Of a stretch of DNA of 64,000 nt, positions 1-64,000 are shown one piece after another (position 1 is the stretch's first letter; the number at the start of each line of letters is the position of its first letter). The DNA comes from Selenomonas sputigena (GTDB taxonomy: Bacteria > Bacillota > Negativicutes > Selenomonadales > Selenomonadaceae): positions 529,808-593,807 of the forward strand of contig NZ_CP110383.1 of the NCBI RefSeq assembly GCF_026015965.1. Direction: 5' to 3'. The translations under genes and the position numbers were made by a program. A model generated the notes under the pieces. That model saw nothing but the letters and a program-made list of their open reading frames with translations. It was not told where the DNA came from and searched no databases.

Positions 1-2
1 CG

Positions 3-452
3 ATCGACGTCAACTGCGCGGAGACAGCGCGTGAGGTTGCCGCCTCCTTTGAACTTCCCGCGAAGGAGCAGGGAAAGCGGATCGTGACGGAAATCGAAGA
101 CGGCGTTCATGTGCTCGCCGACCAGCGCATCATTTACACATTGATGAACGTCCTCGTCGACAATGCCGTCAAATATGCAGACGACGGCGGCGACGTGCAG
201 ATCGCTCTCGCGAGCGGCAGGCGCGGGCGCGGCATGGTCTTTTCCGTGACGAATCCCTATGCGGCGGGCGAGGGCATAGACTATTCGCGCTTCTTCGAGC
301 GTTTCTACCGCGAGGATGCGTCACATAACAGCGAGAAGGCCGGCTACGGCATTGGTCTGACGATTGCTGCTGAAATCGTCAGCTATCTCAAGGGAAAGCT
401 CGCGGTTCGTTACAAGGATGGTGCGATCACTTTCGAGGCCGCACTGAAGTGA
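3..452 (+). CDS. Sensor histidine kinase, C-terminal part (truncated by window edge)
   Basis: The reading frame is open from base 3, so the gene begins outside the window and only about 149 C-terminal residues are visible. They form the ATP-binding HATPase_c domain: an N-box (NVLVDNAVKYADDGG), an F-box region (FFERFYRED) and a G-box (GYGIGLTIAAEIV). By family this domain phosphorylates a conserved histidine in the missing part, which then passes phosphate to a response regulator. Sensor domain, membrane segments and partner regulator are not visible. The stop is 12 bases before the glycosyltransferase gene, so the two are probably cotranscribed. Confidence 0.85.
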   Translation: MDVNCAETAREVAASFELPAKEQGKRIVTEIEDGVHVLADQRIIYTLMNVLVDNAVKYADDGGDVQIALASGRRGRGMVFSVTNPYAAGEGIDYSRFFERFYREDASHNSEKAGYGIGLTIAAEIVSYLKGKLAVRYKDGAITFEAALK

Positions 453-464
453 GGAGAAAAAAGA

Positions 465-1487
465 TTGAAGCTCATTTCCATCGTTGTCCCCGTATTCAAC
501 GAGGAGGACAATCTCGAACATTTTTATCAGGCGATTTCTGAAGTCATGGCTGCGACGAAGTACGACTTCGAACTGATTTTTGTCGATGACGGCTCGTGTG
601 ACAAGAGCCGCGAGATCCTGCGCCGCTTGGAGGAAAAGGATGCACGCGTGCAGCCCATTTTCCTCTCGCGCAACTTCGGGCATCAGCTTGCCTTGACGTG
701 CGGTCTCGACCACGCGGACGGCGCGGCTGTCATCATGATGGACGGAGACATGCAGCATCCACCCGCGCTGATTCCGACGCTTCTTGCCAAGTGGGAAGAA
801 GGTTTTGACGTCGTGCAGACGATCCGTGAGACGACGGAGGGCGTCGGTTTCTTGAAGCGGACGACGTCGTATTGGTACTACAAGGCGCTCAACAAGATTT
901 CGCGCGTCCACATCCAGGAGGGCGGCTCGGATTTTCGACTCATGGATCGCAAGGTCGTGCTGGAATTTCGCTGTTACCGTGAGCGTGCGCGCTTCATTCG
1001 CGGCATGATCGGCGCCATGGGCTACCGTCAGGTGCAGATCCGCTTCGTCGCGCCCAAGCGCTTTGCGGGCGTCTCCAAATTCTCGCCGCGAAAGATGCTG
1101 CACTTCGCGCTCGACGGCATCCTCGCCTATTCGACGGTGCCCCTGCGGCTGGGGCTTTACTCGGGGTTCATCTGCGGCATATTGAGTATCTTGCTGCTCC
1201 TCCATGTGCTTTACATCAAGTTCATCGAGGGGAGTGCCGTGCCCGGCTGGGCGACGATCACGGCCTGCGTGCTGCTCTTCGGCGGCCTGCAGCTCGTCGC
1301 GCTCGGCATTCTCGGCGAGTACATCGGGCGCATCTTTGAGGAGGTCAAGCGGCGGCCTCTCTACCTCGTCGCACGCGGCAAGCCCAAGGAAATCGCACGC
1401 ATGGCGAGCGAGGACGCTGGGAGGGAGAAGGGAAGTCGTGAGGAGAGGAAAGGACATGACGATGAAGAAAAAGGAAATCATCCATGA
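465..1487 (+). CDS. GtrB/ArnC-type family 2 glycosyltransferase, membrane-anchored
   Basis: The 340-residue protein has an N-terminal GT-A domain (ISIVVPVFNEEDNLEHFY, FVDDGSCDKS, MMDGDMQHP as the metal-binding DxD region) and two C-terminal transmembrane helices (about residues 230-255 and 265-290). This is the architecture of enzymes that move a sugar from a nucleotide donor to undecaprenyl phosphate on the cytoplasmic face, for later glycosylation of surface polymers. The sugar cannot be read from sequence. The TTG start follows GAGGAG with 8 bases spacing. The last 32 bases overlap the YitT gene, and the tail is charged and low in complexity (residues 310-340). Confidence 0.88.
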   Translation: MKLISIVVPVFNEEDNLEHFYQAISEVMAATKYDFELIFVDDGSCDKSREILRRLEEKDARVQPIFLSRNFGHQLALTCGLDHADGAAVIMMDGDMQHPPALIPTLLAKWEEGFDVVQTIRETTEGVGFLKRTTSYWYYKALNKISRVHIQEGGSDFRLMDRKVVLEFRCYRERARFIRGMIGAMGYRQVQIRFVAPKRFAGVSKFSPRKMLHFALDGILAYSTVPLRLGLYSGFICGILSILLLLHVLYIKFIEGSAVPGWATITACVLLFGGLQLVALGILGEYIGRIFEEVKRRPLYLVARGKPKEIARMASEDAGREKGSREERKGHDDEEKGNHP

Positions 1488-2382
1488 GGTGCGCCGCTAC
1501 TTTGTAATCCTTTTCGGCTGCGCCGTCTGCGGCGTCGGTATCAACCTCTTCATACTGCCGGCAAACTTGCTGACGAGCGGCCTCGGAGGCATTGCCATCC
1601 TCCTGCACTACTTTGTCGGCTGGCCTGTCGGCGCGCAGCTCCTCGTCTACAATTTGCCGATTCTCTACCTCGCGCATCGCTTCGTGGGAAAGCGCTACGC
1701 CGTCGATACGATCTTGGGCACGGTGCTCTTCTCCCTCGGCATCGATGTGTTCGCGCCGCTTTCGGTGCTGCATCCCGTGCACGACACGATGCTCAACGCC
1801 ATCTTCGGCGGCGTCGTCTCGGGCATCGGCTACGGCGTCATCTTTCGCTTCGGCTCGAATACGGGCGGCGTCGACGTGCTCGGCGCCATCTTGAAGAAGT
1901 ATTGGTCGATTGATGTCGGTACGGGCGTATTCCTGCTCAACATGCTCGTCATCGCAGCGTCGGCGGCGCTCTTTGATCTGGAGACGGCGCTCTTCACGCT
2001 CGTCTGCATCTATGCGACAGCGGAGCTTACGAACCGCTGGGCGGCGGGATTCAATCGCGAGAAGGCGATCTTCATCATCTCAGAGGAAAGCGAGAAGATC
2101 GGCGACGCCATCATGGAGAGCCTGCACCGCGGCGTCACCTACCTCGAAGGCCGGGGCGGCTTTCTGCAGGAAAAGAAAGCCGTCGTCTTCGTCGTCGTCT
2201 CCCTGACGCAGCTCGCACGCGTCAAGGCAATCTGCGATCGCTTGGACAAGAATGCGTTCCTCATCATCGCGAACGCTTCCGAAGTGCGCGGCAGAGGTTT
2301 TTCGCGCGAGCGCATCCTCTATCAGTTCGCGCAGCGCAAGGAGCTGATCGAGGCGCGGGAGAGGGAGAAGGGCGGGACGTGA
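1456..2382 (+). CDS. YitT family membrane protein (DUF161 plus DUF2179)
   Basis: A 308-residue protein with about five N-terminal hydrophobic segments (for example FVILFGCAVCGVGINLFI and GLGGIAILLHYFVG) followed by a soluble C-terminal DUF2179-like domain (AIFIISEESEKIGDAIM through FLIIANASEVRGRGF). The N-terminal repeat unit with SGLGGIAI and SNTGGVDVLGAI is typical of YitT proteins, whose transported substrate is not established. ATG at 1456 was chosen because AGGAGAGGAAAGG lies just before it; longer upstream readings run through the glycosyltransferase gene. The 32-base overlap suggests translational coupling. Confidence 0.85.
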   Translation: MTMKKKEIIHEVRRYFVILFGCAVCGVGINLFILPANLLTSGLGGIAILLHYFVGWPVGAQLLVYNLPILYLAHRFVGKRYAVDTILGTVLFSLGIDVFAPLSVLHPVHDTMLNAIFGGVVSGIGYGVIFRFGSNTGGVDVLGAILKKYWSIDVGTGVFLLNMLVIAASAALFDLETALFTLVCIYATAELTNRWAAGFNREKAIFIISEESEKIGDAIMESLHRGVTYLEGRGGFLQEKKAVVFVVVSLTQLARVKAICDRLDKNAFLIIANASEVRGRGFSRERILYQFAQRKELIEAREREKGGT

Positions 2383-2402
2383 TTCAAAGGATGACCTCAG
2401 TA

Positions 2403-2458
2403 ACGACAATAGGCAGAGCCGCATGGGATGGCGGCTCTGCCTGTTGTCGTTTTTGCTT
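2403..2458. terminator. Strong hairpin terminator between convergent genes
   Basis: A near-perfect 20-bp inverted repeat (one mismatch) with a 7-base loop is followed on the plus strand by TTTTGCTTAT. It lies between the YitT gene and the convergent GltD-like gene and probably stops transcription mainly from the left. Confidence 0.8.
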
Positions 2459-2520
2459 ATATTTTTTTGCGGCGGCACCGGCTCGATTCGTCCCGCTTCG
2501 ATCGTCTTGTCAGCGAAGTC

Positions 2521-3750
2521 TCATTTCGCGCCGCGCTTTTCACGCAGGTAAACGTCCATCGCTTCCGCCACATGTTTGGCGTCGTTGACAACTTGGACGA
2601 CGTTGCACGGGCCGAGGACGACGTCGCCGCCCGAGAAGACGCCGGGGCGGGTGGTGGCACCGGTTTCATCGACCTCGACCAAGCCTTTTTCGTTCGTCTC
2701 TATGCCCGTGGTCGTGCGCACGATCTTGTCTTTCGGATCTTGGCTGACTGCGATGACGGTGCTGTCGGCAGGACACAGGACAGGATCTCCTTCGCCCGTC
2801 AGTTTGCCTTCTTCGTCGAAGTGGCGGTCGCGCATCAAAGGTCCGTCCTTCGTGATGGAATCGACGCCCTTGCAGAACTCGAATTCCACGCCGTCTGCCT
2901 GCGCGTACTCGAATTCGCGCACGCTGGCGGCGACCTTGTTGCTGCGCGAATAGACCGTGACGTAGCGGCAGCCCTTGCGGATCGCGGTGCGCGCGACATC
3001 CATGGCGGAGTTGCCCGAGCCGATGACGGCGACGCGGTCGCCGAGAGCAAAGGAGTCGGGGTTTTGCAGATAGTCGACGGCGAAATGGCAGTTGCCGAGG
3101 CTTTCGCCCTTGACGCCGAGGCTGCGCGGTCGCCAGACGCCCGAACCGATGAAGATGGCGTCGTACCCGTCGGCAAAGAGCGTGTCGAGCGTCAGAAGGC
3201 CGCCGATCGTGCGGTTGGGTCGGATGCAGATGCCGAACTCACGCAGCTTTTTCTCATAGCGGTCGAGAATGCTCAGCGGCAGACGGAAGTCGGGGATGCC
3301 GTAGCGCATCATGCCGCCGATCTTGTCCATGCGCTCGAAAATCGTCACGTCGTAGCCCTTCTGCGCAAGCTTGATGGCAACGGTGATGCCGGCAGGACCC
3401 GAGCCGATGACGGCGACGGTCTGCCCCGTAGAAGGCGCACGCTCCAAGGTGACGCGGTCGAAGTAGGTATTCGAGATGTAGTGCTCGATGCTGGAGATCT
3501 GTATGGCGGATCCTTTGCGCAGTTGGATGCAGTTGCCCTCGCACTGCTTCTCATGGTCGCAGACGAGCGAGCAGATGATGCTCAGGGGATTGTTCTCGAA
3601 GAGCATAGCGCCCGCCTCGTTGATGCTGCCTTCGAGAAAGAGGCGGATCATCTCGGGGACGTTCGTCTGCACAGGACAGCCCTTGATGCGGCACAGGGGC
3701 TTTTTGCACTGGAGGCAGCGCCGCGCCTCGTCAATGACATGGATTGCCAT
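2521..3750 (-). CDS. GltD-like NAD(P)H/FAD oxidoreductase (glutamate synthase small-subunit family)
   Basis: About 409 residues. The N-terminal cysteine-rich domain (CLQCKKPLCRIKGCP, then CDHEKQCEGNC) is the Fe-S binding module of the GltD/DpyA family. It is followed by an FAD-binding Rossmann motif (VAVIGSGPAGITVAIKLA) and an NAD(P)H-binding motif (VAVIGSGNSAMDVA), with the final FAD motif FSGGDVVLGP. Such proteins move electrons between NAD(P)H and a partner subunit or acceptor. No glutamate synthase large subunit or NfnA-type partner is in the window, so the substrate is open. ATG at 3750 is preferred to GTG at 3759 because AGGTGAT is correctly spaced only for the ATG. It is downstream of bioB on the same strand with a 111-base gap. 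Confidence 0.82.
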   Translation of the reverse strand: MAIHVIDEARRCLQCKKPLCRIKGCPVQTNVPEMIRLFLEGSINEAGAMLFENNPLSIICSLVCDHEKQCEGNCIQLRKGSAIQISSIEHYISNTYFDRVTLERAPSTGQTVAVIGSGPAGITVAIKLAQKGYDVTIFERMDKIGGMMRYGIPDFRLPLSILDRYEKKLREFGICIRPNRTIGGLLTLDTLFADGYDAIFIGSGVWRPRSLGVKGESLGNCHFAVDYLQNPDSFALGDRVAVIGSGNSAMDVARTAIRKGCRYVTVYSRSNKVAASVREFEYAQADGVEFEFCKGVDSITKDGPLMRDRHFDEEGKLTGEGDPVLCPADSTVIAVSQDPKDKIVRTTTGIETNEKGLVEVDETGATTRPGVFSGGDVVLGPCNVVQVVNDAKHVAEAMDVYLREKRGAK

Positions 3751-3861
3751 GAAGATCACCTATCCTTTGTTGAATTGAAATATATTCCACCCTTCAGTCT
3801 ACTTCAACGCGGGGATATTGTCTGTTGCTATTATCACATTTTCTTTAGAAAAGATAAACCT

Positions 3862-4875
3862 TCACCCGTTGGCTGTATGTGCGGCGTCCTGCCTTGTGCC
3901 CGCCGTCTCGTTGGATAGGCCGAGCCGCTGCAGAAGAGCCATGTCCTCGGCAATGGTCGTGCCCGAAGTCGTGAGCATGTTGCCTGTGATGGAGGCCGAT
4001 GCGCCGTAGAGGAAGGCGGGCGTGCCATTGTCCTTGATGAGTTTGCGTCCCGCGCCGAGGCGGATGTTTGCCGTCGGGTTGATGAAGCGGAAGAAAGCGA
4101 TGGTGCGCAGGATCTCATCGCTCGTCAAGGGCGTTCTGCCCTCAAGCGGCGTGCCGGGAATCGCCATGAGGGAGTTGATGGGAATGGATTCGATGCCGAG
4201 TTCGGCAAGGCTCACCGCCATGTCGAGGCGGTCTTCCCACGTCTCGCCCATGCCGATGATGCCGCCCGAACAGACGTTAAGCCCTTCGCCCTGTGCGAGA
4301 CGGATCGTGCGGATGCGGTCGTCGTAAGTGTGCGAGGTACAGATCTCGGGAAAGAAGCGGCGCGACGTCTCGATGTTGTGATGGTAGCTCGTGACGCCCG
4401 CGGCGCGAAGCGCACGGAACTGTTCTCGCGAGAGAATGCCGTGCGAGGCGCAGAGGTCGATTCGGAGTTTCTTGCGCATGGCACGGTAGCAGTCGAGCGC
4501 GGCGTCGAACTCCTTGCCCGCGAGCGCCCTGCCCGAGGTCACGATGGAGAAGCGGTTGACGCCCGCCTCCTCGTTGGCGCGTGCGTTGGCGATGATCTCT
4601 TCCTGTGCGAGAAATGCGTATTCCTCGACGCCCGTCCTGTGGTGCGCGGATTGGGCGCAGTACTTGCAGTCCTCGCTGCAGTGACCGCTGCGCGCGTTGA
4701 TGATCGTACAGAGGTCGATGTGCTTGCCGCAGAACTGTCGCTGCAGCTCGTGTGCGCCCTCCTGCAGCGCTTCAAGCGGCGCATCGAGGAATATGGAGAG
4801 GTCGTCCTCGCGCTTGATGCGGCGGCCGCAGAGAATTTCTTTCGTGAGTTTTTTGACGGCGTTTTCCTTTGTCAT
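3862..4875 (-). CDS. bioB: Biotin synthase
   Basis: A 337-residue radical SAM enzyme that inserts sulfur into dethiobiotin, the last step of biotin synthesis. The 4Fe-4S cluster motif CxxxCxxC is visible in SGHCSEDCKYCAQ (residues around 67-75); YHHNIETSRRFFPEI, GIIGMGETWEDRLD and IPINSLMAIPGTPL are family hallmarks. Length matches the family. No other bio genes are in the window, so the organism may carry them elsewhere or salvage dethiobiotin. The gene has its own promoter with a candidate BirA operator across the -35 region (4940-4968). The GltD-like gene lies downstream and may be partly cotranscribed. Confidence 0.95.
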   Translation of the reverse strand: MTKENAVKKLTKEILCGRRIKREDDLSIFLDAPLEALQEGAHELQRQFCGKHIDLCTIINARSGHCSEDCKYCAQSAHHRTGVEEYAFLAQEEIIANARANEEAGVNRFSIVTSGRALAGKEFDAALDCYRAMRKKLRIDLCASHGILSREQFRALRAAGVTSYHHNIETSRRFFPEICTSHTYDDRIRTIRLAQGEGLNVCSGGIIGMGETWEDRLDMAVSLAELGIESIPINSLMAIPGTPLEGRTPLTSDEILRTIAFFRFINPTANIRLGAGRKLIKDNGTPAFLYGASASITGNMLTTSGTTIAEDMALLQRLGLSNETAGTRQDAAHTANG

Positions 4876-4916
4876 GGCAGAGCCTCATTTCTTTCAAGAA
4901 GTTTGCATTTCCTCCC

Positions 4917-4945
4917 ATTATATTTCAGACGGCGCATATAGTCAA
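4917..4945 (-). promoter_or_regulatory. bioB promoter, sigma-70 type
   Basis: Read on the minus strand, TTGACT and TATAAT are separated by 17 bases, about 40 bases before the bioB ATG. The match is close to consensus. Confidence 0.75.
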
Positions 4946-4968
4946 CTGATATGGAAATCCTGGTTAAC
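4941..4968 (-). promoter_or_regulatory. Candidate BirA (biotin repressor) operator
   Basis: The half-sites GTTAAC and GTTGAC are separated by 16 bases, matching the known bacterial BirA layout of two GTTAAC-like halves 14-16 bases apart. The right half-site overlaps the bioB -35 hexamer, so a bound repressor would block RNA polymerase. Assignment rests on pattern and on the adjacent biotin gene. Confidence 0.5.
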
Positions 4969-4980
4969 CTTGGACTACTA

Positions 4981-5009
4981 TTGCTTCCTCGACGGCTGCA
5001 AGGTATAAT
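4981..5009 (+). promoter_or_regulatory. Promoter of the phoH-ybeY-era-DUF502-recO operon
   Basis: TTGCTT and TATAAT with 17 bases between them. Predicted transcription start near 5016, just upstream of the GAGGAG ribosome site for phoH at 5031. It is divergent from the bioB promoter. Confidence 0.7.
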
Positions 5010-5043
5010 GGGAACGATGAATTTAGAAGAGAGGAGTCTTTCT

Positions 5044-6102
5044 TTGCAAAAGGTTTTGGAGGAGAAGATCGCCTTTGCCGATCAGCGCGAAGCGACGGCG
5101 CTTCTTGGCGAGCACGACGAGTACTTGCAGGTGCTCATGGACAATTTCGACTGCCGCTTCATAAGCCGCGGCGAGGAGCTTGCAATCGACGGCGAGGCGG
5201 CTGTCGTGCGGGCGGCGGCGCAGGTCGTGCGCGAGCTGCAGTACCTGCACCGGCAGGGCACGACACTCACGATGCACGAGGTGCGCTACAGTGTGGGACT
5301 CGTCAAGCGCGGCAAGGGTGAGGCGCTGCACAGCCTTTTCAGCGACACGATCCTCGTGACGAGCCGTGGCCGTCATGTGCGCCCGAAAACGCTCGGCCAG
5401 CGCATCTACCTCGACGCCATCCGCAAGAACTCCATCACGTTCGGCATTGGACCTGCAGGCACGGGAAAGACGTACCTCGCCGTCGTCATGGCGGTGGCGG
5501 CGCTTCGTGCGAGGCTGGTGGAAAAGATCGTGCTCACGCGCCCCGCTGTCGAGGCGGGCGAGCGGCTGGGCTTTCTGCCCGGCGATCTGCAGGAGAAAGT
5601 CGATCCGTATCTGCGCCCGCTCTACGATGCGCTGCATGACATCCTCGGCTTTGACACCTACCAGAAGCTCCTCGCCAAGGGCGTCATCGAGATTGCGCCG
5701 CTCGCTTACATGCGCGGACGCACGCTGGAGGACGCCTTCGTGATTCTCGACGAGGCGCAGAATACGACGCCGAGCCAGATGAAGATGTTCCTGACGCGCT
5801 TGGGCTTCGGCTCGCGCATGGTCGTGACGGGCGACTTGAGCCAAGTCGACTTGCCGCGTGGCGTGTTCTCGGGACTCTCTGAGGCGAGCCGCATCCTGCG
5901 CGATGTGCGCGGCGTGGGCGTCGTCCGTCTGGAAGCGCTCGACGTCATCCGTCACGACGTCGTCGCACGCATCGTCGAGGCGTATGACCGCGCGGACAAG
6001 GCGCGTCGGGATTCTGAGAAAAAGCCGGCAGAGCTGCAGGAGAAAAAGCCGGCGGCTCAGGAAAAGGCTACGGCATCAGAGAGAGGGGAGGCGGACGCAT
6101 GA
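5044..6102 (+). CDS. phoH: PhoH family P-loop ATPase
   Basis: A PhoH-like protein of about 352 residues. The ATP site is clear: Walker A GIGPAGTGKTYLAVV and Walker B FVILDEAQNTTPSQMK, with FGSRMVVTGDLSQVDLP after it. An N-terminal KH-like region covers roughly residues 1-100. PhoH proteins are cytoplasmic ATPases linked to RNA metabolism; the exact reaction is not settled. TTG at 5044 was chosen because GAGGAG precedes it at the right spacing and the predicted transcript starts near 5016; ATG at 5017 would then have almost no leader. The C-terminal 35 residues are a Lys/Glu/Ala-rich tail. It overlaps ybeY by four bases (ATGA). Confidence 0.92.
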   Translation: MQKVLEEKIAFADQREATALLGEHDEYLQVLMDNFDCRFISRGEELAIDGEAAVVRAAAQVVRELQYLHRQGTTLTMHEVRYSVGLVKRGKGEALHSLFSDTILVTSRGRHVRPKTLGQRIYLDAIRKNSITFGIGPAGTGKTYLAVVMAVAALRARLVEKIVLTRPAVEAGERLGFLPGDLQEKVDPYLRPLYDALHDILGFDTYQKLLAKGVIEIAPLAYMRGRTLEDAFVILDEAQNTTPSQMKMFLTRLGFGSRMVVTGDLSQVDLPRGVFSGLSEASRILRDVRGVGVVRLEALDVIRHDVVARIVEAYDRADKARRDSEKKPAELQEKKPAAQEKATASERGEADA

Positions 6103-6638
6103 ACATCCTGCTCAGCCACGAGGTGGAAGACCTGCCCCTTGACGAGGGCCTTGAGGCGGAGATTCGGCGCGCTGTGGAAAAAGTCGGCGAGATTTACGAT
6201 GTGGCGGACGCCGAGGTCAGCATCACCTTGACGGACGATGCGCACATCCATGTGCTGAACCGCGAGTACCGCAGGGTCGATCGTCCGACGGACGTGATTT
6301 CCTTTGCGCTCAATGAGAGCGAGGAGCCGGCGATCGCGGGCGGGCCTGCCGTCAACGTCCTCGGCGACATCGTCCTATCGGTTGAGCGCGCCGCGGCGCA
6401 GGCGGCGGACTACGGGCACAGCCTGCGCCGCGAAATCGTCTTCTTGACGGTGCACGGCATGCTGCATCTCCTCGGCTACGACCATGTAGAAGAGGCGGAG
6501 CGGCAGGAGATGGAGGAGGAGCAGCGCCATGTGATGGCGGCTCTCGGCGTGACGCGCGAGGAAGCGGCGGAAGGCTCTGCGGAATGCACGGAGCAAGTGA
6601 CAGCGAAAGGGGAGAACGATGGAAAAGGCAAAGCATAG
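6099..6638 (+). CDS. ybeY: Endoribonuclease YbeY (rRNA maturation factor)
   Basis: A 179-residue single-domain metalloprotein. The zinc-binding H-x3-H-x5-H signature is seen in HGMLHLLGYDH, preceded by the RPTDVISFALNE strand typical of the family. YbeY acts in 16S rRNA 3' end processing and ribosome quality control. The last 25 residues are an acidic extension that runs over the start of era. Overlaps with phoH (4 bases) and era (20 bases) indicate tight translational coupling, and the phoH-ybeY-era order is conserved in Firmicutes. Confidence 0.95.
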   Translation: MNILLSHEVEDLPLDEGLEAEIRRAVEKVGEIYDVADAEVSITLTDDAHIHVLNREYRRVDRPTDVISFALNESEEPAIAGGPAVNVLGDIVLSVERAAAQAADYGHSLRREIVFLTVHGMLHLLGYDHVEEAERQEMEEEQRHVMAALGVTREEAAEGSAECTEQVTAKGENDGKGKA

Positions 6639-7512
6639 ATCGGGCTTCATCGCTGTCGTCGGGCGGCCGAACGTCGGCAAGTCGACGCTCATCAACAGCC
6701 TCATCGGGCAGAAGATCGCCATCATGAGCGACAAGCCGCAGACGACGCGCACGCGCATCCTCTGTATCCTGACGGAGCCAGACGCGCAGATCGTCTTCCT
6801 CGACACGCCGGGCATCCACAAGCCGCGCCACAAGCTCGGTGAATACATGGTGCGCGCAGCGGAAAGCACCTTGAAGGAGGTCGACGCCGTCTTCTTCGTC
6901 GTCGATGCGACGGAGAAGATGGGACCGGGCGAGCGCTATATCGTAGAGCGCCTGCAGGCGACGAAGTGCCCGTGCATCCTCGTCGTCAACAAGCTCGACC
7001 TCATCGAGAAGCCCGCCGTGCTGCCGATCCTCGAAAGCTACATGAAGGTATATCCGTTTGCAGGCGCCGTGCCCATATCGGCGAAGGAAGAGGTGAACCT
7101 CGACTCGCTTCTTGCGGAAGTCAAGAAGTATCTGCCCGAAGGTCCTGCCTATTATCCGGAAGACATGGTGACGGATCAGCCCGAGAGACTCATTGTGGCG
7201 GAGCTCGTGCGCGAGAAGGCGCTTCTTGCGACGCGCGACGAACTGCCCCATGCCATCGCCGTCGATCTCGACGAGATGAAGGAGCGCGCCAAGGGGGGCT
7301 TCTACATCCGCGCGACGATCTACGTGGAGCGCGAGTCGCAGAAGGGCATCGTCATAGGCGCAAAGGGCGCTCTTCTGCGCGAGATCGGCGCACAGGCGAG
7401 AAAGGACATCGAGATGCTTCTCGGCGCGAAGGTCTTCCTCGATCTCTGGGTCAAGGTGAAGAAGGACTGGCGCAACCGTGAGGGCGTTCTGCACAACTTC
7501 GGTTTTGAATGA
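6619..7512 (+). CDS. era: GTPase Era
   Basis: A 297-residue ribosome-assembly GTPase that binds the 3' end of 16S rRNA. G1 is GRPNVGKS (residues 15-22), G3 is DTPG within FLDTPGIHKPRHKLGE, and G4 is NKLD. The C-terminal KH domain contains IVIGAKGALLREIG. Length is normal. It overlaps the ybeY end by 20 bases and is followed after 28 bases by the DUF502 gene. Confidence 0.97.
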   Translation: MEKAKHRSGFIAVVGRPNVGKSTLINSLIGQKIAIMSDKPQTTRTRILCILTEPDAQIVFLDTPGIHKPRHKLGEYMVRAAESTLKEVDAVFFVVDATEKMGPGERYIVERLQATKCPCILVVNKLDLIEKPAVLPILESYMKVYPFAGAVPISAKEEVNLDSLLAEVKKYLPEGPAYYPEDMVTDQPERLIVAELVREKALLATRDELPHAIAVDLDEMKERAKGGFYIRATIYVERESQKGIVIGAKGALLREIGAQARKDIEMLLGAKVFLDLWVKVKKDWRNREGVLHNFGFE

Positions 7513-7540
7513 GAGGAAATAGGGAAAGGGCGGCAGCAGG

Positions 7541-8242
7541 ATGAACAAGGTATCGAAGCGCTTTATTAACGGTCTTATCCTTCTCGTGCCGTTGGCCATC
7601 ACGGTTTTCGTCGTGACAGAGGTGCTGAACTTCACGGAGATCGTGCTCGGCAAGCATTTTCCCGTCTATTATCCGGGCATGGGCATCGTGACGGTGCTGC
7701 TCGTCATCTATCTCGTGGGCTGGCTCTCGTCGTACTGGTTTATGAAGCGCGTGATTTCCTATGGCGAATGGCTGCTCGGCAAGATTCCCGTCGTGAAGTT
7801 CATTTACAACAGTGTCAAGCACCTTTCGACCGCCGTTTTTGAGTCGAACAACATGTTTGACCACGTCGTGCTCGTGCCGTTTCATCAGTCGCGGGCGCTC
7901 GGCTTCGTCATGGCAGAGGTGCCGGCAGTCTTGCGCGAAAAGCTCGGCGACGACTACGTCTGCGTCTTCGTGCCGTGGAGCCTCAACATGACCTCGGGTA
8001 CGAACCTCTTCGTCAAGAAGAGTGATGTCATCTATCTCGACATCAGCAATGAGTCGGCGCTGCAGTACATGCTGACGGCGGGCGCCGTCATGCCGCAGCG
8101 GCAGATGGCGGCGAAACCGCAGGAGGTGGGCAGTGCGACGCGGCTGGCGGACGAAGTCGTGGCAGCGTCGAAGACGCAGTCAGCGCGTGCAGCCGGGGAA
8201 GCGTGCGAGGAGGCCGAACCGCATGGCACGCCGCAGCGCTGA
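7541..8242 (+). CDS. DUF502 family inner-membrane protein
   Basis: A 233-residue protein with two N-terminal transmembrane helices (INGLILLVPLAITVFVV and GIVTVLLVIYLVGWLSSYW) and a soluble domain of the DUF502 type (IPVVKFIYNSVKHLS, SRALGFVMAEVP, VFVPWSLNMTSGTNLFVKK). Molecular function is unknown in bacteria; a plant relative (COV1) acts in membrane trafficking. The last 45 residues are a low-complexity Ala/Glu tail whose coding end overlaps recO by 20 bases. Its insertion between era and recO is the unusual feature of this operon. Confidence 0.85.
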   Translation: MNKVSKRFINGLILLVPLAITVFVVTEVLNFTEIVLGKHFPVYYPGMGIVTVLLVIYLVGWLSSYWFMKRVISYGEWLLGKIPVVKFIYNSVKHLSTAVFESNNMFDHVVLVPFHQSRALGFVMAEVPAVLREKLGDDYVCVFVPWSLNMTSGTNLFVKKSDVIYLDISNESALQYMLTAGAVMPQRQMAAKPQEVGSATRLADEVVAASKTQSARAAGEACEEAEPHGTPQR

Positions 8243-8996
8243 GGCGCTTGTGCTCGCCACGAGAAACTGGGGCGAGGCGGACAAGATGGCGTCGCTCTTG
8301 ACGCGTGAGTGCGGGCGCGTCGAGGCGGCGGCGTTCGGCTGCCGCCGCCCCAAGAGCGCACTTGCGGCAGGGATGCAGATGTTCAGCCACCTAGACGTGG
8401 AGCTTACGGAAGGCGGCCGGGTCTGGACGGTGCGGCAGTGTTCGCTCAAGGGACGGTTTCGCCGTCTCTCGGAAGACCTCTCGGCCATGGCATACGGCTC
8501 CTTTGTGGCGGAACTGGCGCTTGAGCTTTTTCCCGAGCACGAGCCTGCGCCCGATGCTTTCGACCGTCTGCTGCAGATTTTCTGCGCCTTTGAGGAGCGC
8601 AATCCGCGTCTCGTGGCGCTGGCGGCGGCGTATCAGCTCCTCGCGCTCGCGGGGCTTTCGCTTCATCTTGCAAGCTGCGTCCACTGTGGTGCGCCCTTCG
8701 AAGAGCCGATGTCCGTCGACATCGGCGAGGGCGGCGCATTGTGCGCCGCTTGCCGCAAAGAGGATATGCCACTCTTTTCTGCCGAATTGAAGGAGTTCAT
8801 CGAGAAGCTGACCGCTCTCGATTGGCAGGCGTTTCTCTCGTCGCAGAAGGCGGCGGGCGGGCGCTCTCCGGCACCGTTTTCCGTCAGAAAGCAGGAACTT
8901 CTGGCAGCGGAAAGCCTGCTGCTCGCTTACCTGCGTGCGCTTTTCGGCAAGCCGCTGCGCTCGCTCGCCTTCATCGCACAGATCGGCGGCGTTTGA
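8223..8996 (+). CDS. recO: DNA repair protein RecO
   Basis: A 257-residue protein with an N-terminal OB-fold (EALVLATRNWGEADKMASLL) and a C-terminal helical region with a zinc site (CVHCG around residue 153 and CAAC around residue 177). RecO helps load RecA onto SSB-coated single strands in the RecFOR pathway. ATG at 8223 is supported by GAGGAGG 9 bases upstream. It overlaps the DUF502 gene by 20 bases and is probably the last gene of the operon. Confidence 0.92.
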   Translation: MARRSAEALVLATRNWGEADKMASLLTRECGRVEAAAFGCRRPKSALAAGMQMFSHLDVELTEGGRVWTVRQCSLKGRFRRLSEDLSAMAYGSFVAELALELFPEHEPAPDAFDRLLQIFCAFEERNPRLVALAAAYQLLALAGLSLHLASCVHCGAPFEEPMSVDIGEGGALCAACRKEDMPLFSAELKEFIEKLTALDWQAFLSSQKAAGGRSPAPFSVRKQELLAAESLLLAYLRALFGKPLRSLAFIAQIGGV

Positions 8997-9079
8997 AGCG
9001 TTTGCTGTGCGCTTGTGGCGAAGGCATGAGGTGCGTTCTGCGATAGTTTTTGGCAATATGTTTGGGAGGGGAATTTTCC

Positions 9080-9638
9080 ATGGCAATTCTTGTTTGCGGC
9101 GGCGCCGGTTACATCGGCTCTCATGCCGTTCATCAGCTCATTGAAAAGGGAGAAGAAGTCGTCATCGTTGACAACCTGCAGACGGGTCATCGCGGCGCGA
9201 TTCACGCGCGGGCAAAGTTTTACGAAGGCGACATCCGCGACCGCGCCGTATTCGATGCGATACACGATCTACGGCGATGACTACAAGACGCCCGATGGCA
9301 CCTGTCTGCGCGACTACATCCACGTCGTCGACCTCGCCGATGCACATGTGCGCTCACTCGAATACTTGCGGAAGGGCGGCGAGAGCGACATCTTCAACCT
9401 CGGCAACGGACAGGGCTTCTCGGTCAAGGAAATGATCGCCGCCGCAGAGAAGGCGACGGGCAAGAAGATCGCGGCAGAAATCGGCGCACGCTGTGCAGGC
9501 GACCCTGCGCAGCTCATCGCTTCCAGCGACAAGGCGCGCCGCATCCTCGGCTGGCAGCCGCACTTCACTGACGTGGAAGAAATCATCGCGACGGCATGGC
9601 GGTGGCACGAGAAGCATCCGAATGGGTATGGAGAGTAA
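9080..9638 (+). pseudogene. galE: UDP-glucose 4-epimerase, internally deleted and frameshifted
   Basis: The 5' part from ATG 9080 (after GGGAGGGG) encodes a normal GalE N-terminus: NAD-binding [12 protein letters not shown] and [12 protein letters not shown], up to about residue 61. It then runs into a stop at 9278. From about 9262 in another frame the sequence continues as a normal GalE C-terminal region ([19 protein letters not shown] to the end at 9638). Relative to a typical 329-residue GalE about 130 residues are missing, including the catalytic Ser and Tyr-x3-Lys. Short GCGATAC/ACGATC-like similarity at the junction suggests a simple deletion. Neither piece could be an active epimerase. 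Confidence 0.85.
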
Positions 9639-9664
9639 CTTTCTGGCTAAAGTGCGTAATCGGT

Positions 9665-9673
9665 GCTATAATG
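9665..9673 (+). promoter_or_regulatory. Extended -10 promoter before the Rpn-type gene
   Basis: TGCTATAAT forms an extended -10 element about 50 bases before the ATG at 9725. No convincing -35 hexamer is present 17 bases upstream, as is usual for extended -10 promoters. Confidence 0.5.
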
Positions 9674-9724
9674 ATAATAGAAGGTGGAAAAGAAACAGTT
9701 CTCATACAACAAGGAGAAATCTTA

Positions 9725-10741
9725 ATGGCAGAGAGTGTAGGAGATTCCTATCAAGATCCGACATACGATCAACATGCCAAACGTTTGCTTTCACAAAGAG
9801 CGATCATGGCACGTCTCTTGAAGCGAACTGTGCCAGAGTTTAAGGATGTTGCAATCTCTGACATCGCAGAAAAATATATCGAGGGCACGCCACAGATCAG
9901 TGAGATTCCCGTGGATAGGGATAAGACGAATACCGTAAGAAACAGGAAAGATTCGCCGAAAGAATTCCTCGGTGATGCCACGGAAAATGTCGGCATCACG
10001 GAAGGCTGGATTCGCTTCGATATACTTTTCCACGCGAGAGTTCCCCAATCGGGTGAACGCATCACCTTGATTATCAATGTTGAGGCACAGCGGACACAGA
10101 AAAGAGCGAAGCTGGGCTACGCACTCCTGCGCCGAGCCGTCTACTATGCGAGCCGCTTGATTTCTTCGCAGAAAGAAACTGAATTTACAGGATCATCCTA
10201 CGATGAAATCAAGAAAGTCTACAGTATTTGGCTTTGTATGGACTCCCCGGACGGCAGGAGCGCCATCAATCGTTATGACCTTGCCGAGCATCATATTCTG
10301 TACCATCACAAGGAAAAGTGTGCTGACTATGATTTGATGAGCATCATCACGGTTTATCTTGGAAATGAACGACAGCAGGACGAGGATTGGCTCATTCGAT
10401 TCCTGCAGATCTTGTTCAAAGACACGGAAATATCTCCGGCAGCGAAGAAGCAGCTTTTAAAAAATGAATTTGATATGGATATAAGTGCAGATATAGAAGA
10501 GGAGATGAGGACAATGTGCAATCTGAGTACAGGTATCTATGAACAAGGCATGGAGCGTGGCATGGAGCGTGGCATGGAGCGTGGCATGGAGCGCGGCATG
10601 GAACGTGGGCGGGAGGAAGGAAAGGTTGATATTGTTCTGGAAATGCTGCGAAATAAGCTGCCGCTCGAAATGATCGCAAGCATGTCGAAGTTTTCCTTGG
10701 AAAAAGTGAAAGAGCTTGGCAAGATGCACAGCTTGCTTTAA
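9725..10741 (+). CDS. Rpn family / PD-(D/E)XK nuclease-type transposase protein
   Basis: A 338-residue protein with the PD-(D/E)XK core of Rpn (YhgA-like) proteins: an acidic residue in IRFDILFHAR followed by the E-x-Q strand LIINVEAQR. The family includes DNA nucleases that promote recombination in E. coli. The middle holds the usual hydrophobic and Arg-rich region, and the C-terminus has five tandem G-M-E-R units (10547-10606) followed by a short helical tail. ATG 9725 is preceded by AAGGAGAAATCTTA. GC content is clearly lower than in neighbours, consistent with horizontal gain. These genes usually occur in many copies per genome. Confidence 0.8.
   Translation: MAESVGDSYQDPTYDQHAKRLLSQRAIMARLLKRTVPEFKDVAISDIAEKYIEGTPQISEIPVDRDKTNTVRNRKDSPKEFLGDATENVGITEGWIRFDILFHARVPQSGERITLIINVEAQRTQKRAKLGYALLRRAVYYASRLISSQKETEFTGSSYDEIKKVYSIWLCMDSPDGRSAINRYDLAEHHILYHHKEKCADYDLMSIITVYLGNERQQDEDWLIRFLQILFKDTEISPAAKKQLLKNEFDMDISADIEEEMRTMCNLSTGIYEQGMERGMERGMERGMERGMERGREEGKVDIVLEMLRNKLPLEMIASMSKFSLEKVKELGKMHSLL
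10547..10606 (+). repeat. Five tandem copies of a 12-bp unit inside the Rpn-type gene
   Basis: The unit GGCATGGAGCGT is repeated five times, the last two copies with single changes. It encodes Gly-Met-Glu-Arg repeats. Because the unit is a multiple of three, copy-number change would alter protein length without frameshift. Confidence 0.9.
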
Positions 10742-10784
10742 TTCATGGAATTTTCGTGTTCTGCTGAAATTGGTTTTGATACGT

Positions 10785-10834
10785 ATAAAACCGCTCCTCT
10801 ACTGCTCGGACGAGTAAGGAAAGGGGCGGTTTTA
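10785..10834. terminator. Terminator after the Rpn-type gene
   Basis: ATAAAACCGCTCCT pairs with the downstream AGGGGCGGTTTTAT arm around a loop of about 20 bases; the A- and T-runs on the two sides make it usable from both strands. Confidence 0.65.
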
Positions 10835-10987
10835 TGTGTTTGATACAGAAGTATCTTTCGCCATTGTTCTCTTCTATGGGAGATCTTGCTGTGTCTGCAT
10901 TTGGGTACGATATATTCCCTTTCCGCCTCAATCGTTGTATAATAGTATGCAACAAGCAAATTCAATCGAAGAAAAGGAGAGAGTCTT

Positions 10988-11545
10988 ATGTATACGCTTT
11001 CCAGCACGGAATTTCATGGCATCAAGCCGCAGATTGACGAGGAGGCATTTGTCGCACCGCAGGTGTTCCTTTCGGGCGATGTGCGCGTCGCGAAGTATGC
11101 GAGTCTTTGGCCGGGTGTTGTTGCGCGCGGCGATGTGAATTACATCTCTGTCGGCGAGTGCTCGAATGTGCAGGATCTCGTCTGCCTTCATGTGGCGGAC
11201 GACAATCCGTGCATCATCGGCGATTATGTGACGATCGGCCACAGCGCCGTCGTGCACGGCGCGGAGATCGGCAACCATGTCCTCATCGGCATGAACGCGA
11301 CGGTTCTGACGGGCGCAAAGGTCGGCGAAGGCTCGATTATTGCTGCAGGGGCACTCGTGCGCGAGAACGAGGTCATTCCGCCGAATTCCCTCGTCGTCGG
11401 CATGCCGGGCAAGGTCGTGCGCACGATTGACCGCATCAAGACGATTCATGCGCAGGCGATCAAGTACAAGTGCGAGTGGGCGATTGAGTACGGCGTCTAT
11501 CCCGAGATCGGCGGCGAGAAGTACCACGGCGAGCACATTATCTGA
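10988..11545 (+). CDS. Gamma-class carbonic anhydrase family protein
   Basis: A 185-residue left-handed beta-helix protein made of hexapeptide repeats (for example VGEGSIIAAGALV and GAEIGNHVLIGMNATV). Putative metal-binding histidines are visible in LVCLHVADD and TIGHSAVVHG, as in the YrdA/CamH group. Family members hydrate CO2 or have unknown substrates, so enzyme activity is inferred. ATG 10988 follows AAAAGGAGAGAG. A TATAAT sits at 10938-10943, with only a weak -35. The gene stands alone between two terminators. Confidence 0.88.
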   Translation: MYTLSSTEFHGIKPQIDEEAFVAPQVFLSGDVRVAKYASLWPGVVARGDVNYISVGECSNVQDLVCLHVADDNPCIIGDYVTIGHSAVVHGAEIGNHVLIGMNATVLTGAKVGEGSIIAAGALVRENEVIPPNSLVVGMPGKVVRTIDRIKTIHAQAIKYKCEWAIEYGVYPEIGGEKYHGEHII

Positions 11546-11555
11546 CGTTTGCCGC

Positions 11556-11583
11556 TTTACAGCTTTGCACCTTATGATATAAT
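11556..11583 (+). promoter_or_regulatory. Promoter of the NSS transporter, overlapping a terminator hairpin
   Basis: TTTACA (11556-11561) and TATAAT (11578-11583) are 16 bases apart. Predicted transcription start is near 11590, inside the left arm of the hairpin that begins at 11581. Confidence 0.6.
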
Positions 11584-11626
11584 GAAAGGCACAGCCTTCG
11601 TTTTGGCTGTGCCTTTCATTATATTT
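11581..11626 (+). terminator. Terminator hairpin after the carbonic anhydrase gene
   Basis: A perfect 16-bp inverted repeat (11581-11596 and 11605-11620) with an 8-base loop is followed by ATATTTTT. Read-through RNA contains both arms, whereas RNA started at the overlapping promoter would lack much of the left arm. Confidence 0.8.
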
Positions 11627-11643
11627 TTCAGGAGGTTTGATTC

Positions 11644-12999
11644 ATGGCGCGAGAAACGCTGAAGAGCCGTTTCGGCTTCATTCTCCTCAGTGCCGGCTGT
11701 GCGATCGGCATCGGCAATGTCTGGAAGTTCCCTTATCTTGTCGGGCAGAACGGAGGCGGGGCGTTCGTTCTTATCTATCTTTTCTTCCTCATCGTGCTCG
11801 GCATCCCTGTCATGACGATGGAATTTTCTCTTGGCCGCGCGGCAAGGCGCAGTCCTGTGCGCATGTACCAGAGACTGACGCCCGAAAAGTGGGGCTGGCA
11901 TTGGCATGGCTACGCATGTTGGTTCGGCTGCATCATGCTCATGATGTTCTATACGACGGTCGCGGGCTGGATGCTGCTTTACTTCTATCAGACAGCGTGC
12001 GGCGCGTTTGCGGGACTTTCTCCGAAGGAGATCGGTGCGGCCTTTGGCTCTATGCTCGGCGATCCTATCTTGCAGGTCGTGCCGATGGTGATCGTCGTCA
12101 TCAGTGGCTTCCTCATCTGCTCGCACGGCTTGCAGTCGGGGTTGGAGCGCGTGACGAAGGGCATGATGGTGCTCCTGCTCCTCATCATGGTCGTGCTTGC
12201 CGTGAACAGCATTTTCCTCGACGGCGCGTCTGAGGGCATCTCCTTCTACCTGCGCCCTGACATTGCGAAGATGGAGGAGATCGGCTTTACGAACGTCATC
12301 GTCGCGGCGATGAATCAGGCGTTCTTTACGCTGAGCCTCGGCATCGGCGCGATGGCGATCTTCGGCAGTTACATCCCGAAGGATCACGCACTTCTCGGTG
12401 AGTCGGTCAACGTCGCCATCCTTGATACGCTCGTTGCCATCACGTCGGGACTTATCATCATCCCCGCGTGCTTCGCTTACGGCGTCGAGCCGGATAGCGG
12501 GCCGGGACTCATCTTCATCACATTGCCGAACATCTTCAATCACATGGCGGGCGGCATCATCTGGGGCAGTCTCTTCTTCCTCTTCATGACGTTTGCGGCC
12601 TTTTCGACGGTGCTCGCTGTCTTTGAAAACATCATGGCCTGCACGATGGATCTGACGGGGTGGAGCCGCAAGAAGACGGGATTCGTGAACTGCGCGGCAA
12701 TCCTCGTGCTGTCCCTGCCCTGCGCTTTGGGGTTCAACCTCCTCGCGGGCATTCACCCGATGGGCGGCGAGAGCAGTTTCCTCGACATCGAGGATTTCAT
12801 CGTGAGCAATATCCTCTTGCCCGGCGGATCGCTCATCTTTGTGCTCTACACGATGCATCGTTTCGGCTGGGGCTGGCAGAAGTTCTACGAAGAGGCGAAT
12901 ACGGGAAGCGGCTGGAAACTTCCTCGATGGGCGCGCGGTTATTTCGCCTACGTCCTGCCCCTTGTCGTCGGCGCGATTCTCGTGCTGGGATTGATGTGA
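11644..12999 (+). CDS. Sodium-dependent transporter, neurotransmitter:sodium symporter (NSS/SNF) family
   Basis: A 451-residue polytopic inner-membrane protein with about 11-12 helices. The hallmark first helix GCAIGIGNVWKFPY and the GGGAFVLIYL segment identify the LeuT-type NSS fold, in which sodium drives uptake of amino acids or related compounds. Helix 6 carries LSLGIGAMAIFGSY. The substrate cannot be assigned by eye. ATG 11644 follows AGGAGGTTTGATTC. Length fits bacterial NSS members with 11-12 helices. It is convergent with the uracil permease gene, with a shared terminator between. Confidence 0.92.
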   Translation: MARETLKSRFGFILLSAGCAIGIGNVWKFPYLVGQNGGGAFVLIYLFFLIVLGIPVMTMEFSLGRAARRSPVRMYQRLTPEKWGWHWHGYACWFGCIMLMMFYTTVAGWMLLYFYQTACGAFAGLSPKEIGAAFGSMLGDPILQVVPMVIVVISGFLICSHGLQSGLERVTKGMMVLLLLIMVVLAVNSIFLDGASEGISFYLRPDIAKMEEIGFTNVIVAAMNQAFFTLSLGIGAMAIFGSYIPKDHALLGESVNVAILDTLVAITSGLIIIPACFAYGVEPDSGPGLIFITLPNIFNHMAGGIIWGSLFFLFMTFAAFSTVLAVFENIMACTMDLTGWSRKKTGFVNCAAILVLSLPCALGFNLLAGIHPMGGESSFLDIEDFIVSNILLPGGSLIFVLYTMHRFGWGWQKFYEEANTGSGWKLPRWARGYFAYVLPLVVGAILVLGLM

Positions 13000-13052
13000 G
13001 CTGCATGCACAAATTTCTGTGAATGCTTATGCCACTCTTGTGAAAGCGAAAG

Positions 13053-13089
13053 AAAGAACCCGACGCACGGCAAACGTCGGGTTCTTTTC
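13053..13089. terminator. Bidirectional terminator between convergent transporter genes
   Basis: AAAGAACCCGACG and CGTCGGGTTCTTT form a 13-bp stem with a 9-base loop, with T-runs on both strands. Confidence 0.85.
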
Positions 13090-13101
13090 TTTCAATATTG
13101 C

Positions 13102-14361
13102 CTATTCGCTTGCTACGCTCTTTTCGCGGCGCAGCCGAAAGATGAGACGGAAGGACAGCGAGAGGATGATGGCGATGACGGTCGCGAGCGACATGCCCCT
13201 GAGCGTCACCGTGCCGAGCGTGAGGCTTGCCGTCGATACGCCGACGCCCATGACGATAGAGGTCAGCAGGAGGTTCGTGGGCTTGCCATAGTCTACCTTG
13301 GATTCGACGAGGATGCGGATGCCTGAGGCGGCGATGACGCCGAAGAGCAGCATGGAGACGCCGCCCATGACGGGCGTCGGGATGCTCTGAATGAGTGCGG
13401 CGAGCTTGCCGAGGCATGAGAGCGCGACGGCGAAGACGGCGGCGCCGCCGATGACCCATGTCGAATAGACCTTCGTGATGGCAAGGACACCGATGTTCTC
13501 GCCGTACGTCGTGTTCGGCGTTGAGCCGAAGAAGCCCGAGAAAATCGTCGATATGCCGTTGCCGAGAAGCGAGCGGTCGAGTCCCGGATCCTTCGTGAGA
13601 TTGCGCCCGACGATGTTGTTCGTCACGATGAGATGGCCGATGTGCTCGACGATGACGACGATGGAAGCCGGCAGGAGGATGAGGATCGCACCCGGCTCGA
13701 ATTTCGGTGTGTAGATGGTCGGGATGGCGAACCACGGGGCGCTCTCGACAGCGGAGAGGTCGACGATGCCCGCTGCATAGGCGATGACGTAACCCGAAAT
13801 GACGCCGATGAGGATGGGGATGATGGCGAGGAAGCCGCGAAACGCGATGGAAGCGAAGATCGTGACGGCGAGCGTGGCGATGGAGACGAAGACGACGGTC
13901 GGATCCGCCTCGGCATCGGTCAGACCTGCCATCTTCGCCGCCGTCGGCATGAGCTCAAGTCCGATGACGGCGACGATCGCGCCCATGGAGGCGGGCGGGA
14001 AGATCACGTCGATCCAGCCCGTGCCGATGGCATGGATGATGAAGCTCACGAGGCAGAAGACGATGCCTACGACGATGAAGCCGCCGAGCGCCGCCTCGTA
14101 GCTGTAGTCGGCGAGCACGAGGAATACGGGCGAGAGAAAGGCGAAGCTTGAGCCGAGATAGGCGGGGATCTTGCCCTTGCAGAGGATCAGATAGAAGAGT
14201 GTGCCGATGCCGTTGAAGAGCAGCACGGTCGCGGGGTTGACATGGAAGAGGATCGGCACGAGCACCGTTGAGCCGAACATCGCGAAGAGGTGCTGCAGGG
14301 AAAGCGGGATCGTCTGGAGGAGCGGCAGCCGCTCCTCGGGGGCAATGGTTCTTTGTGTCAT
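13102..14361 (-). CDS. uraA: Uracil permease, NCS2 (UraA/PyrP) family
   Basis: A 419-residue polytopic membrane protein of the nucleobase-ascorbate transporter family. Substrate-site motifs are visible: SIVVIVEHIGHL (glutamate in helix 8), and SGFFGSTPNTTYGENIGV in helix 10, typical of uracil rather than xanthine or urate transporters. Uracil import is driven by protons. ATG 14361 on the minus strand is preceded by AAAGGAG. The promoter lies at 14399-14427. No PyrR-type attenuator was recognised in the 5' leader. The symbol reflects family, pyrP would serve equally. Confidence 0.9.
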   Translation of the reverse strand: MTQRTIAPEERLPLLQTIPLSLQHLFAMFGSTVLVPILFHVNPATVLLFNGIGTLFYLILCKGKIPAYLGSSFAFLSPVFLVLADYSYEAALGGFIVVGIVFCLVSFIIHAIGTGWIDVIFPPASMGAIVAVIGLELMPTAAKMAGLTDAEADPTVVFVSIATLAVTIFASIAFRGFLAIIPILIGVISGYVIAYAAGIVDLSAVESAPWFAIPTIYTPKFEPGAILILLPASIVVIVEHIGHLIVTNNIVGRNLTKDPGLDRSLLGNGISTIFSGFFGSTPNTTYGENIGVLAITKVYSTWVIGGAAVFAVALSCLGKLAALIQSIPTPVMGGVSMLLFGVIAASGIRILVESKVDYGKPTNLLLTSIVMGVGVSTASLTLGTVTLRGMSLATVIAIILSLSFRLIFRLRREKSVASE

Positions 14362-14398
14362 GAAAATGCTCCTTTGGAAGATAGTTATACCAAAGAAG

Positions 14399-14427
14399 AA
14401 TTTAGCACAGAATGAGCGCTTTGTCTA
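14399..14427 (-). promoter_or_regulatory. Uracil permease promoter
   Basis: On the minus strand TAGACA and TAAATT are separated by 17 bases, with TGC directly before the -10 (extended -10 form). It lies about 38 bases before the start codon. Confidence 0.5.
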
Positions 14428-14550
14428 ATGGATTATTTGACGATGCGGACGCTTTTGGAATCCAAGTATAATGTGTGTGCAGCAGGAAAGAATGAAACGG
14501 AAGGCGAATAGGCAAAGAAGGGATAGGGCGGTGATGGTGGAGGTGCAAGT

Positions 14551-16209
14551 ATGGGCGTAAAGGACATGGGTCAGAGACTTTGTCGGTCCGTGCAGGGCGG
14601 CTATCAGCGCTTTCGCACGGCGATGATTCTTGATGTTGTACTGTTTGTTTGCGTGGGCGTGCTTACGTACTGCCATGTGTATGAGATGCAAGATTGGTAT
14701 ACGGAGGAGATTGGTTGCGCGGCGGCAGCGGCGGTGATCGGCTGCATCTTCGCTGTCGCCCTGCGGTTATTCTTGGAGAGGCGCGGACAGGAGCGGCATG
14801 GCTTCGAGGCACTGCTGACGGTTGTCGTATTTGTGTTTTTCTTCATTCTTGTGCAGGGACATGATTGGACGAATTCCTATATTCTGCTCAAGACGGCAGG
14901 GCCGGCGCTTGTTTTTGTGTCTGTCGGTCTTTATTGTCTTGAGCCGCAGAACGAAGGCGAGAATCCGCCACTTGCCGTGTTTTTTGCAATCTCTAAGGCA
15001 TGGCTTGTCGGCACACTTTTGCTCATATCTCTGGGTATCTGCTTGACAGCATTCGATTCGCTGATTTTTTCTTTGGAATTTCGACTGCAGGCGATGCTGC
15101 ATTTCCTCATGGTGGAATTTTCCTATCTTTTCATCGCGGTGCAGATCTTTCTCGCTAGCCTGCCTGATCGGGGGAAGACGACGGAGACTCCCGTGCTCTT
15201 TCGTGCGCTTCTCGTGCACGTGCTTTGGCCGGTCTATCTGCTCTTGCTCGCTATTCTCTATCTCTATGTGGCAAAGATCATCTATGCATGGGAGATGCCC
15301 GTCGGCATGATGAATTGGTTTGCCTCGTTGGCTCTTCTAGCCTTCAGCGTGTTTTTCTTCTGCTTTGCGAATGATGCACGCTATTCGCTGCTGCAGCGTT
15401 TCCTGCGCTGGGGTCTTTTGCTCTTTCTGCCGATCCTTGCGGTGCAGACTGTCGCTGTTTGGCAGCGAGTCGAGCCGTACGGCCTGACGGTGCTGCGCTA
15501 TACGTCGATCCTCTGCACGATTTTTGGTATCTTTTTGCTCGTGCTTGCTTTCCTGCGCAGCTCGCCGCGTCCTGCGTTTCTCGTCTTGGCACTCATGATT
15601 GCCGCATGCACGCTGACGCCGCTCAATATCGTCGATGTGCCGCTTCGCACGCAGGAAGCGCGTCTTTGGGGCGTGCTTGAGGAAAACAGCATGCTGCAGG
15701 ATGGCGAGGTCGTGGAGAATCCTGCACTCTCTGAGGGGGCGCGTGACAGGCTCTTGAGCGCTTCGGAGTATCTGACCGATCAGAAGAAGACATCGTTTCT
15801 CGAAACGCCGGGCATGCGTGAGACGCTTGCGAAACTGCGTGGGATGCAGAAGAGGGGAAAAACTACCGAATGGTTCGAATTCCAAGCGGAAAATCCTGTC
15901 TACATTCCTGTAGAGGGTTGGAAGAAAGCTTATCGGATTGACAATCCTGCTGTGGAGGATGGCGTGATTTTCGTGGACAAGGGCGACGGAACAAAGGAAC
16001 GATTCGATGTTTCTGTGTATCTCAAGGAGCTTTTGGCATACGCGCACAAGGAGGATGCGAGGGGAACGGGAAAATTCATGCGGGAGCTTAGGATCGATAT
16101 AGATGAAAACACTTGCCTTTGGCTGTATGATGTCGGCTTGTCCGTCCGCAGCCATAAGGGCAGAGAGGATATAACGGCGCAAATCAAGGGTGTGCTTTTG
16201 AGGCGCTAA
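14551..16209 (+). CDS. DUF4153 domain membrane protein
   Basis: A 552-residue protein with roughly ten to eleven transmembrane helices in residues 25-360 followed by a soluble C-terminal domain of about 180 residues. The helix pattern with SLEFRLQAMLHFLMVEFSYLF, LAILYLYVAKIIY and EPYGLTVLRYTSIL matches DUF4153 proteins, whose function is unknown. The C-terminal part (residues 370-552) has no motif that I recognise. ATG 14551 follows GGTGGAGGTG. The gene is transcribed away from the uracil permease; no partner gene is evident. Confidence 0.7.
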   Translation: MGVKDMGQRLCRSVQGGYQRFRTAMILDVVLFVCVGVLTYCHVYEMQDWYTEEIGCAAAAAVIGCIFAVALRLFLERRGQERHGFEALLTVVVFVFFFILVQGHDWTNSYILLKTAGPALVFVSVGLYCLEPQNEGENPPLAVFFAISKAWLVGTLLLISLGICLTAFDSLIFSLEFRLQAMLHFLMVEFSYLFIAVQIFLASLPDRGKTTETPVLFRALLVHVLWPVYLLLLAILYLYVAKIIYAWEMPVGMMNWFASLALLAFSVFFFCFANDARYSLLQRFLRWGLLLFLPILAVQTVAVWQRVEPYGLTVLRYTSILCTIFGIFLLVLAFLRSSPRPAFLVLALMIAACTLTPLNIVDVPLRTQEARLWGVLEENSMLQDGEVVENPALSEGARDRLLSASEYLTDQKKTSFLETPGMRETLAKLRGMQKRGKTTEWFEFQAENPVYIPVEGWKKAYRIDNPAVEDGVIFVDKGDGTKERFDVSVYLKELLAYAHKEDARGTGKFMRELRIDIDENTCLWLYDVGLSVRSHKGREDITAQIKGVLLRR

Positions 16210-16213
16210 ATGG

Positions 16214-16242
16214 TTAACAATGTTTGTATTTTGTTATATAAT
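16214..16242 (+). promoter_or_regulatory. Promoter of the orphan antitoxin gene
   Basis: TTAACA and TATAAT are exactly 17 bases apart, 22 bases before the ATG. The -10 is embedded in an AT-rich near-palindrome (TTGTTATATAATTGTAA), a plausible autorepressor site, as RelB/DinJ antitoxins bind their own promoters. Confidence 0.65.
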
Positions 16243-16264
16243 TGTAATGAAAGGAGCTGATTAT

Positions 16265-16477
16265 ATGGCAGCAAATGCTACGTTTACTGTTCGTATGAAT
16301 CCGGAACTTAAAAAGCAGGCGGAACTTGTCTGTGAGGAAATGGGCTTGACCATGTCATCTGCCATGACGATTTTTCTCAAGCGTTTGGTCAAAGACCGTG
16401 CCATACCGTTTCGCGTATCGGCAGGCGACCATTTTTACCATGAAACCCCAAGAAGTCAAGCCGAAGGCGCAGACTGA
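16265..16477 (+). CDS. RelB/DinJ family antitoxin, C-terminally altered, no toxin partner
   Basis: A 70-residue protein with the ribbon-helix-helix N-terminus of DinJ/RelB antitoxins: FTVRMNPELKKQAELV, then MGLTMSSAMTIFLKRLVKDRAIPF. ATG 16265 follows GAAAGGAGCTGATTAT. In this family the C-terminal tail wraps the partner toxin. Here the last 15 or so residues (about YHETPRSQAEGAD) are encoded by a dispersed repeat that also occurs at 52.4 kb, so the natural tail is replaced. No RelE/YafQ-type toxin follows. It is most likely a remnant that could still bind DNA but probably not its toxin. Confidence 0.75.
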   Translation: MAANATFTVRMNPELKKQAELVCEEMGLTMSSAMTIFLKRLVKDRAIPFRVSAGDHFYHETPRSQAEGAD

Positions 16478-16540
16478 TTGGCTAGGTTTCTGTAAGGGCG
16501 GCGCACAATGTCCACGAAGTGGACGTTTGTGCGTGTAGTT
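16433..16540 (+). repeat. Dispersed palindromic repeat, copy A
   Basis: A 108-bp element matching the reverse complement of 52430-52538 with about eight substitutions counted by eye. Its right part is an imperfect palindrome around TGTCCACGAAGTGGACG flanked by GCACAA and TTTGTGC. The left end provides the last codons of the antitoxin gene. On the minus strand it contains TTGACT and TAAAAA 16 bases apart, equivalent to the promoter seen in the 52-kb copy. Confidence 0.85.
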
Positions 16541-16607
16541 TACAGTGAGGAGAATAAGGAACACTATGATGATTGACGGAGAAGTTTGAAGGGAAGAAGG
16601 AAGTTTT

Positions 16608-17966
16608 TTGCTGGGGATTCATCGAAGAGAAATCAATATGCTTGAAGGTTCGCTGTGGGATAAGATTATCGTCTTTGCCCTGCCCATCGCTTTGACGGGC
16701 ATTTTGGAGCAAATGTTCAATGCGGCGGACGTCGCGGTGCTCGGTCGCTTCGTTGGGACGGAGGCGATGGCGGCAGTCGGCAACAACGTGCCCATTGTCG
16801 GACTCATTGTGACGCTCTTCCTCGGACTTTCGCTCGGCGCCAATGTCGTTATCGCACAGTACATCGGCGCACGTCGCCTCAAGGAGGCGAGCCGTGCCGT
16901 CCATACGGCTCTTGCACTTTCGATCCTTGCAGGCATAGGCGTGACCTTGCTGGGCGAGCTTTTCGCTGCGCCATTGCTTTCCCTGCTTGACGTGCCCGAT
17001 GCCGTCATGCCGCTGGCGGAGCTTTACCTGCGCGTATTTCTTATGGGGATGCCCTTTATGAGCGTCTATAATTTTGCCTCGGCGATTCTCCGAAGTCATG
17101 GAGATACGGGCACACCGCTCATTGCGCTCCTGGCGGCGAGCGCTCTCAATGTCGTCCTTGACTTGGGCTTCGTGCTCGTCCTGGGGTTGAGTGCTGACGG
17201 CGTGGCGTGGGGCACGGTGCTCTCGTATCTCGTGGCGGCTTCCCTGCTCATCCACGCCTTGCGCCGCGAAGAGGGTGTCCTGCGGCTCGATTTCCGCCTC
17301 CTGTGCGTGCGCCGTCACCATACGAAGCGCATTTTCGTCATCGGTATGCCCGCTGCCGTGCAGGGCATGGTCTTTTGCTTTGCGAACCTCGTCATTCAGG
17401 CGGCTTTGAACAGTCTCGGCGCGGAGGTCATGGCGGCGTCTGCGGCGGCATTCACAATCGAGATCAACATGTACTGCGTGATTGCGGCCTTTCAGCAGGC
17501 GTGCACGACCTTCGTCAGCCAGAACTACGGTGCGGGAAATCTGCCGCGCTGCCGCGAGGTCACGCGCTGGAGTCTTCGCCTGAACATCGTCGCCATGCTC
17601 GTTCTCGGCGCACTCATCCTTCTCTTCATGCGCCCGCTGCTGCGCATCTTTAACGGCGATCCTGCCGTCGTCGAGATCGGCGTCATACGCATCATCTACG
17701 TCGTCGTGCCCGAGATCTTTTCCGTATTCATCGACATCTTCTCCGGCTCGATGCGCGGCTACGGCTACTCGTTGATGCCGGCTCTTGTCACGCTCGTTTG
17801 CATCTGCGGTGTGCGTCTCTCGTGGGTATGGCTCGTCTTCCCGCATCGTCCGACGTTCGAGACGCTCATGGTCATCTATCCGATCAGTTGGATGGTGACG
17901 TCGCTGTTTCTCTATCTTTTGTACCGTTTCTACTTGAAGCATCTGAAGGTGATGCGCCTGACGTAG
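16608..17966 (+). CDS. MATE family multidrug/toxin efflux transporter
   Basis: A 452-residue inner-membrane protein with about 12 helices, formed of two related halves. MATE hallmarks include NMLEGSLWDKIIVFALPIA, NAADVAVLGRFVGTEAMAAV and the second-half FVSQNYGAGN. MATE pumps expel organic cations in exchange for sodium or protons. TTG 16608 is backed by GAAGGAAG six bases upstream; ATG 16638 is the alternative and would remove ten residues. It ends in a bidirectional terminator shared with the convergent chemoreceptor gene. Confidence 0.92.
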   Translation: MLGIHRREINMLEGSLWDKIIVFALPIALTGILEQMFNAADVAVLGRFVGTEAMAAVGNNVPIVGLIVTLFLGLSLGANVVIAQYIGARRLKEASRAVHTALALSILAGIGVTLLGELFAAPLLSLLDVPDAVMPLAELYLRVFLMGMPFMSVYNFASAILRSHGDTGTPLIALLAASALNVVLDLGFVLVLGLSADGVAWGTVLSYLVAASLLIHALRREEGVLRLDFRLLCVRRHHTKRIFVIGMPAAVQGMVFCFANLVIQAALNSLGAEVMAASAAAFTIEINMYCVIAAFQQACTTFVSQNYGAGNLPRCREVTRWSLRLNIVAMLVLGALILLFMRPLLRIFNGDPAVVEIGVIRIIYVVVPEIFSVFIDIFSGSMRGYGYSLMPALVTLVCICGVRLSWVWLVFPHRPTFETLMVIYPISWMVTSLFLYLLYRFYLKHLKVMRLT

Positions 17967-17992
17967 AGAAAGAAAACATGATCCCCTGCACA

Positions 17993-18033
17993 AAAAAACT
18001 CGGTCAAAGGCGAAATTCGACCGAGTTTTTTCG
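17993..18033. terminator. Bidirectional terminator between MATE and chemoreceptor genes
   Basis: AAAAAACTCGGTC and GACCGAGTTTTTT form a 13-bp stem with a loop of about 13 bases; runs of A and T flank it on both sides. Confidence 0.85.
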
Positions 18034-18059
18034 CGTTTTTCGTTTTGTCGGAAACAACG

Positions 18060-20012
18060 TCAGACGTGGAAGCGACCGACGGTCTCCTTCAGCTCGTGGG
18101 CGAGCTGCGACAGTGTCTGGCTCGCTGCAGCGATTTCCTGCGTTGATGCGGCCTGCTCCTCAGAGACAGCAGAGACATTCTCGGCCTCCTTGCGCACATC
18201 GTTCGAGGCGTTCTTGATTTCCTGTACGGAGGAGACGGTCTGTGCGCTGCCCTGGCGCACGCGCTGCGCCAACGTCTCGATGCTCGTGACGCGCTCGGAC
18301 AGTTCTTGTACGAGTTCGGCGATGCGGTCAAACTTCTTGCCCGCTTCATTGACTTGCGTTACGCCCTCGCCGACGCGCTCCTTTTGCTGCTGCATGATGG
18401 AGAAGGTGCGCTCGATCTGAGAGGAGTTTTCCGTGATGAGCGTCGTGATTTGCTGCGCTGCTGTTTCCGACTGCTCGGCGAGCTTTCGCACCTCTTCAGC
18501 GACGACGGCGAAACCCTTGCCCGATTCGCCGGCGCGTGCAGCTTCGATGGCAGCGTTTAGGGCGAGGAGGTTTGTCTGGCTGGCAATTTGGGTGATCATC
18601 TCGACGATCTCGGATATGCGCTTCGAGCCTTCATAGAGAGAGTTGACAGCATCGGCAACCTCTTTCGTGCTGCCGTTGATGGTCTCCATGCCCTCGACGG
18701 CGACATGAAGACCGCTCTGGCCTTCCGTCGTAGCCTTGTGCGTCTCGGCGGCGGAGGCGGCGACATCGTGAATAACATTGACGACCTTGCCCATTTCATC
18801 GGACATTGTGTTAACAGAGTCGATGGAGCGGTCGACGATGTCATTTTGCTGCTGTGCGCTCTGGGCGATGTGGGTTACAGCTTCCGCCGCGCTCTGCGAA
18901 GCGTTGGCGGATTGGCCAGCCGATGAGGTCAATTCTTCGGAGGATACGGCGAGCTGATCGGCAGCTTTGAGGGAGCGCTGCACGAGGTCGTGCAGGTTCT
19001 TGGACATCTTGGCGAAGCTCTGATGCAGTCGTCCGATCTCATCCTGACGATCGGTGTCGCTGAACTTGTGCGACAGATTGCCTTCTGCCACCTGTTCGGC
19101 GATCTTGCCGAGTTCCGTGATTGGTGTTGCAATCGAGCGCGTGATGTAGAGGATGATGGCGATGAGCATGGCGATCGAAAGGAGGATGACGACGGCGACG
19201 ATCGCGCCCATCTTCATGATCGGAGCGAGGATTTCCGACTTCGGCACTTCGAGCACGAGCACCCAGCCCGTATCGCCGACAGGAGCGGAAGCGAAGAGCA
19301 TCGTCGTGCCGTCCTCGCTCCATGAGGCGATGGTTGGTTTGCCTTTGAAGAAGGCTTTGATCGCGTCAGCGTGTTCCTTCTGATCGAGAATCGTGTCGTC
19401 GATTGTCTTCGACTTGTGCGAGATGAAGTTGCCGTCCTCGTTGAGGAGGAAGGCGCCGCCCGTTTCTCCGACCTTGATGGCGGAGACGAAATCTTTCACG
19501 GCCTCGAGCGATAGGTCGAAGCCCGCGACGCCTGCGACCTGACCGTTTTGGCGAAACGCCGAGCTGAAGCTCACGACGGGCTTGTGATCGGTCTTGGTCA
19601 GGTAGATCTTCGAGATCATGACGTCCTGAGAGCCTGCTGCATCCTTGTACCAGGCGCGTCCCGTCGCATCGAAGGTGGGATCCGATGTCTTGTCCGCGCC
19701 GTCAATGAAGGGCTGGTTTGGAAAGCCGATGAAGAAATCCCCGATGCCGTTTTTGTTGGCAAAATAGTTCGCCGTCGTCTGCATGTCCTCGTATGAGGGA
19801 AGCTTCGCATCCCAAGCGCGCGTCACGGCGGCGAGCATTTCTTTCTTGCCGATTAGCTTGCCGTTGATGTCGCTCGCGTGATGGGTTGCCATTTCTGTCA
19901 TTTCCTGTTCCATGGAATCCATGAGGATCTCATAGACGATGCCGGCCATGACGATGAAGACCAAGAGGACAGGCGTGCCAATCAGGGCGATCATCCTTGT
20001 TTTCAAATTCAT
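18060..20012 (-). CDS. Methyl-accepting chemotaxis protein with dCache-type sensor
   Basis: About 650 residues. N-terminal helix ([21 protein letters not shown]), a periplasmic dCache-like domain (residues about 30-280, with GRAWYKDA and [12 protein letters not shown]), a second helix ([19 protein letters not shown]), HAMP, then a cytoplasmic signalling rod. The hairpin tip is [20 protein letters not shown], which contacts CheA and CheW. The Cache motif suggests a small organic ligand such as an amino acid, not identifiable here. ATG 20012 is preferred because GAAAGGAGTCACTATC precedes it; the longer reading from 20087 lacks a site. A sigma-28-type -10 lies 38-45 bases upstream. The C-terminal end VGRFHV is not a receptor-methylase tether. 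Confidence 0.92.
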
Positions 20013-20049
20013 GATAGTGACTCCTTTCTTTTCCTTTGCTGCATCTTGG

Positions 20050-20057
20050 ATATCGGC
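20050..20057 (-). promoter_or_regulatory. Candidate sigma-28 (SigD/FliA) -10 element of the chemoreceptor gene
   Basis: On the minus strand the octamer GCCGATAT, the full sigma-28 -10 consensus, lies 38 bases before the ATG. The -35 region is only weakly like TAAA. The match between promoter class and a chemotaxis gene supports the call. Confidence 0.5.
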
Positions 20058-20261
20058 AAAAGGATTATCTTTCGTTCGACTTTCCAAGTGTTCATGGCAG
20101 ACTCGTCATGATGAATACGATAGAATATAAGGAAATTGACTCGTATTCTCTTATATCCTTATTACGAGATTAGATTCTGTTTTCCTGCCGACGATATATA
20201 AAATACGAGGAATCTCCCATAGAAAGAATTTGTTGGGTTTTTTGGCAAAAAGAAGGAGGAA
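20058..20261. other. AT-rich intergenic region, no gene recognised
   Basis: Between the chemoreceptor promoter and repeat copy B there is AT-rich sequence with no open frame of note. An AAGAAGGAGGAAAAATTACC segment at 20250-20269 looks like a good ribosome site, but no start codon follows at the right distance; the sequence after it belongs to repeat copy B, so it may be a remnant of a lost gene start. Confidence 0.4.
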
Positions 20262-20368
20262 AAATTACCATCAAGTCGATAAGTCAAGTCGAAGGTATGA
20301 CGGATGGCTTGGGTTTCTATATGACCAGCCACAATATTCTTAAAGCGGACATTTGTGTGCGCAGCTTT
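20262..20368 (+). repeat. Dispersed palindromic repeat, diverged copy B
   Basis: The stretch from ATTACCATCAAG through GTCAAGTCGAAGG, GATGGCTTGGGTTTCT and GCGGACATTTGTGTGCGCAG aligns along its whole length with copies A and E, in the same orientation as copy A, but with many more substitutions. The central palindrome is partly decayed. Confidence 0.65.
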
Positions 20369-20383
20369 CTTGGAAGATTACAC

Positions 20384-20412
20384 TTGGCTTTTTTGTTGTT
20401 TTGCGTTATCAT
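20384..20412 (+). promoter_or_regulatory. ileS promoter
   Basis: TTGGCT and TATCAT are 17 bases apart. The predicted transcript starts near 20419 and has a leader of about 94 bases holding the terminator-like hairpin at 20465. Confidence 0.5.
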
Positions 20413-20464
20413 TAGGGTTGGAAAAAGGATATGAAATGCTGAAAGAAAGCTGGCAGGAAAGTAC

Positions 20465-20498
20465 GCCTTCATCCTGTTTCGGGATGGAGGCTTTTTTA
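20465..20498 (+). terminator. Terminator-like hairpin in the ileS leader (candidate attenuator)
   Basis: GCCTTCATCC pairs with GGATGGAGGC (one G-T pair) and is followed directly by six T. It ends only 5 bases before the ileS ribosome site AGGAGGG. An upstream GGATATGAAATGC (20427 on) resembles the right arm and could pair with the left arm as an antiterminator. No T-box signature (TGGNACC type) is present. Confidence 0.6.
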
Positions 20499-20512
20499 TA
20501 GGAGGGAAAATC

Positions 20513-23500
20513 TTGCTGTACAAGAAGGTAGACACGACATTGAATTTTGTTGAGCGCGAGAAGGAGGTCGAAGACTTCTGGAAATCGCACGACATCGCCC
20601 AGAAGGCGATTGATCAGCGCGCAGGCAAGGAGAACTTCACGTTCTACGATGGGCCGCCGACGGCGAACGGCAAGCCGCACATCGGCCATGTGCTGACGCG
20701 CGTCATCAAGGACATGCTGCCGCGCTACCAGTCGATGAAGGGAAAACGCGTCCTTAGAAAAGCGGGCTGGGACACACATGGCTTGCCTGTGGAGCTTGAG
20801 GTGGAGAAGGCGCTCGGACTCGACGGCAAGGATCAGATCGAGAAGTACGGCATGGAGCCTTTCATCAAGAAGTGCCGCGAATCCGTCTGGAAGTACAAGG
20901 GCATGTGGGAGGAGTTCTCCGATGTCGTCGGCTTCTGGGCCGATATGGAGCATCCGTACATCACCTACGAGAACGACTTCATCGAGTCGGAGTGGTGGGC
21001 CTTGAAGGAGATCTGGAAGCGCGGTCTGCTCTACAAGGGATACAAGGTCGTGCCGTACTGCCCGCGCTGCGGCACGCCGCTTTCCTCGCACGAGGTCGCG
21101 CAGGGATATAAGGATGTCAAAGAGCGCTCCGCCATGGTCAAGTTTAAGGTGAAGGGGGAGGACGCGTATTTCCTCGCCTGGACGACGACGCCGTGGACGC
21201 TGCCGTCGAACCTCGGCCTCTGCGTCAATCCCGATGTGACCTACGTAAAGCTGCGTGTCGGCGATACCGTTTACTATCTCGCGGAAGCGCTCGTCGATGC
21301 GGTCTTCGAGGGTGTCGAGGGCGAACGTGAGGTTCTCGCGCGCATGAAGGGCAAGGAGCTTGAGTACCGTGACTATGAGCCGCTCTATCCGTATGCCGAG
21401 GGAAAAATCAAGAAGAAGGCATTCTTCGTCATCTGCGACGACTATGTCACGACGTCTGACGGCACGGGCATCGTCCATACGGCGCCGGCGTTCGGCGAGG
21501 ACGACAACCGCGTGTGCCGCAAGTACGACATGCCTTTCGTGCAGTTCGTTGACGCAAAGGGCGAGATGACGGCGGACACGGACTGGCCGGGTGTCTTCGT
21601 CAAGGACGCCGATCCGCTGATCTTGCAGGACTTGAAAGAAAAGGGGCTTCTCTTCAAGGCACCCGTCTTCGAGCACAGCTATCCGCATTGCTGGCGCTGC
21701 GACACGCCGCTCATCTACTACGCACGCGAGTCGTGGTTCATCAAGATGACGGCGGTGCGCGACGAACTGATTGCGAACAACGACACGGTTAACTGGATTC
21801 CTGAGAGCATCGGCAAGGGACGCTTCGGCGACTGGCTTGAGCATGTGCAGGACTGGGGCATCAGCCGCAACCGCTACTGGGGCACGCCGCTCAATATATG
21901 GGAGTGCAACTGCGGACACCAGCATTCGATCGGCTCGATCGAAGAGCTGAAGTCCTTGTCGGACAACTGCCCGGAGGAGCTTGAGCTGCATCGTCCCTAC
22001 GTCGACGCCGTGACGATCCGCTGCTCCGAGTGCGGCGGAAAGATGCACCGCGTGCCCGAGGTCATCGATTGCTGGTTCGATTCCGGCTCGATGCCCTTTG
22101 CGCAGTGGCACTATCCGTTCGAGAACAAGGAAATCTTTGAGCGCCGCTTCCCGGCGGACTTCATCTCCGAGGCCGTCGATCAGACGCGCGGCTGGTTCTA
22201 TTCGCTCATCGCCATCTCGACGCTGCTCTTTCACAAGGCGCCGTACAAGAACGTCATCGTCCTCGGCCATGTGCAGGACGAGAACGGCCGAAAGATGTCG
22301 AAGTCGAAGGGCAACGCCGTCGATCCGATGGATGCGCTGAGGAAGCACGGTGCGGATGCGATCCGCTGGTACTTCTATGAGAACAGCGCACCGTGGCTGC
22401 CGAACCGCTACCACGACGGTGCCGTGCAGGAAGGGCAGCGAAAGTTCATGGGCACGCTGTGGAATACCTATGCCTTCTATGTGCTCTATGCCAATATTGA
22501 CAATTTCAATCCGCTCGATCATGCGCTCGACTACGAAAAGCTCGCCGTCATGGACAAGTGGATTCTGTCGCGCCTCAACACGATGGTCAAGGCGGTCGAC
22601 GAAAATCTCGCCGCCTACAAGGTCACAGAAGCGGCGAAGGCCCTGCAGAGCTTCGTCGATGAACTGAGCAACTGGTATGTGCGTCGCAGCCGCGAGCGCT
22701 TCTGGGCGAAGGGCGAGGGCGAGGACAAGGTCAATGCCTATATGACGCTCTACACGGCGCTCGTGACGACGGCGAAGGCCGCCGCGCCGATGATCCCTTT
22801 CATGACGGAGGCCATTTATCAGAACATCGTCTGCAGCATCGACAAGGAGGCGCCCGAGAGCATCCATCTTTGCGATTTCCCTGCCGTGCATGAAGAGTAT
22901 ATCGACGCATCGCTGGAAGACAACATGGAGATCGTTCTTGAGATCGTCGTCCTGGGGCGTGCGGCGCGAAACGCTGCGAACATCAAGAACCGTCAGCCCA
23001 TCGGCAGGATGTTCGTCAAGGCGGCGCACGCGCTCGACGACTTCTTCCGCGAGATCGTCGAGAACGAGCTGAACGTCAAGGAAGTCGTCTTCAAGGACGA
23101 CATGGAAGAGTTCCTAAGCTACAGCTTCAAACCGCAGTTCAAGGTCTTGGGGCCGAAGGTCGGCAAGAGGATCGGCGAGGTCAAGGCGGCTCTCGCAAAA
23201 GTCAATGGGCACGAGGCAAAGGACGAGCTTGACCGCACGGGCAAGCTGAAGCTCGCGCTCCCTTCGGGTGAAGTCACGCTGGAGGCCGAAGATGTCGAGG
23301 TGTCGATGGCGCAGACGGAAGGCTTCGTCACGGAGCGCTACGGCGCGGTCACGATCGCCCTGGAGACGACCTTGAGCCCTGCGCTCATCGAGGAGGGCTT
23401 CGTGCGCGAGATCGTCAGCAAGGTGCAGACGATGCGCAAGGAGAACGGCTTCGAGGTCACCGACCACATCAAGATCACGGCGGGAGGCAACGATAAGATC

Positions 23501-23632
23501 GCAGCGCTCATGGCGAAGAACGAGGAGTACATCAAGCGCATCACGCTCGCCGACGCAATCTCCTATGAAAAGGAGCCGGAAGGCAAGGCGTGGAACATCA
23601 ACGGCGAGAAACTGACGCTCAAGGTCGAGTGA
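20513..23632 (+). CDS. ileS: Isoleucyl-tRNA synthetase, IleS2 (eukaryote-like) type
   Basis: A 1039-residue class I aminoacyl-tRNA synthetase that charges tRNA-Ile and edits valine in its CP1 domain. The HIGH motif is at residues 56-59 (in GPPTANGKPHIGHVLTR), and KMSKS is at about 594-598 (GRKMSKSKGNAVDPMDAL). The editing domain includes LAWTTTPWTLPSNLGLCV. Length and the wording FTFYDGPPTANGKPHIGHV match the longer IleS2 subgroup rather than the roughly 930-residue IleS1. IleS2 enzymes are commonly insensitive to mupirocin, so natural tolerance is an inference. TTG 20513 follows AGGAGGGAAAATC. It is the first of three closely spaced genes with trmO and the Hpt-like gene. Confidence 0.95.
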   Translation: MLYKKVDTTLNFVEREKEVEDFWKSHDIAQKAIDQRAGKENFTFYDGPPTANGKPHIGHVLTRVIKDMLPRYQSMKGKRVLRKAGWDTHGLPVELEVEKALGLDGKDQIEKYGMEPFIKKCRESVWKYKGMWEEFSDVVGFWADMEHPYITYENDFIESEWWALKEIWKRGLLYKGYKVVPYCPRCGTPLSSHEVAQGYKDVKERSAMVKFKVKGEDAYFLAWTTTPWTLPSNLGLCVNPDVTYVKLRVGDTVYYLAEALVDAVFEGVEGEREVLARMKGKELEYRDYEPLYPYAEGKIKKKAFFVICDDYVTTSDGTGIVHTAPAFGEDDNRVCRKYDMPFVQFVDAKGEMTADTDWPGVFVKDADPLILQDLKEKGLLFKAPVFEHSYPHCWRCDTPLIYYARESWFIKMTAVRDELIANNDTVNWIPESIGKGRFGDWLEHVQDWGISRNRYWGTPLNIWECNCGHQHSIGSIEELKSLSDNCPEELELHRPYVDAVTIRCSECGGKMHRVPEVIDCWFDSGSMPFAQWHYPFENKEIFERRFPADFISEAVDQTRGWFYSLIAISTLLFHKAPYKNVIVLGHVQDENGRKMSKSKGNAVDPMDALRKHGADAIRWYFYENSAPWLPNRYHDGAVQEGQRKFMGTLWNTYAFYVLYANIDNFNPLDHALDYEKLAVMDKWILSRLNTMVKAVDENLAAYKVTEAAKALQSFVDELSNWYVRRSRERFWAKGEGEDKVNAYMTLYTALVTTAKAAAPMIPFMTEAIYQNIVCSIDKEAPESIHLCDFPAVHEEYIDASLEDNMEIVLEIVVLGRAARNAANIKNRQPIGRMFVKAAHALDDFFREIVENELNVKEVVFKDDMEEFLSYSFKPQFKVLGPKVGKRIGEVKAALAKVNGHEAKDELDRTGKLKLALPSGEVTLEAEDVEVSMAQTEGFVTERYGAVTIALETTLSPALIEEGFVREIVSKVQTMRKENGFEVTDHIKITAGGNDKIAALMAKNEEYIKRITLADAISYEKEPEGKAWNINGEKLTLKVE

Positions 23633-23651
23633 AGCGAGGGGAGGAAGCTGG

Positions 23652-24068
23652 ATGGAATTGCAGCGCATCGGCGTGGTGCACAGTCCCTACAAGAGTTTGC
23701 AGCAGATACCGCGCCAGGGATTTTTCAGCGAGGAGGAGTCTGTCATCGAAATCGATGAGGCGTATGCGCCCGCCTTGGAGCATGTCGAAGAGAGCGAATG
23801 GCTCACGGTGCTCTACTGGGCGCACCTCGCCGAGCGCGACCGCCTAGTGACGACGCCGCCGAGCGGCACGCGTTCCTGCGGCGTCTTCGCATGCCGCTCG
23901 CCGCATCGCCCGAATCCCCTGTCGCTCTGCGCCGTGAAACTTCTGCGGCGCGAGGGAAGGAGGCTCTTCGTGCGCCATCTCGACGCCTTGGACGGCAGCG
24001 CTGTCGTCGACATCAAGCCGTATGTCGATGCGGTTGGTCTGGCAAGTGGCAAAAGCGGCGGCATGTGA
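23652..24068 (+). CDS. trmO: tRNA (t6A37-N6)-methyltransferase TrmO family
   Basis: A 138-residue UPF0066/TsaA-like beta-barrel protein. Family motifs are RIGVVHSPYKS at the N-terminus and GVFACRSPHRPNPLSL, the SAM-binding core. TrmO methylates N6 of t6A at position 37 in some tRNAs. It starts 19 bases after ileS with GAGGGGAGGAAG before the ATG, so the two tRNA-related genes are probably cotranscribed. At 138 residues it is the short bacterial form without the C-terminal domain of E. coli TrmO. Confidence 0.85.
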   Translation: MELQRIGVVHSPYKSLQQIPRQGFFSEEESVIEIDEAYAPALEHVEESEWLTVLYWAHLAERDRLVTTPPSGTRSCGVFACRSPHRPNPLSLCAVKLLRREGRRLFVRHLDALDGSAVVDIKPYVDAVGLASGKSGGM

Positions 24069-24120
24069 CTTGGACGCGCGGAATAGTTGGTTGGAAGCGT
24101 TGGCGAAAGGAGGATGTTTC

Positions 24121-24471
24121 TTGAAAGAAGAGACGTGCAGGGCGGCGGGCATCGACTATGCCAAAGGTTTGGAGCGTTTCATGGGAAACGAGGCGCTTTA
24201 CCTTGAATTTCTGTCGAAGTTCCTCTATGACGGCTCTTTTCAGGAATTCTGGGCAGGTATCGAAATGGGCGACATCTCCATGGCGGAGAAGGCCATCGAT
24301 ACGTTGAAGGGGACGGCAGCGAATCTCAGTCTCGTCAAACTCTCGGCGCTGGCGGATGCGATAGGCAAAGAGCTTCGCTCGGGCAAGGAGGTGGAGGAAA
24401 TCCGGCCTTTGATTTACGAGGTGCGTGAAATCCACGAAAAGGTGTGCGACGCGATTCGGCAGAATGGGTAA
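24121..24471 (+). CDS. Hpt-domain-like protein lacking the phospho-accepting histidine
   Basis: A 116-residue helical protein. TTG 24121 is preceded by AAAGGAGGATGTTTC. Residues about 56-72 (AEKAIDTLKGTAANLSL) match the core of histidine phosphotransfer domains, where the consensus is A-H-T-L-K-G-x-A-x-N-L-G. The codon at the histidine position is GAT, so Asp replaces His, read directly from the DNA. It therefore cannot take part in a His-Asp phosphorelay in the usual way; it may be a competitive or structural relative. The start lies 52 bases after the trmO stop. Confidence 0.65.
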   Translation: MKEETCRAAGIDYAKGLERFMGNEALYLEFLSKFLYDGSFQEFWAGIEMGDISMAEKAIDTLKGTAANLSLVKLSALADAIGKELRSGKEVEEIRPLIYEVREIHEKVCDAIRQNG

Positions 24472-24559
24472 AAAGTCGGTTCTTACAAAAAGGAAAGAAT
24501 TTCCCAGTACGATAAAGGATTTCCGACTTTTGTAGAGAATTAAGCATAGAGAAAGTATT

Positions 24560-24790
24560 CGGATGAATTCCGAATCGATTCATGTACGGAAGAAACGCGA
24601 CTATGGGAATCACGGATAAATTCAGCTGTCCATCTTCACACATCTGTGCTGTCCTCTCGTCGTCGACAAATCCTCAACGTAGCTGTTGCTACGCCTGCGG
24701 TTTGTCTCCTAGACAGAACGAGCACATCTGTGCAAATCTGGACGACTTCATTTTATCAGCGCTTCCCATGATATATGCCGTTTCCCAAAG
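24560..24790. other. Structured non-coding region upstream of the HD-GYP gene
   Basis: No credible gene lies in 24472-24802. The segment holds nested inverted repeats: CGTAGCTGTTGCTACG (perfect 6-bp stem) inside a longer arm pair CAAATCCTC/GCGGTTTG, and two direct copies of ACATCTGTGC at about 24640 and 24725. It could be an intergenic repeat unit or a leader. No known riboswitch consensus was recognised. Confidence 0.4.
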
Positions 24791-24802
24791 GAGGAGTTTG
24801 CT

Positions 24803-25864
24803 TTGAAAGCCGTATCCATCGAGGATCTGCATCCTGGAATGACCTTGGCGCGCACCATCGTCAACGACAACATGATCGTCGTGCTCTCGGAGAACACCGT
24901 TCTGACGAAGGCGCATATCACGCGTTTGGGATTCTTGAATATACCGGCCGTCTATGTCAAGGACGACTTCGAACTGACGACGACGCCTGTCGTCGGTGAG
25001 CCGTTGACGCGTAGCCATGCTTTCGTCGCTGCATACAAGGAAGTTGTCTCCGAAGCGCAGGACATCTTCAAATCTGTCGCCAAGGACAACGAGGTGCCCG
25101 TCGAGCGCACGACGGCGATGGTGCAGCGAGATCTTGCGCCCATGTCGAAGCAGAGCGGCGCCATTGACTATTTGTATGAACTCAACCATCTCGCGAGCGA
25201 CGTCTACAATCATTCGCTGCGCGTCTCCATCCTCGCAGGCGTCATCGCCAAGTGGATGCGCATTCCGCAGAAGAAGACGCATGACATCATCATGGCGGGC
25301 TTCATGCACGACATCGGCAAGACGAAGTTTACGGAGCGCCTTTTGGAAAAGAACATCCAGACGCTCAAGGGCGAAGACCTCGAAGCGTACCGCAATCATG
25401 CGCGCGACGGCTTCAATATCCTCAGTGCCAACAAGGACGTTTCCGAGGGCGTGCGTCTCGCCGCGCTGCAGCATCACGAGCGCATGGACGGATCGGGCTT
25501 CCCGTCGGGACTCACGGGCAAGGACATCCATGAGTATGCGCGCATCATTGCCGTCGCGGACATCTACGACAACATCACGACGGAGCGTGAAGGCTATGTG
25601 AAGCAGACGCCGTTCAGCGCCATCGCGCAGATTTCCGAGGACATGTTCAGCAAGCTCGATCCCGCTGTCTGCATGCCGTTCCTCAACAACATCAAGCATG
25701 TGTTCCTCGGCTCGACCGTCACCTTGAGCAACGGTCTCCAAGGCATCCTCGTCGGCTATCCCGAAGACTTTGCGGCGCATCCGCTCATTCGCATCACGCA
25801 GGATCAGGTCGTCGATTTGAACGAGCATAAGAATATCAAGATCATCGAATACAATCCGAAATAA
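24803..25864 (+). CDS. HD-GYP domain cyclic-di-GMP phosphodiesterase
   Basis: A 353-residue cytoplasmic protein. The N-terminal 100 residues resemble the DUF3391-like region often found before HD-GYP domains (DLHPGMTLARTIVNDNMIV). The HD-GYP domain starts near residue 130: HSLRVSILAG, GFMHDIGKTKF, NHARDGFNIL and HHERMDGSGFPSGL. The GYP position reads GFPSG rather than GYP, a variation seen in other members. Expected role is breakdown of c-di-GMP in a motile cell. TTG 24803 follows AAAGGAGGAG. It has no fused receiver domain, so the input signal is unknown. Confidence 0.88.
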   Translation: MKAVSIEDLHPGMTLARTIVNDNMIVVLSENTVLTKAHITRLGFLNIPAVYVKDDFELTTTPVVGEPLTRSHAFVAAYKEVVSEAQDIFKSVAKDNEVPVERTTAMVQRDLAPMSKQSGAIDYLYELNHLASDVYNHSLRVSILAGVIAKWMRIPQKKTHDIIMAGFMHDIGKTKFTERLLEKNIQTLKGEDLEAYRNHARDGFNILSANKDVSEGVRLAALQHHERMDGSGFPSGLTGKDIHEYARIIAVADIYDNITTEREGYVKQTPFSAIAQISEDMFSKLDPAVCMPFLNNIKHVFLGSTVTLSNGLQGILVGYPEDFAAHPLIRITQDQVVDLNEHKNIKIIEYNPK

Positions 25865-25885
25865 GAAAAATAAAAAGAATATGAA

Positions 25886-25975
25886 TCCACTGGGGGAGCA
25901 TTTGCTGAGAGACTCGCGCATGACGGAGTCGACCCTTGGAACCTGTTGGGGTAATACCTGCGTAGGGAAGTGGTG
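25886..25975 (+). ncRNA. TPP riboswitch (THI element)
   Basis: The conserved thi-box sequences are all present: GGGGGAGC, CTGAGAGA, GACCCTTGGAACCTG, and TAATACCTGCGTAGGGAA, closed by the CCACT/AGTGG P1 stem. It binds thiamine pyrophosphate and switches off thiC. Confidence 0.95.
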
Positions 25976-25994
25976 GTTTTCTAGGAATCTTGAG

Positions 25995-26027
25995 GGAGCT
26001 GCCGCACTTTGCGGGCAGCTCCTTTTT
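25995..26027 (+). terminator. Expression-platform terminator of the TPP riboswitch
   Basis: GGAGCTGCC and GGCAGCTCC form a 9-bp stem followed by TTTTT, 20 bases after the aptamer and 66 bases before thiC. This supports transcriptional control. Confidence 0.85.
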
Positions 26028-26092
26028 GCTGTTGCTCTGCTGTGGATTCGCCGAGAGAAAATAGTTTTGTGCAATTTGCAAGGAGGAATATT

Positions 26093-27400
26093 ATGGCAAC
26101 GCAGATGCAGCATGCAAGAGAGGGAAAGATCACCGACGCCATGCGGCAGGTGGCAGAGGCGGAGCAGCTGACGGCGGAGATGATTCGCGAGCGTGTGGCA
26201 AGGGGAGCGGTCGCCATCTGTGCCAACGTCAATCACACGGGGCTGAAGCCGGCGGGCGTTGGCGAGGGACTGCGCACGAAGGTCAATGCGAACATCGGCA
26301 CATCGAGCACGTTCCCTGACATTGAGCCGGAATTGGAAAAGCTCGATGAAGCCGTGCGCTCGGGAGCGGATGCCGTCATGGATCTCTCGACGGGCGACAA
26401 TATCGACGAGTCGAGGCGGCGCATCATTGCACATTCGCCCGTCATGGTCGGCACGGTGCCGCTCTACGAGGCGACGGTCACGGCGATCAAGCGGCACGGC
26501 GCCGTGGTCGAGATGACGGCGGATGACATCTTGCAGACGATCGAGCGGCAGGCGAAGGATGGAGCGGACTTCATGACGCTGCATTGCGGTCTGACGCTTG
26601 AGGCTGTACGAAATTTGCGTGAAGAGGGGCGTGTCATGGACGTCGTGAGCCGCGGCGGCTCTTTCATCACGGGCTGGATGCTCTACAATGAGAAGGAAAA
26701 TCCTCTCTACACGCATTTCGATGATATTCTAGACATCTGTGAAACGTACGATTCGACAATCAGTCTGGGCGATGGCCTGCGTCCCGGCTGTCTTGCTGAT
26801 GCGACGGATCGTGCGCAGATCACGGAACTCGTGAACCTCGGCGCACTCGTTGACCGCGCGTGGAAGCGCGGCGTACAGGTCATGGTGGAAGGGCCGGGGC
26901 ACATGCCGTTTGATCAGATCGCAGCGAACATGAAGCTCGAAAAGAGGTTGTGCCACAATGCGCCGTTTTACGTCCTTGGTCCCTTGGTGACGGACGTCGC
27001 GCCGGGCTATGACCACATTACGGCGGCAATCGGCGGTACGCTCGCCGCCGTGAGCGGCGCGGACTTCCTCTGCTATGTGACTCCCGCCGAGCATCTTTGC
27101 CTGCCGACGTCGGAGGATGTACACGACGGCGTGATCGCAAGCCGCATTGCCGCACATGCAGCGGATATCGTCAAGGGTGTACCGGGTGCAGCGGAGTGGG
27201 ATCGGAAGATGGCGGAGGCGCGAAAGGCGCTCGACTGGGAGGCACAGCTCGCACTCGCCATCGATCCGGCGCGCGCGCGGGCACGTCGCGAGGCGAGAAA
27301 TGACGCGGGTGAAGGCGCCTGTTCCATGTGCGGTGACTACTGCGCGGTGGAGATCATCCAGAAGTATTTCGACAAGCCTGCCGGAGGCTGCTGCGACTGA
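26093..27400 (+). CDS. thiC: Phosphomethylpyrimidine synthase ThiC
   Basis: A 435-residue radical SAM enzyme converting aminoimidazole ribotide to HMP phosphate for thiamine. It is the short form without the N-terminal domain found in proteobacteria. Hallmarks: NVNHTGLKPAGVG, MDLSTGDNIDESRR, MVEGPGHMPFDQIAAN and a C-terminal cluster CSMCGDYC (Cys-x2-Cys-x3-Cys as read). ATG 26093 follows AAGGAGGAATATT; longer readings run back into the riboswitch terminator. Controlled by the TPP riboswitch. No other thi genes are in the window. Confidence 0.95.
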   Translation: MATQMQHAREGKITDAMRQVAEAEQLTAEMIRERVARGAVAICANVNHTGLKPAGVGEGLRTKVNANIGTSSTFPDIEPELEKLDEAVRSGADAVMDLSTGDNIDESRRRIIAHSPVMVGTVPLYEATVTAIKRHGAVVEMTADDILQTIERQAKDGADFMTLHCGLTLEAVRNLREEGRVMDVVSRGGSFITGWMLYNEKENPLYTHFDDILDICETYDSTISLGDGLRPGCLADATDRAQITELVNLGALVDRAWKRGVQVMVEGPGHMPFDQIAANMKLEKRLCHNAPFYVLGPLVTDVAPGYDHITAAIGGTLAAVSGADFLCYVTPAEHLCLPTSEDVHDGVIASRIAAHAADIVKGVPGAAEWDRKMAEARKALDWEAQLALAIDPARARARREARNDAGEGACSMCGDYCAVEIIQKYFDKPAGGCCD

Positions 27401-27412
27401 GAATAAGAAAAG

Positions 27413-27445
27413 AGCCTGCCGTATTTTGCGGCAGGCTGTTGTTTT
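27413..27445 (+). terminator. Terminator after thiC
   Basis: AGCCTGCCG and CGGCAGGCT form a 9-bp stem with a 7-base loop, followed by GTTGTTTT. Confidence 0.8.
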
Positions 27446-27508
27446 CTGAAGAAATGTCTTATAATGGAGGAAGTGAACAAATGAACAAGGTTAAGGGAGC
27501 GGATTGGG

Positions 27509-27775
27509 ATGCCGGAAATTAGTCGCTTTATGGGCATGGTTATTAAAATGTTGTTTCTTGACAATGACCAACATCATAAACCTCACGTTCATGTGATTTA
27601 TGGCGATTTCAAGGCGTCGGTCGGAATCGACGGTGAAATGCTTGCAGGTTCATTGCCTGCAAAGCAGTTGAAGATTCTTACGGCATGGCTGTGTATTCAT
27701 GAAGACGAATTGTATGCTGCGTGGAACAAAGCTGTTCGCGGCTTACATTTTGACAAGATCGAACCTTTGCGATAG
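27509..27775 (+). CDS. DUF4160 domain protein
   Basis: An 88-residue protein with the DUF4160 core: IKMLFLDNDQHHKPHVHV, then the short YGDFKASVGIDGEMLAG strand pair and a C-terminal helix KILTAWLCIHEDELYAAW. The HxPHVHV histidine cluster suggests metal binding, but function is not known. A TATAAT lies at 27460-27465, and GGGAG precedes the ATG. It is followed after 12 bases by a DUF2442 gene; this two-gene pair recurs in many bacteria and has been suggested to act as a toxin-antitoxin-like unit, which is not shown here. Confidence 0.8.
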   Translation: MPEISRFMGMVIKMLFLDNDQHHKPHVHVIYGDFKASVGIDGEMLAGSLPAKQLKILTAWLCIHEDELYAAWNKAVRGLHFDKIEPLR

Positions 27776-27787
27776 GAGGGGTGCCTT

Positions 27788-28087
27788 GTGTATATTATCA
27801 ATGGAATTGTTTATGCTGGAGAAATGAAGGAAGGAATCTATGTCAGGGATTTCCGAATACTGCAGAATCTTTATATGCTCGTGACGTTTTCCACTGGGGA
27901 GGTACGCGTTTTCGATGCGGCTGAACTTTTGCAATACCCTGTCTATGCCCCTTTGGCTGATAATGCAGTGTTTCGGAGCGCGAAAGTGGAAGACGGTATC
28001 CTTGTTTGGCAGAATGGTGAGATCGATATAGCGCCGGAGGCTCTTTATGAAAGGAGTTATCCGTATAGCTCCTCTCAAGTTATCTAG
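27788..28087 (+). CDS. DUF2442 domain protein
   Basis: A 99-residue small protein. The central part, VRDFRILQNLYMLVTFSTGEVRVFD followed by LLQYPVYAPLADNAVFRSAKV and WQNGEIDIAPEALY, is the DUF2442 fold in simplified form (quoted here in separate motifs). GTG 27788 is supported by AGGAGGGG eight bases upstream. It is the second gene of the DUF4160/DUF2442 pair and ends five bases before the convergent AI-2E-type transporter stop, with no terminator between. Confidence 0.78.
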   Translation: MYIINGIVYAGEMKEGIYVRDFRILQNLYMLVTFSTGEVRVFDAAELLQYPVYAPLADNAVFRSAKVEDGILVWQNGEIDIAPEALYERSYPYSSSQVI

Positions 28088-28092
28088 AAGTC

Positions 28093-29121
28093 TCATATAT
28101 CTCCCTCACGCTGCTTTCCCAATTCCTGCTGATCGCGATAGATGTCGGCGATTACGAGCTTTACGATGACGATGAAGGGGACGGCGAGGAACATGCCGGC
28201 GGGTCCGAGGATCTCACCGCCGAAGATGACGCCTAGGATGATGGCGACCGGGTGGAGATTTAGGGATTTGCCAATGAGAAGAGGGTAGACAAAATTGTGG
28301 TTGATCTGCGTGAGCACGATGTAAAATAGGACGGTCTGCAGCACGAGGGCGCTCGACTCGGTAGCGGTCAAGAAGACGCCGAACGCCGAGGCGGCAGTCG
28401 GGCCGAGTACGGGGATGAACTCGCCCGCCCCAGAGAGGAACGCGAAGACAGAGGCGTAGGGAAGGCCGGCGAACTCGAAGTAGAGGAAGACGACCGTGCC
28501 CGTGATGGCACACATGACAATCTGGCTGAAGATATAGACGCGCAATGCGCGAAGGATGTCATTAAAGAGGTTCAGTACGCGTCTTCTTGAGGCTTGCGGG
28601 AAGAGTCCTGCAAGCCAGATTTTTATGCTCTTGCCGTCCTTAAGAAGATAGAAGGTCACGAAGATGATGATGACGAACGCCATGAACTTGCCGAAGATTT
28701 CTAAGAGGAAGGACAGAGAGGATTTCAGCAGATCCGTGCTCAGACTGCGCAGGTTGGCGAGAGCGTCGCTGAGTTCGCTGCGCAGGAACTCGGAATCTGG
28801 CACGAAAGGAATGTTCTGCAGGCTCAGGGTGATGGTTGGCAAGTCGGTGACAAAGTTGCGGAAGGTAGGAACGAAGGAGAGCGAGAGCAGGACGATCATT
28901 CCTGTGAGAAGTGCGATGAAGGCAATGACGACAAGGCCGGCCGCAAGTGTGCGCGGCACCCTCTTGCGCTGCAGAAAATCGACGGGCGGCTGCAGGAGGA
29001 GCTGCAGGAGGAGCGAGAGGAAAATGATGAATGCGAGATCGGGGAAGAACCAGAAGGCAGAGAGCAGGAGCGTAAAGGTGATGCCCAGGATGATGGATGT
29101 GCGGTAGTTTGCCAGATGCAT
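28093..29121 (-). CDS. AI-2E family (UPF0118/PerM) transporter
   Basis: A 342-residue inner-membrane protein with about seven to eight helices: two near the N-terminus (SIILGITFTLLLSAFWFFP and FIIFLSLLLQLLLQPPVDFL), a soluble loop, then a C-terminal bundle with GAGEFIPVLGPTAAS and LNLHPVAIILGVIFGGEI. The family includes TqsA and PerM; substrates range from AI-2 to unknown. ATG 29121 follows AAAAGGAGGCTTCCCC and replaces a longer reading from 29316 that has no ribosome site. It stands alone, divergent from rny. Confidence 0.85.
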   Translation of the reverse strand: MHLANYRTSIILGITFTLLLSAFWFFPDLAFIIFLSLLLQLLLQPPVDFLQRKRVPRTLAAGLVVIAFIALLTGMIVLLSLSFVPTFRNFVTDLPTITLSLQNIPFVPDSEFLRSELSDALANLRSLSTDLLKSSLSFLLEIFGKFMAFVIIIFVTFYLLKDGKSIKIWLAGLFPQASRRRVLNLFNDILRALRVYIFSQIVMCAITGTVVFLYFEFAGLPYASVFAFLSGAGEFIPVLGPTAASAFGVFLTATESSALVLQTVLFYIVLTQINHNFVYPLLIGKSLNLHPVAIILGVIFGGEILGPAGMFLAVPFIVIVKLVIADIYRDQQELGKQREGDI

Positions 29122-29375
29122 GGGGAAGCCTCCTTTTCTATTTATATATTTATAGAGAATGGGAAAATTTCCTGCACGAAGAGATGGGACGGGGAATTTT
29201 TTATCGTCGCTCCCTAGGGCTTTAGGGGGGCCTTGGAGGATAATTCTTGACAGGACATGGGAAACAGCATACAATAGGAAAGTATAGTTTTTAGCCACAT
29301 ACGAAAAACATATCATAGAAGGAAGAGTCGAAGAAGAGTCTTGGCGAATCCTGAACGACTTAGGAGGTGTTAGTT

Positions 29376-30911
29376 ATCATTGAGATAGTTTTGGCGGTCA
29401 TTCTCTCGTTGATCGCCGGCGTGGGCGGCGGTTATCTGCTGCGCAAGAGAGCTGCGGAGGCGCAGATCGGCTCTGCCGAAGATGAGGCGAGGCGGATCGT
29501 TGCCGAGGCGGAGGCCAAGGGCGAGTCCAAGAAGAAAGAGGCTTTGCTTGAGGCGAAGGAGGATATTCATCGGCTCCGCCAGGAGCTTGATCGCGATACA
29601 AAGGATCGGCGCAGTGAGCTGCAGCGGCAGGAACGCCGCATCGTGCAGAAGGAAGAGAATCTCGACCGCAAGCTCGATTCCTTGGAGAAGAAGGAAGAAG
29701 TCCTCTTGAGCAAGGAAGCGAAGATCGACCGCACGCGCGCGTCCATCAATGAGCTTCGCGACAAGCAGAAGGAAGAGCTGGAGCGCATTTCGAGCCTGAC
29801 GGCGGAGGAAGCGCGCACGATGCTCCTGACGGAGGCGGAAGAAGAGCTCAAGCACGAGAAGGCTCTGATGATCAAGGATTACGAGCAGCAGGCGAAGGAT
29901 GAGGCGGACAAGCGTGCGCGCGACATCGTTTCACTTGCCATCCAGCGCTGTGCTGCCGATCAGGTGGCGGAGACGACGGTTTCCGTGGTCTCGCTGCCGA
30001 ACGATGAGATGAAAGGTCGCATCATCGGACGCGAGGGGCGCAACATCCGCACGCTTGAGACGCTGACAGGAATCGACTTTATCATCGACGATACGCCCGA
30101 GGCTGTCATCCTTTCGGGTTTCGACCCGGTGCGCCGCGAAGTGGCTCGCATCGCACTGGAGAAGCTCGTGACGGATGGGCGCATCCATCCGGCGCGCATC
30201 GAGGAGATGGTCGAGAAGGCAAAGCGTGAGGTTGACCAACGCATCAAGGAAGCGGGCGAGCAGGCGACATTTGAAACGGGCGTACACGGGCTTCATCCCG
30301 AGCTTGTGAAGCTCCTCGGACGTCTGCGCTATCGCACGAGCTACGGACAGAACGTGCTCAACCACTCGATCGAGGTCGCTCATCTCGCTGGCGTCATGGC
30401 ATCGGAGATCGGCGCTGATGTGATGCTCGCAAAGCGCAGCGGCCTGCTGCACGATGTGGGCAAGGCGGTTGATCACGAGGTCGAGGGATCGCATGTGACG
30501 ATCGGCGCCGATCTTGCGAAGAAGTACCGCGAGCACAAGGACGTGATCAACGCCATTAGTGCGCATCACGGCGATGTGGAGCCGACGACGGTCGAAGCCG
30601 TGCTTGTCGCGGCGGCGGACGCCGTGTCGGCGGCAAGGCCGGGCGCGCGCCGCGAGAGTCTGGAAGCGTATCTGAAGCGCCTGACACGTCTCGAAGAGAT
30701 CGCCGAGTCGTTCGATGGCGTCGACAGTTGCTTCGCCATCCAGGCGGGGCGCGAAGTGCGCGTTATGGTCAAGCCCGAGAAGGTCGACGATACGGCATCG
30801 GTAGCGCTCGCGCACGACATCGTGAAGAAGATCGAGTCGGAGCTTGAATATCCGGGTCAGATCAAGGCGACGATCATTCGCGAAACGCGCGTTGTTGATT
30901 ACGCCAAATAG
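29376..30911 (+). CDS. rny: Ribonuclease Y
   Basis: About 511 residues. An N-terminal membrane helix ([21 protein letters not shown], quoted in part) is followed by a long coiled coil (residues 25-190), a KH domain ([18 protein letters not shown]) and an HD domain ([24 protein letters not shown]). RNase Y starts mRNA decay at the membrane in Firmicutes. The start is unusual: AGGAGGTG (29362-29369) is perfect, but the only standard codon in range, GTG 29367, lies inside it. ATC 29376 or ATT 29379 are correctly spaced and give the usual short N-terminus. The coordinate given is the ATC choice. Confidence 0.93.
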
Positions 30912-30920
30912 TTGTATAAT
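30892..30920 (+). promoter_or_regulatory. Promoter between rny and the following gene
   Basis: TTGTTG and TATAAT with 17 bases between; the -35 lies inside the end of rny. The hairpin at 30922 starts directly after the -10, so the predicted start point near 30927 falls in its left arm. Confidence 0.45.
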
Positions 30921-30921
30921 A

Positions 30922-30960
30922 GGGGTGTTGGGAGGATGCTTCTCAGCACCCTTGGTTTTT
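30922..30960 (+). terminator. Terminator after rny
   Basis: GGGTGTTG and CAGCACCC form an 8-bp stem (one G-T pair) with a 13-base loop, followed by TTGGTTTTT. Strength is moderate. Confidence 0.55.
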
Positions 30961-31025
30961 AGAAAGAGCGGCGCAAGGCGTACCGCGAGTATTCTGGCTG
31001 TGATTAGGGAAACGAGGTGTTTGCT

Positions 31026-31547
31026 TTGGGCAGATTCATGACAAGTGCGAAGAAGCCGAACAAGGATGGGATCAATCTGTTGGTGTCCATTCTCGTCTGT
31101 TATCCGGAGATCGGCATGGTGAGCTATGAACCGGAAAAGGAGGCTCTGTACTTCTCCTTCACCCTGACGAAGGTTCCTCCTCGGCAGGAATTCGAGGAGA
31201 CGGCGGCGTTTCTTGAGGAAAGTATTCTCACATACCACGACCTTGAAGGGTTGATTCCGGGGGAGATTGATTTTTCTCTCGAAGGACAGGGGAATACGGC
31301 GTTCTTTCGTGTCCTGCGCGATGTCCGCACGCTTTCCCGCGGCGAGATCGCCCTTCTGGCAGACCTCATGTACGAACGCTTCGGCGACGCACTCGTTTCC
31401 GATGAGACGCGCGACGGCTACGAGGAGGACAATTTTCTGCGTGAGGAGGCGATCGACCACATCATCGGCAGCCTCAAGGGCAGCCGCATGTCTGATCGCA
31501 TGATCGGCATCCGTGAGGAAGGCCGCGTCATGGTGTTCAATAAGTAA
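31026..31547 (+). CDS. Conserved-looking hypothetical protein between rny and ymdB
   Basis: A 173-residue soluble acidic protein without signal peptide or membrane helix. No family is recognised. The fold appears mixed: beta strands around IGMVSYEPEKEALYFSFTL and GEIDFSLEGQ, and helices around RQEFEETAAFLEES and REEAIDHIIGSLKG. TTG 31026 follows GAGGTG at eight bases; ATG 31038 is the alternative. It lies in the conserved Firmicute neighbourhood of rny, ymdB and spoVS, so a role in RNA turnover or cell differentiation is possible but unproven. Confidence 0.6.
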   Translation: MGRFMTSAKKPNKDGINLLVSILVCYPEIGMVSYEPEKEALYFSFTLTKVPPRQEFEETAAFLEESILTYHDLEGLIPGEIDFSLEGQGNTAFFRVLRDVRTLSRGEIALLADLMYERFGDALVSDETRDGYEEDNFLREEAIDHIIGSLKGSRMSDRMIGIREEGRVMVFNK

Positions 31548-31571
31548 GCCGTCCGGCAAAAAGAAAATATG

Positions 31572-31608
31572 ACGCAAGCGGCAGGAGTGCCGCTTGTCGT
31601 TTGTTGAA
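31572..31608 (+). terminator. Terminator-like hairpin
   Basis: GCAAGCGGCA and TGCCGCTTGT form a 10-bp stem with a GGAG loop, followed by CGTTTGTT. The T-run is broken, so efficiency is uncertain. Confidence 0.5.
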
Positions 31609-31686
31609 GGCGCGTGAGTACGAGAACGTGTCCACAAGATTCGTGCCCGTGGGGAAGACCTCGGGCGCACGAGAGGTGGTTATGTT

Positions 31687-32463
31687 TTGAGAGTCATGCT
31701 GGTTGGAGATGTTTGCGGCAGAGCGGGCAGGGAGGCGTTCAGTCGCTTCACACCGGGAATCCGCAAGGAAAAGGCGGTGGACATCGTCATCGTCAACGGG
31801 GAAAATTCTGCGGGGGGCAAGGGGTTTACGCGCAAGTCGCTCGATGCGCTCTACCATGGGGGCGCCGACGTCGTGACGTCGGGCAATCATGTCTGGGACA
31901 AGAAGGACGTTTTGGAGTTCATCGACGACGAGCCTTTTCTCATCCGACCCGCCAATTACCCAGACGGAGCGCCGGGGAAAGGCTATTGCATCTATCCTCA
32001 TCGCGCGAAGAACATCGCCGTCATCAATATGTCCGGCCGCGTCTTCATGCCCGATATGGATTGTCCGTTTCAAAAGATCGAGAGAATCCTGCGCGAGATT
32101 CGTGACGAGGCGGACGTCATCTTTCTCGATTTCCATGCGGAGGCGACTTCGGAGAAGGCTGCGATGGGCTGGTATCTCGACGGACGCGTCAATGCCGTCG
32201 TCGGCACACATACGCATGTGCAGACGGCGGACGAGCGCCTTCTGCCGGGCGGTACCGCCTATATCACGGATCTCGGCATGACGGGGCCGTGGGACTCGGT
32301 GCTCGGCGTGCGCGTCGACCGCGTGCTGGAGAAGTTTACGACGTGCCGCCCCGTGCGCTTTGAGGTGGCGGAAGGCCCTGTCGTCTACAGTGCCGTGATC
32401 GTCGAGGTGGACGATGCGACGAATCGGACGCTCTCCATCGAGCGCATCATGAAGAAGGGCTAG
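31687..32463 (+). CDS. YmdB-type metallophosphoesterase (TIGR00282 family)
   Basis: A 258-residue calcineurin-like phosphoesterase. Metal-ligand motifs: LVGDVCGRAGR (Asp 8), NGENSAGG (Glu and Asn), TSGNHVWDKKD (Asn, His), LDFHAEATSEK and VGTHTHVQTADE. The B. subtilis member YmdB hydrolyses 2',3'-cyclic nucleotides and controls switching between motile and biofilm states, partly through RNase Y targets. TTG 31687 follows GAGAGGTGG. Position downstream of rny and upstream of spoVS agrees with the conserved Firmicute cluster. Confidence 0.9.
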   Translation: MRVMLVGDVCGRAGREAFSRFTPGIRKEKAVDIVIVNGENSAGGKGFTRKSLDALYHGGADVVTSGNHVWDKKDVLEFIDDEPFLIRPANYPDGAPGKGYCIYPHRAKNIAVINMSGRVFMPDMDCPFQKIERILREIRDEADVIFLDFHAEATSEKAAMGWYLDGRVNAVVGTHTHVQTADERLLPGGTAYITDLGMTGPWDSVLGVRVDRVLEKFTTCRPVRFEVAEGPVVYSAVIVEVDDATNRTLSIERIMKKG

Positions 32464-32518
32464 AAGAGCGCGGATAAAATGAAAATGGACGGCTGAATTT
32501 ATCCGTGCTTCCTTGGCA

Positions 32519-32545
32519 GCAGGATTTTTCTTTTTTGTATAGAAT
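32519..32545 (+). promoter_or_regulatory. Candidate sigma-H promoter of spoVS
   Basis: GCAGGATTT, 11 bases, then ATAGAAT fits the B. subtilis sigma-H consensus (RnAGGAWWW, 11-12 bases, RnnGAAT) at every specified position. In B. subtilis spoVS is a sigma-H gene, so context agrees. The leader would be about 90 bases. Confidence 0.55.
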
Positions 32546-32641
32546 ACATGGAGAGATAAGGTGTACGGTTCTTCTGATAATGAATGAAAAATCTGAATCG
32601 GCAGAAAGACGCTGCAGGGATTTTTGGGAGGGAAGGCGATC

Positions 32642-32902
32642 ATGGAAGTCTTGAAGGTTTCAGCGAGGTCGAATCCGAACGCTGTCGCGGGGGCTTTGGC
32701 CGGAGTCATTCGGGAATCAGGCGCGGCCGAGATGCAGGCGGTCGGCGCAGGCGCCCTGAATCAGGCCGTCAAGGCAATCGCCATTGCGCGCGGCTTTGTC
32801 GCGCCGCACGGCATCGATCTTGTCTGCGTTCCTGCTTTCGCCGATATCGAGATCGACGGCGAGGAGCGCACGGCGATCAAACTCATCGTAGAGCCGCGTT
32901 GA
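32642..32902 (+). CDS. spoVS: Stage V sporulation protein S (SpoVS)
   Basis: An 86-residue Alba-like protein: MEVLKVSARSNPNAVAGAL, then GAGALNQAVKAIAIARG and the C-terminal beta pair DIEIDGEERTAIKLIVEP. The length and near-canonical sequence leave little doubt. In sporulating species it is needed for full spore maturation; it is also kept in non-sporulating relatives, where its job is unknown. ATG 32642 follows TTGGGAGGG. The PHP gene starts 37 bases downstream. Confidence 0.95.
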   Translation: MEVLKVSARSNPNAVAGALAGVIRESGAAEMQAVGAGALNQAVKAIAIARGFVAPHGIDLVCVPAFADIEIDGEERTAIKLIVEPR

Positions 32903-32939
32903 GGGCTTTGCATGGGTTCAGCAAGGGAGTGAGGTTCCA

Positions 32940-33770
32940 GTGTCCAGCGATCTGCATACGCATACGTCATATTCCGACGGAAAGATGACGCCCGAGGAGC
33001 TTGTGGCGGCGGCGAAGGAAGCGGGGCTTCGCTACATCGCAATCACGGATCATGATACCGTGGACGGCGTCACGCATCTTTATGAGGAAGGGCTTTTGCC
33101 TGCGAAGGGCATCGGCATCATACCGGGCATTGAGTTCAGCGCCCATCATGAAAAGCGGGAAATCCATATCCTCGGCTACAATGTCGACATCTATCGCCGC
33201 GATCTCCTCGACCGCCTGAACGATGTGGGAGAGGCGCGTTGGAGTCGCTTCGCTGAGATGGTGGAGAAGCTGCAGGAGCTTGGCTACGGCATTACGGAAA
33301 CGGATGTGCTGAAGGTAGCAGGCACGAGCAAATCCATCAGCCGCTCGCACATCGGACGGGCTCTCGTGCTCAAAGGCTGTTTTTCCAGCGTACGCGAGGC
33401 GTTCGATGCTGTGCTTTCCAAAGGCCGTCCCGCTTATGTTTCACACTATCGCCTAGAGCCGGAAGAAATCGTCGCGCTGATCAAGAATGCGGGCGGTACG
33501 CCCGTCCTCGCTCATCCGAAGCTTGTCGGTGACGACGCGCTCGTCGAGCATGTGCTCGACCTCGGCATCGAGGGCATTGAGGCATTTTATCCGCAGCACG
33601 ATACGGTCGATACGCAGCGCTATCTCGGTATGGCGGAGCGCCGCCATCTGCTCGTGACGGGCGGCTCGGACTTCCACGGCTTTGCTTCGCGCTATCCGCA
33701 GGAACTTGGCATCTTCACGGTGGAGGATTCATTCGCGGAGAAGCTGTATAAGCCGAGAATGAATCTTTAG
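32940..33770 (+). CDS. PHP domain phosphoesterase (nucleoside bisphosphate phosphatase type)
   Basis: A 276-residue protein with the PHP metal-binding motifs DLHTHTSYSDG (residues 4-14), AITDHDT (around 36), PGIEFSAHH (around 66), HPKLV (around 193) and TGGSDFHG near the C-terminus. Proteins of this size resemble the YciV/RNase AM group, which act on 3',5'-nucleoside bisphosphates and 5' ends of RNA. This would fit the RNA-decay genes upstream. GTG 32940 follows GGGAGTGAGG. The precise substrate is inferred. Confidence 0.85.
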   Translation: MSSDLHTHTSYSDGKMTPEELVAAAKEAGLRYIAITDHDTVDGVTHLYEEGLLPAKGIGIIPGIEFSAHHEKREIHILGYNVDIYRRDLLDRLNDVGEARWSRFAEMVEKLQELGYGITETDVLKVAGTSKSISRSHIGRALVLKGCFSSVREAFDAVLSKGRPAYVSHYRLEPEEIVALIKNAGGTPVLAHPKLVGDDALVEHVLDLGIEGIEAFYPQHDTVDTQRYLGMAERRHLLVTGGSDFHGFASRYPQELGIFTVEDSFAEKLYKPRMNL

Positions 33771-33851
33771 AGAGACCGACTGTCCTTTTTGCAAGGATTT
33801 CGCAGGAAAATTCCCTCGCTTTAGTTTCTTAAAGAAGCAGGAGAGAAAGAT

Positions 33852-34685
33852 ATGGACGTCATAGCATTCGTAGGTCCGAGCGGCACAGGCAAGAGTCACC
33901 GCGCCTTGCTCGTGGCGCATCAGCATCAGGCGGACGCCATCATTGATGACGGCATCCTGATCAAGGACGGCAAGATCGTCGCCGGTTCTTCCGCCAAGAT
34001 GGAGAAGAGCAAAATCATGGCGGTGCGCCGCGCCATTTTCGTTCTGCCCGGACATGCGGAAGAAGTGCGTTCTGCTATCGCCGAGTGCAGGCCGCATCGC
34101 ATCCTCATCCTTGGGACTTCCGAGAACATGGTCTATAAGATCGTGCGCATACTGAAACTGCCGACGATCGAACAGATCATCCACATCGAAGACATCGCGA
34201 CGCAGCGTGAGATGCAAAAAGCGCGGGACAGCCGACTGAAGCAGGGCAAGCACATCATACCCGTTCCGACGATCGAGCTGAAGCCTCATGCTTCGGGCTT
34301 CCTCATCGATCCCATCCAGTCCTTTTTCCGCCGCAACCGCACGCGTCGCCGCAAACTCGGCGAGAAGTCCATCGTGCGCCCGGTGTTCAGCTATTATGGC
34401 AAGCTCATCATCGACGATCTGGCAATTCGCGAGATGGTCGTGCGCATCGTGCATGAGAAGGAATACATCTCGGAGGTCGGTTCTGTGCGCGTGCGCCACG
34501 TCTGGAAAGGCGACGAGGATCGCGGCCTTGAGATTTCCTGTTCCGTCGTGCTGACCTACGGCAGCCATATTCCGACACTCATCAAGGAGACGCAGCAGCG
34601 TGTGAGAACGAAGGTCGAATACATGACGGGACTTTTCGTGCGCGAGGTCGACATCATGGTGCAGGCGCTTTATATCGAAGCGTAA
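33852..34685 (+). CDS. P-loop NTP-binding protein fused to an Asp23/Gls24-like domain
   Basis: A 277-residue protein with a clear Walker A motif at residues 8-15 (GPSGTGKS), followed by a small alpha/beta domain (ILILGTSENMVYKIVRILKL). A basic linker RRNRTRRRKLGEKS (around 160-172) leads to residues about 175-277, which resemble Asp23/YloU proteins: YYGKLIIDDLAIREMV, then LEISCSVVLTYGSHI, and RVRTKVEYMTGLFVREVDI. Asp23-like proteins act in envelope stress or alongside metabolic enzymes. I do not recognise the fusion as a characterised protein. ATG follows AGGAGAGAAAGAT. Confidence 0.7.
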   Translation: MDVIAFVGPSGTGKSHRALLVAHQHQADAIIDDGILIKDGKIVAGSSAKMEKSKIMAVRRAIFVLPGHAEEVRSAIAECRPHRILILGTSENMVYKIVRILKLPTIEQIIHIEDIATQREMQKARDSRLKQGKHIIPVPTIELKPHASGFLIDPIQSFFRRNRTRRRKLGEKSIVRPVFSYYGKLIIDDLAIREMVVRIVHEKEYISEVGSVRVRHVWKGDEDRGLEISCSVVLTYGSHIPTLIKETQQRVRTKVEYMTGLFVREVDIMVQALYIEA

Positions 34686-34731
34686 TCTGTACGCGCAACG
34701 TTCGCTTTGTGGACGTTGTGCGCCGCCTGCT
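34686..34731 (-). repeat. Dispersed palindromic repeat, partial copy C
   Basis: About 46 bp matching the palindromic core of copy E in the same orientation (GTACGCGCAACGTTCGCTTT, then GTGGACGTTGTGCGCCGCC). The left portion with the promoter-like sequence is absent. Confidence 0.6.
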
Positions 34732-34741
34732 CATCGAGAAG

Positions 34742-34782
34742 AAAGGCGCTCCCCTTACTCTTCGAGGGGGAGCGCCTTTTTC
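34742..34782. terminator. Bidirectional terminator overlapping the end of the glycosylase gene
   Basis: AAAGGCGCTCCCC and GGGGAGCGCCTTT form a 13-bp stem with A/T runs on both sides. The stop codon of the minus-strand glycosylase gene (34755-34757) lies in the loop, so the right arm encodes its last residues. Confidence 0.85.
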
Positions 34783-35270
34783 CATGCTTTTACGAGATCG
34801 TCGAAGCGCCAGCGCGCGTTGGCTGCGCTCGTCGAGGGCAGCGCATGAAAGGTGAGATCGTCGCGTTTCAGGAGCGACTTGTTGGCACGGCGAAAAGTAT
34901 CGGCCGATTTGCCGCCGTTCAGGCAGAAGGTGGAGAGGCGCGGATAATGCGCGAGGAGCGCGGTGAAGTCGTTGGGCTTTGCCGCGCGAATCGCTGAGTC
35001 CAAGCTGCCTTCGCGCTCGCATGAGGCGATGGAGTCCCAAAGCGCGATATGGTGGCGGAGCAGCATTTGAAGCCGCGCCGTATAGTCCTGCGGTGGCTCA
35101 CCGCCCTCCAACAGATACGCCATGAGCCGCCAGAAGCGATTCTGCGGGTAGGCGTAGTATTGCTGCGCCCTGAGCGACGCCGCGCCCGGCATTGAGCCGA
35201 GAATGATATGCGTACAGTTTGCGTCGATGCTCGGAGGAAAGCCGACGCAGGTGAAGGAAGAAGCGGGCAT
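34755..35270 (-). CDS. DNA-deoxyinosine glycosylase (uracil-DNA glycosylase superfamily)
   Basis: A 171-residue protein with the UDG-fold motif LGSMPGAASLRAQQYYAY (residues about 24-41), followed by PQNRFWRLM and a late LPSTSAANAR loop, as in the hypoxanthine-DNA glycosylase branch. It excises deaminated bases, hypoxanthine in particular, to start base-excision repair. ATG 35270 on the minus strand follows AAAGGAG. Its last codons, ending LPLEE, form one arm of the terminator. Confidence 0.82.
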   Translation of the reverse strand: MPASSFTCVGFPPSIDANCTHIILGSMPGAASLRAQQYYAYPQNRFWRLMAYLLEGGEPPQDYTARLQMLLRHHIALWDSIASCEREGSLDSAIRAAKPNDFTALLAHYPRLSTFCLNGGKSADTFRRANKSLLKRDDLTFHALPSTSAANARWRFDDLVKAWKKALPLEE

Positions 35271-35295
35271 GAGCAGGACTCCTTTGCAGTGGAAT

Positions 35296-35324
35296 TTGAC
35301 GAATCTGCCTTTACGTCGTATAAT
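35296..35324 (+). promoter_or_regulatory. Promoter of the putative antitoxin RNA
   Basis: TTGACG and TATAAT are 17 bases apart, close to consensus and stronger than the opposing toxin promoter. Predicted start near 35331. Confidence 0.7.
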
Positions 35325-35330
35325 AAGCGT

Positions 35331-35419
35331 AGAAAGGGTGCTACTGGTAACGGTCAGCCCCGCTAGAGAAATTTGGGTTAAGAAAGCCCGCCTCTTCCGG
35401 CAAAGACTAGGCGGGTTTT
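35331..35419 (+). ncRNA. Putative type I antitoxin RNA
   Basis: A transcript of about 89 bases from the promoter at 35296 would end at the hairpin 35383-35419 (AAAGCCCGCCT pairing with AGGCGGGTTTT). It contains no open frame with a ribosome site. It runs toward the toxin gene and overlaps the toxin mRNA at the shared bidirectional terminator. Its 5' part (GGTGCTACTGGTAACGGTC) shares words with the toxin mRNA leader and coding region, hinting at common origin or matched folding. Confidence 0.6.
35383..35419. terminator. Shared bidirectional terminator of the type I module
   Basis: An 11-bp stem (one G-T pair) with T-runs on both strands, lying between the stop of the toxin (35421) and the antitoxin RNA body. 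Confidence 0.8.
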
Positions 35420-35420
35420 C

Positions 35421-35489
35421 TTATGCTTTCAGAACGATAAGGATGAAAAGCGTTACCAAGAGCAACGCAATCAAATCATTAATCGCCAT
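35421..35489 (-). CDS. Putative type I toxin, small hydrophobic peptide
   Basis: A 22-residue peptide beginning MAINDLIALL and ending LIVLKA: a single hydrophobic helix with a terminal lysine, like the holin-like and Fst/TxpA-type membrane toxins of Firmicutes. Translation would start at ATG 35489, nine bases after AAAGGGGGC. That ribosome site is the arm of a small hairpin (GCCCTCGAAAGGGGGC), so translation may be masked by folding, as is common in type I toxins. The promoter is at 35551 on the minus strand, giving a leader of about 55 bases. Overexpression of such peptides depolarises the membrane in known cases; toxicity here is inferred. Confidence 0.65.
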   Translation of the reverse strand: MAINDLIALLLVTLFILIVLKA

Positions 35490-35550
35490 AAGCAACGCCC
35501 CCTTTCGAGGGCTAAGAATCGACCGCCACCGTTGTAGTAGCACCGTCTAT

Positions 35551-35559
35551 ATTATAGCA
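35551..35559 (-). promoter_or_regulatory. Toxin promoter, extended -10
   Basis: On the minus strand TGCTATAAT forms an extended -10 element; the hexamer 17 bases upstream (TTCCAT) is a weak -35. Confidence 0.6.
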
Positions 35560-35649
35560 CACATCCAATATTCATGGAAAGATTCCCGAAAAGGAAGCGC
35601 CTTAAGGAATTCTCCGATTCTTTCGACATAGAAATTGGAGGTGTTTTCT

Positions 35650-36051
35650 ATGAACATGATCGAGAAACTTGGCGGGCATGGTCTCGCATCTGCTGTAGGC
35701 GCGGTGCACAAGAAGAAGTCCGAGGCGGCACAGGATGCTTTTTCCGCCATCCTGCGGCAGATGGAAACGGGCGGCGGTGCGCCTCGCGGCGAAAATTCTG
35801 GCGATAAGAACGAGGAAGAAACGACGACCGTGACGAAGGTGATGGCAGACGGTTCCGTGCTCGTCACCGTCTATCGTGGGACGGAAATCATTTCGGAGAA
35901 CAAGACGAAGGCAACGACTGCCGAGAAGGATTCGACGGTCATCAGCACGAGGACAGAGCACATTGGGGGCGCGAAAGAAGCTGAGTTGAACGGTCGAACT
36001 GGTGCTGCGAGCGGAGCGAGTGCAGCGATGCTTCTGCAGTCGTTGGGCTGA
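35650..36051 (+). CDS. Hypothetical protein, hydrophilic, unknown function
   Basis: A 133-residue protein without signal peptide, membrane helix or recognised domain. It begins MNMIEKLGGHGLASAVGAVH, has a flexible Gly/Glu-rich centre (GGGAPRGENSGDKNEEE), then a beta-rich segment TTTVTKVMADGSVLVTVYRG in which short strands alternate with turns, and ends in an Ala-rich helix. ATG 35650 is preceded by GGAGGTG. It is followed by its own terminator, so it is probably a single-gene unit. Confidence 0.6.
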   Translation: MNMIEKLGGHGLASAVGAVHKKKSEAAQDAFSAILRQMETGGGAPRGENSGDKNEEETTTVTKVMADGSVLVTVYRGTEIISENKTKATTAEKDSTVISTRTEHIGGAKEAELNGRTGAASGASAAMLLQSLG

Positions 36052-36077
36052 GCATAGCTTTCATAAGAGACGAAGCG

Positions 36078-36109
36078 AAGGGGCTGCCTTTTGGCAGCCC
36101 CTTGTCGTT
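36078..36109 (+). terminator. Terminator after the hypothetical gene
   Basis: AAGGGGCTGCC and GGCAGCCCCTT form an 11-bp stem with a TTTT loop, followed by GTCGTTC, a weak T-run. Confidence 0.6.
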
Positions 36110-36123
36110 CTCGCCGAAGTGCA

Positions 36124-36152
36124 TTGACAAGCCGAGAGTTTTGCGGTAGCAT
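36124..36152 (+). promoter_or_regulatory. Promoter of the cobalamin-controlled uptake locus
   Basis: TTGACA (perfect) and TAGCAT are separated by 17 bases. Predicted start near 36158, at the riboswitch 5' end. Confidence 0.65.
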
Positions 36153-36157
36153 AGGCG

Positions 36158-36375
36158 GTGAAACAGTGTATTCATAATTTCATGAAGGACAGCGGAAAAT
36201 CTCCGCTGTGGAGCAGGTACCCGCAAGGGTTTAAGAGAAAATCCGGATATGCCGGAGCGGTCCCGCCACTGTGAGGGGAGCGAAGCTGCAAGGATGTCAC
36301 TGGGGCGTTGCCCTGGGAAGGCGCAGCCGAGCGATGAACCGAGCCAGGAGAACTGCCTGCTTGACAATCACCGTT
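36158..36375 (+). ncRNA. Cobalamin (B12) riboswitch
   Basis: Conserved cobalamin-aptamer blocks are present in order: GGAGCAGGTACCCGCAAGGG, GCCGGAGCGGTCCCGCCACT followed by GTGAGGGG, and the B12 box AGCCAGGAGAACTGCCTG (36342-36359). It senses adenosyl- or another cobalamin and controls the uptake genes downstream. Confidence 0.93.
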
Positions 36376-36441
36376 TGACCTGCGATCGATGGGAAGGGGA
36401 TTCTTCTGTGCCTGTGTGCGCCTTCGTGCCGCTGTAGGAGG

Positions 36442-36476
36442 GAGCTTTTCTCTTCGAGGGAGGAAGGCTCTTTTTT
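36442..36476 (+). terminator. Expression-platform terminator of the B12 riboswitch
   Basis: GAGCTTTTCTC and GAGGAAGGCTC pair over 11 bp (two G-T pairs) and are followed by TTTTTT. It lies between aptamer and first gene, indicating transcriptional control. Confidence 0.8.
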
Positions 36477-36554
36477 ATGGATGATTTTCCTCGCAGAAAG
36501 TTGGATTTCACCGCTATCGAAGCTTTGTCGTAGGCGGTGGGAGGAGGAACGGGC

Positions 36555-37538
36555 TTGAAGAAAAGTTTCTTTGCCATAGTCCTAGTCGTTGTCTGCCTGC
36601 TGCTGACGGCGTGTCGTACAGCGCCGGAGGCGGCGCAGGGCGGCGCGGGAAGCTATACGGTCACGGACAGCCAAGGTACGGTCGTCACCGTGCCTGCGCG
36701 GCCACATCGCATTGTCACGCTTTCGATGAGCACGGACGAGGTCATGCTCGGTCTTGTGCCGCCCGAGGATATGGCGGCGGTAAACGGCCTCCTCGACGAT
36801 CCTGTAAGCTCGAATGTTGTGGATCTTGCGAAGAAGGTGGAAAAGCGCGTCGGCAATCCGACAGTTGAAGAACTCGTCGCACTCTCGCCCGATCTCGTCA
36901 TCGTGCCTAACTGGGGGGATCTCGCCATCGTGCCGTCACTTCGTGAAGCGGGGCTTACCGTCGTCGTCTGCAAGGGCGCGAGGAATCTCGCCGAGATCAA
37001 GGAGACGATCGTGCTTCTCGCACAGGCGGCAGGCGTGCCCGAGCGCGGGGAGAAGCTCCTTGCGATGATGGACGAGCATCTCAAAGGCATAGAGAAGAAG
37101 GTCAGCGCCATCCCCGAGAGCGAGCGCAAGACCGTCGTCTTGATTTCCTTGATGTCGGGTTATGGCGGCATCGGCTCCAGCTTTGACGACGCCTGCCGTT
37201 ATGCGGGCGTGAAGAACGGCAGGTCGGCGCTCGGCATCCGCGACGGGCAGGTCATGACGAAGGAGCAGCTCGTCGAGATCAATCCCGACATCCTCTTCGT
37301 GCCGACGTACAACGACCATGGGAAATTTGACGTCGACAAGTTCCGCAAGGAATACTTCGATGATCCGTCTCTGCAGACGGTCAAGGCCATCCGCGAACAT
37401 CGCCTCGAAGAGCCGACGGAAGCCTATATCTACAACTGCTCGCAGGACTTCGTGCTCGGCGTGCAGGAAATCGCCTATCGCGCATACGGAGACGCTTTCG
37501 CCCAAGGGCGTGAAGAGCATCTCTCGGCGGTGGAATAA
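36555..37538 (+). CDS. Cobalamin ABC transporter substrate-binding lipoprotein (BtuF-like)
   Basis: A 327-residue lipoprotein: signal peptide KKSFFAIVLVVVCLLLTAC with lipobox LTAC, then a class III periplasmic-binding fold (PHRIVTLSMSTDEVMLGL, SPDLVIVPNWGD, NPDILFVPTYNDH). BtuF/FecB-type proteins hand cobalamin or siderophore to a FecCD permease. TTG 36555 follows GGAGGAGGAAC. It is the first gene after the B12 riboswitch, which supports a cobalamin-type ligand. No permease lies next to it; the nearest is 7.5 kb downstream. Confidence 0.85.
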   Translation: MKKSFFAIVLVVVCLLLTACRTAPEAAQGGAGSYTVTDSQGTVVTVPARPHRIVTLSMSTDEVMLGLVPPEDMAAVNGLLDDPVSSNVVDLAKKVEKRVGNPTVEELVALSPDLVIVPNWGDLAIVPSLREAGLTVVVCKGARNLAEIKETIVLLAQAAGVPERGEKLLAMMDEHLKGIEKKVSAIPESERKTVVLISLMSGYGGIGSSFDDACRYAGVKNGRSALGIRDGQVMTKEQLVEINPDILFVPTYNDHGKFDVDKFRKEYFDDPSLQTVKAIREHRLEEPTEAYIYNCSQDFVLGVQEIAYRAYGDAFAQGREEHLSAVE

Positions 37539-37572
37539 GGATTCATCAAATCATCAAGGAGGAGAAAAGAGC

Positions 37573-39504
37573 ATGAAGAGCAAGAAAATCTACGGCAAGG
37601 ATTGTTTGACAAGGAAGGTGTTGGCGGCTTTTTTTGCGTCGAGTCTCTGCTGTGCACCAGTGTTCGCGGCAGAAAGCGACGCGGCTGATGAAGCGACGGA
37701 TAATGCAGTGAACGATCTCGGCGCGACCGTCGTGACGGCGGAGCGCATACCGACGGAGCGCATGGATACGCCTGCCAACGTCACGGTCATCACGGCGAAG
37801 GAAATCGCCGCGAACCACTATGCGACCGTCGGCGAGGCGGTCGAGCATGTGAACGGCGTGACCGTCACGCGCATGGGCGGACAGCAGCAGGAATTGGTGC
37901 GTCTCAATGGGGATGGCCGAGTGCTTCTTCTTGTGGACGGAGAAAGGCTCAATAATGAGCAGGGGACTTCTACAGGGCGTTCCAGTGTTGATCTCAATAT
38001 GATTCCTTCGATGAAGAACATCCAGCGCATTGAGATCGTCAAGGGCGGCGCTTCGGCGCTTTACGGCAGCGATGCCGTGGGCGGCGTCATCAACATCATC
38101 ACGAAGAAGGGCGTGAAGAACGAGACGACCGTCGACCTCAGCACGGGCTCGTGGAAGACGCACAGCATCGAGCTGACGAATCAGGGCACCGACGGCAACT
38201 ACAGCTGGTTCGTGACGGGCGCCATGACGAACGGCGGCAACTTCGACTACAACTACAGAGGCTCGGGCTATACGATGAACAGCAGCGACTACCGCAACCG
38301 CAGCTTCTCCGTGCGTCTCGACGGCAAGATCGACGAGCGCAGCTCGGCGCATATCTACTACGGTCATCGCTCGGTCAATGCGGCGCAGTATAGCAGCACA
38401 GGAGCGTCATCCACATCGAGTGGTAAGCTGACGGAGGTGTTCAACAATGTCAGCGCTTCTTACCGCTTCAAGGAAGGTACGGCGGCGCCGGGCTTCCTGC
38501 GCGTCTTTAACAACTATAAGACCGCGACACAGGGCTCGGAGTTCAATGCGCTCCTTTGGGGCTTTGACTACCAGAACGGCTGGCAGCTCGATGATAAGAA
38601 TACGCTGATTGCCGGTGCAGAGTGGCATCAGAGCGATTCCTCGAATGAAAGCGAAGGACACTATAAAGGTAAGGGCATTACCAATAAAGCACTCTACGTG
38701 CAGGACACGATGAAGCTCGGCAAACTGTCGTTTGTGCCCGGCGTGCGCGTCGACAATCACAGCATGTTCGGCACGCATTGGACGCCGAAGGCAGCGCTGA
38801 ACTATCGTCCCGATGATGCGACGCAGTTCTATGCTTCGTGGGGCAAGGTGTTCAAGGCGCCGACGGCAGACGATCTTTATTATAACGACGCATATGGACT
38901 GCATGGCAACCCAAACCTTGAGCCGGAAACAGGTTGGACGGCAACGGTTGGTATGAATCACAAATTCAACGACAAGACGAGCATGGGCATCAGCTATTTT
39001 GAAAGCCACTTGGATGATGCCATCCGCTGGGCGAACGGTCCTTCCGGTTGGACTCCTTCCAACGTCAATAAGGAAAAGAAGCGCGGCATAGAGCTTTCCT
39101 TCCGTCAACGGCTCGATGATGCTTGGAGCTATGACTTGGGGTATTCGTATATCCGCACGGAAGTGGATGCCGGCGCGGGGCGCGGCTTTGTCTGGGAGAA
39201 CGGCAACAGTCAGCCGAACGGCTATCGCCTCGGCCTGCACTATGCGAAGGGGCCATGGAAGGCGAATATCCTCGGACGTATCGGCACGGGGCTTGATGAA
39301 GCCGTTTACCTCGACCATAGCTATGCCATCTGGGATTTCAATGTCAACTATGATATTGAAAAGAACATGACGGCGTACTTCCGCATCAACAATCTTACGG
39401 ATGAGGAATACTATACGCGCAAGTTGTCTTCTGGCTGGTTAGGAAATTCCTACTATCCCGGCACGGGTCGCTTTTACCAAATCGGCCTTACCTGCTCGTT
39501 TTGA
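37573..39504 (+). CDS. TonB-dependent outer-membrane receptor, BtuB-like
   Basis: A 643-residue outer-membrane beta-barrel protein. It has a signal peptide (about residues 1-32, ending PVFAAES), a TonB-box-like LGATVVTAERI, a plug domain (VGEAVEHVNGVTV, NIQRIEIVKGGASALYG, GVINIITKK) and a 22-strand barrel ending in the aromatic YQIGLTCSF. Size and position just behind the riboswitch and BtuF-like gene suggest vitamin B12 uptake. ATG 37573 follows AAGGAGGAGAAAAGAGC. Confidence 0.88.
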   Translation: MKSKKIYGKDCLTRKVLAAFFASSLCCAPVFAAESDAADEATDNAVNDLGATVVTAERIPTERMDTPANVTVITAKEIAANHYATVGEAVEHVNGVTVTRMGGQQQELVRLNGDGRVLLLVDGERLNNEQGTSTGRSSVDLNMIPSMKNIQRIEIVKGGASALYGSDAVGGVINIITKKGVKNETTVDLSTGSWKTHSIELTNQGTDGNYSWFVTGAMTNGGNFDYNYRGSGYTMNSSDYRNRSFSVRLDGKIDERSSAHIYYGHRSVNAAQYSSTGASSTSSGKLTEVFNNVSASYRFKEGTAAPGFLRVFNNYKTATQGSEFNALLWGFDYQNGWQLDDKNTLIAGAEWHQSDSSNESEGHYKGKGITNKALYVQDTMKLGKLSFVPGVRVDNHSMFGTHWTPKAALNYRPDDATQFYASWGKVFKAPTADDLYYNDAYGLHGNPNLEPETGWTATVGMNHKFNDKTSMGISYFESHLDDAIRWANGPSGWTPSNVNKEKKRGIELSFRQRLDDAWSYDLGYSYIRTEVDAGAGRGFVWENGNSQPNGYRLGLHYAKGPWKANILGRIGTGLDEAVYLDHSYAIWDFNVNYDIEKNMTAYFRINNLTDEEYYTRKLSSGWLGNSYYPGTGRFYQIGLTCSF

Positions 39505-39617
39505 CGCTTGCATGATGAATGGCGCCTTCTGCCCGCATTTTGACAGGAGACGCCTTTCTCATACGTTTCGGTTGTTGTCGATGCCATCATTTTATGTAAT
39601 TTCAGGAGGATTTTTTC

Positions 39618-40256
39618 ATGGACGCAATTATGACAGGCATAGAGTTTTTCCACAAGGGCGGCTCCATCATGTATGTGCTGCTCCTTTGCTCGATCTTCGT
39701 CGTGACGATCGGCATCGAGCGTGCGATGTACTTTTCGCGCATGGACACAGGACGCGCCTTTACGCGGGAGTTTTATCAGTGCATGGCGAACGATGATTTT
39801 GCGGGGGCGAGGAAACTTGCCGAAGATCATCGCGGGGCGCTTGCCAACATTCTTTTCGGGGCGATGAAGCTCGTAAAGAAGGATTCGTCTCGCGTCTCCT
39901 CCTACATGGAGATTCAGTCGGGCATCGTGCTGTCGAAGCTTAGGAAGCGTCTCTATTATTTGAGCGTCATCGTGACGATGGCGCCGCTTCTGGGACTTCT
40001 CGGCACGATCAGCGGCATGATCTCGGCATTTTCCGTGTTCAACCTTCAGTCGGGACAGGCGACGGCGATCACGGGCGGCGTCGGCGAGGCTTTGATCGCG
40101 ACTGCCATGGGGCTTTGTGTCGCCATCATCGCGCTCTCCGTGCACGCGTACTTCACGCAGCGCATTGAGAGCATTGTGACGGATATGGAGCAGTGCTTCT
40201 CACTTGTCGAGGGTGCGAAGGATGCGCTTTCTTCCAATGAGGGGGCGGCGCGATGA
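39618..40256 (+). CDS. exbB: ExbB/TolQ/MotA family proton channel protein
   Basis: A 212-residue inner-membrane protein with three helices: SIMYVLLLCSIFVVTIGIE near the N-terminus and two conserved C-terminal ones (VTMAPLLGLLGTISGMISAF and EALIATAMGLCVAIIALSV). It forms the pentameric channel that, with ExbD, uses the proton gradient to energise TonB. ATG 39618 follows TCAGGAGGATT. It overlaps exbD by four bases. Confidence 0.93.
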   Translation: MDAIMTGIEFFHKGGSIMYVLLLCSIFVVTIGIERAMYFSRMDTGRAFTREFYQCMANDDFAGARKLAEDHRGALANILFGAMKLVKKDSSRVSSYMEIQSGIVLSKLRKRLYYLSVIVTMAPLLGLLGTISGMISAFSVFNLQSGQATAITGGVGEALIATAMGLCVAIIALSVHAYFTQRIESIVTDMEQCFSLVEGAKDALSSNEGAAR

Positions 40257-40666
40257 GGCTCAGGGACAGGAGGGGCTTCGACAAGCCCGAGATCATCATC
40301 ATCCCGATGATTGACATCATGTTCTTCCTTCTCGTCTTCTTCATGCTCAGCACGCTCTACATGGTGAATCTCAAGACTGTCGACGTCAATATGCCGAAGG
40401 CGGCAAATGTAGAAACGCAGATGCGCGTGACTTATGTCGTCACGATGAAGAAGGACGGCAGCCTTTTCCTTGAGGATCAGCCCATCGCGGAAAAGACGCT
40501 TCTTGAGCGTGCCAAGGCGGAGAACGCGAGGAACGGCAACTTCTCCCTCGTGCTGCGCGCCGACCAGGATATCGACTATGGCATGGTCTATGCACTCCTC
40601 GACAAGTTTAAGGGCGCGGGCATCACGCGCTTCGGCCTTGCCGGTGAAAGCGCAGGGGGCAAGTGA
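40253..40666 (+). CDS. exbD: ExbD/TolR family protein
   Basis: A 137-residue protein with one N-terminal membrane helix holding the essential aspartate (PMIDIMFFLLVFFML) and a periplasmic domain (LFLEDQPIAEKTL through FGLAGESAGG). It is the proton-conducting partner of ExbB. The ATGA overlap with exbB implies coupled translation, and tonB follows after three bases. Confidence 0.93.
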   Translation: MRLRDRRGFDKPEIIIIPMIDIMFFLLVFFMLSTLYMVNLKTVDVNMPKAANVETQMRVTYVVTMKKDGSLFLEDQPIAEKTLLERAKAENARNGNFSLVLRADQDIDYGMVYALLDKFKGAGITRFGLAGESAGGK

Positions 40667-40669
40667 CGT

Positions 40670-41401
40670 ATGGAGAATACGAGGGATAAATACAAGGCTC
40701 TCCTCGCGTCTCTCGGTGTACATCTCATCATCTTCCTCATTGCGGCAGCTGTCGGGGTCTTTTCCGTGGCGACGATGAAAGAGAAGAGCGATAACGTCGA
40801 GGTCGTCATTTACGACGAGGTGCAGGATGAGGGGAGTGAAGGCGGCGGCTCGCCGCCGCAGGTGGAAGCGACTCCGGCCGTCGATGAGGTTGTGATACCC
40901 GACAAGACTTTACCTCCCATCGAGCAGAAACCTCCCGAGGAGCCGGACAAGCCGAGTCAGAAGCGAGAAGCACATGCGGGCAATCCCCTGGGACAAGGCG
41001 GTGAAGGGAAAGGCGTCGGCACGGGAGTCGGCGATGGCAAAGGACCGGGCACGGGCGGCAAGGGTACGGGAGTCAGTCAGTCTGAGCCGCCGCCTCCGCC
41101 TCCGCCGCCACCCCCGCCACCTCCGCCGCCGCCCAAGGAGCGCATTGAGGCGAGCCTTCGCTCGGAAGCGCGCCCTGACTATCCGCCTGACCTCATTGAG
41201 GAAGACGTCGAGGGCAGCGTCACGATCAAGATTTTCGTCGCTTCCGATGGCTCGATCGAAGATGTCGCCGTCATCTCGTCCTCGGGCTACGCCGAGATGG
41301 ACAGTGCGGCGGTAGCGGCAGGCTACCGCTTCACGTTCAATCCCGGTGACGGCGGTGCGCGCGGCGTCTGGACGAAGACGTTTCATTTCCGTTTGAACTA
41401 A
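40670..41401 (+). CDS. tonB: TonB energy-transducing protein
   Basis: A 243-residue protein: N-terminal anchor helix (SLGVHLIIFLIAAAVGVF), acidic region, Pro/Gly-rich spacer across the periplasm including a run of 16 prolines (around residues 142-157), then the C-terminal TonB domain (YPPDLIEEDVEGSVTIKIFV, IEDVAVISSSGYAEMD, VWTKTFHFRLN). It transmits energy from ExbBD to the outer-membrane receptors. The exbB-exbD-tonB order is complete and lies between two receptor genes. Confidence 0.93.
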   Translation: MENTRDKYKALLASLGVHLIIFLIAAAVGVFSVATMKEKSDNVEVVIYDEVQDEGSEGGGSPPQVEATPAVDEVVIPDKTLPPIEQKPPEEPDKPSQKREAHAGNPLGQGGEGKGVGTGVGDGKGPGTGGKGTGVSQSEPPPPPPPPPPPPPPPPKERIEASLRSEARPDYPPDLIEEDVEGSVTIKIFVASDGSIEDVAVISSSGYAEMDSAAVAAGYRFTFNPGDGGARGVWTKTFHFRLN

Positions 41402-41423
41402 ATTTATGAAAGAAGGATATATT

Positions 41424-43448
41424 TTGCAAAGCGAGAAAAAGAAGATGCTCACACTCGCCATCGCGGCTGCATTTATGGCGACATCCGCCCCCGCTTGGGC
41501 GGCGCAAATGCCGCAGCAGACGAGTGAGGCAGCAAAGGAAGAGTCTTCTGCTGCGCCTGTCGCAGCGGCAGAAGACGATCATGCGCTCGAAGATACCGTC
41601 GTGACGGCGACGCGCCGCGAAAAGCGCGACATTGACGTGCCGGCGGCAACCGTGGTCATCACAGGCGAGGCCATCAAGGAGAGCGGCGCCGCCGATGCGG
41701 CGGACGCGCTCGCCAAGGTCAACGGCTTCGCCTACAAATCCTTCGGCCCTTCCGGTGCTTCGATGGGAACGATGAACAACGAGCTGAACGTGCGCGGCTT
41801 CAAGAGCGGCACGCTCGTACTCATGAATGGCAGTCCCATCTCATGGCGTGGCAAGTACAACCTCGACCAGATCCCTGCCGACCAAATCGAGCGCATCGAG
41901 GTCGTCAAAGGCTCGGGATCCGTCCTCTACGGCAGCGAAGCGATGAGCGGTATCGTGAACATCATCACGAAGAAGGGCGCGAGCAATGCGGCGCATGTCG
42001 GCTTCGGCAATTTCGGACAGCGCCAGTACGGCGTGAGCGCAGGCGACGAGCGCTTCGGCGTCTACTACAATTACGACAAGTGGGGGCATCTGAACGGCCT
42101 TGCCGAGACAGATGTCATATCTGCGAAGTTCAACGGCTCGACGCGCACCGACTTGCGCGATGTGGAGAAGACGAGCGCGGGATTGACATATCATATCAAT
42201 CCTCAGCTTGATTTCCTCTTCGGCTATTACAAGACGGAAGCGACCTATCTGCGCTTCGTCGACCGCGTGGATCGAACCTCCTCGGGCGTGCGCCTCGGCG
42301 ACCCGTTCCATGCACGCACCTACACGACGGAGCAATACGTGAGTCAGCTCAATTACCACGATCATGCGTGGAAGGGCAGCCTCTATTTCAATACGGGGAC
42401 GGTGGAAGCGAAGGGGCCGACAGAGATTTCGCGCACGGGTGCGAAAACGCCCGGCGATTGGTACAACACGCGTGAGCGCAATACGACGTACGGCGTCGAT
42501 CTGCAGCGCACATGGAAGCTAAGTCCGAAAGCGACCGCCGTGCTCGGATTCAGCTTGGAACACGAACTCTACAAGGCGCTTCCTGCGCCGTCGACGAAGA
42601 ACCCCGCGAGCTATATGCGAAACAACTGGGGCGTGTTCGGACAATGGGAGCAGAAGTTCACAGAGCGCGATACGGGCATCTTCGGCATGCGTGAGACGTG
42701 GACGACAGCGGCGATGCGCGATGAGAACTATCATAATTTCAGCGCTTCGGGGCAGTGGCTGCACAAGCTCGACCACGAAAATAGCCTCTATCTTTCCGTC
42801 AGCCAGTCCTTCATCATGCCGAAATTCGCGCAGATGTACGGCGCGAGCAGCCGCCTCGTGCCCGCACCGGATTTGAAGCCTCAGACGGGCGTTACCTACG
42901 AGATTGGCTGGAAGGCGAAGCACGCAGGACATACGTGGAAGGCGGCGCTCTTTCACATGGACGTCAAGGACAACATCACGGCGACTTGGAAACCGCGGGA
43001 GGACAGGTACCAATACACGAATGAAGATTTTCGCAACACGGGACTGGAACTTTCGTGTGAGACGCAAGGAAAGCACGGCTTTTCGTGGAACTGGGGAGTC
43101 ACATGGCAGAATCCCGAGACGAAGGGCAGCAAGGGCGCAGACTGGCAGCGTACCTTCGGCAAGCTGCAGCTTACGGGCGGCGTGCTTTACAAGAAGGGCA
43201 AGTGGAGCTCGTCGCTCACAGGATCCTACCTCGCAGGCCGCGTGCAGTCGCCTTCGAGCAAGCCGGCCTATGCGTGCAAGCCGTACTTCCTCACGAGTTG
43301 GAGTACGGCATACCATCCCGACGAAAGAAGCGAGATTCGCCTGAGCGTGGAAAACGTGCTCGACCGCGCGGATGTGACATCGCATACGGGTGCGAACTAC
43401 CGCGTTGCGCCGACGAACTTCATGCTGAGCTGCAACTATACGTTTTGA
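41424..43448 (+). CDS. TonB-dependent outer-membrane receptor
   Basis: A receptor of about 674 residues. Signal peptide ends near APAWAAQ, TonB box candidate EDTVVTATRRE, plug domain with IKESGAADAADALAKVNGF, ERIEVVKGSGSVLYGSEAM and GIVNIITKKGA, and a barrel ending CNYTF. TTG 41424 follows AAGGATATAT; ATG 41406 has no ribosome site. It starts 22 bases after tonB. Ligand unknown: plug wording resembles the FepA/CirA/BtuB group, and it could import siderophore, heme or a cobalamin form. Confidence 0.87.
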   Translation: MQSEKKKMLTLAIAAAFMATSAPAWAAQMPQQTSEAAKEESSAAPVAAAEDDHALEDTVVTATRREKRDIDVPAATVVITGEAIKESGAADAADALAKVNGFAYKSFGPSGASMGTMNNELNVRGFKSGTLVLMNGSPISWRGKYNLDQIPADQIERIEVVKGSGSVLYGSEAMSGIVNIITKKGASNAAHVGFGNFGQRQYGVSAGDERFGVYYNYDKWGHLNGLAETDVISAKFNGSTRTDLRDVEKTSAGLTYHINPQLDFLFGYYKTEATYLRFVDRVDRTSSGVRLGDPFHARTYTTEQYVSQLNYHDHAWKGSLYFNTGTVEAKGPTEISRTGAKTPGDWYNTRERNTTYGVDLQRTWKLSPKATAVLGFSLEHELYKALPAPSTKNPASYMRNNWGVFGQWEQKFTERDTGIFGMRETWTTAAMRDENYHNFSASGQWLHKLDHENSLYLSVSQSFIMPKFAQMYGASSRLVPAPDLKPQTGVTYEIGWKAKHAGHTWKAALFHMDVKDNITATWKPREDRYQYTNEDFRNTGLELSCETQGKHGFSWNWGVTWQNPETKGSKGADWQRTFGKLQLTGGVLYKKGKWSSSLTGSYLAGRVQSPSSKPAYACKPYFLTSWSTAYHPDERSEIRLSVENVLDRADVTSHTGANYRVAPTNFMLSCNYTF

Positions 43449-43517
43449 GAAATTAACGATGAGAGGGCGGCACGGAGCATCCGCATTCTTCGATGCTTTC
43501 GGACAGGGGGAAGAGAT

Positions 43518-44498
43518 GTGCAGGAGCTTTTGAACATCTCGGATCATGCGTGCGATACGCTGGGTGTCCTCGACGGTGATCCGTCGCTCCTTGCTGCACT
43601 TTTGCAGCAGGGCGGCCTTTCAGGCATCGAGTTGATGGTCACGGGCTATGGCGATCCGGCTTTCTTTCCTACGGAAACGGTTCACGGCGTGCATCTGCGC
43701 TTCTGGCCAAACTGGCTCGATTTCTGGCTGGGCAATGAAGAGGAACTGCAAAAGGAGTTTGGCAGCAGAGAGAACGTCGCTGCCGTCTTCGGGGAGAATC
43801 GTGCAGAGTGGCTCGCGCTTTGGCGCGAGAACATGCGCACGGCGGCGCGTGTCGGGGCACGTTATGTCGTCTTTCATGTAGCGAATGCGCGCAGCTGGGA
43901 GATGAAGTGCCGCCATTTCGCTTATGGATCGGTGCAGGTCATTGACGCTGCAGCGGAAGTGGTGAACGCCATCGCGGATGTTCTTCCTGAGGAGTGTTTG
44001 CTGCTCTATGAAAACCTCTGGTGGCCGGGATTGACGCTGACCGAGCCGAAGCTCGCCACGCGTCTGATCGAAAAGACGCATCATGAACGCACAGGCTTCG
44101 TGCTCGACACGGGCCACATGATGAATACGAATACGAGTCTGACGAATGAGGATGAAGCTGTCCGATATATTCTGCAAAAGGTGGAAAATCTCGGCTCTTT
44201 GCGAGAAAGGATCTTTGCCATGCATCTGCACCGATCACTTTCGGGCGATTTCGTGCAAAGGAGCATGGTTGAGGCGCAGAAGGAGGAGATGCGGACACTG
44301 TCCTTTGAGGAGGGGTATCGTTACGTCTCGGCAGTCGATCGCCACGAGCCATTCGAGACTGCAGCTGTGCGTCGCCTGATCGAGGCGGTCGCGCCCGAGT
44401 TCCTCGTGCATGAGTTTCTGATTTCCTCGTGGGAGGAGTGGCAGAAGAAGGTGAAGAAGCAGAAAAACAGTCTTTGGGGAGGTGATGCATCGGAATAA
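43518..44498 (+). CDS. TIM-barrel protein of the sugar-phosphate isomerase/epimerase (AP endonuclease 2) family
   Basis: A 326-residue cytoplasmic protein. Metal-site type motifs of the xylose isomerase-like barrel can be seen: RYVVFHVANAR, LLYENLWWPGL, FVLDTGHMMNTN and IFAMHLHRSLSG, contributing Glu, Asp and His ligands. GTG 43518 follows GGGGGAAGAG. Substrate unknown. Its place inside a metallocofactor uptake locus suggests a role in handling the imported compound, for example ligand release or modification, but this is inference. Confidence 0.7.
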   Translation: MQELLNISDHACDTLGVLDGDPSLLAALLQQGGLSGIELMVTGYGDPAFFPTETVHGVHLRFWPNWLDFWLGNEEELQKEFGSRENVAAVFGENRAEWLALWRENMRTAARVGARYVVFHVANARSWEMKCRHFAYGSVQVIDAAAEVVNAIADVLPEECLLLYENLWWPGLTLTEPKLATRLIEKTHHERTGFVLDTGHMMNTNTSLTNEDEAVRYILQKVENLGSLRERIFAMHLHRSLSGDFVQRSMVEAQKEEMRTLSFEEGYRYVSAVDRHEPFETAAVRRLIEAVAPEFLVHEFLISSWEEWQKKVKKQKNSLWGGDASE

Positions 44499-44545
44499 AG
44501 AGGGATGTAAGTTTGCTGTTTATCTAGGAGAAGGAGTGCATTTTT

Positions 44546-45052
44546 ATGAAGTTGAAGAAAATTGCTGTAAGCTTGCTGCTGGGCGCAACTCTCGCCGCTG
44601 GAAGTGCCGTATGCGGTGCGGAAGGGCTTGATTGGATCACGCCGCAGGATATGTCGCTTGGCGGCGTGGAGCCGGGAATGTCACTTGACTATGTGGAGAG
44701 CATTTACGGACCGATGAAAGATGTGCAGTCGCATTACGTCGAGCATCTCTTCGGCTACGGCGACACCGTGAAGATCGTGCCATCGGCGGATGGTATGAGT
44801 GTGAAGTCCGTCCTCGTCAAGGGAAACAATGGCTGGGCGACGCCTGCAGGTGTGACTGTCGGCATGGATGCTTCGATCCTGCAAAAAATCTATGGCACGG
44901 GTGCAGTCGACTCGACGAAGCATAAGAAACACCGTATGCCAGGCTACGACTACTACACGTATTGGCAGACAGACAATCCGTTTCACTATCTGACCTTCGG
45001 TGTCAAGAACGGTAAGATCGCCTTCATCAAGGTCGGTTTGATGCAGCGCTAA
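44546..45052 (+). CDS. Small exported protein with two SmpA/BamE-like repeats
   Basis: A 168-residue protein with a signal peptide (KIAVSLLLGATLAAGSAVCG, cleavage after about residue 25). Two similar units follow: LGGVEPGMSLDYVESIYGPM and TPAGVTVGMDASILQKIYGT. The G-M-S/D-x-x-x-V/I-x-x-I-Y-G pattern recalls the outer-membrane assembly lipoprotein BamE/SmpA repeat. It is likely periplasmic. The same pattern occurs in the exported protein at the end of the window. ATG 44546 follows AGGAGAAGGAG. Confidence 0.65.
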   Translation: MKLKKIAVSLLLGATLAAGSAVCGAEGLDWITPQDMSLGGVEPGMSLDYVESIYGPMKDVQSHYVEHLFGYGDTVKIVPSADGMSVKSVLVKGNNGWATPAGVTVGMDASILQKIYGTGAVDSTKHKKHRMPGYDYYTYWQTDNPFHYLTFGVKNGKIAFIKVGLMQR

Positions 45053-45074
45053 AAGAGAATGGAGGAATCATGGC

Positions 45075-46106
45075 ATGAGGCAGGATGTTTTCAAATATAG
45101 TTTTTTTGTACTCCTGCTCTGCCTTGGTTTTGTTGCGGCCTTGGGAACTGGCGTTATCAACATCCCATTGTCCGATACGGCAGCGATTCTTATACATCGT
45201 ATGACAGGGATGCTCGCGAATCCTCTGACGCAGGGCATCCTTGGCGATGTGATCTGGCAGCTCCGTCTGCCGCGCTTTTTTGCTGCCTGTTTTGCAGGTG
45301 CCGGACTCGCGGTGTGCGGTGTCGTCATTCAAGCCGTCGTTCGCAATCCGTTGGCAGATCCTTATATCCTCGGCATTTCGTCAGGTGCAGGACTGGGGGC
45401 GACAGCGGCTGTAGCGTTGCGATTGAGCCATGTGCTCGGACAGGACAGCATGGGTGTGTTTGCCTTTTTGGGAGCGCTTGTTGCATCGTTTCTCATTTTG
45501 CTGTTTGCTTCACGCAGTCGTCAGAAGGATTCGTTTCACCTGCTTCTTATTGGCATGGGACTCAATGTCATCTGTTCAGCTGGCATCAGCCTTTTTGTCG
45601 CATTGGCGGCAGATGAGGCTGGCATACAGACGATTACTTATTGGCTCATGGGAAGCCTTCTGCAGATTCAGTGGCACGGCCTTTTGATTTTGACCGTCGT
45701 TGTCTTGCTCGGTGTCGTCTTTTTCTGTACGCAGCAGAAAATCTTGGATTTGCTGTTGCTCGATGATGATACCGTGCTCACGATGGGACTGCGATTGCAG
45801 CGCTATCGACAAGCTTATGTCATGCTCAGTGCCTCCATCGTCGGCATCATTGTATATGAAACGGGCATGATCGGCTTTGTCGGTTTGATCGTGCCGCATA
45901 TCGTCCGCAGGATTTTCGGCAGCAGCCATCGCCGCGTGCTGATTTTCAGTGCGCTCTTCGGTGCACTCTTCCTTTGTTGGGCGGATGTGCTGGGGCGCAT
46001 ATTGTTGCCCGGCATGGATGTGCCAATCGGCATCATGGCGGCGCTCTTCGGCGGACCGGTGTTTCTCGGACTGCTTTGCAGTCGCAGGTATGGCTTTGGG
46101 AGGTGA
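45075..46106 (+). CDS. FecCD/BtuC family ABC transporter permease (first)
   Basis: A 343-residue inner-membrane protein with about ten helices. Family signatures: IWQLRLPRFFAACFAGAGLA, VRNPLADPYILGISSGAGLG and MIGFVGLIVPHIVRRIFG. It forms the channel for import of cobalamin, heme or ferric siderophore from the periplasm. ATG 45075 follows GGAGGAATCATGGC. It is followed after three bases by a binding protein but has no ATPase gene of its own nearby; the only ATPase is at 50.4 kb. Confidence 0.92.
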   Translation: MRQDVFKYSFFVLLLCLGFVAALGTGVINIPLSDTAAILIHRMTGMLANPLTQGILGDVIWQLRLPRFFAACFAGAGLAVCGVVIQAVVRNPLADPYILGISSGAGLGATAAVALRLSHVLGQDSMGVFAFLGALVASFLILLFASRSRQKDSFHLLLIGMGLNVICSAGISLFVALAADEAGIQTITYWLMGSLLQIQWHGLLILTVVVLLGVVFFCTQQKILDLLLLDDDTVLTMGLRLQRYRQAYVMLSASIVGIIVYETGMIGFVGLIVPHIVRRIFGSSHRRVLIFSALFGALFLCWADVLGRILLPGMDVPIGIMAALFGGPVFLGLLCSRRYGFGR

Positions 46107-46109
46107 GAG

Positions 46110-47144
46110 ATGAGAAAACGATTTTTGAAAATCAGCATGTATCTGTCGGTTTTTTGTACGATTTTTTTCAGTGGCTGCACACATCAGAATATGGAGTCGA
46201 TGGAACAAAGTCGTACGGGAAAAAGCGAAGATGCCATTAAAGTGGAAAACCTGCGCATTGAAAATTACTTTGTCAAAGGGAAAAACATTCAGACGTTTGA
46301 CGAAGTACCGCAGCGTGTCGTTGTCATCGGTGAGACGGAAACGGAGGCGCTCATGGCGCTTGGCATCCAAGATCGTATCGTCATGGCGTTCAAGTCGAAT
46401 GATCGCGGGCAGAACATGCGCCCCGAAAATGCGGCGCGCTTTGCTGAGGTACCGCAAAAGACGCGGGCGTACATCAACGTCGAGTATATATCCTCGCTGC
46501 GCCCCGACGTCATTGTAGCGGAGCAGGATAAGTTCACGCAAGCGCGTTTGCGCGATACGGACTATTGGAATCGGCGCGGCATCAGAACATTCGTGCCATA
46601 CAACACAAATACACCGTCGAAGCATATTTATCCTGAAACAATTGAGAAGGAAATGCAGTATATCGAAGGCTTGGGAAAAATTTTCCACAAAGAAGAGCGG
46701 GCTGCGGAAATTGTCTGGGAAACAAGGGAAACCATACGGGAAATCCGCGAAAAGACCGCGAATGAACCAAAACCGAAGGTGATGTTTGTGGAGTTTTTGA
46801 GCAGTTTGATATCCTATGACAGGACGAAGTTGGCTGGTGATATGGCGGCGAGCATCGGCGCTGATGTACCGACGACGCCGCCGGTTATCAGTTTCGAACA
46901 AATCATTCAAGAGGATCCTGATGTGCTTTTCGTCGTCTGCAGTCATACTGACTATGGAGCATGTCGCGTGCGCATTACGGAAAATCCGGCATTGGCACAG
47001 CTCAAATGCGTGAAAAATCATCGCGTTTACAGCATACCGTTGCGCTACACCTACTCTTCGTTGGCACGTACGGCGGACGGTTTGCGCTATATGGCGCAGT
47101 GCATATATCCGCAGGAATTTCCGTGGGTGGATGATCCACATTAA
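46110..47144 (+). CDS. ABC transporter substrate-binding lipoprotein (FecB/BtuF-like, second)
   Basis: A 344-residue lipoprotein with a short signal peptide ending in the lipobox FSGC (about residue 23). Class III binding-protein features: VPQRVVVIGETETEALMAL, SSLRPDVIVAEQDK and EDPDVLFVVCSHTD. Ligand probably iron or cobalamin complex. ATG 46110 follows GGGAGGTGAGAG. It forms a unit with the preceding permease and the following receptor. It is clearly distinct from the first binding protein at 36.6 kb. Confidence 0.85.
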   Translation: MRKRFLKISMYLSVFCTIFFSGCTHQNMESMEQSRTGKSEDAIKVENLRIENYFVKGKNIQTFDEVPQRVVVIGETETEALMALGIQDRIVMAFKSNDRGQNMRPENAARFAEVPQKTRAYINVEYISSLRPDVIVAEQDKFTQARLRDTDYWNRRGIRTFVPYNTNTPSKHIYPETIEKEMQYIEGLGKIFHKEERAAEIVWETRETIREIREKTANEPKPKVMFVEFLSSLISYDRTKLAGDMAASIGADVPTTPPVISFEQIIQEDPDVLFVVCSHTDYGACRVRITENPALAQLKCVKNHRVYSIPLRYTYSSLARTADGLRYMAQCIYPQEFPWVDDPH

Positions 47145-47184
47145 GAAAGATTTTAGAAACAAATGTTTTAGGAGGAAGAATTTC

Positions 47185-49389
47185 ATGAAAACGGATTTGG
47201 CGAAGAAGATTTTGCTGGGAGTGTTTTCTGCATCATTTGCATCGACATTTTTAATACCCTTCCCTGTATGTGCTGCAGCAGATCAACAAGCTGTCAATAA
47301 AGACGCTGCGAAGACTGCAGAGAATGACAATGCACATGAGCTTGGAGACACCGTTGTCGAGGGTGCACGGCGCGGCTATGCAGGCGGCAGAGTCAGCGGT
47401 AGGGGAGGCGTGGGGCTTCTCGGCAAGCAGGATGTCATGGATGCATCCTTTAATGCGGTGACGCTCGGGCATAAATCCTTCGAAGATTTTTCGCTTCCCG
47501 GGCAGGCGCTGACGAATGTGCTGACGCTTGATCCGTCTGTGCGCTCAAGCACGAGCAATCTCTACAACGACATTTCGATTCGCGGTTTCAATGCAAGCGG
47601 TCATTTTTATTACGTCAACGGTATTCCAGCGATGTTTTTCCAAGGGAACATTCCTACGCTCTTTGCAGAAAGCGTGACGGTGGTAGCAGGTCCCGGCTCT
47701 GGTACGAACAGCACTTCGTTCAGGGATAACGCAGGCGGCACGGTCGATATCACTTCGAAACAGGCGCAGACGAAGCCGAATCTTGATATGAAGCTGACAT
47801 TTTCAGGACGCAGCTCGTTGGAAGAGAGCATCGACTTTGGCAAGCGGTTCGGTGCCAATAATGAGATGGGTCTGCGCATCAATGCCAACAATATTTCCGG
47901 CGGCACGTCTACGCAAGGTGAGAAACTGAAGCAGGAGAACATCTTTGTCAACCTCGACCAGAAGAGCAGCCATAGCAAGACGAATCTTCTCTTGGGTTAT
48001 ACACATACGAAGCATACGGCAGGCATGTGGAGTATTACATTCCAGGATGCGGTCACATCACTGCCGTCTGCCATCGACGGCAGCCGTAATCTGAAGCCGA
48101 ATTGGGCGTACAATGAGTACGACAGTATCTTCGCCGCGCTCAACCATGAGGAGAAGCTCAGCGATCATGCAAAGCTCTTCATCAATGCCGCATGGCATCA
48201 TCTGAACTGGTACGGCTATGTGGATGGTACGGTTAAAGTTGGCAACAACCTCGGTGATTACACCATCGGCTTCTCGAACTATCCGATTGAAACGTACAAT
48301 CGCTATTTGGGCATCGGTATTCGCGGTGATTTCAAGCTAGGTGAAGTCAAAAACGACTATGTCTTGAGCCTCGACCGCATCTCACAGGCGAACTACGGCG
48401 GACAGAAACCGGGATTCAGCGCCGGCGTTACCGGCAATATCTATCGCGGTATTGCCACGCAAACATATACGGGCACGCCTGACTTTGTTGCTCCGCATGG
48501 AAGCGATACGGCTTTGCGTGGCTGGCATATCATTGACACGCTGACTTCGCCAAATAAGAAACTCATTGTGACGCTTGGTTTGCATGGTCACAGCGCTACG
48601 GTGGACAGTTATAACAAAACGACGGGAAAGATCACATCGAGCGTCAATTCCGATGCGACCTGCCCGACCTTTGGCATCACTTACAAGTTCACTCCGCATC
48701 TGATGGCGTATGCGAACCATGCGGAGAGCTTCAGTACGGGAAGTTTGGTCGGTTCGAGTTATGTCAATGCAGGCGAGGTGCTTGCTCCCGCGAAGACGAA
48801 GCAGAATGAAATTGGCGTGAAGTGGGAAAATAAAAAGGTTTTGCAGACCCTGAGCCTTTTCGAGATCAAGCAGGCGAACAATGCTATTGAAAATGTGGCA
48901 GCGGGACAGCGCTTGACGCGCAATGGCGAGCAGCGGAACAAGGGTGTCGAATACATGGTATCGGGAGCGATTTCTCCGAAGTGGGAGCTTGTCGGTGGTC
49001 TGATGTATCTCAATGCGAAGCAGGAAAAGACGACGGCGGGTAGATTCGATGGAAAGAGTGTAAATGGCGCTGCTCCATGGTCAGGCACGCTGGCTGCCAT
49101 CTATAAGCCGCAGCGGGATCTTTCCATGCTTGCAAGACTCAATTACATGAGCTCGGCGAAGCTCTTTACATCTTCAGACGCGTCCTATAAAGAGCTCGAT
49201 GTGCCCGCTCATCTGACGCTTGATCTCGGTGCAACATGGAAGACGAAGTGGGAGCAAGTGCCCGTGACTTTAAGTCTTATGTGCTATAATGTGACGGATA
49301 AAAAATATTGGCAGCCGCGCACTGGGCAGAGTTCATTGATTGTCGGTGGACCGCGCACGTTTATGTTCTCTGCTGGCTTTGAACTTTAA
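47185..49389 (+). CDS. TonB-dependent siderophore-type receptor
   Basis: A 734-residue outer-membrane receptor. Signal peptide ends near FPVCAAA, TonB box candidate LGDTVVEGARR, plug with QALTNVLTLDPSVRSSTS, YNDISIRGFNASG and PGSGTNSTSFRDNAGGTVDI, barrel ending RTFMFSAGFEL. The D-I-S/N-I-R-G-F plug motif is typical of siderophore receptors (FhuA/FecA-like branch), unlike the first receptor. ATG 47185 follows TAGGAGGAAGAAT. The gene ends seven bases before the second permease. Confidence 0.87.
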   Translation: MKTDLAKKILLGVFSASFASTFLIPFPVCAAADQQAVNKDAAKTAENDNAHELGDTVVEGARRGYAGGRVSGRGGVGLLGKQDVMDASFNAVTLGHKSFEDFSLPGQALTNVLTLDPSVRSSTSNLYNDISIRGFNASGHFYYVNGIPAMFFQGNIPTLFAESVTVVAGPGSGTNSTSFRDNAGGTVDITSKQAQTKPNLDMKLTFSGRSSLEESIDFGKRFGANNEMGLRINANNISGGTSTQGEKLKQENIFVNLDQKSSHSKTNLLLGYTHTKHTAGMWSITFQDAVTSLPSAIDGSRNLKPNWAYNEYDSIFAALNHEEKLSDHAKLFINAAWHHLNWYGYVDGTVKVGNNLGDYTIGFSNYPIETYNRYLGIGIRGDFKLGEVKNDYVLSLDRISQANYGGQKPGFSAGVTGNIYRGIATQTYTGTPDFVAPHGSDTALRGWHIIDTLTSPNKKLIVTLGLHGHSATVDSYNKTTGKITSSVNSDATCPTFGITYKFTPHLMAYANHAESFSTGSLVGSSYVNAGEVLAPAKTKQNEIGVKWENKKVLQTLSLFEIKQANNAIENVAAGQRLTRNGEQRNKGVEYMVSGAISPKWELVGGLMYLNAKQEKTTAGRFDGKSVNGAAPWSGTLAAIYKPQRDLSMLARLNYMSSAKLFTSSDASYKELDVPAHLTLDLGATWKTKWEQVPVTLSLMCYNVTDKKYWQPRTGQSSLIVGGPRTFMFSAGFEL

Positions 49390-49396
49390 GCCGCCC

Positions 49397-50437
49397 ATGC
49401 GAAGAAGAAAAAGCAGGTATCGCCTGTATTTCATCGCTGTCAGCCTCACTTTGTTTCTTGTGACTTCTATCGTCGCTGGCTTGAAACTTGGTTACTTGGA
49501 AATCTCGTGGCAGCAGCTTCTTGCGTGCCTTGCGGATTTCCCGGCATCATGGCAGAGCAACGAGCCACTTGATGATACAATCTTCAACCTGCGTATGCCG
49601 CGCGTCGTTTTGGCCGCGGCCGTAGGTATGGGGCTTGCCGTTTGCGGCGTCGTTATGCAGGCGATCCTTGCGAATCCGCTTGCCGATCCGTATATTCTCG
49701 GCGTATCGTCCGGTGCCTCGCTCGGTGCTGCTGTCGCCATCTTTTTTGGTGCAGGCGCGATTTTCGGTGCACAGAGCATTGGCATCTTTGCCGCCGCAGG
49801 AGCATTTCTCATCTCCTTGCTCGTCCTCCTGATGGTTTCTTCAGGGAAGAAGGATGTGAGCACAAGACTGTTGCTCGCAGGCATGGCGTTTCATGCCGTT
49901 TGCTCTAGCGTTACATCTTTCATCGTGTTCATCGGCGGCAGTAAGGAGGGGATGCAGTCCTTTTCCTTTTGGCTCTTGGGCAATGTCGCGAATACGAAAT
50001 GGGAAAATATCTTTGTGCTCCTCGTGATTGTTGCGTTCCTCAGCGTTTTTTTCCTCGCACAGTCGCGGCGGCTGAATTTGCTGCTGCTCGGTGAGGAGGA
50101 CGCCGTCGTACTCGGTCTTGATGCGAGACATTGGCGTCTCGTGCTTCTTGCGACAGAGGCGCTCTTGATCGGGTTCATCGTCTACAATGCAGGTATCGTC
50201 GGCTTTGTTGGGCTCATCGTGCCGCATATAAGCCGCACCTTTTTTGGGGCAGATCATTGGGTCATGTTGCCGATGTCTGTGCTTTTGGGCGGCATCGTCG
50301 GTGTTTGGGCGGATATTCTGGGACGCACGCTTTTTACCGGAGTGGAAGTACCGTTCGGCGTTATGCTTGCATTGGTGGGGGGACCGTTTTTCCTCTATTT
50401 GGTAGTTCGTCGCTCCTATGGATTTGGGAAAGGGTGA
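49397..50437 (+). CDS. FecCD/BtuC family ABC transporter permease (second)
   Basis: About 346 residues with ten predicted helices and family signatures: IFNLRMPRVVLAAAVGMGLA, LANPLADPYILGVSSGASLG and IVGFVGLIVPHISRTFFG. ATG 49397 gives a natural positively charged start (MRRRKSRYR) before helix 1 but has no clear ribosome site, so translation may be coupled to the receptor stop eight bases upstream; TTG 49340 is the alternative. It is paired with the ATPase gene that starts four bases after its stop. Confidence 0.9.
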   Translation: MRRRKSRYRLYFIAVSLTLFLVTSIVAGLKLGYLEISWQQLLACLADFPASWQSNEPLDDTIFNLRMPRVVLAAAVGMGLAVCGVVMQAILANPLADPYILGVSSGASLGAAVAIFFGAGAIFGAQSIGIFAAAGAFLISLLVLLMVSSGKKDVSTRLLLAGMAFHAVCSSVTSFIVFIGGSKEGMQSFSFWLLGNVANTKWENIFVLLVIVAFLSVFFLAQSRRLNLLLLGEEDAVVLGLDARHWRLVLLATEALLIGFIVYNAGIVGFVGLIVPHISRTFFGADHWVMLPMSVLLGGIVGVWADILGRTLFTGVEVPFGVMLALVGGPFFLYLVVRRSYGFGKG

Positions 50438-50441
50438 GGCC

Positions 50442-51200
50442 ATGGAAATCCGTGTAGAAGATCTGGAGAAATCTCTCGATGGCAGGAAAATCATCGAGCG
50501 CATCAATCTCGCAGTCAAGGACAAAGAGACTGTCGGCATCATCGGACCGAACGGCAGCGGCAAGAGCACGCTCTTGAAGTGCATCTACCGCGTGCTGGAG
50601 CCGGAATTGGGCAAGGTGTTCTTGGGCGGCGATGAACTGCGTGATCTCTCGGTGCGCGAATCGGCGATGCGTCAGGCTGTGCTCGCGCAGCATCACAGCA
50701 CGGGATTTGACTTCACGGTGCTCGAAGTCGTGCTTATGGGCAGAAGCCCCTACAAGGGCATATTGGAGCGCTACAACGAAGAGGACTTCGCCCTCGCGCA
50801 CAAGTACCTCGCTTTCACGGGCATGGAGAGGTTCGCCAAGAACTCCTTTGCGACGCTCTCAGGCGGCGAGCAGCAGCGCGTGATGCTCGCGCGTGCGCTC
50901 ACGCAGTCGACGCCGTGTCTCATCCTCGATGAGCCGACGAATCATTTGGACATCCGCTATCAGCTGCAGGTCATGGAAAACGTGCGGCAGATGAACCTCA
51001 CGGTCATCGCCGCCATCCACGACCTCAATATTGCCGCCGCTTACTGCGATCGTCTGATTGCCATGCGGCGAGGTCATATCATTCGGGAGGGGACGCCGAG
51101 GGAGTTGCTGACGGAAAAGTTCATCTATGAGCTTTACGAGGTTCATGCGCGCGTCGTAGAACTTGATGACGATGCCGTCGTTATTTCGTATCGTTTGTAA
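50442..51200 (+). CDS. ABC transporter ATP-binding protein (FecE/BtuD type)
   Basis: A 252-residue ATPase: Walker A GPNGSGKS (about residues 35-42), Q-loop AVLAQHHSTGFDF, signature LSGGEQQRVMLARAL and Walker B CLILDEPTNHLD. It energises FecCD-type permeases. ATG 50442 is preferred since AAAGGGTGAGG precedes it; ATG 50418 lies in the permease gene. It is the only ATPase in this locus, so it may serve both permeases. Confidence 0.93.
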   Translation: MEIRVEDLEKSLDGRKIIERINLAVKDKETVGIIGPNGSGKSTLLKCIYRVLEPELGKVFLGGDELRDLSVRESAMRQAVLAQHHSTGFDFTVLEVVLMGRSPYKGILERYNEEDFALAHKYLAFTGMERFAKNSFATLSGGEQQRVMLARALTQSTPCLILDEPTNHLDIRYQLQVMENVRQMNLTVIAAIHDLNIAAAYCDRLIAMRRGHIIREGTPRELLTEKFIYELYEVHARVVELDDDAVVISYRL

Positions 51201-51215
51201 GGAGAGGAATCCACT

Positions 51216-51518
51216 ATGATGGAAAAGGAATGGCTGCTGAACAATCCACATCTGACGGCGGAAAAGATGAGTCCGATCGAGGAGCGCATCCCTGCGGCTC
51301 GCACAGAGGTGCATGAAGGACTTTCGCGTGCGAAGGGCATCCTCGGGGAAGAGGGCTACAAGAAGTACCTTGCGCCGTTGCAGAATCTCGCGAAGAGCGG
51401 CACGACGCTCCTCCTCACGGTGCGCACGGCGCGCGAGCGCACGATGCTTGTGAAAGAGTGCCTGCCAGCCTTGAAGGAAGCCTTCGGCGCGAACGTCGTC
51501 AAGGTCGTTGCCGTCTGA
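51216..51518 (+). CDS. Small protein of unknown function, possibly DnaA N-domain-like
   Basis: A 100-residue soluble protein. ATG 51216 follows AAGGAGAGGAATCCACT. The C-terminal half (KKYLAPLQNLAKSGTTLLL, then TVRTARERTMLVKECLPALK) has the pattern of the DnaA N-terminal domain, in which a helix pair leads into a strand followed by a helix that begins at a conserved aromatic or charged residue. This similarity is weak and judged by eye. It lies between the ATPase and the ThiF/MoeB gene, with 15 and about 22 bases spacing. Confidence 0.5.
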   Translation: MMEKEWLLNNPHLTAEKMSPIEERIPAARTEVHEGLSRAKGILGEEGYKKYLAPLQNLAKSGTTLLLTVRTARERTMLVKECLPALKEAFGANVVKVVAV

Positions 51519-51540
51519 AATGGGCGGCGAGGAAGCGGAC

Positions 51541-52311
51541 TTGAAAGAACGATTGCTGACGCAGGAAGAGCGCGAGCGGTATTCGCGCCAGATGCTCTTG
51601 GCAGATGTTGGGGAAGTCGGACAGAAAAAGCTTCTCGCCGCAAAGGTTTTGATCGTCGGCGCGGGCGGGCTTGGCTCGCCTGCGGCGATGTATCTCGCGG
51701 CATCGGGCGTCGGCGAGATCGGCGTCGTCGACGATGATGTTGTCGATCTCTCCAACTTGCAGCGCCAGATCGCGCATCGGTCAGCGGATGTGGGCAGGAA
51801 GAAGGCGGATTCGATGGCGAGGGCGCTTGCCGCGCTCAATCCTGAGGTGCGCGTTAACGTCTATCGGGAGAGACTTTCTGAGGACAATGCCGAGGATATT
51901 CTCTGTGATCGCAGCTATGATTTTGTTCTCGACTGCACAGACAATTTCCCTGCGAAGTTTCTCATCAATGACGCCTGCGTGCGTCTGCATAAGCCTTTTT
52001 CTCATGCGGGAATCACGGGATTCAGCGGGCAGATCATGACCGTCCTGCCAAGAGAAAGCCCGTGCTATCGCTGCATTTTTGAGGATGTGCCCAAAGAGGG
52101 GACAGTGCCGACGAGTCGCGAAATCGGCGTTCTGGGCGCAGCGGTAGGCGTCATGGGATCTTTGCAGGCGGTCGAGGCTGTCAAGTATATTCTGGGCATA
52201 GGGGATCTTCTTGTCGGGCGATTGCTGATTTACGACGCGCTGACGATGAAATTTCGTGAAGTGGAGTTGCCAAAGCGGAATGAATCGTGCACGGCATGCA
52301 GGAACGTTTGA
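51541..52311 (+). CDS. ThiF/MoeB/HesA family adenylyltransferase
   Basis: About 256 residues of an E1-like enzyme. Motifs: ERYSRQMLLADVGEVGQKKL, VLIVGAGGLGSPAAMYLA (ATP binding), DLSNLQRQIAH, DCTDNFPAKFLINDAC, and zinc cysteines CYRC and CTAC. It adenylates the C-terminal glycine of a small ubiquitin-like sulfur carrier (ThiS, MoaD or similar). No such carrier gene is visible beside it. TTG 51541 is chosen for GAGGAAG seven bases upstream; ATG 51520 is possible. It ends the uptake locus. Confidence 0.85.
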   Translation: MKERLLTQEERERYSRQMLLADVGEVGQKKLLAAKVLIVGAGGLGSPAAMYLAASGVGEIGVVDDDVVDLSNLQRQIAHRSADVGRKKADSMARALAALNPEVRVNVYRERLSEDNAEDILCDRSYDFVLDCTDNFPAKFLINDACVRLHKPFSHAGITGFSGQIMTVLPRESPCYRCIFEDVPKEGTVPTSREIGVLGAAVGVMGSLQAVEAVKYILGIGDLLVGRLLIYDALTMKFREVELPKRNESCTACRNV

Positions 52312-52346
52312 TTGTGAAGCGATGAAGGAAAATATCGCAAGGCAGA

Positions 52347-52390
52347 GCGAGGCGGCGAATGTACATGGCGATGTGCATTCGCCGCCTCGC
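52347..52390. repeat. Perfect 15-bp inverted repeat without T-run
   Basis: GCGAGGCGGCGAATG and CATTCGCCGCCTCGC flank a 14-base spacer, 36 bases after the ThiF-type gene. The stem is very stable, but no T-run follows on either strand, so a simple terminator is doubtful; it could protect RNA 3' ends. Confidence 0.7.
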
Positions 52391-52429
52391 GCTCTTCCCT
52401 TCGGGCTTGACCTCTTGGATTTTCATAGC

Positions 52430-52538
52430 AAGCTACACGCACAAACGTCCACTTTGTGGACATTGTGCGTCGCCCTTACAGAAGCCTAGCCAATCGGTCT
52501 GCGTCTTCGACTTGACCTCTTGGGGCTTCATGGTAAAA
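52430..52538 (-). repeat. Dispersed palindromic repeat, copy E
   Basis: The 109-bp reverse complement of copy A at 16.4 kb, about 92 percent identical by eye. The palindrome around CGTCCACTTTGTGGAC is intact. Its end provides the trpS promoter. A short duplicate CTTGACCTCTTGG occurs just outside at 52407 as well as inside at 52511. Confidence 0.85.
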
Positions 52539-52539
52539 T
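52512..52539 (+). promoter_or_regulatory. trpS promoter within the repeat
   Basis: TTGACC and TAAAAT are 16 bases apart, with TGG before the -10 (extended form). It is the only good promoter found between the ThiF-type gene and trpS. Confidence 0.6.
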
Positions 52540-52608
52540 AAAGGGTGAGTTTGGAAGTACGCATACATTCGGCACTTTCTGGCAAATCAAAGGAAAAGAG
52601 GCTTTATC

Positions 52609-53700
52609 GTGAAGAAAATCATATTGACAGGCGACCGTCCTACGGGGCGGCTTCATCTCGGACATTACGTCGGCTCGCTCAAGCGGCGCGTTGAGCTGCA
52701 GAATTCGGGCGAGTACGATGAAATATACATCATGATCGCCGATGCACAGGCATTGACCGACAATATGGACAATCCTGAGAAGATTCGTCAGAATATCATC
52801 GAAGTCGCGCTCGACTACATGGCATGCGGACTTGATCCAGCGAAGACCGTGATGTTCGTGCAGTCTGAGGTGCCGCAGCTCTTCGAGATGACGGCTTACT
52901 ATATGAACCTCGTGACGGTTTCGCGCCTGCAGCGCAATCCGACGGTCAAGGCGGAGATTCAGATGCGCAACTTTGAGACGAGCATCCCTGTGGGCTTCTT
53001 CACCTATCCGATCAGCCAGGCGGCGGACATCACGGCATTTCAGGCGACGACCGTCCCCGTGGGCGAAGATCAGGAGCCGATGCTTGAGCAGACGCGCGAG
53101 ATCGTGCGCAAGTTCAACGAGGTCTACGGCGAGACGCTCGTCGAGCCGCAGAGCCTGCTCGCCTCGCAGAAGGCGGCGATGCGTCTTCCCGGCACGGACG
53201 GCAAGGCGAAGATGTCAAAGTCCCTTGGCAACGGTATCTACATCTCCGATTCGGCAGCGGAGGTGAAGAAAAAGGTCATGTCGATGTACACCGATCCCGA
53301 TCATATCCGCGTCGAAGATCCCGGTAAGATCGAGGGCAATACGGTCTTCACCTATCTCGACGTATTCTCGCGTCCCGAGCATTTCGAGAAGTTCCTGCCC
53401 GAGTACGAGAATCTCGATGCCTTGAAGGCGCACTACAGCCGTGGCGGCCTCGGCGACGTCAAGGTCAAGAAGTTCCTCATCGCGGTATTAGAAGATGAAC
53501 TGGCACCGATCCGCGCACGCCGCAAGGAGCTTGAAAAAGACATCCGCGCTGTTTATGCCGTGCTCGCCGAAGGCAGCGAAAAAGCGCGCAAAAAAGCCGC
53601 CGCAACGCTCGAAGCGATGAAGGCGGCGATGAAGATCAACTATTTCCAAGACGAGGAATTGATCGCTGAGCAGGTAAAGCGGTTTACAAGCGAGGCGTAG
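52609..53700 (+). CDS. trpS: Tryptophanyl-tRNA synthetase
   Basis: A 363-residue class I synthetase. HIGH-type motif HLGH at residues 16-19 ([13 protein letters not shown]) and KMSKS at 201-205 ([14 protein letters not shown]). It is about 30 residues longer than B. subtilis TrpS and has a helical C-terminal extension. The GTG start follows AAGAGGCTTTATC. No T-box was found upstream. It stands in front of a possible PBECR-type gene. Confidence 0.95.
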
Positions 53701-53710
53701 GGGCTGCTTG

Positions 53711-54100
53711 ATGATCCATCACGTTTGCAATCTGGATAAATCTCTGTTTTCTCTCGTTGAGGCGAATATACAGTCAGATGAAGTGGTATTTACTGAAGAG
53801 CGGATGGCACATGTTCGGATTCAGCATGGGAATGATTTTCTCATATTCAAGGAGCGCTTGGCAGAAGCGATTATGAATCCAGACTATATATTGGCATCTG
53901 CTTTTCCACATACGGCAATGATTTTGAAGGAATTTCATAGCGATGGAAAACGTTTGAATCTCATTTTGCGATTAGCCGTGGTGAGCGATAATTCGAAGAG
54001 GAAGAACTCAATTATTACTTATCATGTATTAAGTGGCAAGAAATGGGAGAAATATTTGCGAAATAAAAAAATCCTTTACAGAAAGGCGAGTATCATATAA
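53711..54100 (+). CDS. Hypothetical protein, possible PBECR-type nuclease domain
   Basis: A 129-residue protein of lower GC content than its neighbours. The segment VRIQHGNDFLIFKERLAEAI, with NPDYILASAFPHTAMILKEF and a C-terminal HVLSGKKWEKYLRNKKILYR, has the H...P-D-x-I...K layout of the PBECR (barnase/EndoU/colicin/RelE-like) nucleases found as toxins and in phages. This is a resemblance by eye. It follows trpS by ten bases, with weak GGGG ribosome site. If it is a toxin, no antitoxin is visible; codon use suggests horizontal gain. Confidence 0.45.
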   Translation: MIHHVCNLDKSLFSLVEANIQSDEVVFTEERMAHVRIQHGNDFLIFKERLAEAIMNPDYILASAFPHTAMILKEFHSDGKRLNLILRLAVVSDNSKRKNSIITYHVLSGKKWEKYLRNKKILYRKASII

Positions 54101-54119
54101 GATGAAAGTAGAGAAGAGA

Positions 54120-54228
54120 ACATCTGAGGTGGTAAATTTCGTGTCGACCACACGCCGATGGCATGACAGGGGAAACCCGAGAGATGCAGGGGCATGGCAC
54201 GCCTGCCGGATGTTTTCTTGGCTCGGTT
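54120..54228 (+). other. GC-rich structured region upstream of a terminator, function unknown
   Basis: Between the PBECR-like gene and the leuA leader several small hairpins can be drawn: GGGGAAACCC, GCAGGGGC/GCCTGC and flanking GCAT/ATGC arms. It ends at the terminator at 54229. No known riboswitch core was matched. It could be a small RNA or simply a 3' region. Confidence 0.35.
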
Positions 54229-54257
54229 GCCGCTCAGAAATGGGCGGCTTTTGTTTT
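54229..54257 (+). terminator. Terminator before the leuA leader
   Basis: GCCGCTC and GGGCGGC (one G-T pair) with a 6-base loop, followed by TTTTGTTTT. Confidence 0.75.
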
Positions 54258-54270
54258 AGGAAATTTCTTC

Positions 54271-54299
54271 TTGCACAGTGACAACATATATGCTATCCT
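54271..54299 (+). promoter_or_regulatory. leuA promoter
   Basis: TTGCAC and TATCCT with 17 bases between and TGC directly before the -10. Predicted start near 54306. Confidence 0.6.
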
Positions 54300-54305
54300 A
54301 TAGAG

Positions 54306-54580
54306 CATAACTTCAAATTGCAAATGCGTTGCAGAGGAATAGTAGGCGTCGTGGAATGGATAGAGAGCCGCTGGCTGGTGGAAAGCGGAGAGGAAGCGCC
54401 GTCGAACTCGCCTTGAAGCAGCTCGCTGAAACCGACATGGAGTAGGCGGAGCCGGTGCCTGACCGTTAGAGCAGGAGGATATGATGGTATCCGTTAAAGT
54501 GCGCGCTTCGGCGCGAAATTGAGTGGTAACACGTAAGCATTGCCTTTCGTCTCTTTGGGGATGAAAGGCTTTTTTTATGA
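54306..54580 (+). ncRNA. T-box leader, leucine-specific
   Basis: The leader of leuA has the T-box layout: stem I with GAACTCGCC, where CTC (54407-54409) is a leucine specifier, the T-box core GAGTGGTAACACG (54521-54533) and a terminator 54542-54577 (GCCTTTCGTC with GATGAAAGGC and a run of seven T). The TGGT of the T-box fits an ACCA tRNA end, as in the tRNA-Leu at 61.9 kb. Uncharged tRNA-Leu should favour antitermination and leuA expression. Confidence 0.88.
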
Positions 54581-54604
54581 AGAGGCATGTAGGAGGCGTT
54601 ATTT

Positions 54605-56275
54605 ATGAAGAATTTCACAAAGTACGAGAAGCAGTATTTTCTGCCGCCTGAGATAGATTTGAGCTGGCTCAAGAAGGAGCATCCGACGAAGGCGCCAACG
54701 TGGTGCAGCGTCGATCTGCGCGACGGCAATCAGGCGCTGATCATCCCGATGAGTTTGGAGGAGAAGCTGGAATTTTACAAGATGCTCGTGAAGATCGGCT
54801 TCAAGGAGATCGAGGTGGGATTTCCTGCAGCATCCGATACGGAGTTCGCGTTCCTGCGCCGCCTCGTAGAGGATGATCTGATCCCCGACGACGTGACGGT
54901 GCAGGTCTTGACGCAGGCGCGTGAGCATATCATCAAGAAGACGTTCGAGGCGCTTGACGGTGTGAAGAACGCCATCGTCCACGTCTACAATTCGACGTCG
55001 GTGCCGCAGCGCGAGCAGGTGTTCCACAAGTCAAAAGAAGAGATCAAAAAGATTGCCGTCGAGGGAGCGAACCTCCTCGCCGAGCTTACGGCGAAGGCGG
55101 GCGCCGACTACCGCTTCGAGTATTCGCCCGAGAGCTTCACGGGCACGGAGCCGGAGTATGCTCTTGAGGTCTGCAATGCCGTGCTCGACGTCTGGCAGCC
55201 GAAGCCGGAGCGCCCTGCAATCATCAACATCCCCGTGACGGTGCAGCTTTCGATGCCGCATGTCTATGGCATGCAGGTCGCCTATATTTCGCAGAATCTC
55301 AAGTACCGCGACGCCGTCCGACTGTCCCTGCATCCGCACAACGACCGCGGCTGCGGCGTGGCGGATTCGGAGCTGGGCATCTTGGCGGGCGCGGAGCGCA
55401 TCGAGGGCACGCTTTTCGGCAACGGTGAGCGCACGGGCAACGCGGACATCGTGACGCTTGCCATGAACCTCTTCGCGCTCGGCGTCGATCCCGAGCTGGA
55501 CTTTTCCAATATGCCCGAGCTTGTCGAGCTTTACGAGCGCGTGACGCGCATGAGTGTCCACGCGCGTCAGCCGTATGCGGGCGAGCTGGTCTTCGCCGCG
55601 TTCTCTGGCTCGCATCAGGACGCGATCGCCAAGGGCATGAAGTGGCGCGAGGAGAAGCATCCGAAGTTCTGGAATGTGCCGTACCTTTATATCGATCCGA
55701 AAGATGTCGGGCGCGAGTACGACGGCGACGTCATCCGCATCAACAGCCAGTCGGGCAAGGGCGGCGTCGGCTATCTCTTGGAGCAGAAATTCGGGCTTGA
55801 TTTGCCGAAGAAGATGCGCGAAGATCTCAGCTACTTCGTCAAGGGCGTTTCCGATCGTGGACATAAGGAGCTTCTGCCCGAAGAGGTGCATGAGCTTTTC
55901 CAGAAGGAGTACGTCAATGTCGATGCGCCTGTGCGGCTCGTCGATTTCCTACTGCGCAAGGCGCCGGACGGCGTACGCGCGGGCGAGGTGCACATGGAAA
56001 TCGAGGGCAAGCCCGTGACGTACCAGGCGCGCGGCAACGGCCGCCTCGATGCCATCAGCAACGCTTTGCAGGAAAATCTTGGCATTTCCTATAAAAATCT
56101 GACGTACAGCGAGCACGCGCTCGAAATCGGCTCAACTTCGCGCGCTATGGCATACATTGGCATCACGGCGGAGAACGGCAAGGTCACATGGGGGGCAGGA
56201 ATGGATACGGACATCATCACGGCATCGGCGATGGCGCTCGTCAGCGCCATCAACCGCATGAAAGCGGGAAAATGA
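54605..56275 (+). CDS. leuA: 2-isopropylmalate synthase, long (LeuA type 2) form
   Basis: A 556-residue enzyme joining acetyl-CoA and 2-oxoisovalerate, the first step of leucine synthesis. Catalytic TIM barrel with SVDLRDGNQALI (metal Asp), SLHPHNDRGCGVADSELG (His-x-His) and GTLFGNGERTGNADIV; C-terminal regulatory domain for leucine feedback (residues about 430-556, GNGRLDAISNALQENL and WGAGMDTDIITASAMAL). The form matches the yeast/actinobacterial-like class of about 550 residues. Controlled by the T-box in front; ATG follows TAGGAGGCGTTATTT. Confidence 0.95.
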   Translation: MKNFTKYEKQYFLPPEIDLSWLKKEHPTKAPTWCSVDLRDGNQALIIPMSLEEKLEFYKMLVKIGFKEIEVGFPAASDTEFAFLRRLVEDDLIPDDVTVQVLTQAREHIIKKTFEALDGVKNAIVHVYNSTSVPQREQVFHKSKEEIKKIAVEGANLLAELTAKAGADYRFEYSPESFTGTEPEYALEVCNAVLDVWQPKPERPAIINIPVTVQLSMPHVYGMQVAYISQNLKYRDAVRLSLHPHNDRGCGVADSELGILAGAERIEGTLFGNGERTGNADIVTLAMNLFALGVDPELDFSNMPELVELYERVTRMSVHARQPYAGELVFAAFSGSHQDAIAKGMKWREEKHPKFWNVPYLYIDPKDVGREYDGDVIRINSQSGKGGVGYLLEQKFGLDLPKKMREDLSYFVKGVSDRGHKELLPEEVHELFQKEYVNVDAPVRLVDFLLRKAPDGVRAGEVHMEIEGKPVTYQARGNGRLDAISNALQENLGISYKNLTYSEHALEIGSTSRAMAYIGITAENGKVTWGAGMDTDIITASAMALVSAINRMKAGK

Positions 56276-57228
56276 GGACGCTGGTGACCATCGTCCTCAC
56301 AAGTATCGTGACGACGCTTTTGCTCGCGGCACTCTCTGCAGGCGCTTTCGTCTATATTGTCGACGGTTACTTCGTTGACCTCGCCTTGGAGCGCGGCAGC
56401 GGCAGCGATCCGTTGGCGCCGCCCGTCATCGCCGCGAGTCTTTCCGACCCCAATGTCCATCTGCCAGAGAAGCCTGAGGCGAAGAGCGAGGATTGGACGC
56501 TTCGCTCCTTTGACGGACTGCATCTGGCGGCGACACACTTTTCGCCCGCTGCACCGAGTCATCGCTGGGTCGTGCTGCTGCATGGCTACGGGCGCAGTCA
56601 GGCAGATGCGTGGGATTATGCCGAAGCGTACATTGAGCACGGCTATCATGTCCTGACGCCGGATTTGCGTGCTTCGGGCAAGAGCGAGGGCAAATATGTG
56701 ACGATGGGGACGTTCGAAAGCCGTGATGTTGCCGCATGGGTTTCGCGCATCGCCGAGGTTGACCCTGCAGCGCGTGTCGTGCTGCACGGCGTTTCCATGG
56801 GAGGGGCGACGGCGCTTCTCGCGGCAGGGCGGGACGATGTGCCGCAGAACCTTGTCGCCGTTATCGAGGATTCGGGCTATACGAGCGCCGAAGACATGTT
56901 CGTGCGGAAGATGGAGAGCTTCAACCTGCCAGCATCCGTCATCATGCGCGGCATGGATTACATGAGCCGCAAGAAGACGGGCGCTGCGCTCTCTGACGCC
57001 TCGGCGATCGACGCCGTGCGCCGCATGAAGGCGCCGACGCTCTTCATCCACGGCACGTCCGACCTGCTCGTACCTTACAGCATGATGCAGGAGTTGGCGG
57101 CGGCGTCGAGCGCACCGCAGAAGGAAGTGCTGACGGTCGAGGGCGCGTGGCATGCGGCGGCGAAGGCGAAGGATCCGGAGAATTACTACCGCCATGTATT
57201 CGCCTTTGCCGATCGCTGGACGAATTGA
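56272..57228 (+). CDS. Alpha/beta hydrolase with N-terminal membrane anchor
   Basis: A 318-residue protein with one N-terminal hydrophobic segment (IVTTLLLAALSAGAFVYIV), then an alpha/beta hydrolase fold: oxyanion region VVLLHGYGRSQADAW, nucleophile elbow HGVSMGGA (Ser), acid in FIHGTSDLLVP, and histidine in EGAWHAAA. The ATGA overlap with leuA means shared transcript. Similar extracytoplasmic hydrolases are common in Firmicutes with unknown substrate; any link to leucine synthesis is not evident. Confidence 0.82.
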   Translation: MRTLVTIVLTSIVTTLLLAALSAGAFVYIVDGYFVDLALERGSGSDPLAPPVIAASLSDPNVHLPEKPEAKSEDWTLRSFDGLHLAATHFSPAAPSHRWVVLLHGYGRSQADAWDYAEAYIEHGYHVLTPDLRASGKSEGKYVTMGTFESRDVAAWVSRIAEVDPAARVVLHGVSMGGATALLAAGRDDVPQNLVAVIEDSGYTSAEDMFVRKMESFNLPASVIMRGMDYMSRKKTGAALSDASAIDAVRRMKAPTLFIHGTSDLLVPYSMMQELAAASSAPQKEVLTVEGAWHAAAKAKDPENYYRHVFAFADRWTN

Positions 57229-57315
57229 GATTTGGACGGCGGGCGTTGCTTAGACTTTCGGGTTTGCGGGTGTTTTGCTGTTGGCATGGTTTTTGCTGTA
57301 GGAAGGGATGAGTTT

Positions 57316-57753
57316 ATGCGGGCAGTCGTGACGAGGGTGAAGGAGGCCGCCGTCTCCATTGACGGTGCAGTGACGGGCGAGATCAAAGAGGGCTTTCTAG
57401 TCCTTCTGGGCGTGGGACCGGCAGACGGGGAAGAAGAGGCGAAGCGCCTCGCAGAGAAAATCTGTCGTACGCGCGTCTTTTCCGACGCGGCGGGCAAGAT
57501 GAATCTCGCGCTCGAAGATGTCGGCGGCGCGCTCCTCGTCGTCTCGCAGTTCACGCTCTACGCCGACCTTTCGAGCCGCCGCCCGGGCTTTTCCAAGGCC
57601 GCGAAGCCCGCGATTGCCGAGCCGCTCTACGAGAGTTTCATGGCACATTGCCGCGCTCTGGGCTTTCGCGTTGAGCACGGCAGTTTCGGCGCAGATATGC
57701 AGGTCACATCGGTCAATGACGGGCCTGTGACGCTGCTTTTTGATACGGAGTGA
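57316..57753 (+). CDS. dtd: D-aminoacyl-tRNA deacylase
   Basis: A 145-residue protein, standard DTD length. Conserved motifs SQFTLYAD (with catalytic-site Ser and Gln) and the [12 protein letters not shown]-terminus with the Gly-cis-Pro pair GP; the N-terminus [16 protein letters not shown] is typical. It removes D-amino acids (and glycine from tRNA-Ala) from tRNA. ATG 57316 follows GTAGGAAGGGATG. A 16-bp terminator follows at 57835. Confidence 0.95.
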
Positions 57754-57834
57754 GAGAATCCCCGCCCAATGTGGATTGCTCACTGCTAAGCGGACAAGAA
57801 AGTAAGCCAATGTCGTAGAATTACGCTGATTTAT

Positions 57835-57875
57835 GCAGTCTTGCTCCATATTTCGTATGGAGCAAGACTGCTTTT
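57835..57875 (+). terminator. Terminator after dtd
   Basis: A perfect 16-bp stem (GCAGTCTTGCTCCATA and its complement) with a 5-base loop followed by TTTT. Confidence 0.85.
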
Positions 57876-57966
57876 CTGTTGTATGCGCTTATGGTTATAA
57901 AGGTGCACATATTGATCTGCAGGCGGGGTATTTTTATTGCGAAGAAGGGGATTTCATCCAATAGTG

Positions 57967-57975
57967 TGCTATAAT
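57967..57975 (+). promoter_or_regulatory. pyrKD promoter, extended -10
   Basis: TGCTATAAT lies 39 bases before the pyrK start codon; no -35 hexamer is evident. Confidence 0.5.
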
Positions 57976-58013
57976 ACAGAAAGACATAAGAATCAGGACA
58001 GGAGGACGATTCC

Positions 58014-58778
58014 TTGAAAAAAACTTTGGAGGATGCCGTTGTCGTTTTGAACCGCGCCATATTGCCCGACGTCTGGCAGATGGAGCTTCTCTCGCCGAAG
58101 ATTGCAGCGGGAGCAGAGCCGGGGCAGTTCGTCATGGTGAAGAAGCCAAAGAGCGCGCATCTTCTGCGCCGTCCGTTCGGCGTGGCGGACATCGACGACG
58201 AGAAGGGGACGATCACGCTCTTTTACCGCATCTTGGGCGAGGGGACGGCGGAGCTTTCCACGCTGCGGCCGGGTGAAACTCTGAGCGTCGAGGGCGCACT
58301 GGGCACGGGCTTTACGCTCACGGACGAGCCTGCGCTTATCGTCGGCGGCGGCTTGGGACTAGCACCGCTTCTTCTGCTTGCGCATCGTCTGCATGAAAAG
58401 CCCGTCGTCATCGTCGCCGCCCGCACGGAGGCGGAGACGTTCTGGACGCGCTTCTTCACGCCGCATGCGAAGGCGGTCTACATCGCGACGGACGATGGCT
58501 CAAGCGGCTTCCACGGCTATCCGCTTCACTTGATGCCGCTCGTCCTCTGCGAGAATGAAGTGCATGCTGTCAAGGTCTGCGGCCCTGACCCGATGATGGA
58601 CGGCATCGCGCGTCTGGCGCGGAGCGCGGGGCTTTCCTGCGAGGTATCGTTGGAAAAGCGCATGGCGTGCGGCTTCGGCGTCTGTCTGGGCTGCACCTTC
58701 GAGGGAAAGGCGACGGGCAGGAGGCGCAAAGTTTGCACGGAAGGGCCGGTCTTTGCGGCGGAGGAGGTTTTTGAATGA
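58014..58778 (+). CDS. pyrK: Dihydroorotate dehydrogenase electron transfer subunit
   Basis: A 254-residue iron-sulfur flavoprotein. FAD-binding region with LLRRPFGVADID, NAD-binding PALIVGGGLGLAPLLLLAHR and a C-terminal 2Fe-2S motif (CGFGVCLGC and a fourth Cys in VCTEGP). It passes electrons from PyrD to NAD+. TTG 58014 follows GGAGGACGATTCC. The four-base overlap with pyrD agrees with their complex. Confidence 0.93.
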   Translation: MKKTLEDAVVVLNRAILPDVWQMELLSPKIAAGAEPGQFVMVKKPKSAHLLRRPFGVADIDDEKGTITLFYRILGEGTAELSTLRPGETLSVEGALGTGFTLTDEPALIVGGGLGLAPLLLLAHRLHEKPVVIVAARTEAETFWTRFFTPHAKAVYIATDDGSSGFHGYPLHLMPLVLCENEVHAVKVCGPDPMMDGIARLARSAGLSCEVSLEKRMACGFGVCLGCTFEGKATGRRRKVCTEGPVFAAEEVFE

Positions 58779-59689
58779 ACAGGGAAAGGCTTGCCGTCGA
58801 GGTCGCGGGCATCCGCATGGCGACGCCGATCATGGGCGCGTCGGGCACGTTCGGCTTCGGCATGGAGTATGAAGATTTCCTCGACCTCGCGGACGTCGGC
58901 GCCGTCGTCTCGAAGGGCATCACGCCGAAGCCGCGTGCGGGAAACGGCGGCGTGCGCATCGCTGAGACGCCCGCCGGCATGCTCAATTCCATCGGTTTGG
59001 AGAATCCCGGCGTCGAGGCGTTCTGCCGCGACATCCTGCCCGAGACGGCAAAACTGCCGACGTCGTTTATCGTCAACATCAGCGCGGGCACGGCGGAGGA
59101 ATACGGCGAGATGGCGCAAATGCTCGACGTCGAGGGCGTCGATGGCATCGAGGTCAATATCTCATGCCCGAACGTCAAGGAAGGCGGCATCGTCTTCGGC
59201 ACTGACCCTGTGCAGGCGGCGCGTGTGACGCAGGAGGTCAAAAAGCATACGAAGAAGCCCGTCATTGTAAAACTTTCGCCGAACGTCACCGACATCACGC
59301 AGATGGCGCGCGCCGTCGAGGAAGCAGGTGCGGACGCCGTATCGCTCATCAACACGCTGACGGGCATGGCGATCGATGTCGAAAAGCGTCAGCCGCTCCT
59401 CGGCAACATCACGGGAGGCCTTTCCGGCCCTGCTGTCAAGCCCATCGCCCTGCGCATGGTCTATCAGGCGGCGCAGTCGGTCTCTATTCCCGTCATCGGC
59501 ATGGGCGGCATACAGACGGGCGAGGATGTCGCGGCGTTCCTGCTCGCTGGTGCGAGCGCCGTCGAGATCGGCGCGGAGAATTTCGCGAATCCGCGTGCCG
59601 TCGTCGAAGCGGCCGAAGGACTCGATGCGTATTTGGAGCGCCAGGGCATTGAGCATGCGCGGGATTTGATAGGAGCGTTGGAACTTTGA
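58775..59689 (+). CDS. pyrD: Dihydroorotate dehydrogenase, class 1B catalytic subunit
   Basis: A 304-residue FMN-binding TIM barrel that oxidises dihydroorotate to orotate in pyrimidine synthesis. Hallmarks: GASGTFGFGMEY, ETPAGMLNSIGLENPG, EVNISCPNVKEGG (catalytic Cys), SLINTLTGMAIDVE and GMGGIQTGEDVAAFLLAGA. The class 1B assignment is supported by neighbouring pyrK. The rest of the pyr pathway is outside the window. Confidence 0.95.
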   Translation: MNRERLAVEVAGIRMATPIMGASGTFGFGMEYEDFLDLADVGAVVSKGITPKPRAGNGGVRIAETPAGMLNSIGLENPGVEAFCRDILPETAKLPTSFIVNISAGTAEEYGEMAQMLDVEGVDGIEVNISCPNVKEGGIVFGTDPVQAARVTQEVKKHTKKPVIVKLSPNVTDITQMARAVEEAGADAVSLINTLTGMAIDVEKRQPLLGNITGGLSGPAVKPIALRMVYQAAQSVSIPVIGMGGIQTGEDVAAFLLAGASAVEIGAENFANPRAVVEAAEGLDAYLERQGIEHARDLIGALEL

Positions 59690-59709
59690 GGCCAGGGAAA
59701 AGGCGCAGG

Positions 59710-60504
59710 ATGCGTTTCGCCTTCCTCTTTGCGCTGTTCTTCCTGCTCGCGCTCTCTGCCGGCTGCGGCGGAAGGAGCGCCGTCTACCGCGAGCCTCCGC
59801 ACCATCCCGAGTTCGTCGAGGGCGCGAAGTTCTCGGAGAATCCTGCGAAGTTCAAGGGCAAGGAAGTGCAGTTCGTCGCGCGTGTCGTTGATATCGACGG
59901 CGCGGCGATGCAGGCGGAGATGCATGAGGGCGGACCGCGCCTCCTCGTCGAGGGCAAGGGCGTCAGCGCCGCCGAGCCGCGCCCGTCGCGCGGCGACTAT
60001 GTGCGTCTCTATGGCAAGGTGGCGGAAGACGACAGGGCGGGCTATGTCGCCGTCATCGACTCCTACAAGGTCACGGTGCCGCGCTGGAGCGAACTCATGC
60101 GCACGTCGAGGAGTCTTAGAAGCGACGATGGTCATGTCGAGGTACAGATTCTCTCGGCTGTGGCGGCACGCAATTCGCTCGAAGTCAAGGAGGGAAATAT
60201 CTCCCTGATGCCCGAGAGCGCGGCGACGAGGCTTTCGGACATCGCTTTCATCGGCATGACGCTGAAGATTCGCGGCGAGATCGACGACGACGGCGAGGGT
60301 GATTTCGACTACCTCGAGCGCAGCGGTCAAAGGATGCGCTCAGGCTTCACGCTCGACTTGGACGGCGATGGCACGGCAACTTTCAAGACGGAGGCGCTTT
60401 CCGTGCCGATGGAGTACAAGGAGGCACTGAAGGCGGTCGGCGCGTCGGGCGACGGTAGCGTCGCCCTGCCTGAAGGAAAGACATATCGTCTGCGCTATCG
60501 CTGA
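59710..60504 (+). CDS. Lipoprotein of unknown function
   Basis: A 264-residue predicted lipoprotein: FAFLFALFFLLALSAGCGG with lipobox SAGC. A beta-rich body follows, including an OB-like region (GKEVQFVARVVDIDGAAMQ to YVRLYGKVAEDD, quoted in parts) and a later part with DDDGEGDFDYLERSG and LDLDGDGTATFKTEAL, which has Asp-rich loops resembling calcium sites. No family recognised. ATG 59710 follows GGAAAAGG; TTG 59686 is a longer option. It lies 20 bases after pyrD and is probably in the same transcript. Confidence 0.65.
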   Translation: MRFAFLFALFFLLALSAGCGGRSAVYREPPHHPEFVEGAKFSENPAKFKGKEVQFVARVVDIDGAAMQAEMHEGGPRLLVEGKGVSAAEPRPSRGDYVRLYGKVAEDDRAGYVAVIDSYKVTVPRWSELMRTSRSLRSDDGHVEVQILSAVAARNSLEVKEGNISLMPESAATRLSDIAFIGMTLKIRGEIDDDGEGDFDYLERSGQRMRSGFTLDLDGDGTATFKTEALSVPMEYKEALKAVGASGDGSVALPEGKTYRLRYR

Positions 60505-60580
60505 CGTTGGCACTGACAGAAAGCCCCTGTATCGCGCAGGGGCAGTGGATAGTCTACGGTTTTTGGAAAGGAAGCAAGGC

Positions 60581-61837
60581 ATGGAAGGTATGGACGAAAA
60601 GAGCCGAGAGGAACTTCTCGAAGAATATGCGCGGCTCATTGTGCGCATGGGCGTCAATCTGCAGACGGATCAGCCGCTCGTCATCAACGCGCCGCTCGCG
60701 TGCGCCGACTTCGCGCGCCGCGTTGCGGGCGCAGCGTACGATGCGGGTGCGCACGATGTGACAGTCGCGTGGAACGATGAACGGCTCGCGCGTCTGCGCT
60801 ACGACAAGGCGAAGAAGAGCGTCTTCACGGAGTTTCCCGAATGGCGTCGCCGCCTTTACGAGGACAGTGCGGCAGAGGGCGCGGCCTTCGTCACGATCCA
60901 TGCCGCTGATCCCGAAATCTTCAGCGGCGTCGAGCCGGAGCGTCTGACGCTCGCGCAGCAGGCGGCAGGTGCGGCGCTCCTCGAATACCGCCAGCGCTTG
61001 ATGAGCAACAAGAATGCTTGGTGCGTCGTCTCGATTCCGACGGAAAGCTGGGCGAGCAAGGTCTTTCCCGAGGATGCACCTGACGTTGCCGTTGAAAATC
61101 TCTGGCAGGCGATCTTCGCTGCCGTGCGTCTAGCGCCAGGCGAGGATGCGGCTGTGCGCTGGCAGAAGCACATCGAATTTTTGGCGCGTGCGGCGAAGTT
61201 CATGAACGACCATGCTTTCTCGCGCTTGGAGTACAAGAACGCTCTCGGCACGAACCTCTCCATCGAACTGCCCGAGGGACATATCTGGATGGGCGGCGCG
61301 GAAAAGACGCAGGATGGCGTGACCTTCGTCGCCAATATGCCGACGGAGGAAATCTACACGCTTCCCAAGCGTGACGGCGTAAATGGCACGGTCAAAGCGA
61401 CGCGCCCGCTGAATGTCAACGGCAATCTCGTCGAGGGATTTTCGCTGACCTTCAAAGATGGCAAGGTGGTCGACTACAAGGCGGAGCGCGGTGCAGAAAT
61501 CCTCAAGGAACTTTTCTCGACCGACGAAGGTGCGAGCTATCTCGGTGAAGTCGCGCTCGTGCCCTACGATTCGCCAATCTCGAAGAGCGGCGTGCTCTTC
61601 TTCAACACACTCTTCGACGAAAATGCCGCGTGCCACCTTGCCTTCGGCAAAGCCTACCCGACGTGCATCGAGGGCGGCGAGGCGATGACCAGCGTCGAGC
61701 TTTTGCAGCGCGGCGTCAACGATTCGCTCGTGCACGAGGACTTTATGGTAGGCTCAAGAGATCTCGCCATCGACGGAATCGAGGCGGACGGCACGCGCGT
61801 CCCTGTGTTCCGCGAGGGGAATTTCGCCTTTGTTTGA
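60581..61837 (+). CDS. Aminopeptidase, M29 (AmpS/PepS/T) family
   Basis: A 418-residue cytoplasmic metallopeptidase. Metal ligands and family motifs are seen in ERGAEILKELF (Glu), YLGEVALVPYDSPI (Glu), LFFNTLFDENAACHLAFGKA (Glu, His, split over two helices), VNDSLVHEDFMVGS (His, Asp) and NMPTEEIYTLPKRD. It removes N-terminal residues from peptides using two cobalt or zinc ions. ATG 60581 follows AAAGGAAGCAAGGC. A GCCCCTG/CAGGGGC hairpin at 60522-60544 lies just before it, without a T-run. Confidence 0.92.
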   Translation: MEGMDEKSREELLEEYARLIVRMGVNLQTDQPLVINAPLACADFARRVAGAAYDAGAHDVTVAWNDERLARLRYDKAKKSVFTEFPEWRRRLYEDSAAEGAAFVTIHAADPEIFSGVEPERLTLAQQAAGAALLEYRQRLMSNKNAWCVVSIPTESWASKVFPEDAPDVAVENLWQAIFAAVRLAPGEDAAVRWQKHIEFLARAAKFMNDHAFSRLEYKNALGTNLSIELPEGHIWMGGAEKTQDGVTFVANMPTEEIYTLPKRDGVNGTVKATRPLNVNGNLVEGFSLTFKDGKVVDYKAERGAEILKELFSTDEGASYLGEVALVPYDSPISKSGVLFFNTLFDENAACHLAFGKAYPTCIEGGEAMTSVELLQRGVNDSLVHEDFMVGSRDLAIDGIEADGTRVPVFREGNFAFV

Positions 61838-61870
61838 GGACGGCAGACTTCAAGTGCGTCGTATCAATAG

Positions 61871-61898
61871 AAAAAGCCCGGATTTTCCGGGCTTTTGT
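61871..61898. terminator. Bidirectional terminator between aminopeptidase and tRNA-Leu
   Basis: AAAAGCCCGG and CCGGGCTTTT form a 10-bp stem with T-runs on both strands; it can stop the plus-strand aminopeptidase and minus-strand tRNA transcripts. Confidence 0.85.
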
Positions 61899-61908
61899 TC
61901 ATCATCGT

Positions 61909-61993
61909 TGGTGCGGACGAGAGGGTTCGAACCTCCATGCCTTGCGGCACTGGATCCTAAGTCCAGCGCGTCTGCCAGTTCCGCCACGTCCGC
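61909..61993 (-). tRNA. tRNA-Leu (anticodon UAG)
   Basis: An 85-base tRNA on the minus strand with acceptor GCGGACG/CGTCCGC, discriminator A and encoded CCA. The anticodon stem CTGGA/TCCAG closes the loop CTTAGGA, giving anticodon TAG that reads CUA/CUG leucine codons. The long variable arm (TGCCGCAAGGCA) and T-loop GGTTCGAACC confirm a class II tRNA-Leu. Confidence 0.97.
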
Positions 61994-62014
61994 ATTGTAC
62001 ATTTGACGGTTCTT

Positions 62015-62043
62015 ATTCTAGCATGACGGCAGAAGGCTGTCAA
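62015..62043 (-). promoter_or_regulatory. tRNA-Leu promoter
   Basis: On the minus strand TTGACA (perfect) and TAGAAT are 17 bases apart, about 22 bases before the mature tRNA 5' end. Confidence 0.75.
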
Positions 62044-62177
62044 ACATTGGGAATCACAATCATATATTTGCCGAAATGGCAGGAGAAATATAAAACTTTA
62101 TAGAATATTCCATATATGGAAGAATAAATGCGAAATCGTCTTGTTAGAGGTGCAGTTCTGCTTAGGAGGCTGAAGCC

Positions 62178-62777
62178 ATGCCGATGTTCAAGAAGTCGAT
62201 GCTTGTTCTCCTGGCCGTCGTCGCCCTTGCGGCGGGCGGTGCTTTCTATGCGGGGATTCATGGGCAAGAGGAAGTTGTCGAGCTGGATGCGGGTACGGCG
62301 CCTGTGCAAGAAGCACAGGCGAAAGAGATCGTCGTTTATGTCGCGGGCGCGGTCAATCGCCCGGGCGTCGTGCAGCTCGCTGAGGGGGCACGCGCGAAAG
62401 ATGCGGTCGATGCTTGCGGCGGCTTTCTGCCTACGGCGGATACGAACGGTGTGAACCTTGCGCAGAAGCTCAAGGACGGTATGCAGGTCACGGTGCCGGA
62501 GAAAATGACTGCAGCTGCACAAGGTGCGGCGACGCAAGGCGTGACGGGAGGCGCACAGGCGGGGGCGGCGAAGCCCCTGCCCGAAGGCATGGTGAACATC
62601 AACACTGCGGACGAGAAGGAGCTGGACAAGCTGCCGGGCGTCGGCCCCGCCATGGCGAAGCGTATCGTCGAGTACCGCACGGAGAACGGCGCGTTCCAAG
62701 CCCCTGAGGAGATCAAGCGCGTCAAGGGCATCGGCGATGCGAAGTATGAGAAGATGAAGGACAAGATTGCATTGTGA
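62178..62777 (+). CDS. comEA: Competence protein ComEA (SLBB plus helix-hairpin-helix)
   Basis: A 199-residue membrane-anchored DNA-binding protein. N-terminal helix (MLVLLAVVALAAGGAFYAG), an SLBB domain (EIVVYVAGAVNRPGVVQLAE, DTNGVNLAQKLKDGMQV), a Gly/Ala-rich linker and a C-terminal tandem HhH domain (VNINTADEKELDKLPGVGPA, RVKGIGDAKYEKMKDKIA). It receives DNA during natural transformation. ATG 62178 follows TAGGAGGCTGAAGCC. The other com genes are not in the window. Confidence 0.93.
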   Translation: MPMFKKSMLVLLAVVALAAGGAFYAGIHGQEEVVELDAGTAPVQEAQAKEIVVYVAGAVNRPGVVQLAEGARAKDAVDACGGFLPTADTNGVNLAQKLKDGMQVTVPEKMTAAAQGAATQGVTGGAQAGAAKPLPEGMVNINTADEKELDKLPGVGPAMAKRIVEYRTENGAFQAPEEIKRVKGIGDAKYEKMKDKIAL

Positions 62778-62831
62778 GGGGAGAAGCAGCGATCATGAGA
62801 GGACGGACATTTAAGATGGGACGAGGCAGAT

Positions 62832-64000
62832 ATGAATAAACAGACGAAATATGCGATACTGCTTGCTGTTTTTATTGGTGTTTTTATAGGGGCGGGAGTG
62901 GCTTATTTGGCATCGCATGTGGGAAGAGATGCGATGTCGTCTGATGTCCGTGAAGAACCCGTTAATGTCAAAACGCATGAAGAAAAAACGGAAAAGAAAG
63001 TTGAGAACATTTACAATATCGGGATCACCGAAGAGGAATTTCGCCAAAGATTTAATAAAATTGCGGACGAATATGAATTGGATTTACGGTTAACCAAAAG
63101 ACATATTTATGAAGGGACTTATGCGAACGTTTATGAAGCTCCTTTAAATATAAGTTCTTCATTAATTGTATCTTATGAACCAGACACGGGACTCATACGA
63201 GGCGTTCTCTTGTCAGGAACGACTGCAACTGAGCTTGAGTCAATTCGCTTCCTTTCTGCGCTTTCAGACATTACGGCAACGCTAAACCCGGATTTGCCTG
63301 ATGCTGGAGCAAGAGAATTGTTACCTAAACTAGGGATATTTGATGGAAAACATACAAATTATAGAAATGTAAACAAAGCGACCTCTTGGAATAATATTTA
63401 CTACAAACTGCAAGGAAATGGAGAGGGAAAGGTGATGTTCTTTGCCGTTGCAAAAGACATCAGCACCGAAGCCGATGCATCACTTGGAAGAGATGCGCCG
63501 CATAATATCATCACCGATATTGCGAATTATATGGTTTGGGATTATTCTAATCAGAACTCGTATAATGCAACAATGGATACTATGCCGAACAAGAAAAATA
63601 GCCCACAAAGTTCATCTGTAGAAATGTCTCTGGGCGGAATCGCTATTGGCGATACAAAAAACAGGGTTTATTCTATGTTGGGAAGAGAATCAAGGATTTC
63701 TTATGAAGGCAGCTATAGCGATCCTCGTTACCAATATCCGAATATGGAAGTGGTCATGTCTGGAAATATTGTCACGGCATTTGTTTCTAAAAATGCAATG
63801 GTCAAAACGGGACGCGGGATTGGCGAGGGAAATAGTGTTCAAGACGTATTGGCGGCCTATGGTAAGGCGGATATGATTATGGAGTATGATGGCTATCTTC
63901 TCTATGAATATAAATTCATCTCTGCGAATGGAAGAAACTGTCTATTGCGCTTTGCGATGAAAAATGGTACAGTCTCGTACATTAGCGGGAGAGTTGCAGA
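62832..64000 (+). CDS. Exported/membrane-anchored protein with BamE-like repeats (truncated by window edge)
   Basis: The frame from ATG 62832 stays open to the window end (about 389 residues seen). It starts with a membrane anchor (YAILLAVFIGVFIGAGVAYL) and an acidic linker, then a domain of about 220 residues without known motif. From about residue 262 two repeats resemble those of the 44.5-kb protein: LGGIAIGDTKNRVYSMLGRE and GIGEGNSVQDVLAAYGKAD. GC content is far lower than the rest of the window, pointing to recent gain. The ribosome site is weak (GAGGCAG). Confidence 0.6.
   Translation, partial: MNKQTKYAILLAVFIGVFIGAGVAYLASHVGRDAMSSDVREEPVNVKTHEEKTEKKVENIYNIGITEEEFRQRFNKIADEYELDLRLTKRHIYEGTYANVYEAPLNISSSLIVSYEPDTGLIRGVLLSGTTATELESIRFLSALSDITATLNPDLPDAGARELLPKLGIFDGKHTNYRNVNKATSWNNIYYKLQGNGEGKVMFFAVAKDISTEADASLGRDAPHNIITDIANYMVWDYSNQNSYNATMDTMPNKKNSPQSSSVEMSLGGIAIGDTKNRVYSMLGRESRISYEGSYSDPRYQYPNMEVVMSGNIVTAFVSKNAMVKTGRGIGEGNSVQDVLAAYGKADMIMEYDGYLLYEYKFISANGRNCLLRFAMKNGTVSYISGRVA

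Follow-up and report, generated by a model that had tools for sequence, protein, structure and literature searches.

A conserved, uncharacterised fusion of a P-loop domain with an Asp23 domain in Selenomonas sputigena and its relatives

What might be the role of a protein in which a nucleotide-binding loop and an Asp23 domain are joined in one chain? The question is raised by a gene of Selenomonas sputigena (33852–34685, plus strand) lying in a stretch of DNA of 64,000 nucleotides, which was analysed as a whole and is hereafter called the window; its open reading frame starts with ATG and encodes 277 amino acids. According to excerpts from a 2020 paper, Asp23 of S. aureus is tethered to the membrane by AmaP and assembles into filaments, its loss induces cell-wall stress, and its molecular function was termed still unclear (PMC6954212). 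Excerpts from two further papers tie YqhY of B. subtilis to fatty-acid synthesis, as a proposed restraint of acetyl-CoA carboxylase (PMC5437119), and report YqhY to be essential in C. difficile (PMC12548448). A description of a P-loop/Asp23 fusion was not found among the titles and abstract beginnings listed by searches of open PMC papers, a source that leaves subscription papers mostly outside its scope.

A preliminary description of the gene had proposed a Walker A motif, a basic linker and an Asp23-like C-terminal half, and had pointed to RNA turnover or developmental switching on account of the neighbouring genes. The analysis reported here indicates that the fusion is more general than a local curiosity. 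The P-loop and a true Asp23 domain are confirmed, and a candidate nucleotide site accompanies them, while the linkage to RNA turnover or development is unsupported.

Two domains and a basic linker

The gene was delimited by its open reading frame, by Pfam and by a search of the phylum with a profile of the N-terminal domain. It is preceded by a Shine–Dalgarno-like AGGAGAG (33839–33845, plus strand), seen directly in the sequence, and followed by a strong hairpin resembling an intrinsic terminator (34740–34781, plus strand), with a stem of 17 pairs and then Ts. The hairpin overlaps the predicted end of a convergent open reading frame on the minus strand (34755–35270), no relative of which occurs near the fusion gene in 70 loci. 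The protein begins with a P-loop domain (residues 1–147; 33852–34292, plus strand), delineated from the alignment, from an AlphaFold2 model that is confident for residues 1–133 and from searches with this domain; a linker (residues 148–177; 34293–34382, plus strand) and the Asp23 domain (residues 178–277; 34383–34682, plus strand) follow.

The Walker A motif, GPSGTGKS, lies at residues 8–15 (33873–33896, plus strand), as had been proposed, and its key residues G8, G11, G13, K14 and S15 do not vary in any of 110 aligned sequences. Because this motif is invariant, the N-terminal domain is regarded as a P-loop domain. In the AlphaFold2 model of the whole protein, built from 15 sequences (mean pLDDT 71.8, pTM 0.51), it takes an alpha/beta form with four main strands and a hairpin, and residues 134–186 are of low confidence. 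The sole fully invariant acids, D32 and D33, followed by the equally invariant G34 (33945–33953, plus strand), stand at the end of strand 2 (residues 29–32 of the model) and are candidate Mg-binding or catalytic acids; P-loop enzymes of the kinase type are known to have acids for Mg or substrate at this place. Position 114, just after strand 4, is D or E in 96% of the sequences and, judging from the alignment, could be the Walker B acid. When the N-terminal domain was modelled alone the result was too poor to use (mean pLDDT 53), and fold searches with that model, with a best Z of 2.7, carry no weight for or against any fold; the VIA-align list obtained with the full model was filled by matches to the C-terminal domain only. 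A search of viral structures gave no match at E≤0.001, and sequence searches of the PDB returned P-loop-level or chance matches only.

The linker comprises an SG(Y/F)L-D-P-like hydrophobic stretch and then a basic patch, and is of low confidence in the model. Its length and sequence vary. Nevertheless, the basic character noted earlier holds: residues 145–172 carry a net charge of +6, and the region is net-positive in 46 of 50 members. An amphipathic membrane helix in the linker was considered and rejected, since just 7 of 50 members were more amphipathic there than 95% of shuffled sequences.

For the C-terminal half, too, the initial assignment stands. Pfam PF03780 (Asp23) matches residues 221–272 with 39.5 bits as against a gathering cut-off of 28 (E=8e-10). 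Among 50 diverse members, 49 match this profile at E≤0.1; the score is below the gathering cut-off in some relatives (e.g. at loci L085, L103 and L117), and the L117 member covers profile positions 3–106 of 108. Profile–profile comparison with hhalign aligned the domain with canonical Asp23 proteins over 88 columns (E=5e-19), which indicates that a whole Asp23 domain is present rather than a motif, and with the C-terminal domain of AmaP, represented by the matched stretches of AmaP proteins, over 86 columns (E=6.6e-18). The controls MiaA, RecA, DnaC-like and PHP each remained under 1% probability. Structure prediction had been suggested as a test of the Asp23 fold, and the model, with helix–strand–strand–helix–strand in residues 189–274, upholds that fold together with the profile–profile comparison.

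In VIA-align searches, the modelled C-terminal domain (residues 186–277; 34407–34682 of the window) resembled the cytoplasmic domain of the cation-efflux transporters MamM and YiiP, with a Z of 11.3 for MamM and, in the top eight rows, an rmsd of 1.8–2.5 over 77–81 aligned residues. As far as the model goes, this likeness to the C-terminal domain of CDF transporters shows a shared arrangement only.

The fusion carries an Asp23 domain but stands outside the canonical subtype. In a tree of 109 domains, Asp23 proteins (30 of 30, support 0.93), AmaP (28 of 29, 0.96) and the fusion (47 of 50, 0.81) formed separate groups. An 18-residue glycine-rich insertion is present in canonical Asp23 and absent from the fusion in the profile–profile alignment; a GMSGG-type string occurs in 1 of 110 fusion members, as against a GG in that region of 25 of 30 canonical proteins. 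The fusion likewise differs from the small, stand-alone glycine-loop subtype, all 128 matches of its N-terminal profile lying in frames of at least 269 amino acids. Its relation to AmaP is similarly partial. The C-terminal domains align without the insertion, and 41 of 50 members reach E≤0.1 with the AmaP model (NF033218), whereas the protein of the window scores 25.9 bits against a cut-off of 55, and its alignment to the model starts at position 85 of 166, leaving the first 84 positions unmatched. In their place, instead of the N-terminal membrane-spanning region of AmaP, the fusion has its P-loop domain. Among Asp23-domain proteins, the fusions form a conserved but uncharacterised branch of their own, the third after AmaP and the stand-alone Asp23 of YloU/YqhY type.

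Distribution and conservation of the fusion

The P-loop/Asp23 fusion is ancient and strongly conserved, occurs almost without exception as one copy, and is found, still uncharacterised, in many anaerobes of Gram-positive lineage. The searches covered phylum genomes, a named scan of close relatives, collections of plasmids, phages and viruses, and the controls of the family searches. Of 200 genomes of the class, 194 were positive at E≤0.001, as were 166 of the 168 of good quality; 193 genomes reached E≤7.2e-24. With a profile of the N-terminal domain only, 127 of 299 phylum genomes were positive, every match having E≤9.4e-47 and nothing falling between this value and the limit of 1e-8. A single copy was found in 126 of the 127; the exception, G349, has two, its assembly being fragmented and 7% contaminated. 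All 128 matches of the N-terminal domain lay in frames of 269–557 amino acids, and the fusion is therefore a fixed architecture; an N-terminal domain alone in a short frame was not seen among these matches in the 299 genomes. One homologue of 363 amino acids (locus L083, genome G378) bears a long C-terminal tail rich in Ala, Pro and Gly.

The named scan, which detects close relatives only and is silent on absence elsewhere, yielded 14 relatives, including Megamonas, Schwartzia, Selenomonas, Pectinatus, Avimonoglobus and a Clostridia genome. From these names and general taxonomy we take the class of the window to be Negativicutes and the loci outside it to be, presumably, Clostridia, with a named record for 1 of 39 outside loci (L069). 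The fusion had no relative in phage records or viral contigs, and plasmid records gave one match, to a 285-kb plasmid record of Monoglobus; the idea of phage or plasmid cargo was rejected on these grounds. Membership of a defence or phage family was likewise rejected, as neither PHROGs nor PADLOC gave a match to the protein at E≤0.01.

An alignment of 127 extracted proteins was reduced to 110 distinct rows after removal of duplicates, the window included. Invariant in all 110 are G8, G11, G13, K14, S15, A18, D32, D33, G34, K49, A61, F63, T89, S90, M93, L101, A124, R128, H134, P137 and G183; M1 was omitted from this list, the first residue having been set to M during extraction. All of these residues lie in the N-terminal domain except G183, which falls early in the Asp23 domain. 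Mean pairwise identity among 50 diverse members falls from 51% in residues 1–147 to 38% in the linker and 26% in the Asp23 half. With identity so distributed and the invariant residues nearly all in the N-terminal domain, it follows that the P-loop half is the conserved core of the protein, masked by the Asp23 label. Annotation, too, conceals the fusion: a public product name was seen for one relative, that of Monoglobus pectinilyticus, and it reads only Asp23/Gls24 family envelope stress response protein. The preliminary description had left room for a known family covering the full length. None appeared: no model of Pfam, NCBIfam, PHROGs or PADLOC spans the whole protein (50 members were also scanned in Pfam and NCBIfam), no NCBIfam model exceeds its cut-off for the protein of the window, for which AmaP is the best, and the relative's record is named after its Asp23 part only. 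Both domains are real, their fusion is fixed and rarely departs from one copy per genome, and the candidate nucleotide site does not vary.

Gene neighbourhood and co-occurrence

The neighbouring genes for RNase Y (rny), YmdB, SpoVS and a PHP phosphoesterase were each confirmed by Pfam in the window, the PHP gene (32940–33770, plus strand; PF02811) ending 81 bases before the fusion gene. Neighbourhoods were surveyed at the 70 of 127 loci that span 8 kb or more (31 in Negativicutes, 39 outside), with a reach of up to about 8 kb each way and with some loci cut by contig ends. Neighbouring open reading frames were called mechanically, so that some adjacent ones may be spurious, and families were identified by a Pfam scan of one representative each. 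At the 31 class loci, tblastn found PHP near 28, an open reading frame of 176 amino acids near 24, rny near 23, spoVS near 21 and ymdB near 18, all those listed being on the same strand. Clustering of the neighbour frames gave 26, 21, 23, 16 and 17, respectively, and placed PHP as the next frame upstream in 23 of 26 loci. No Pfam family matches the 176-residue frame (31017–31547, plus strand) at E≤1; it lies between rny and ymdB and encodes a conserved protein that is itself uncharacterised.

The neighbourhood originally described is thus common in Negativicutes, and it ends there: none of rny, ymdB, spoVS, PHP and the 176-residue frame was found within about 8 kb at any of the 39 outside loci, and no neighbour conserved across both sets was found in the 70 loci. 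Clustering also placed RecA near 10, MutS near 13 and MutL near 13 of the 31 class loci. Outside the class, a DnaD-type protein is encoded near 13 of 39 loci (on the same strand in 4 of the 13) and an IstB/DnaC-like ATPase near 10 of 39 (same strand in 3 of 10). Other outside neighbours vary, and include a MazF-like toxin and an OGG-type glycosylase (L088); in Monoglobus the order is rex, fusion gene, DNA glycosylase. At individual loci, a MazF-like gene lies just upstream on the same strand (L071, by Pfam; L076, by eye) or a DnaD-like gene just downstream on the same strand (L074, by Pfam; L085 and L093, in the same cluster as L074), with gaps of -41 to 53 bases.

Presence of the fusion was independent of both sporulation and AmaP markers in comparisons that ignore phylogeny, a limit that would weigh on a positive outcome. 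Spo0A was found in 108 of 127 genomes with the gene and in 142 of 172 without it (p=0.64); the link to RNA turnover or developmental switching, which the neighbouring genes had suggested, is therefore not borne out, being neither kept outside the class nor associated with Spo0A. For AmaP the numbers were 105 of 127 and 139 of 172 (p=0.76), and a replacement of AmaP by the fusion was rejected accordingly. In these counts AmaP was taken as present at E≤1e-12 (244 of 299) and Spo0A at about its curated cut-off (250 of 299), with negatives picked by eye from the tables. The genome of the window has genes for two canonical Asp23 proteins and for a single AmaP. One canonical Asp23 gene is followed directly by an AmaP-like gene (G000:C1:875310-876211), a pairing also seen in G011, G201, G215 and G216. 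No Asp23 or AmaP gene was noticed beside the fusion gene.

Candidate functions

The invariance of the P-loop residues and of D32, D33, K49, T89, S90, R128 and H134 in 110 sequences argues for an active site, and the question is of which kind. In Pfam, the N-terminal half of the protein of the window matched only P-loop families below threshold. Among 50 members, weak Pfam matches were to ABC in 43 (best E 2e-5), AAA in 33 (8e-6) and IPT in 26 (6e-6), and weak NCBIfam matches to gluconokinase in 13 and MiaA in 7; IPT exceeded its cut-off in 1 of 10 members scanned. In hhalign the N-terminal domain reached 96% with ABC (residues 2–45 only), 88% with DnaC-like proteins, 86% with MiaA (residues 2–90) and 69% with shikimate kinase, as compared with 8% for RecA and 2% for FeoB. 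Once the P-loop was removed, no profile, those of kinases included, rose above unrelated controls.

These data bear on the main rival explanation, according to which the protein would be a small-molecule or protein kinase or transferase of the P-loop kinase type, whose Asp23 domain merely oligomerises. The fusion does share with enzymes of the IPT, MiaA and gluconokinase kind an N-terminal Walker A, weak profile matches and acids at strand 2, off the conventional Walker B strand, and the MiaA alignment spans residues 2–90. However, ABC and AAA match as many members or more, ABC and DnaC do equally well in hhalign, the kinase signal does not outlast removal of the P-loop, and the mostly acidic position 114 leaves room for an ASCE-like Walker B; we consider this explanation possible but doubtful. 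Kinship with MiaA/IPT, which offered an attractive motif alignment, disappears in the same way and is kept as a lead only: the MiaA model detects the fusion gene in 4 of 40 genomes (E 3e-4 to 7e-4), the four relatives scoring 19.5–20.3 bits as against the curated cut-off of 148.65 (TIGR00174). HPr kinase has a characteristic spacing between the P-loop lysine and a DD pair, and was suggested by that spacing here; it was dropped, the window's genome having no PF07475 match at E≤0.001. The sole match of this genome to shikimate kinase (PF01202) lies elsewhere (G000:C1:1702779). Alternatively, the protein might resemble the GTPase Era, in which a P-loop switch is coupled to a KH-like alpha/beta RNA-binding domain. 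The general layout, a P-loop domain and a small alpha/beta domain, is shared, Era entries are the top Foldseek matches of the full model (E=1.3e-5) and rny is nearby in Negativicutes. Yet the TM-scores are only 0.21–0.24, the C-terminal domain belongs by sequence to the Asp23 family and fits the C-terminal domains of CDF transporters (Z about 11), and rny is missing from all 39 outside loci. Era carries NKxD for GTP specificity and GxxG in its KH domain; an NKxD/TKxD-like string occurs in 8 of 110 fusion sequences and a GxxG string in 4 of 110, so that an Era-like RNA switch, very unlikely on this evidence, was rejected on its motifs.

Two further explanations draw on the neighbourhood. The RecA, MutS, MutL, DnaD-type and IstB/DnaC-like neighbours, together with the glycosylases of Monoglobus and L088, would suit a housekeeping factor of DNA replication or repair with an incidental Asp23 domain, but near DnaD the gene mostly lies on the opposite strand and the neighbours vary from locus to locus, which makes such a role highly improbable. 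Even less can be said for a sporulation or developmental-switch factor acting in connection with SpoVS and YmdB. Their genes accompany the fusion on the same strand at many class loci, but at none of those outside; moreover, the gene is present in all ten class genomes among the 299, and these match the Spo0A model much more weakly (E about 1e-19 to 1e-23) than do genomes that exceed its cut-off. In view of the absent Spo0A association this link was rejected, and we give it the lowest probability of the explanations weighed here.

The explanation that we favour, tentatively and at somewhat short of an even chance, is that of an NTP-dependent enzyme or switch whose Asp23 domain docks it on the membrane scaffold of Asp23 and AmaP. 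The fusion would bind ATP or another NTP with Mg, through K14/S15 and the D32–D33 pair, and would probably hydrolyse the NTP or transfer its phosphate. The docking partners of its Asp23 domain may be Asp23 oligomers or AmaP beneath the membrane, where the nucleotide state of the P-loop half might regulate assembly of the scaffold or a partner enzyme. The co-residence of AmaP with the fusion in 105 of 127 genomes, and of two Asp23 proteins and one AmaP in that of the window, is consistent with docking. Against a dependence on this scaffold count the 22 of 127 genomes in which the fusion occurs without an AmaP match, and the lack of correlation with AmaP. The mostly unremarkable amphipathicity of the linker and a neighbourhood in which no Asp23 or AmaP gene was noticed also speak against the proposal; in addition, the divergence of the C-terminal domain could mean that binding to Asp23 has been lost, which counts against docking itself.

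It is tempting to go further and to see in the fusion the Asp23 family's first enzyme, a P-loop kinase or ATPase which, within the Asp23/AmaP membrane scaffold, senses nucleotide state so as to set envelope or lipid homeostasis, although we regard this bolder proposal as rather unlikely. If it were true, NTP would control a system of Negativicutes and many Clostridia in which Asp23 proteins form one arm. Being widely conserved and having an invariant candidate nucleotide site, the fusion provides an entry point to the function of Asp23 proteins.
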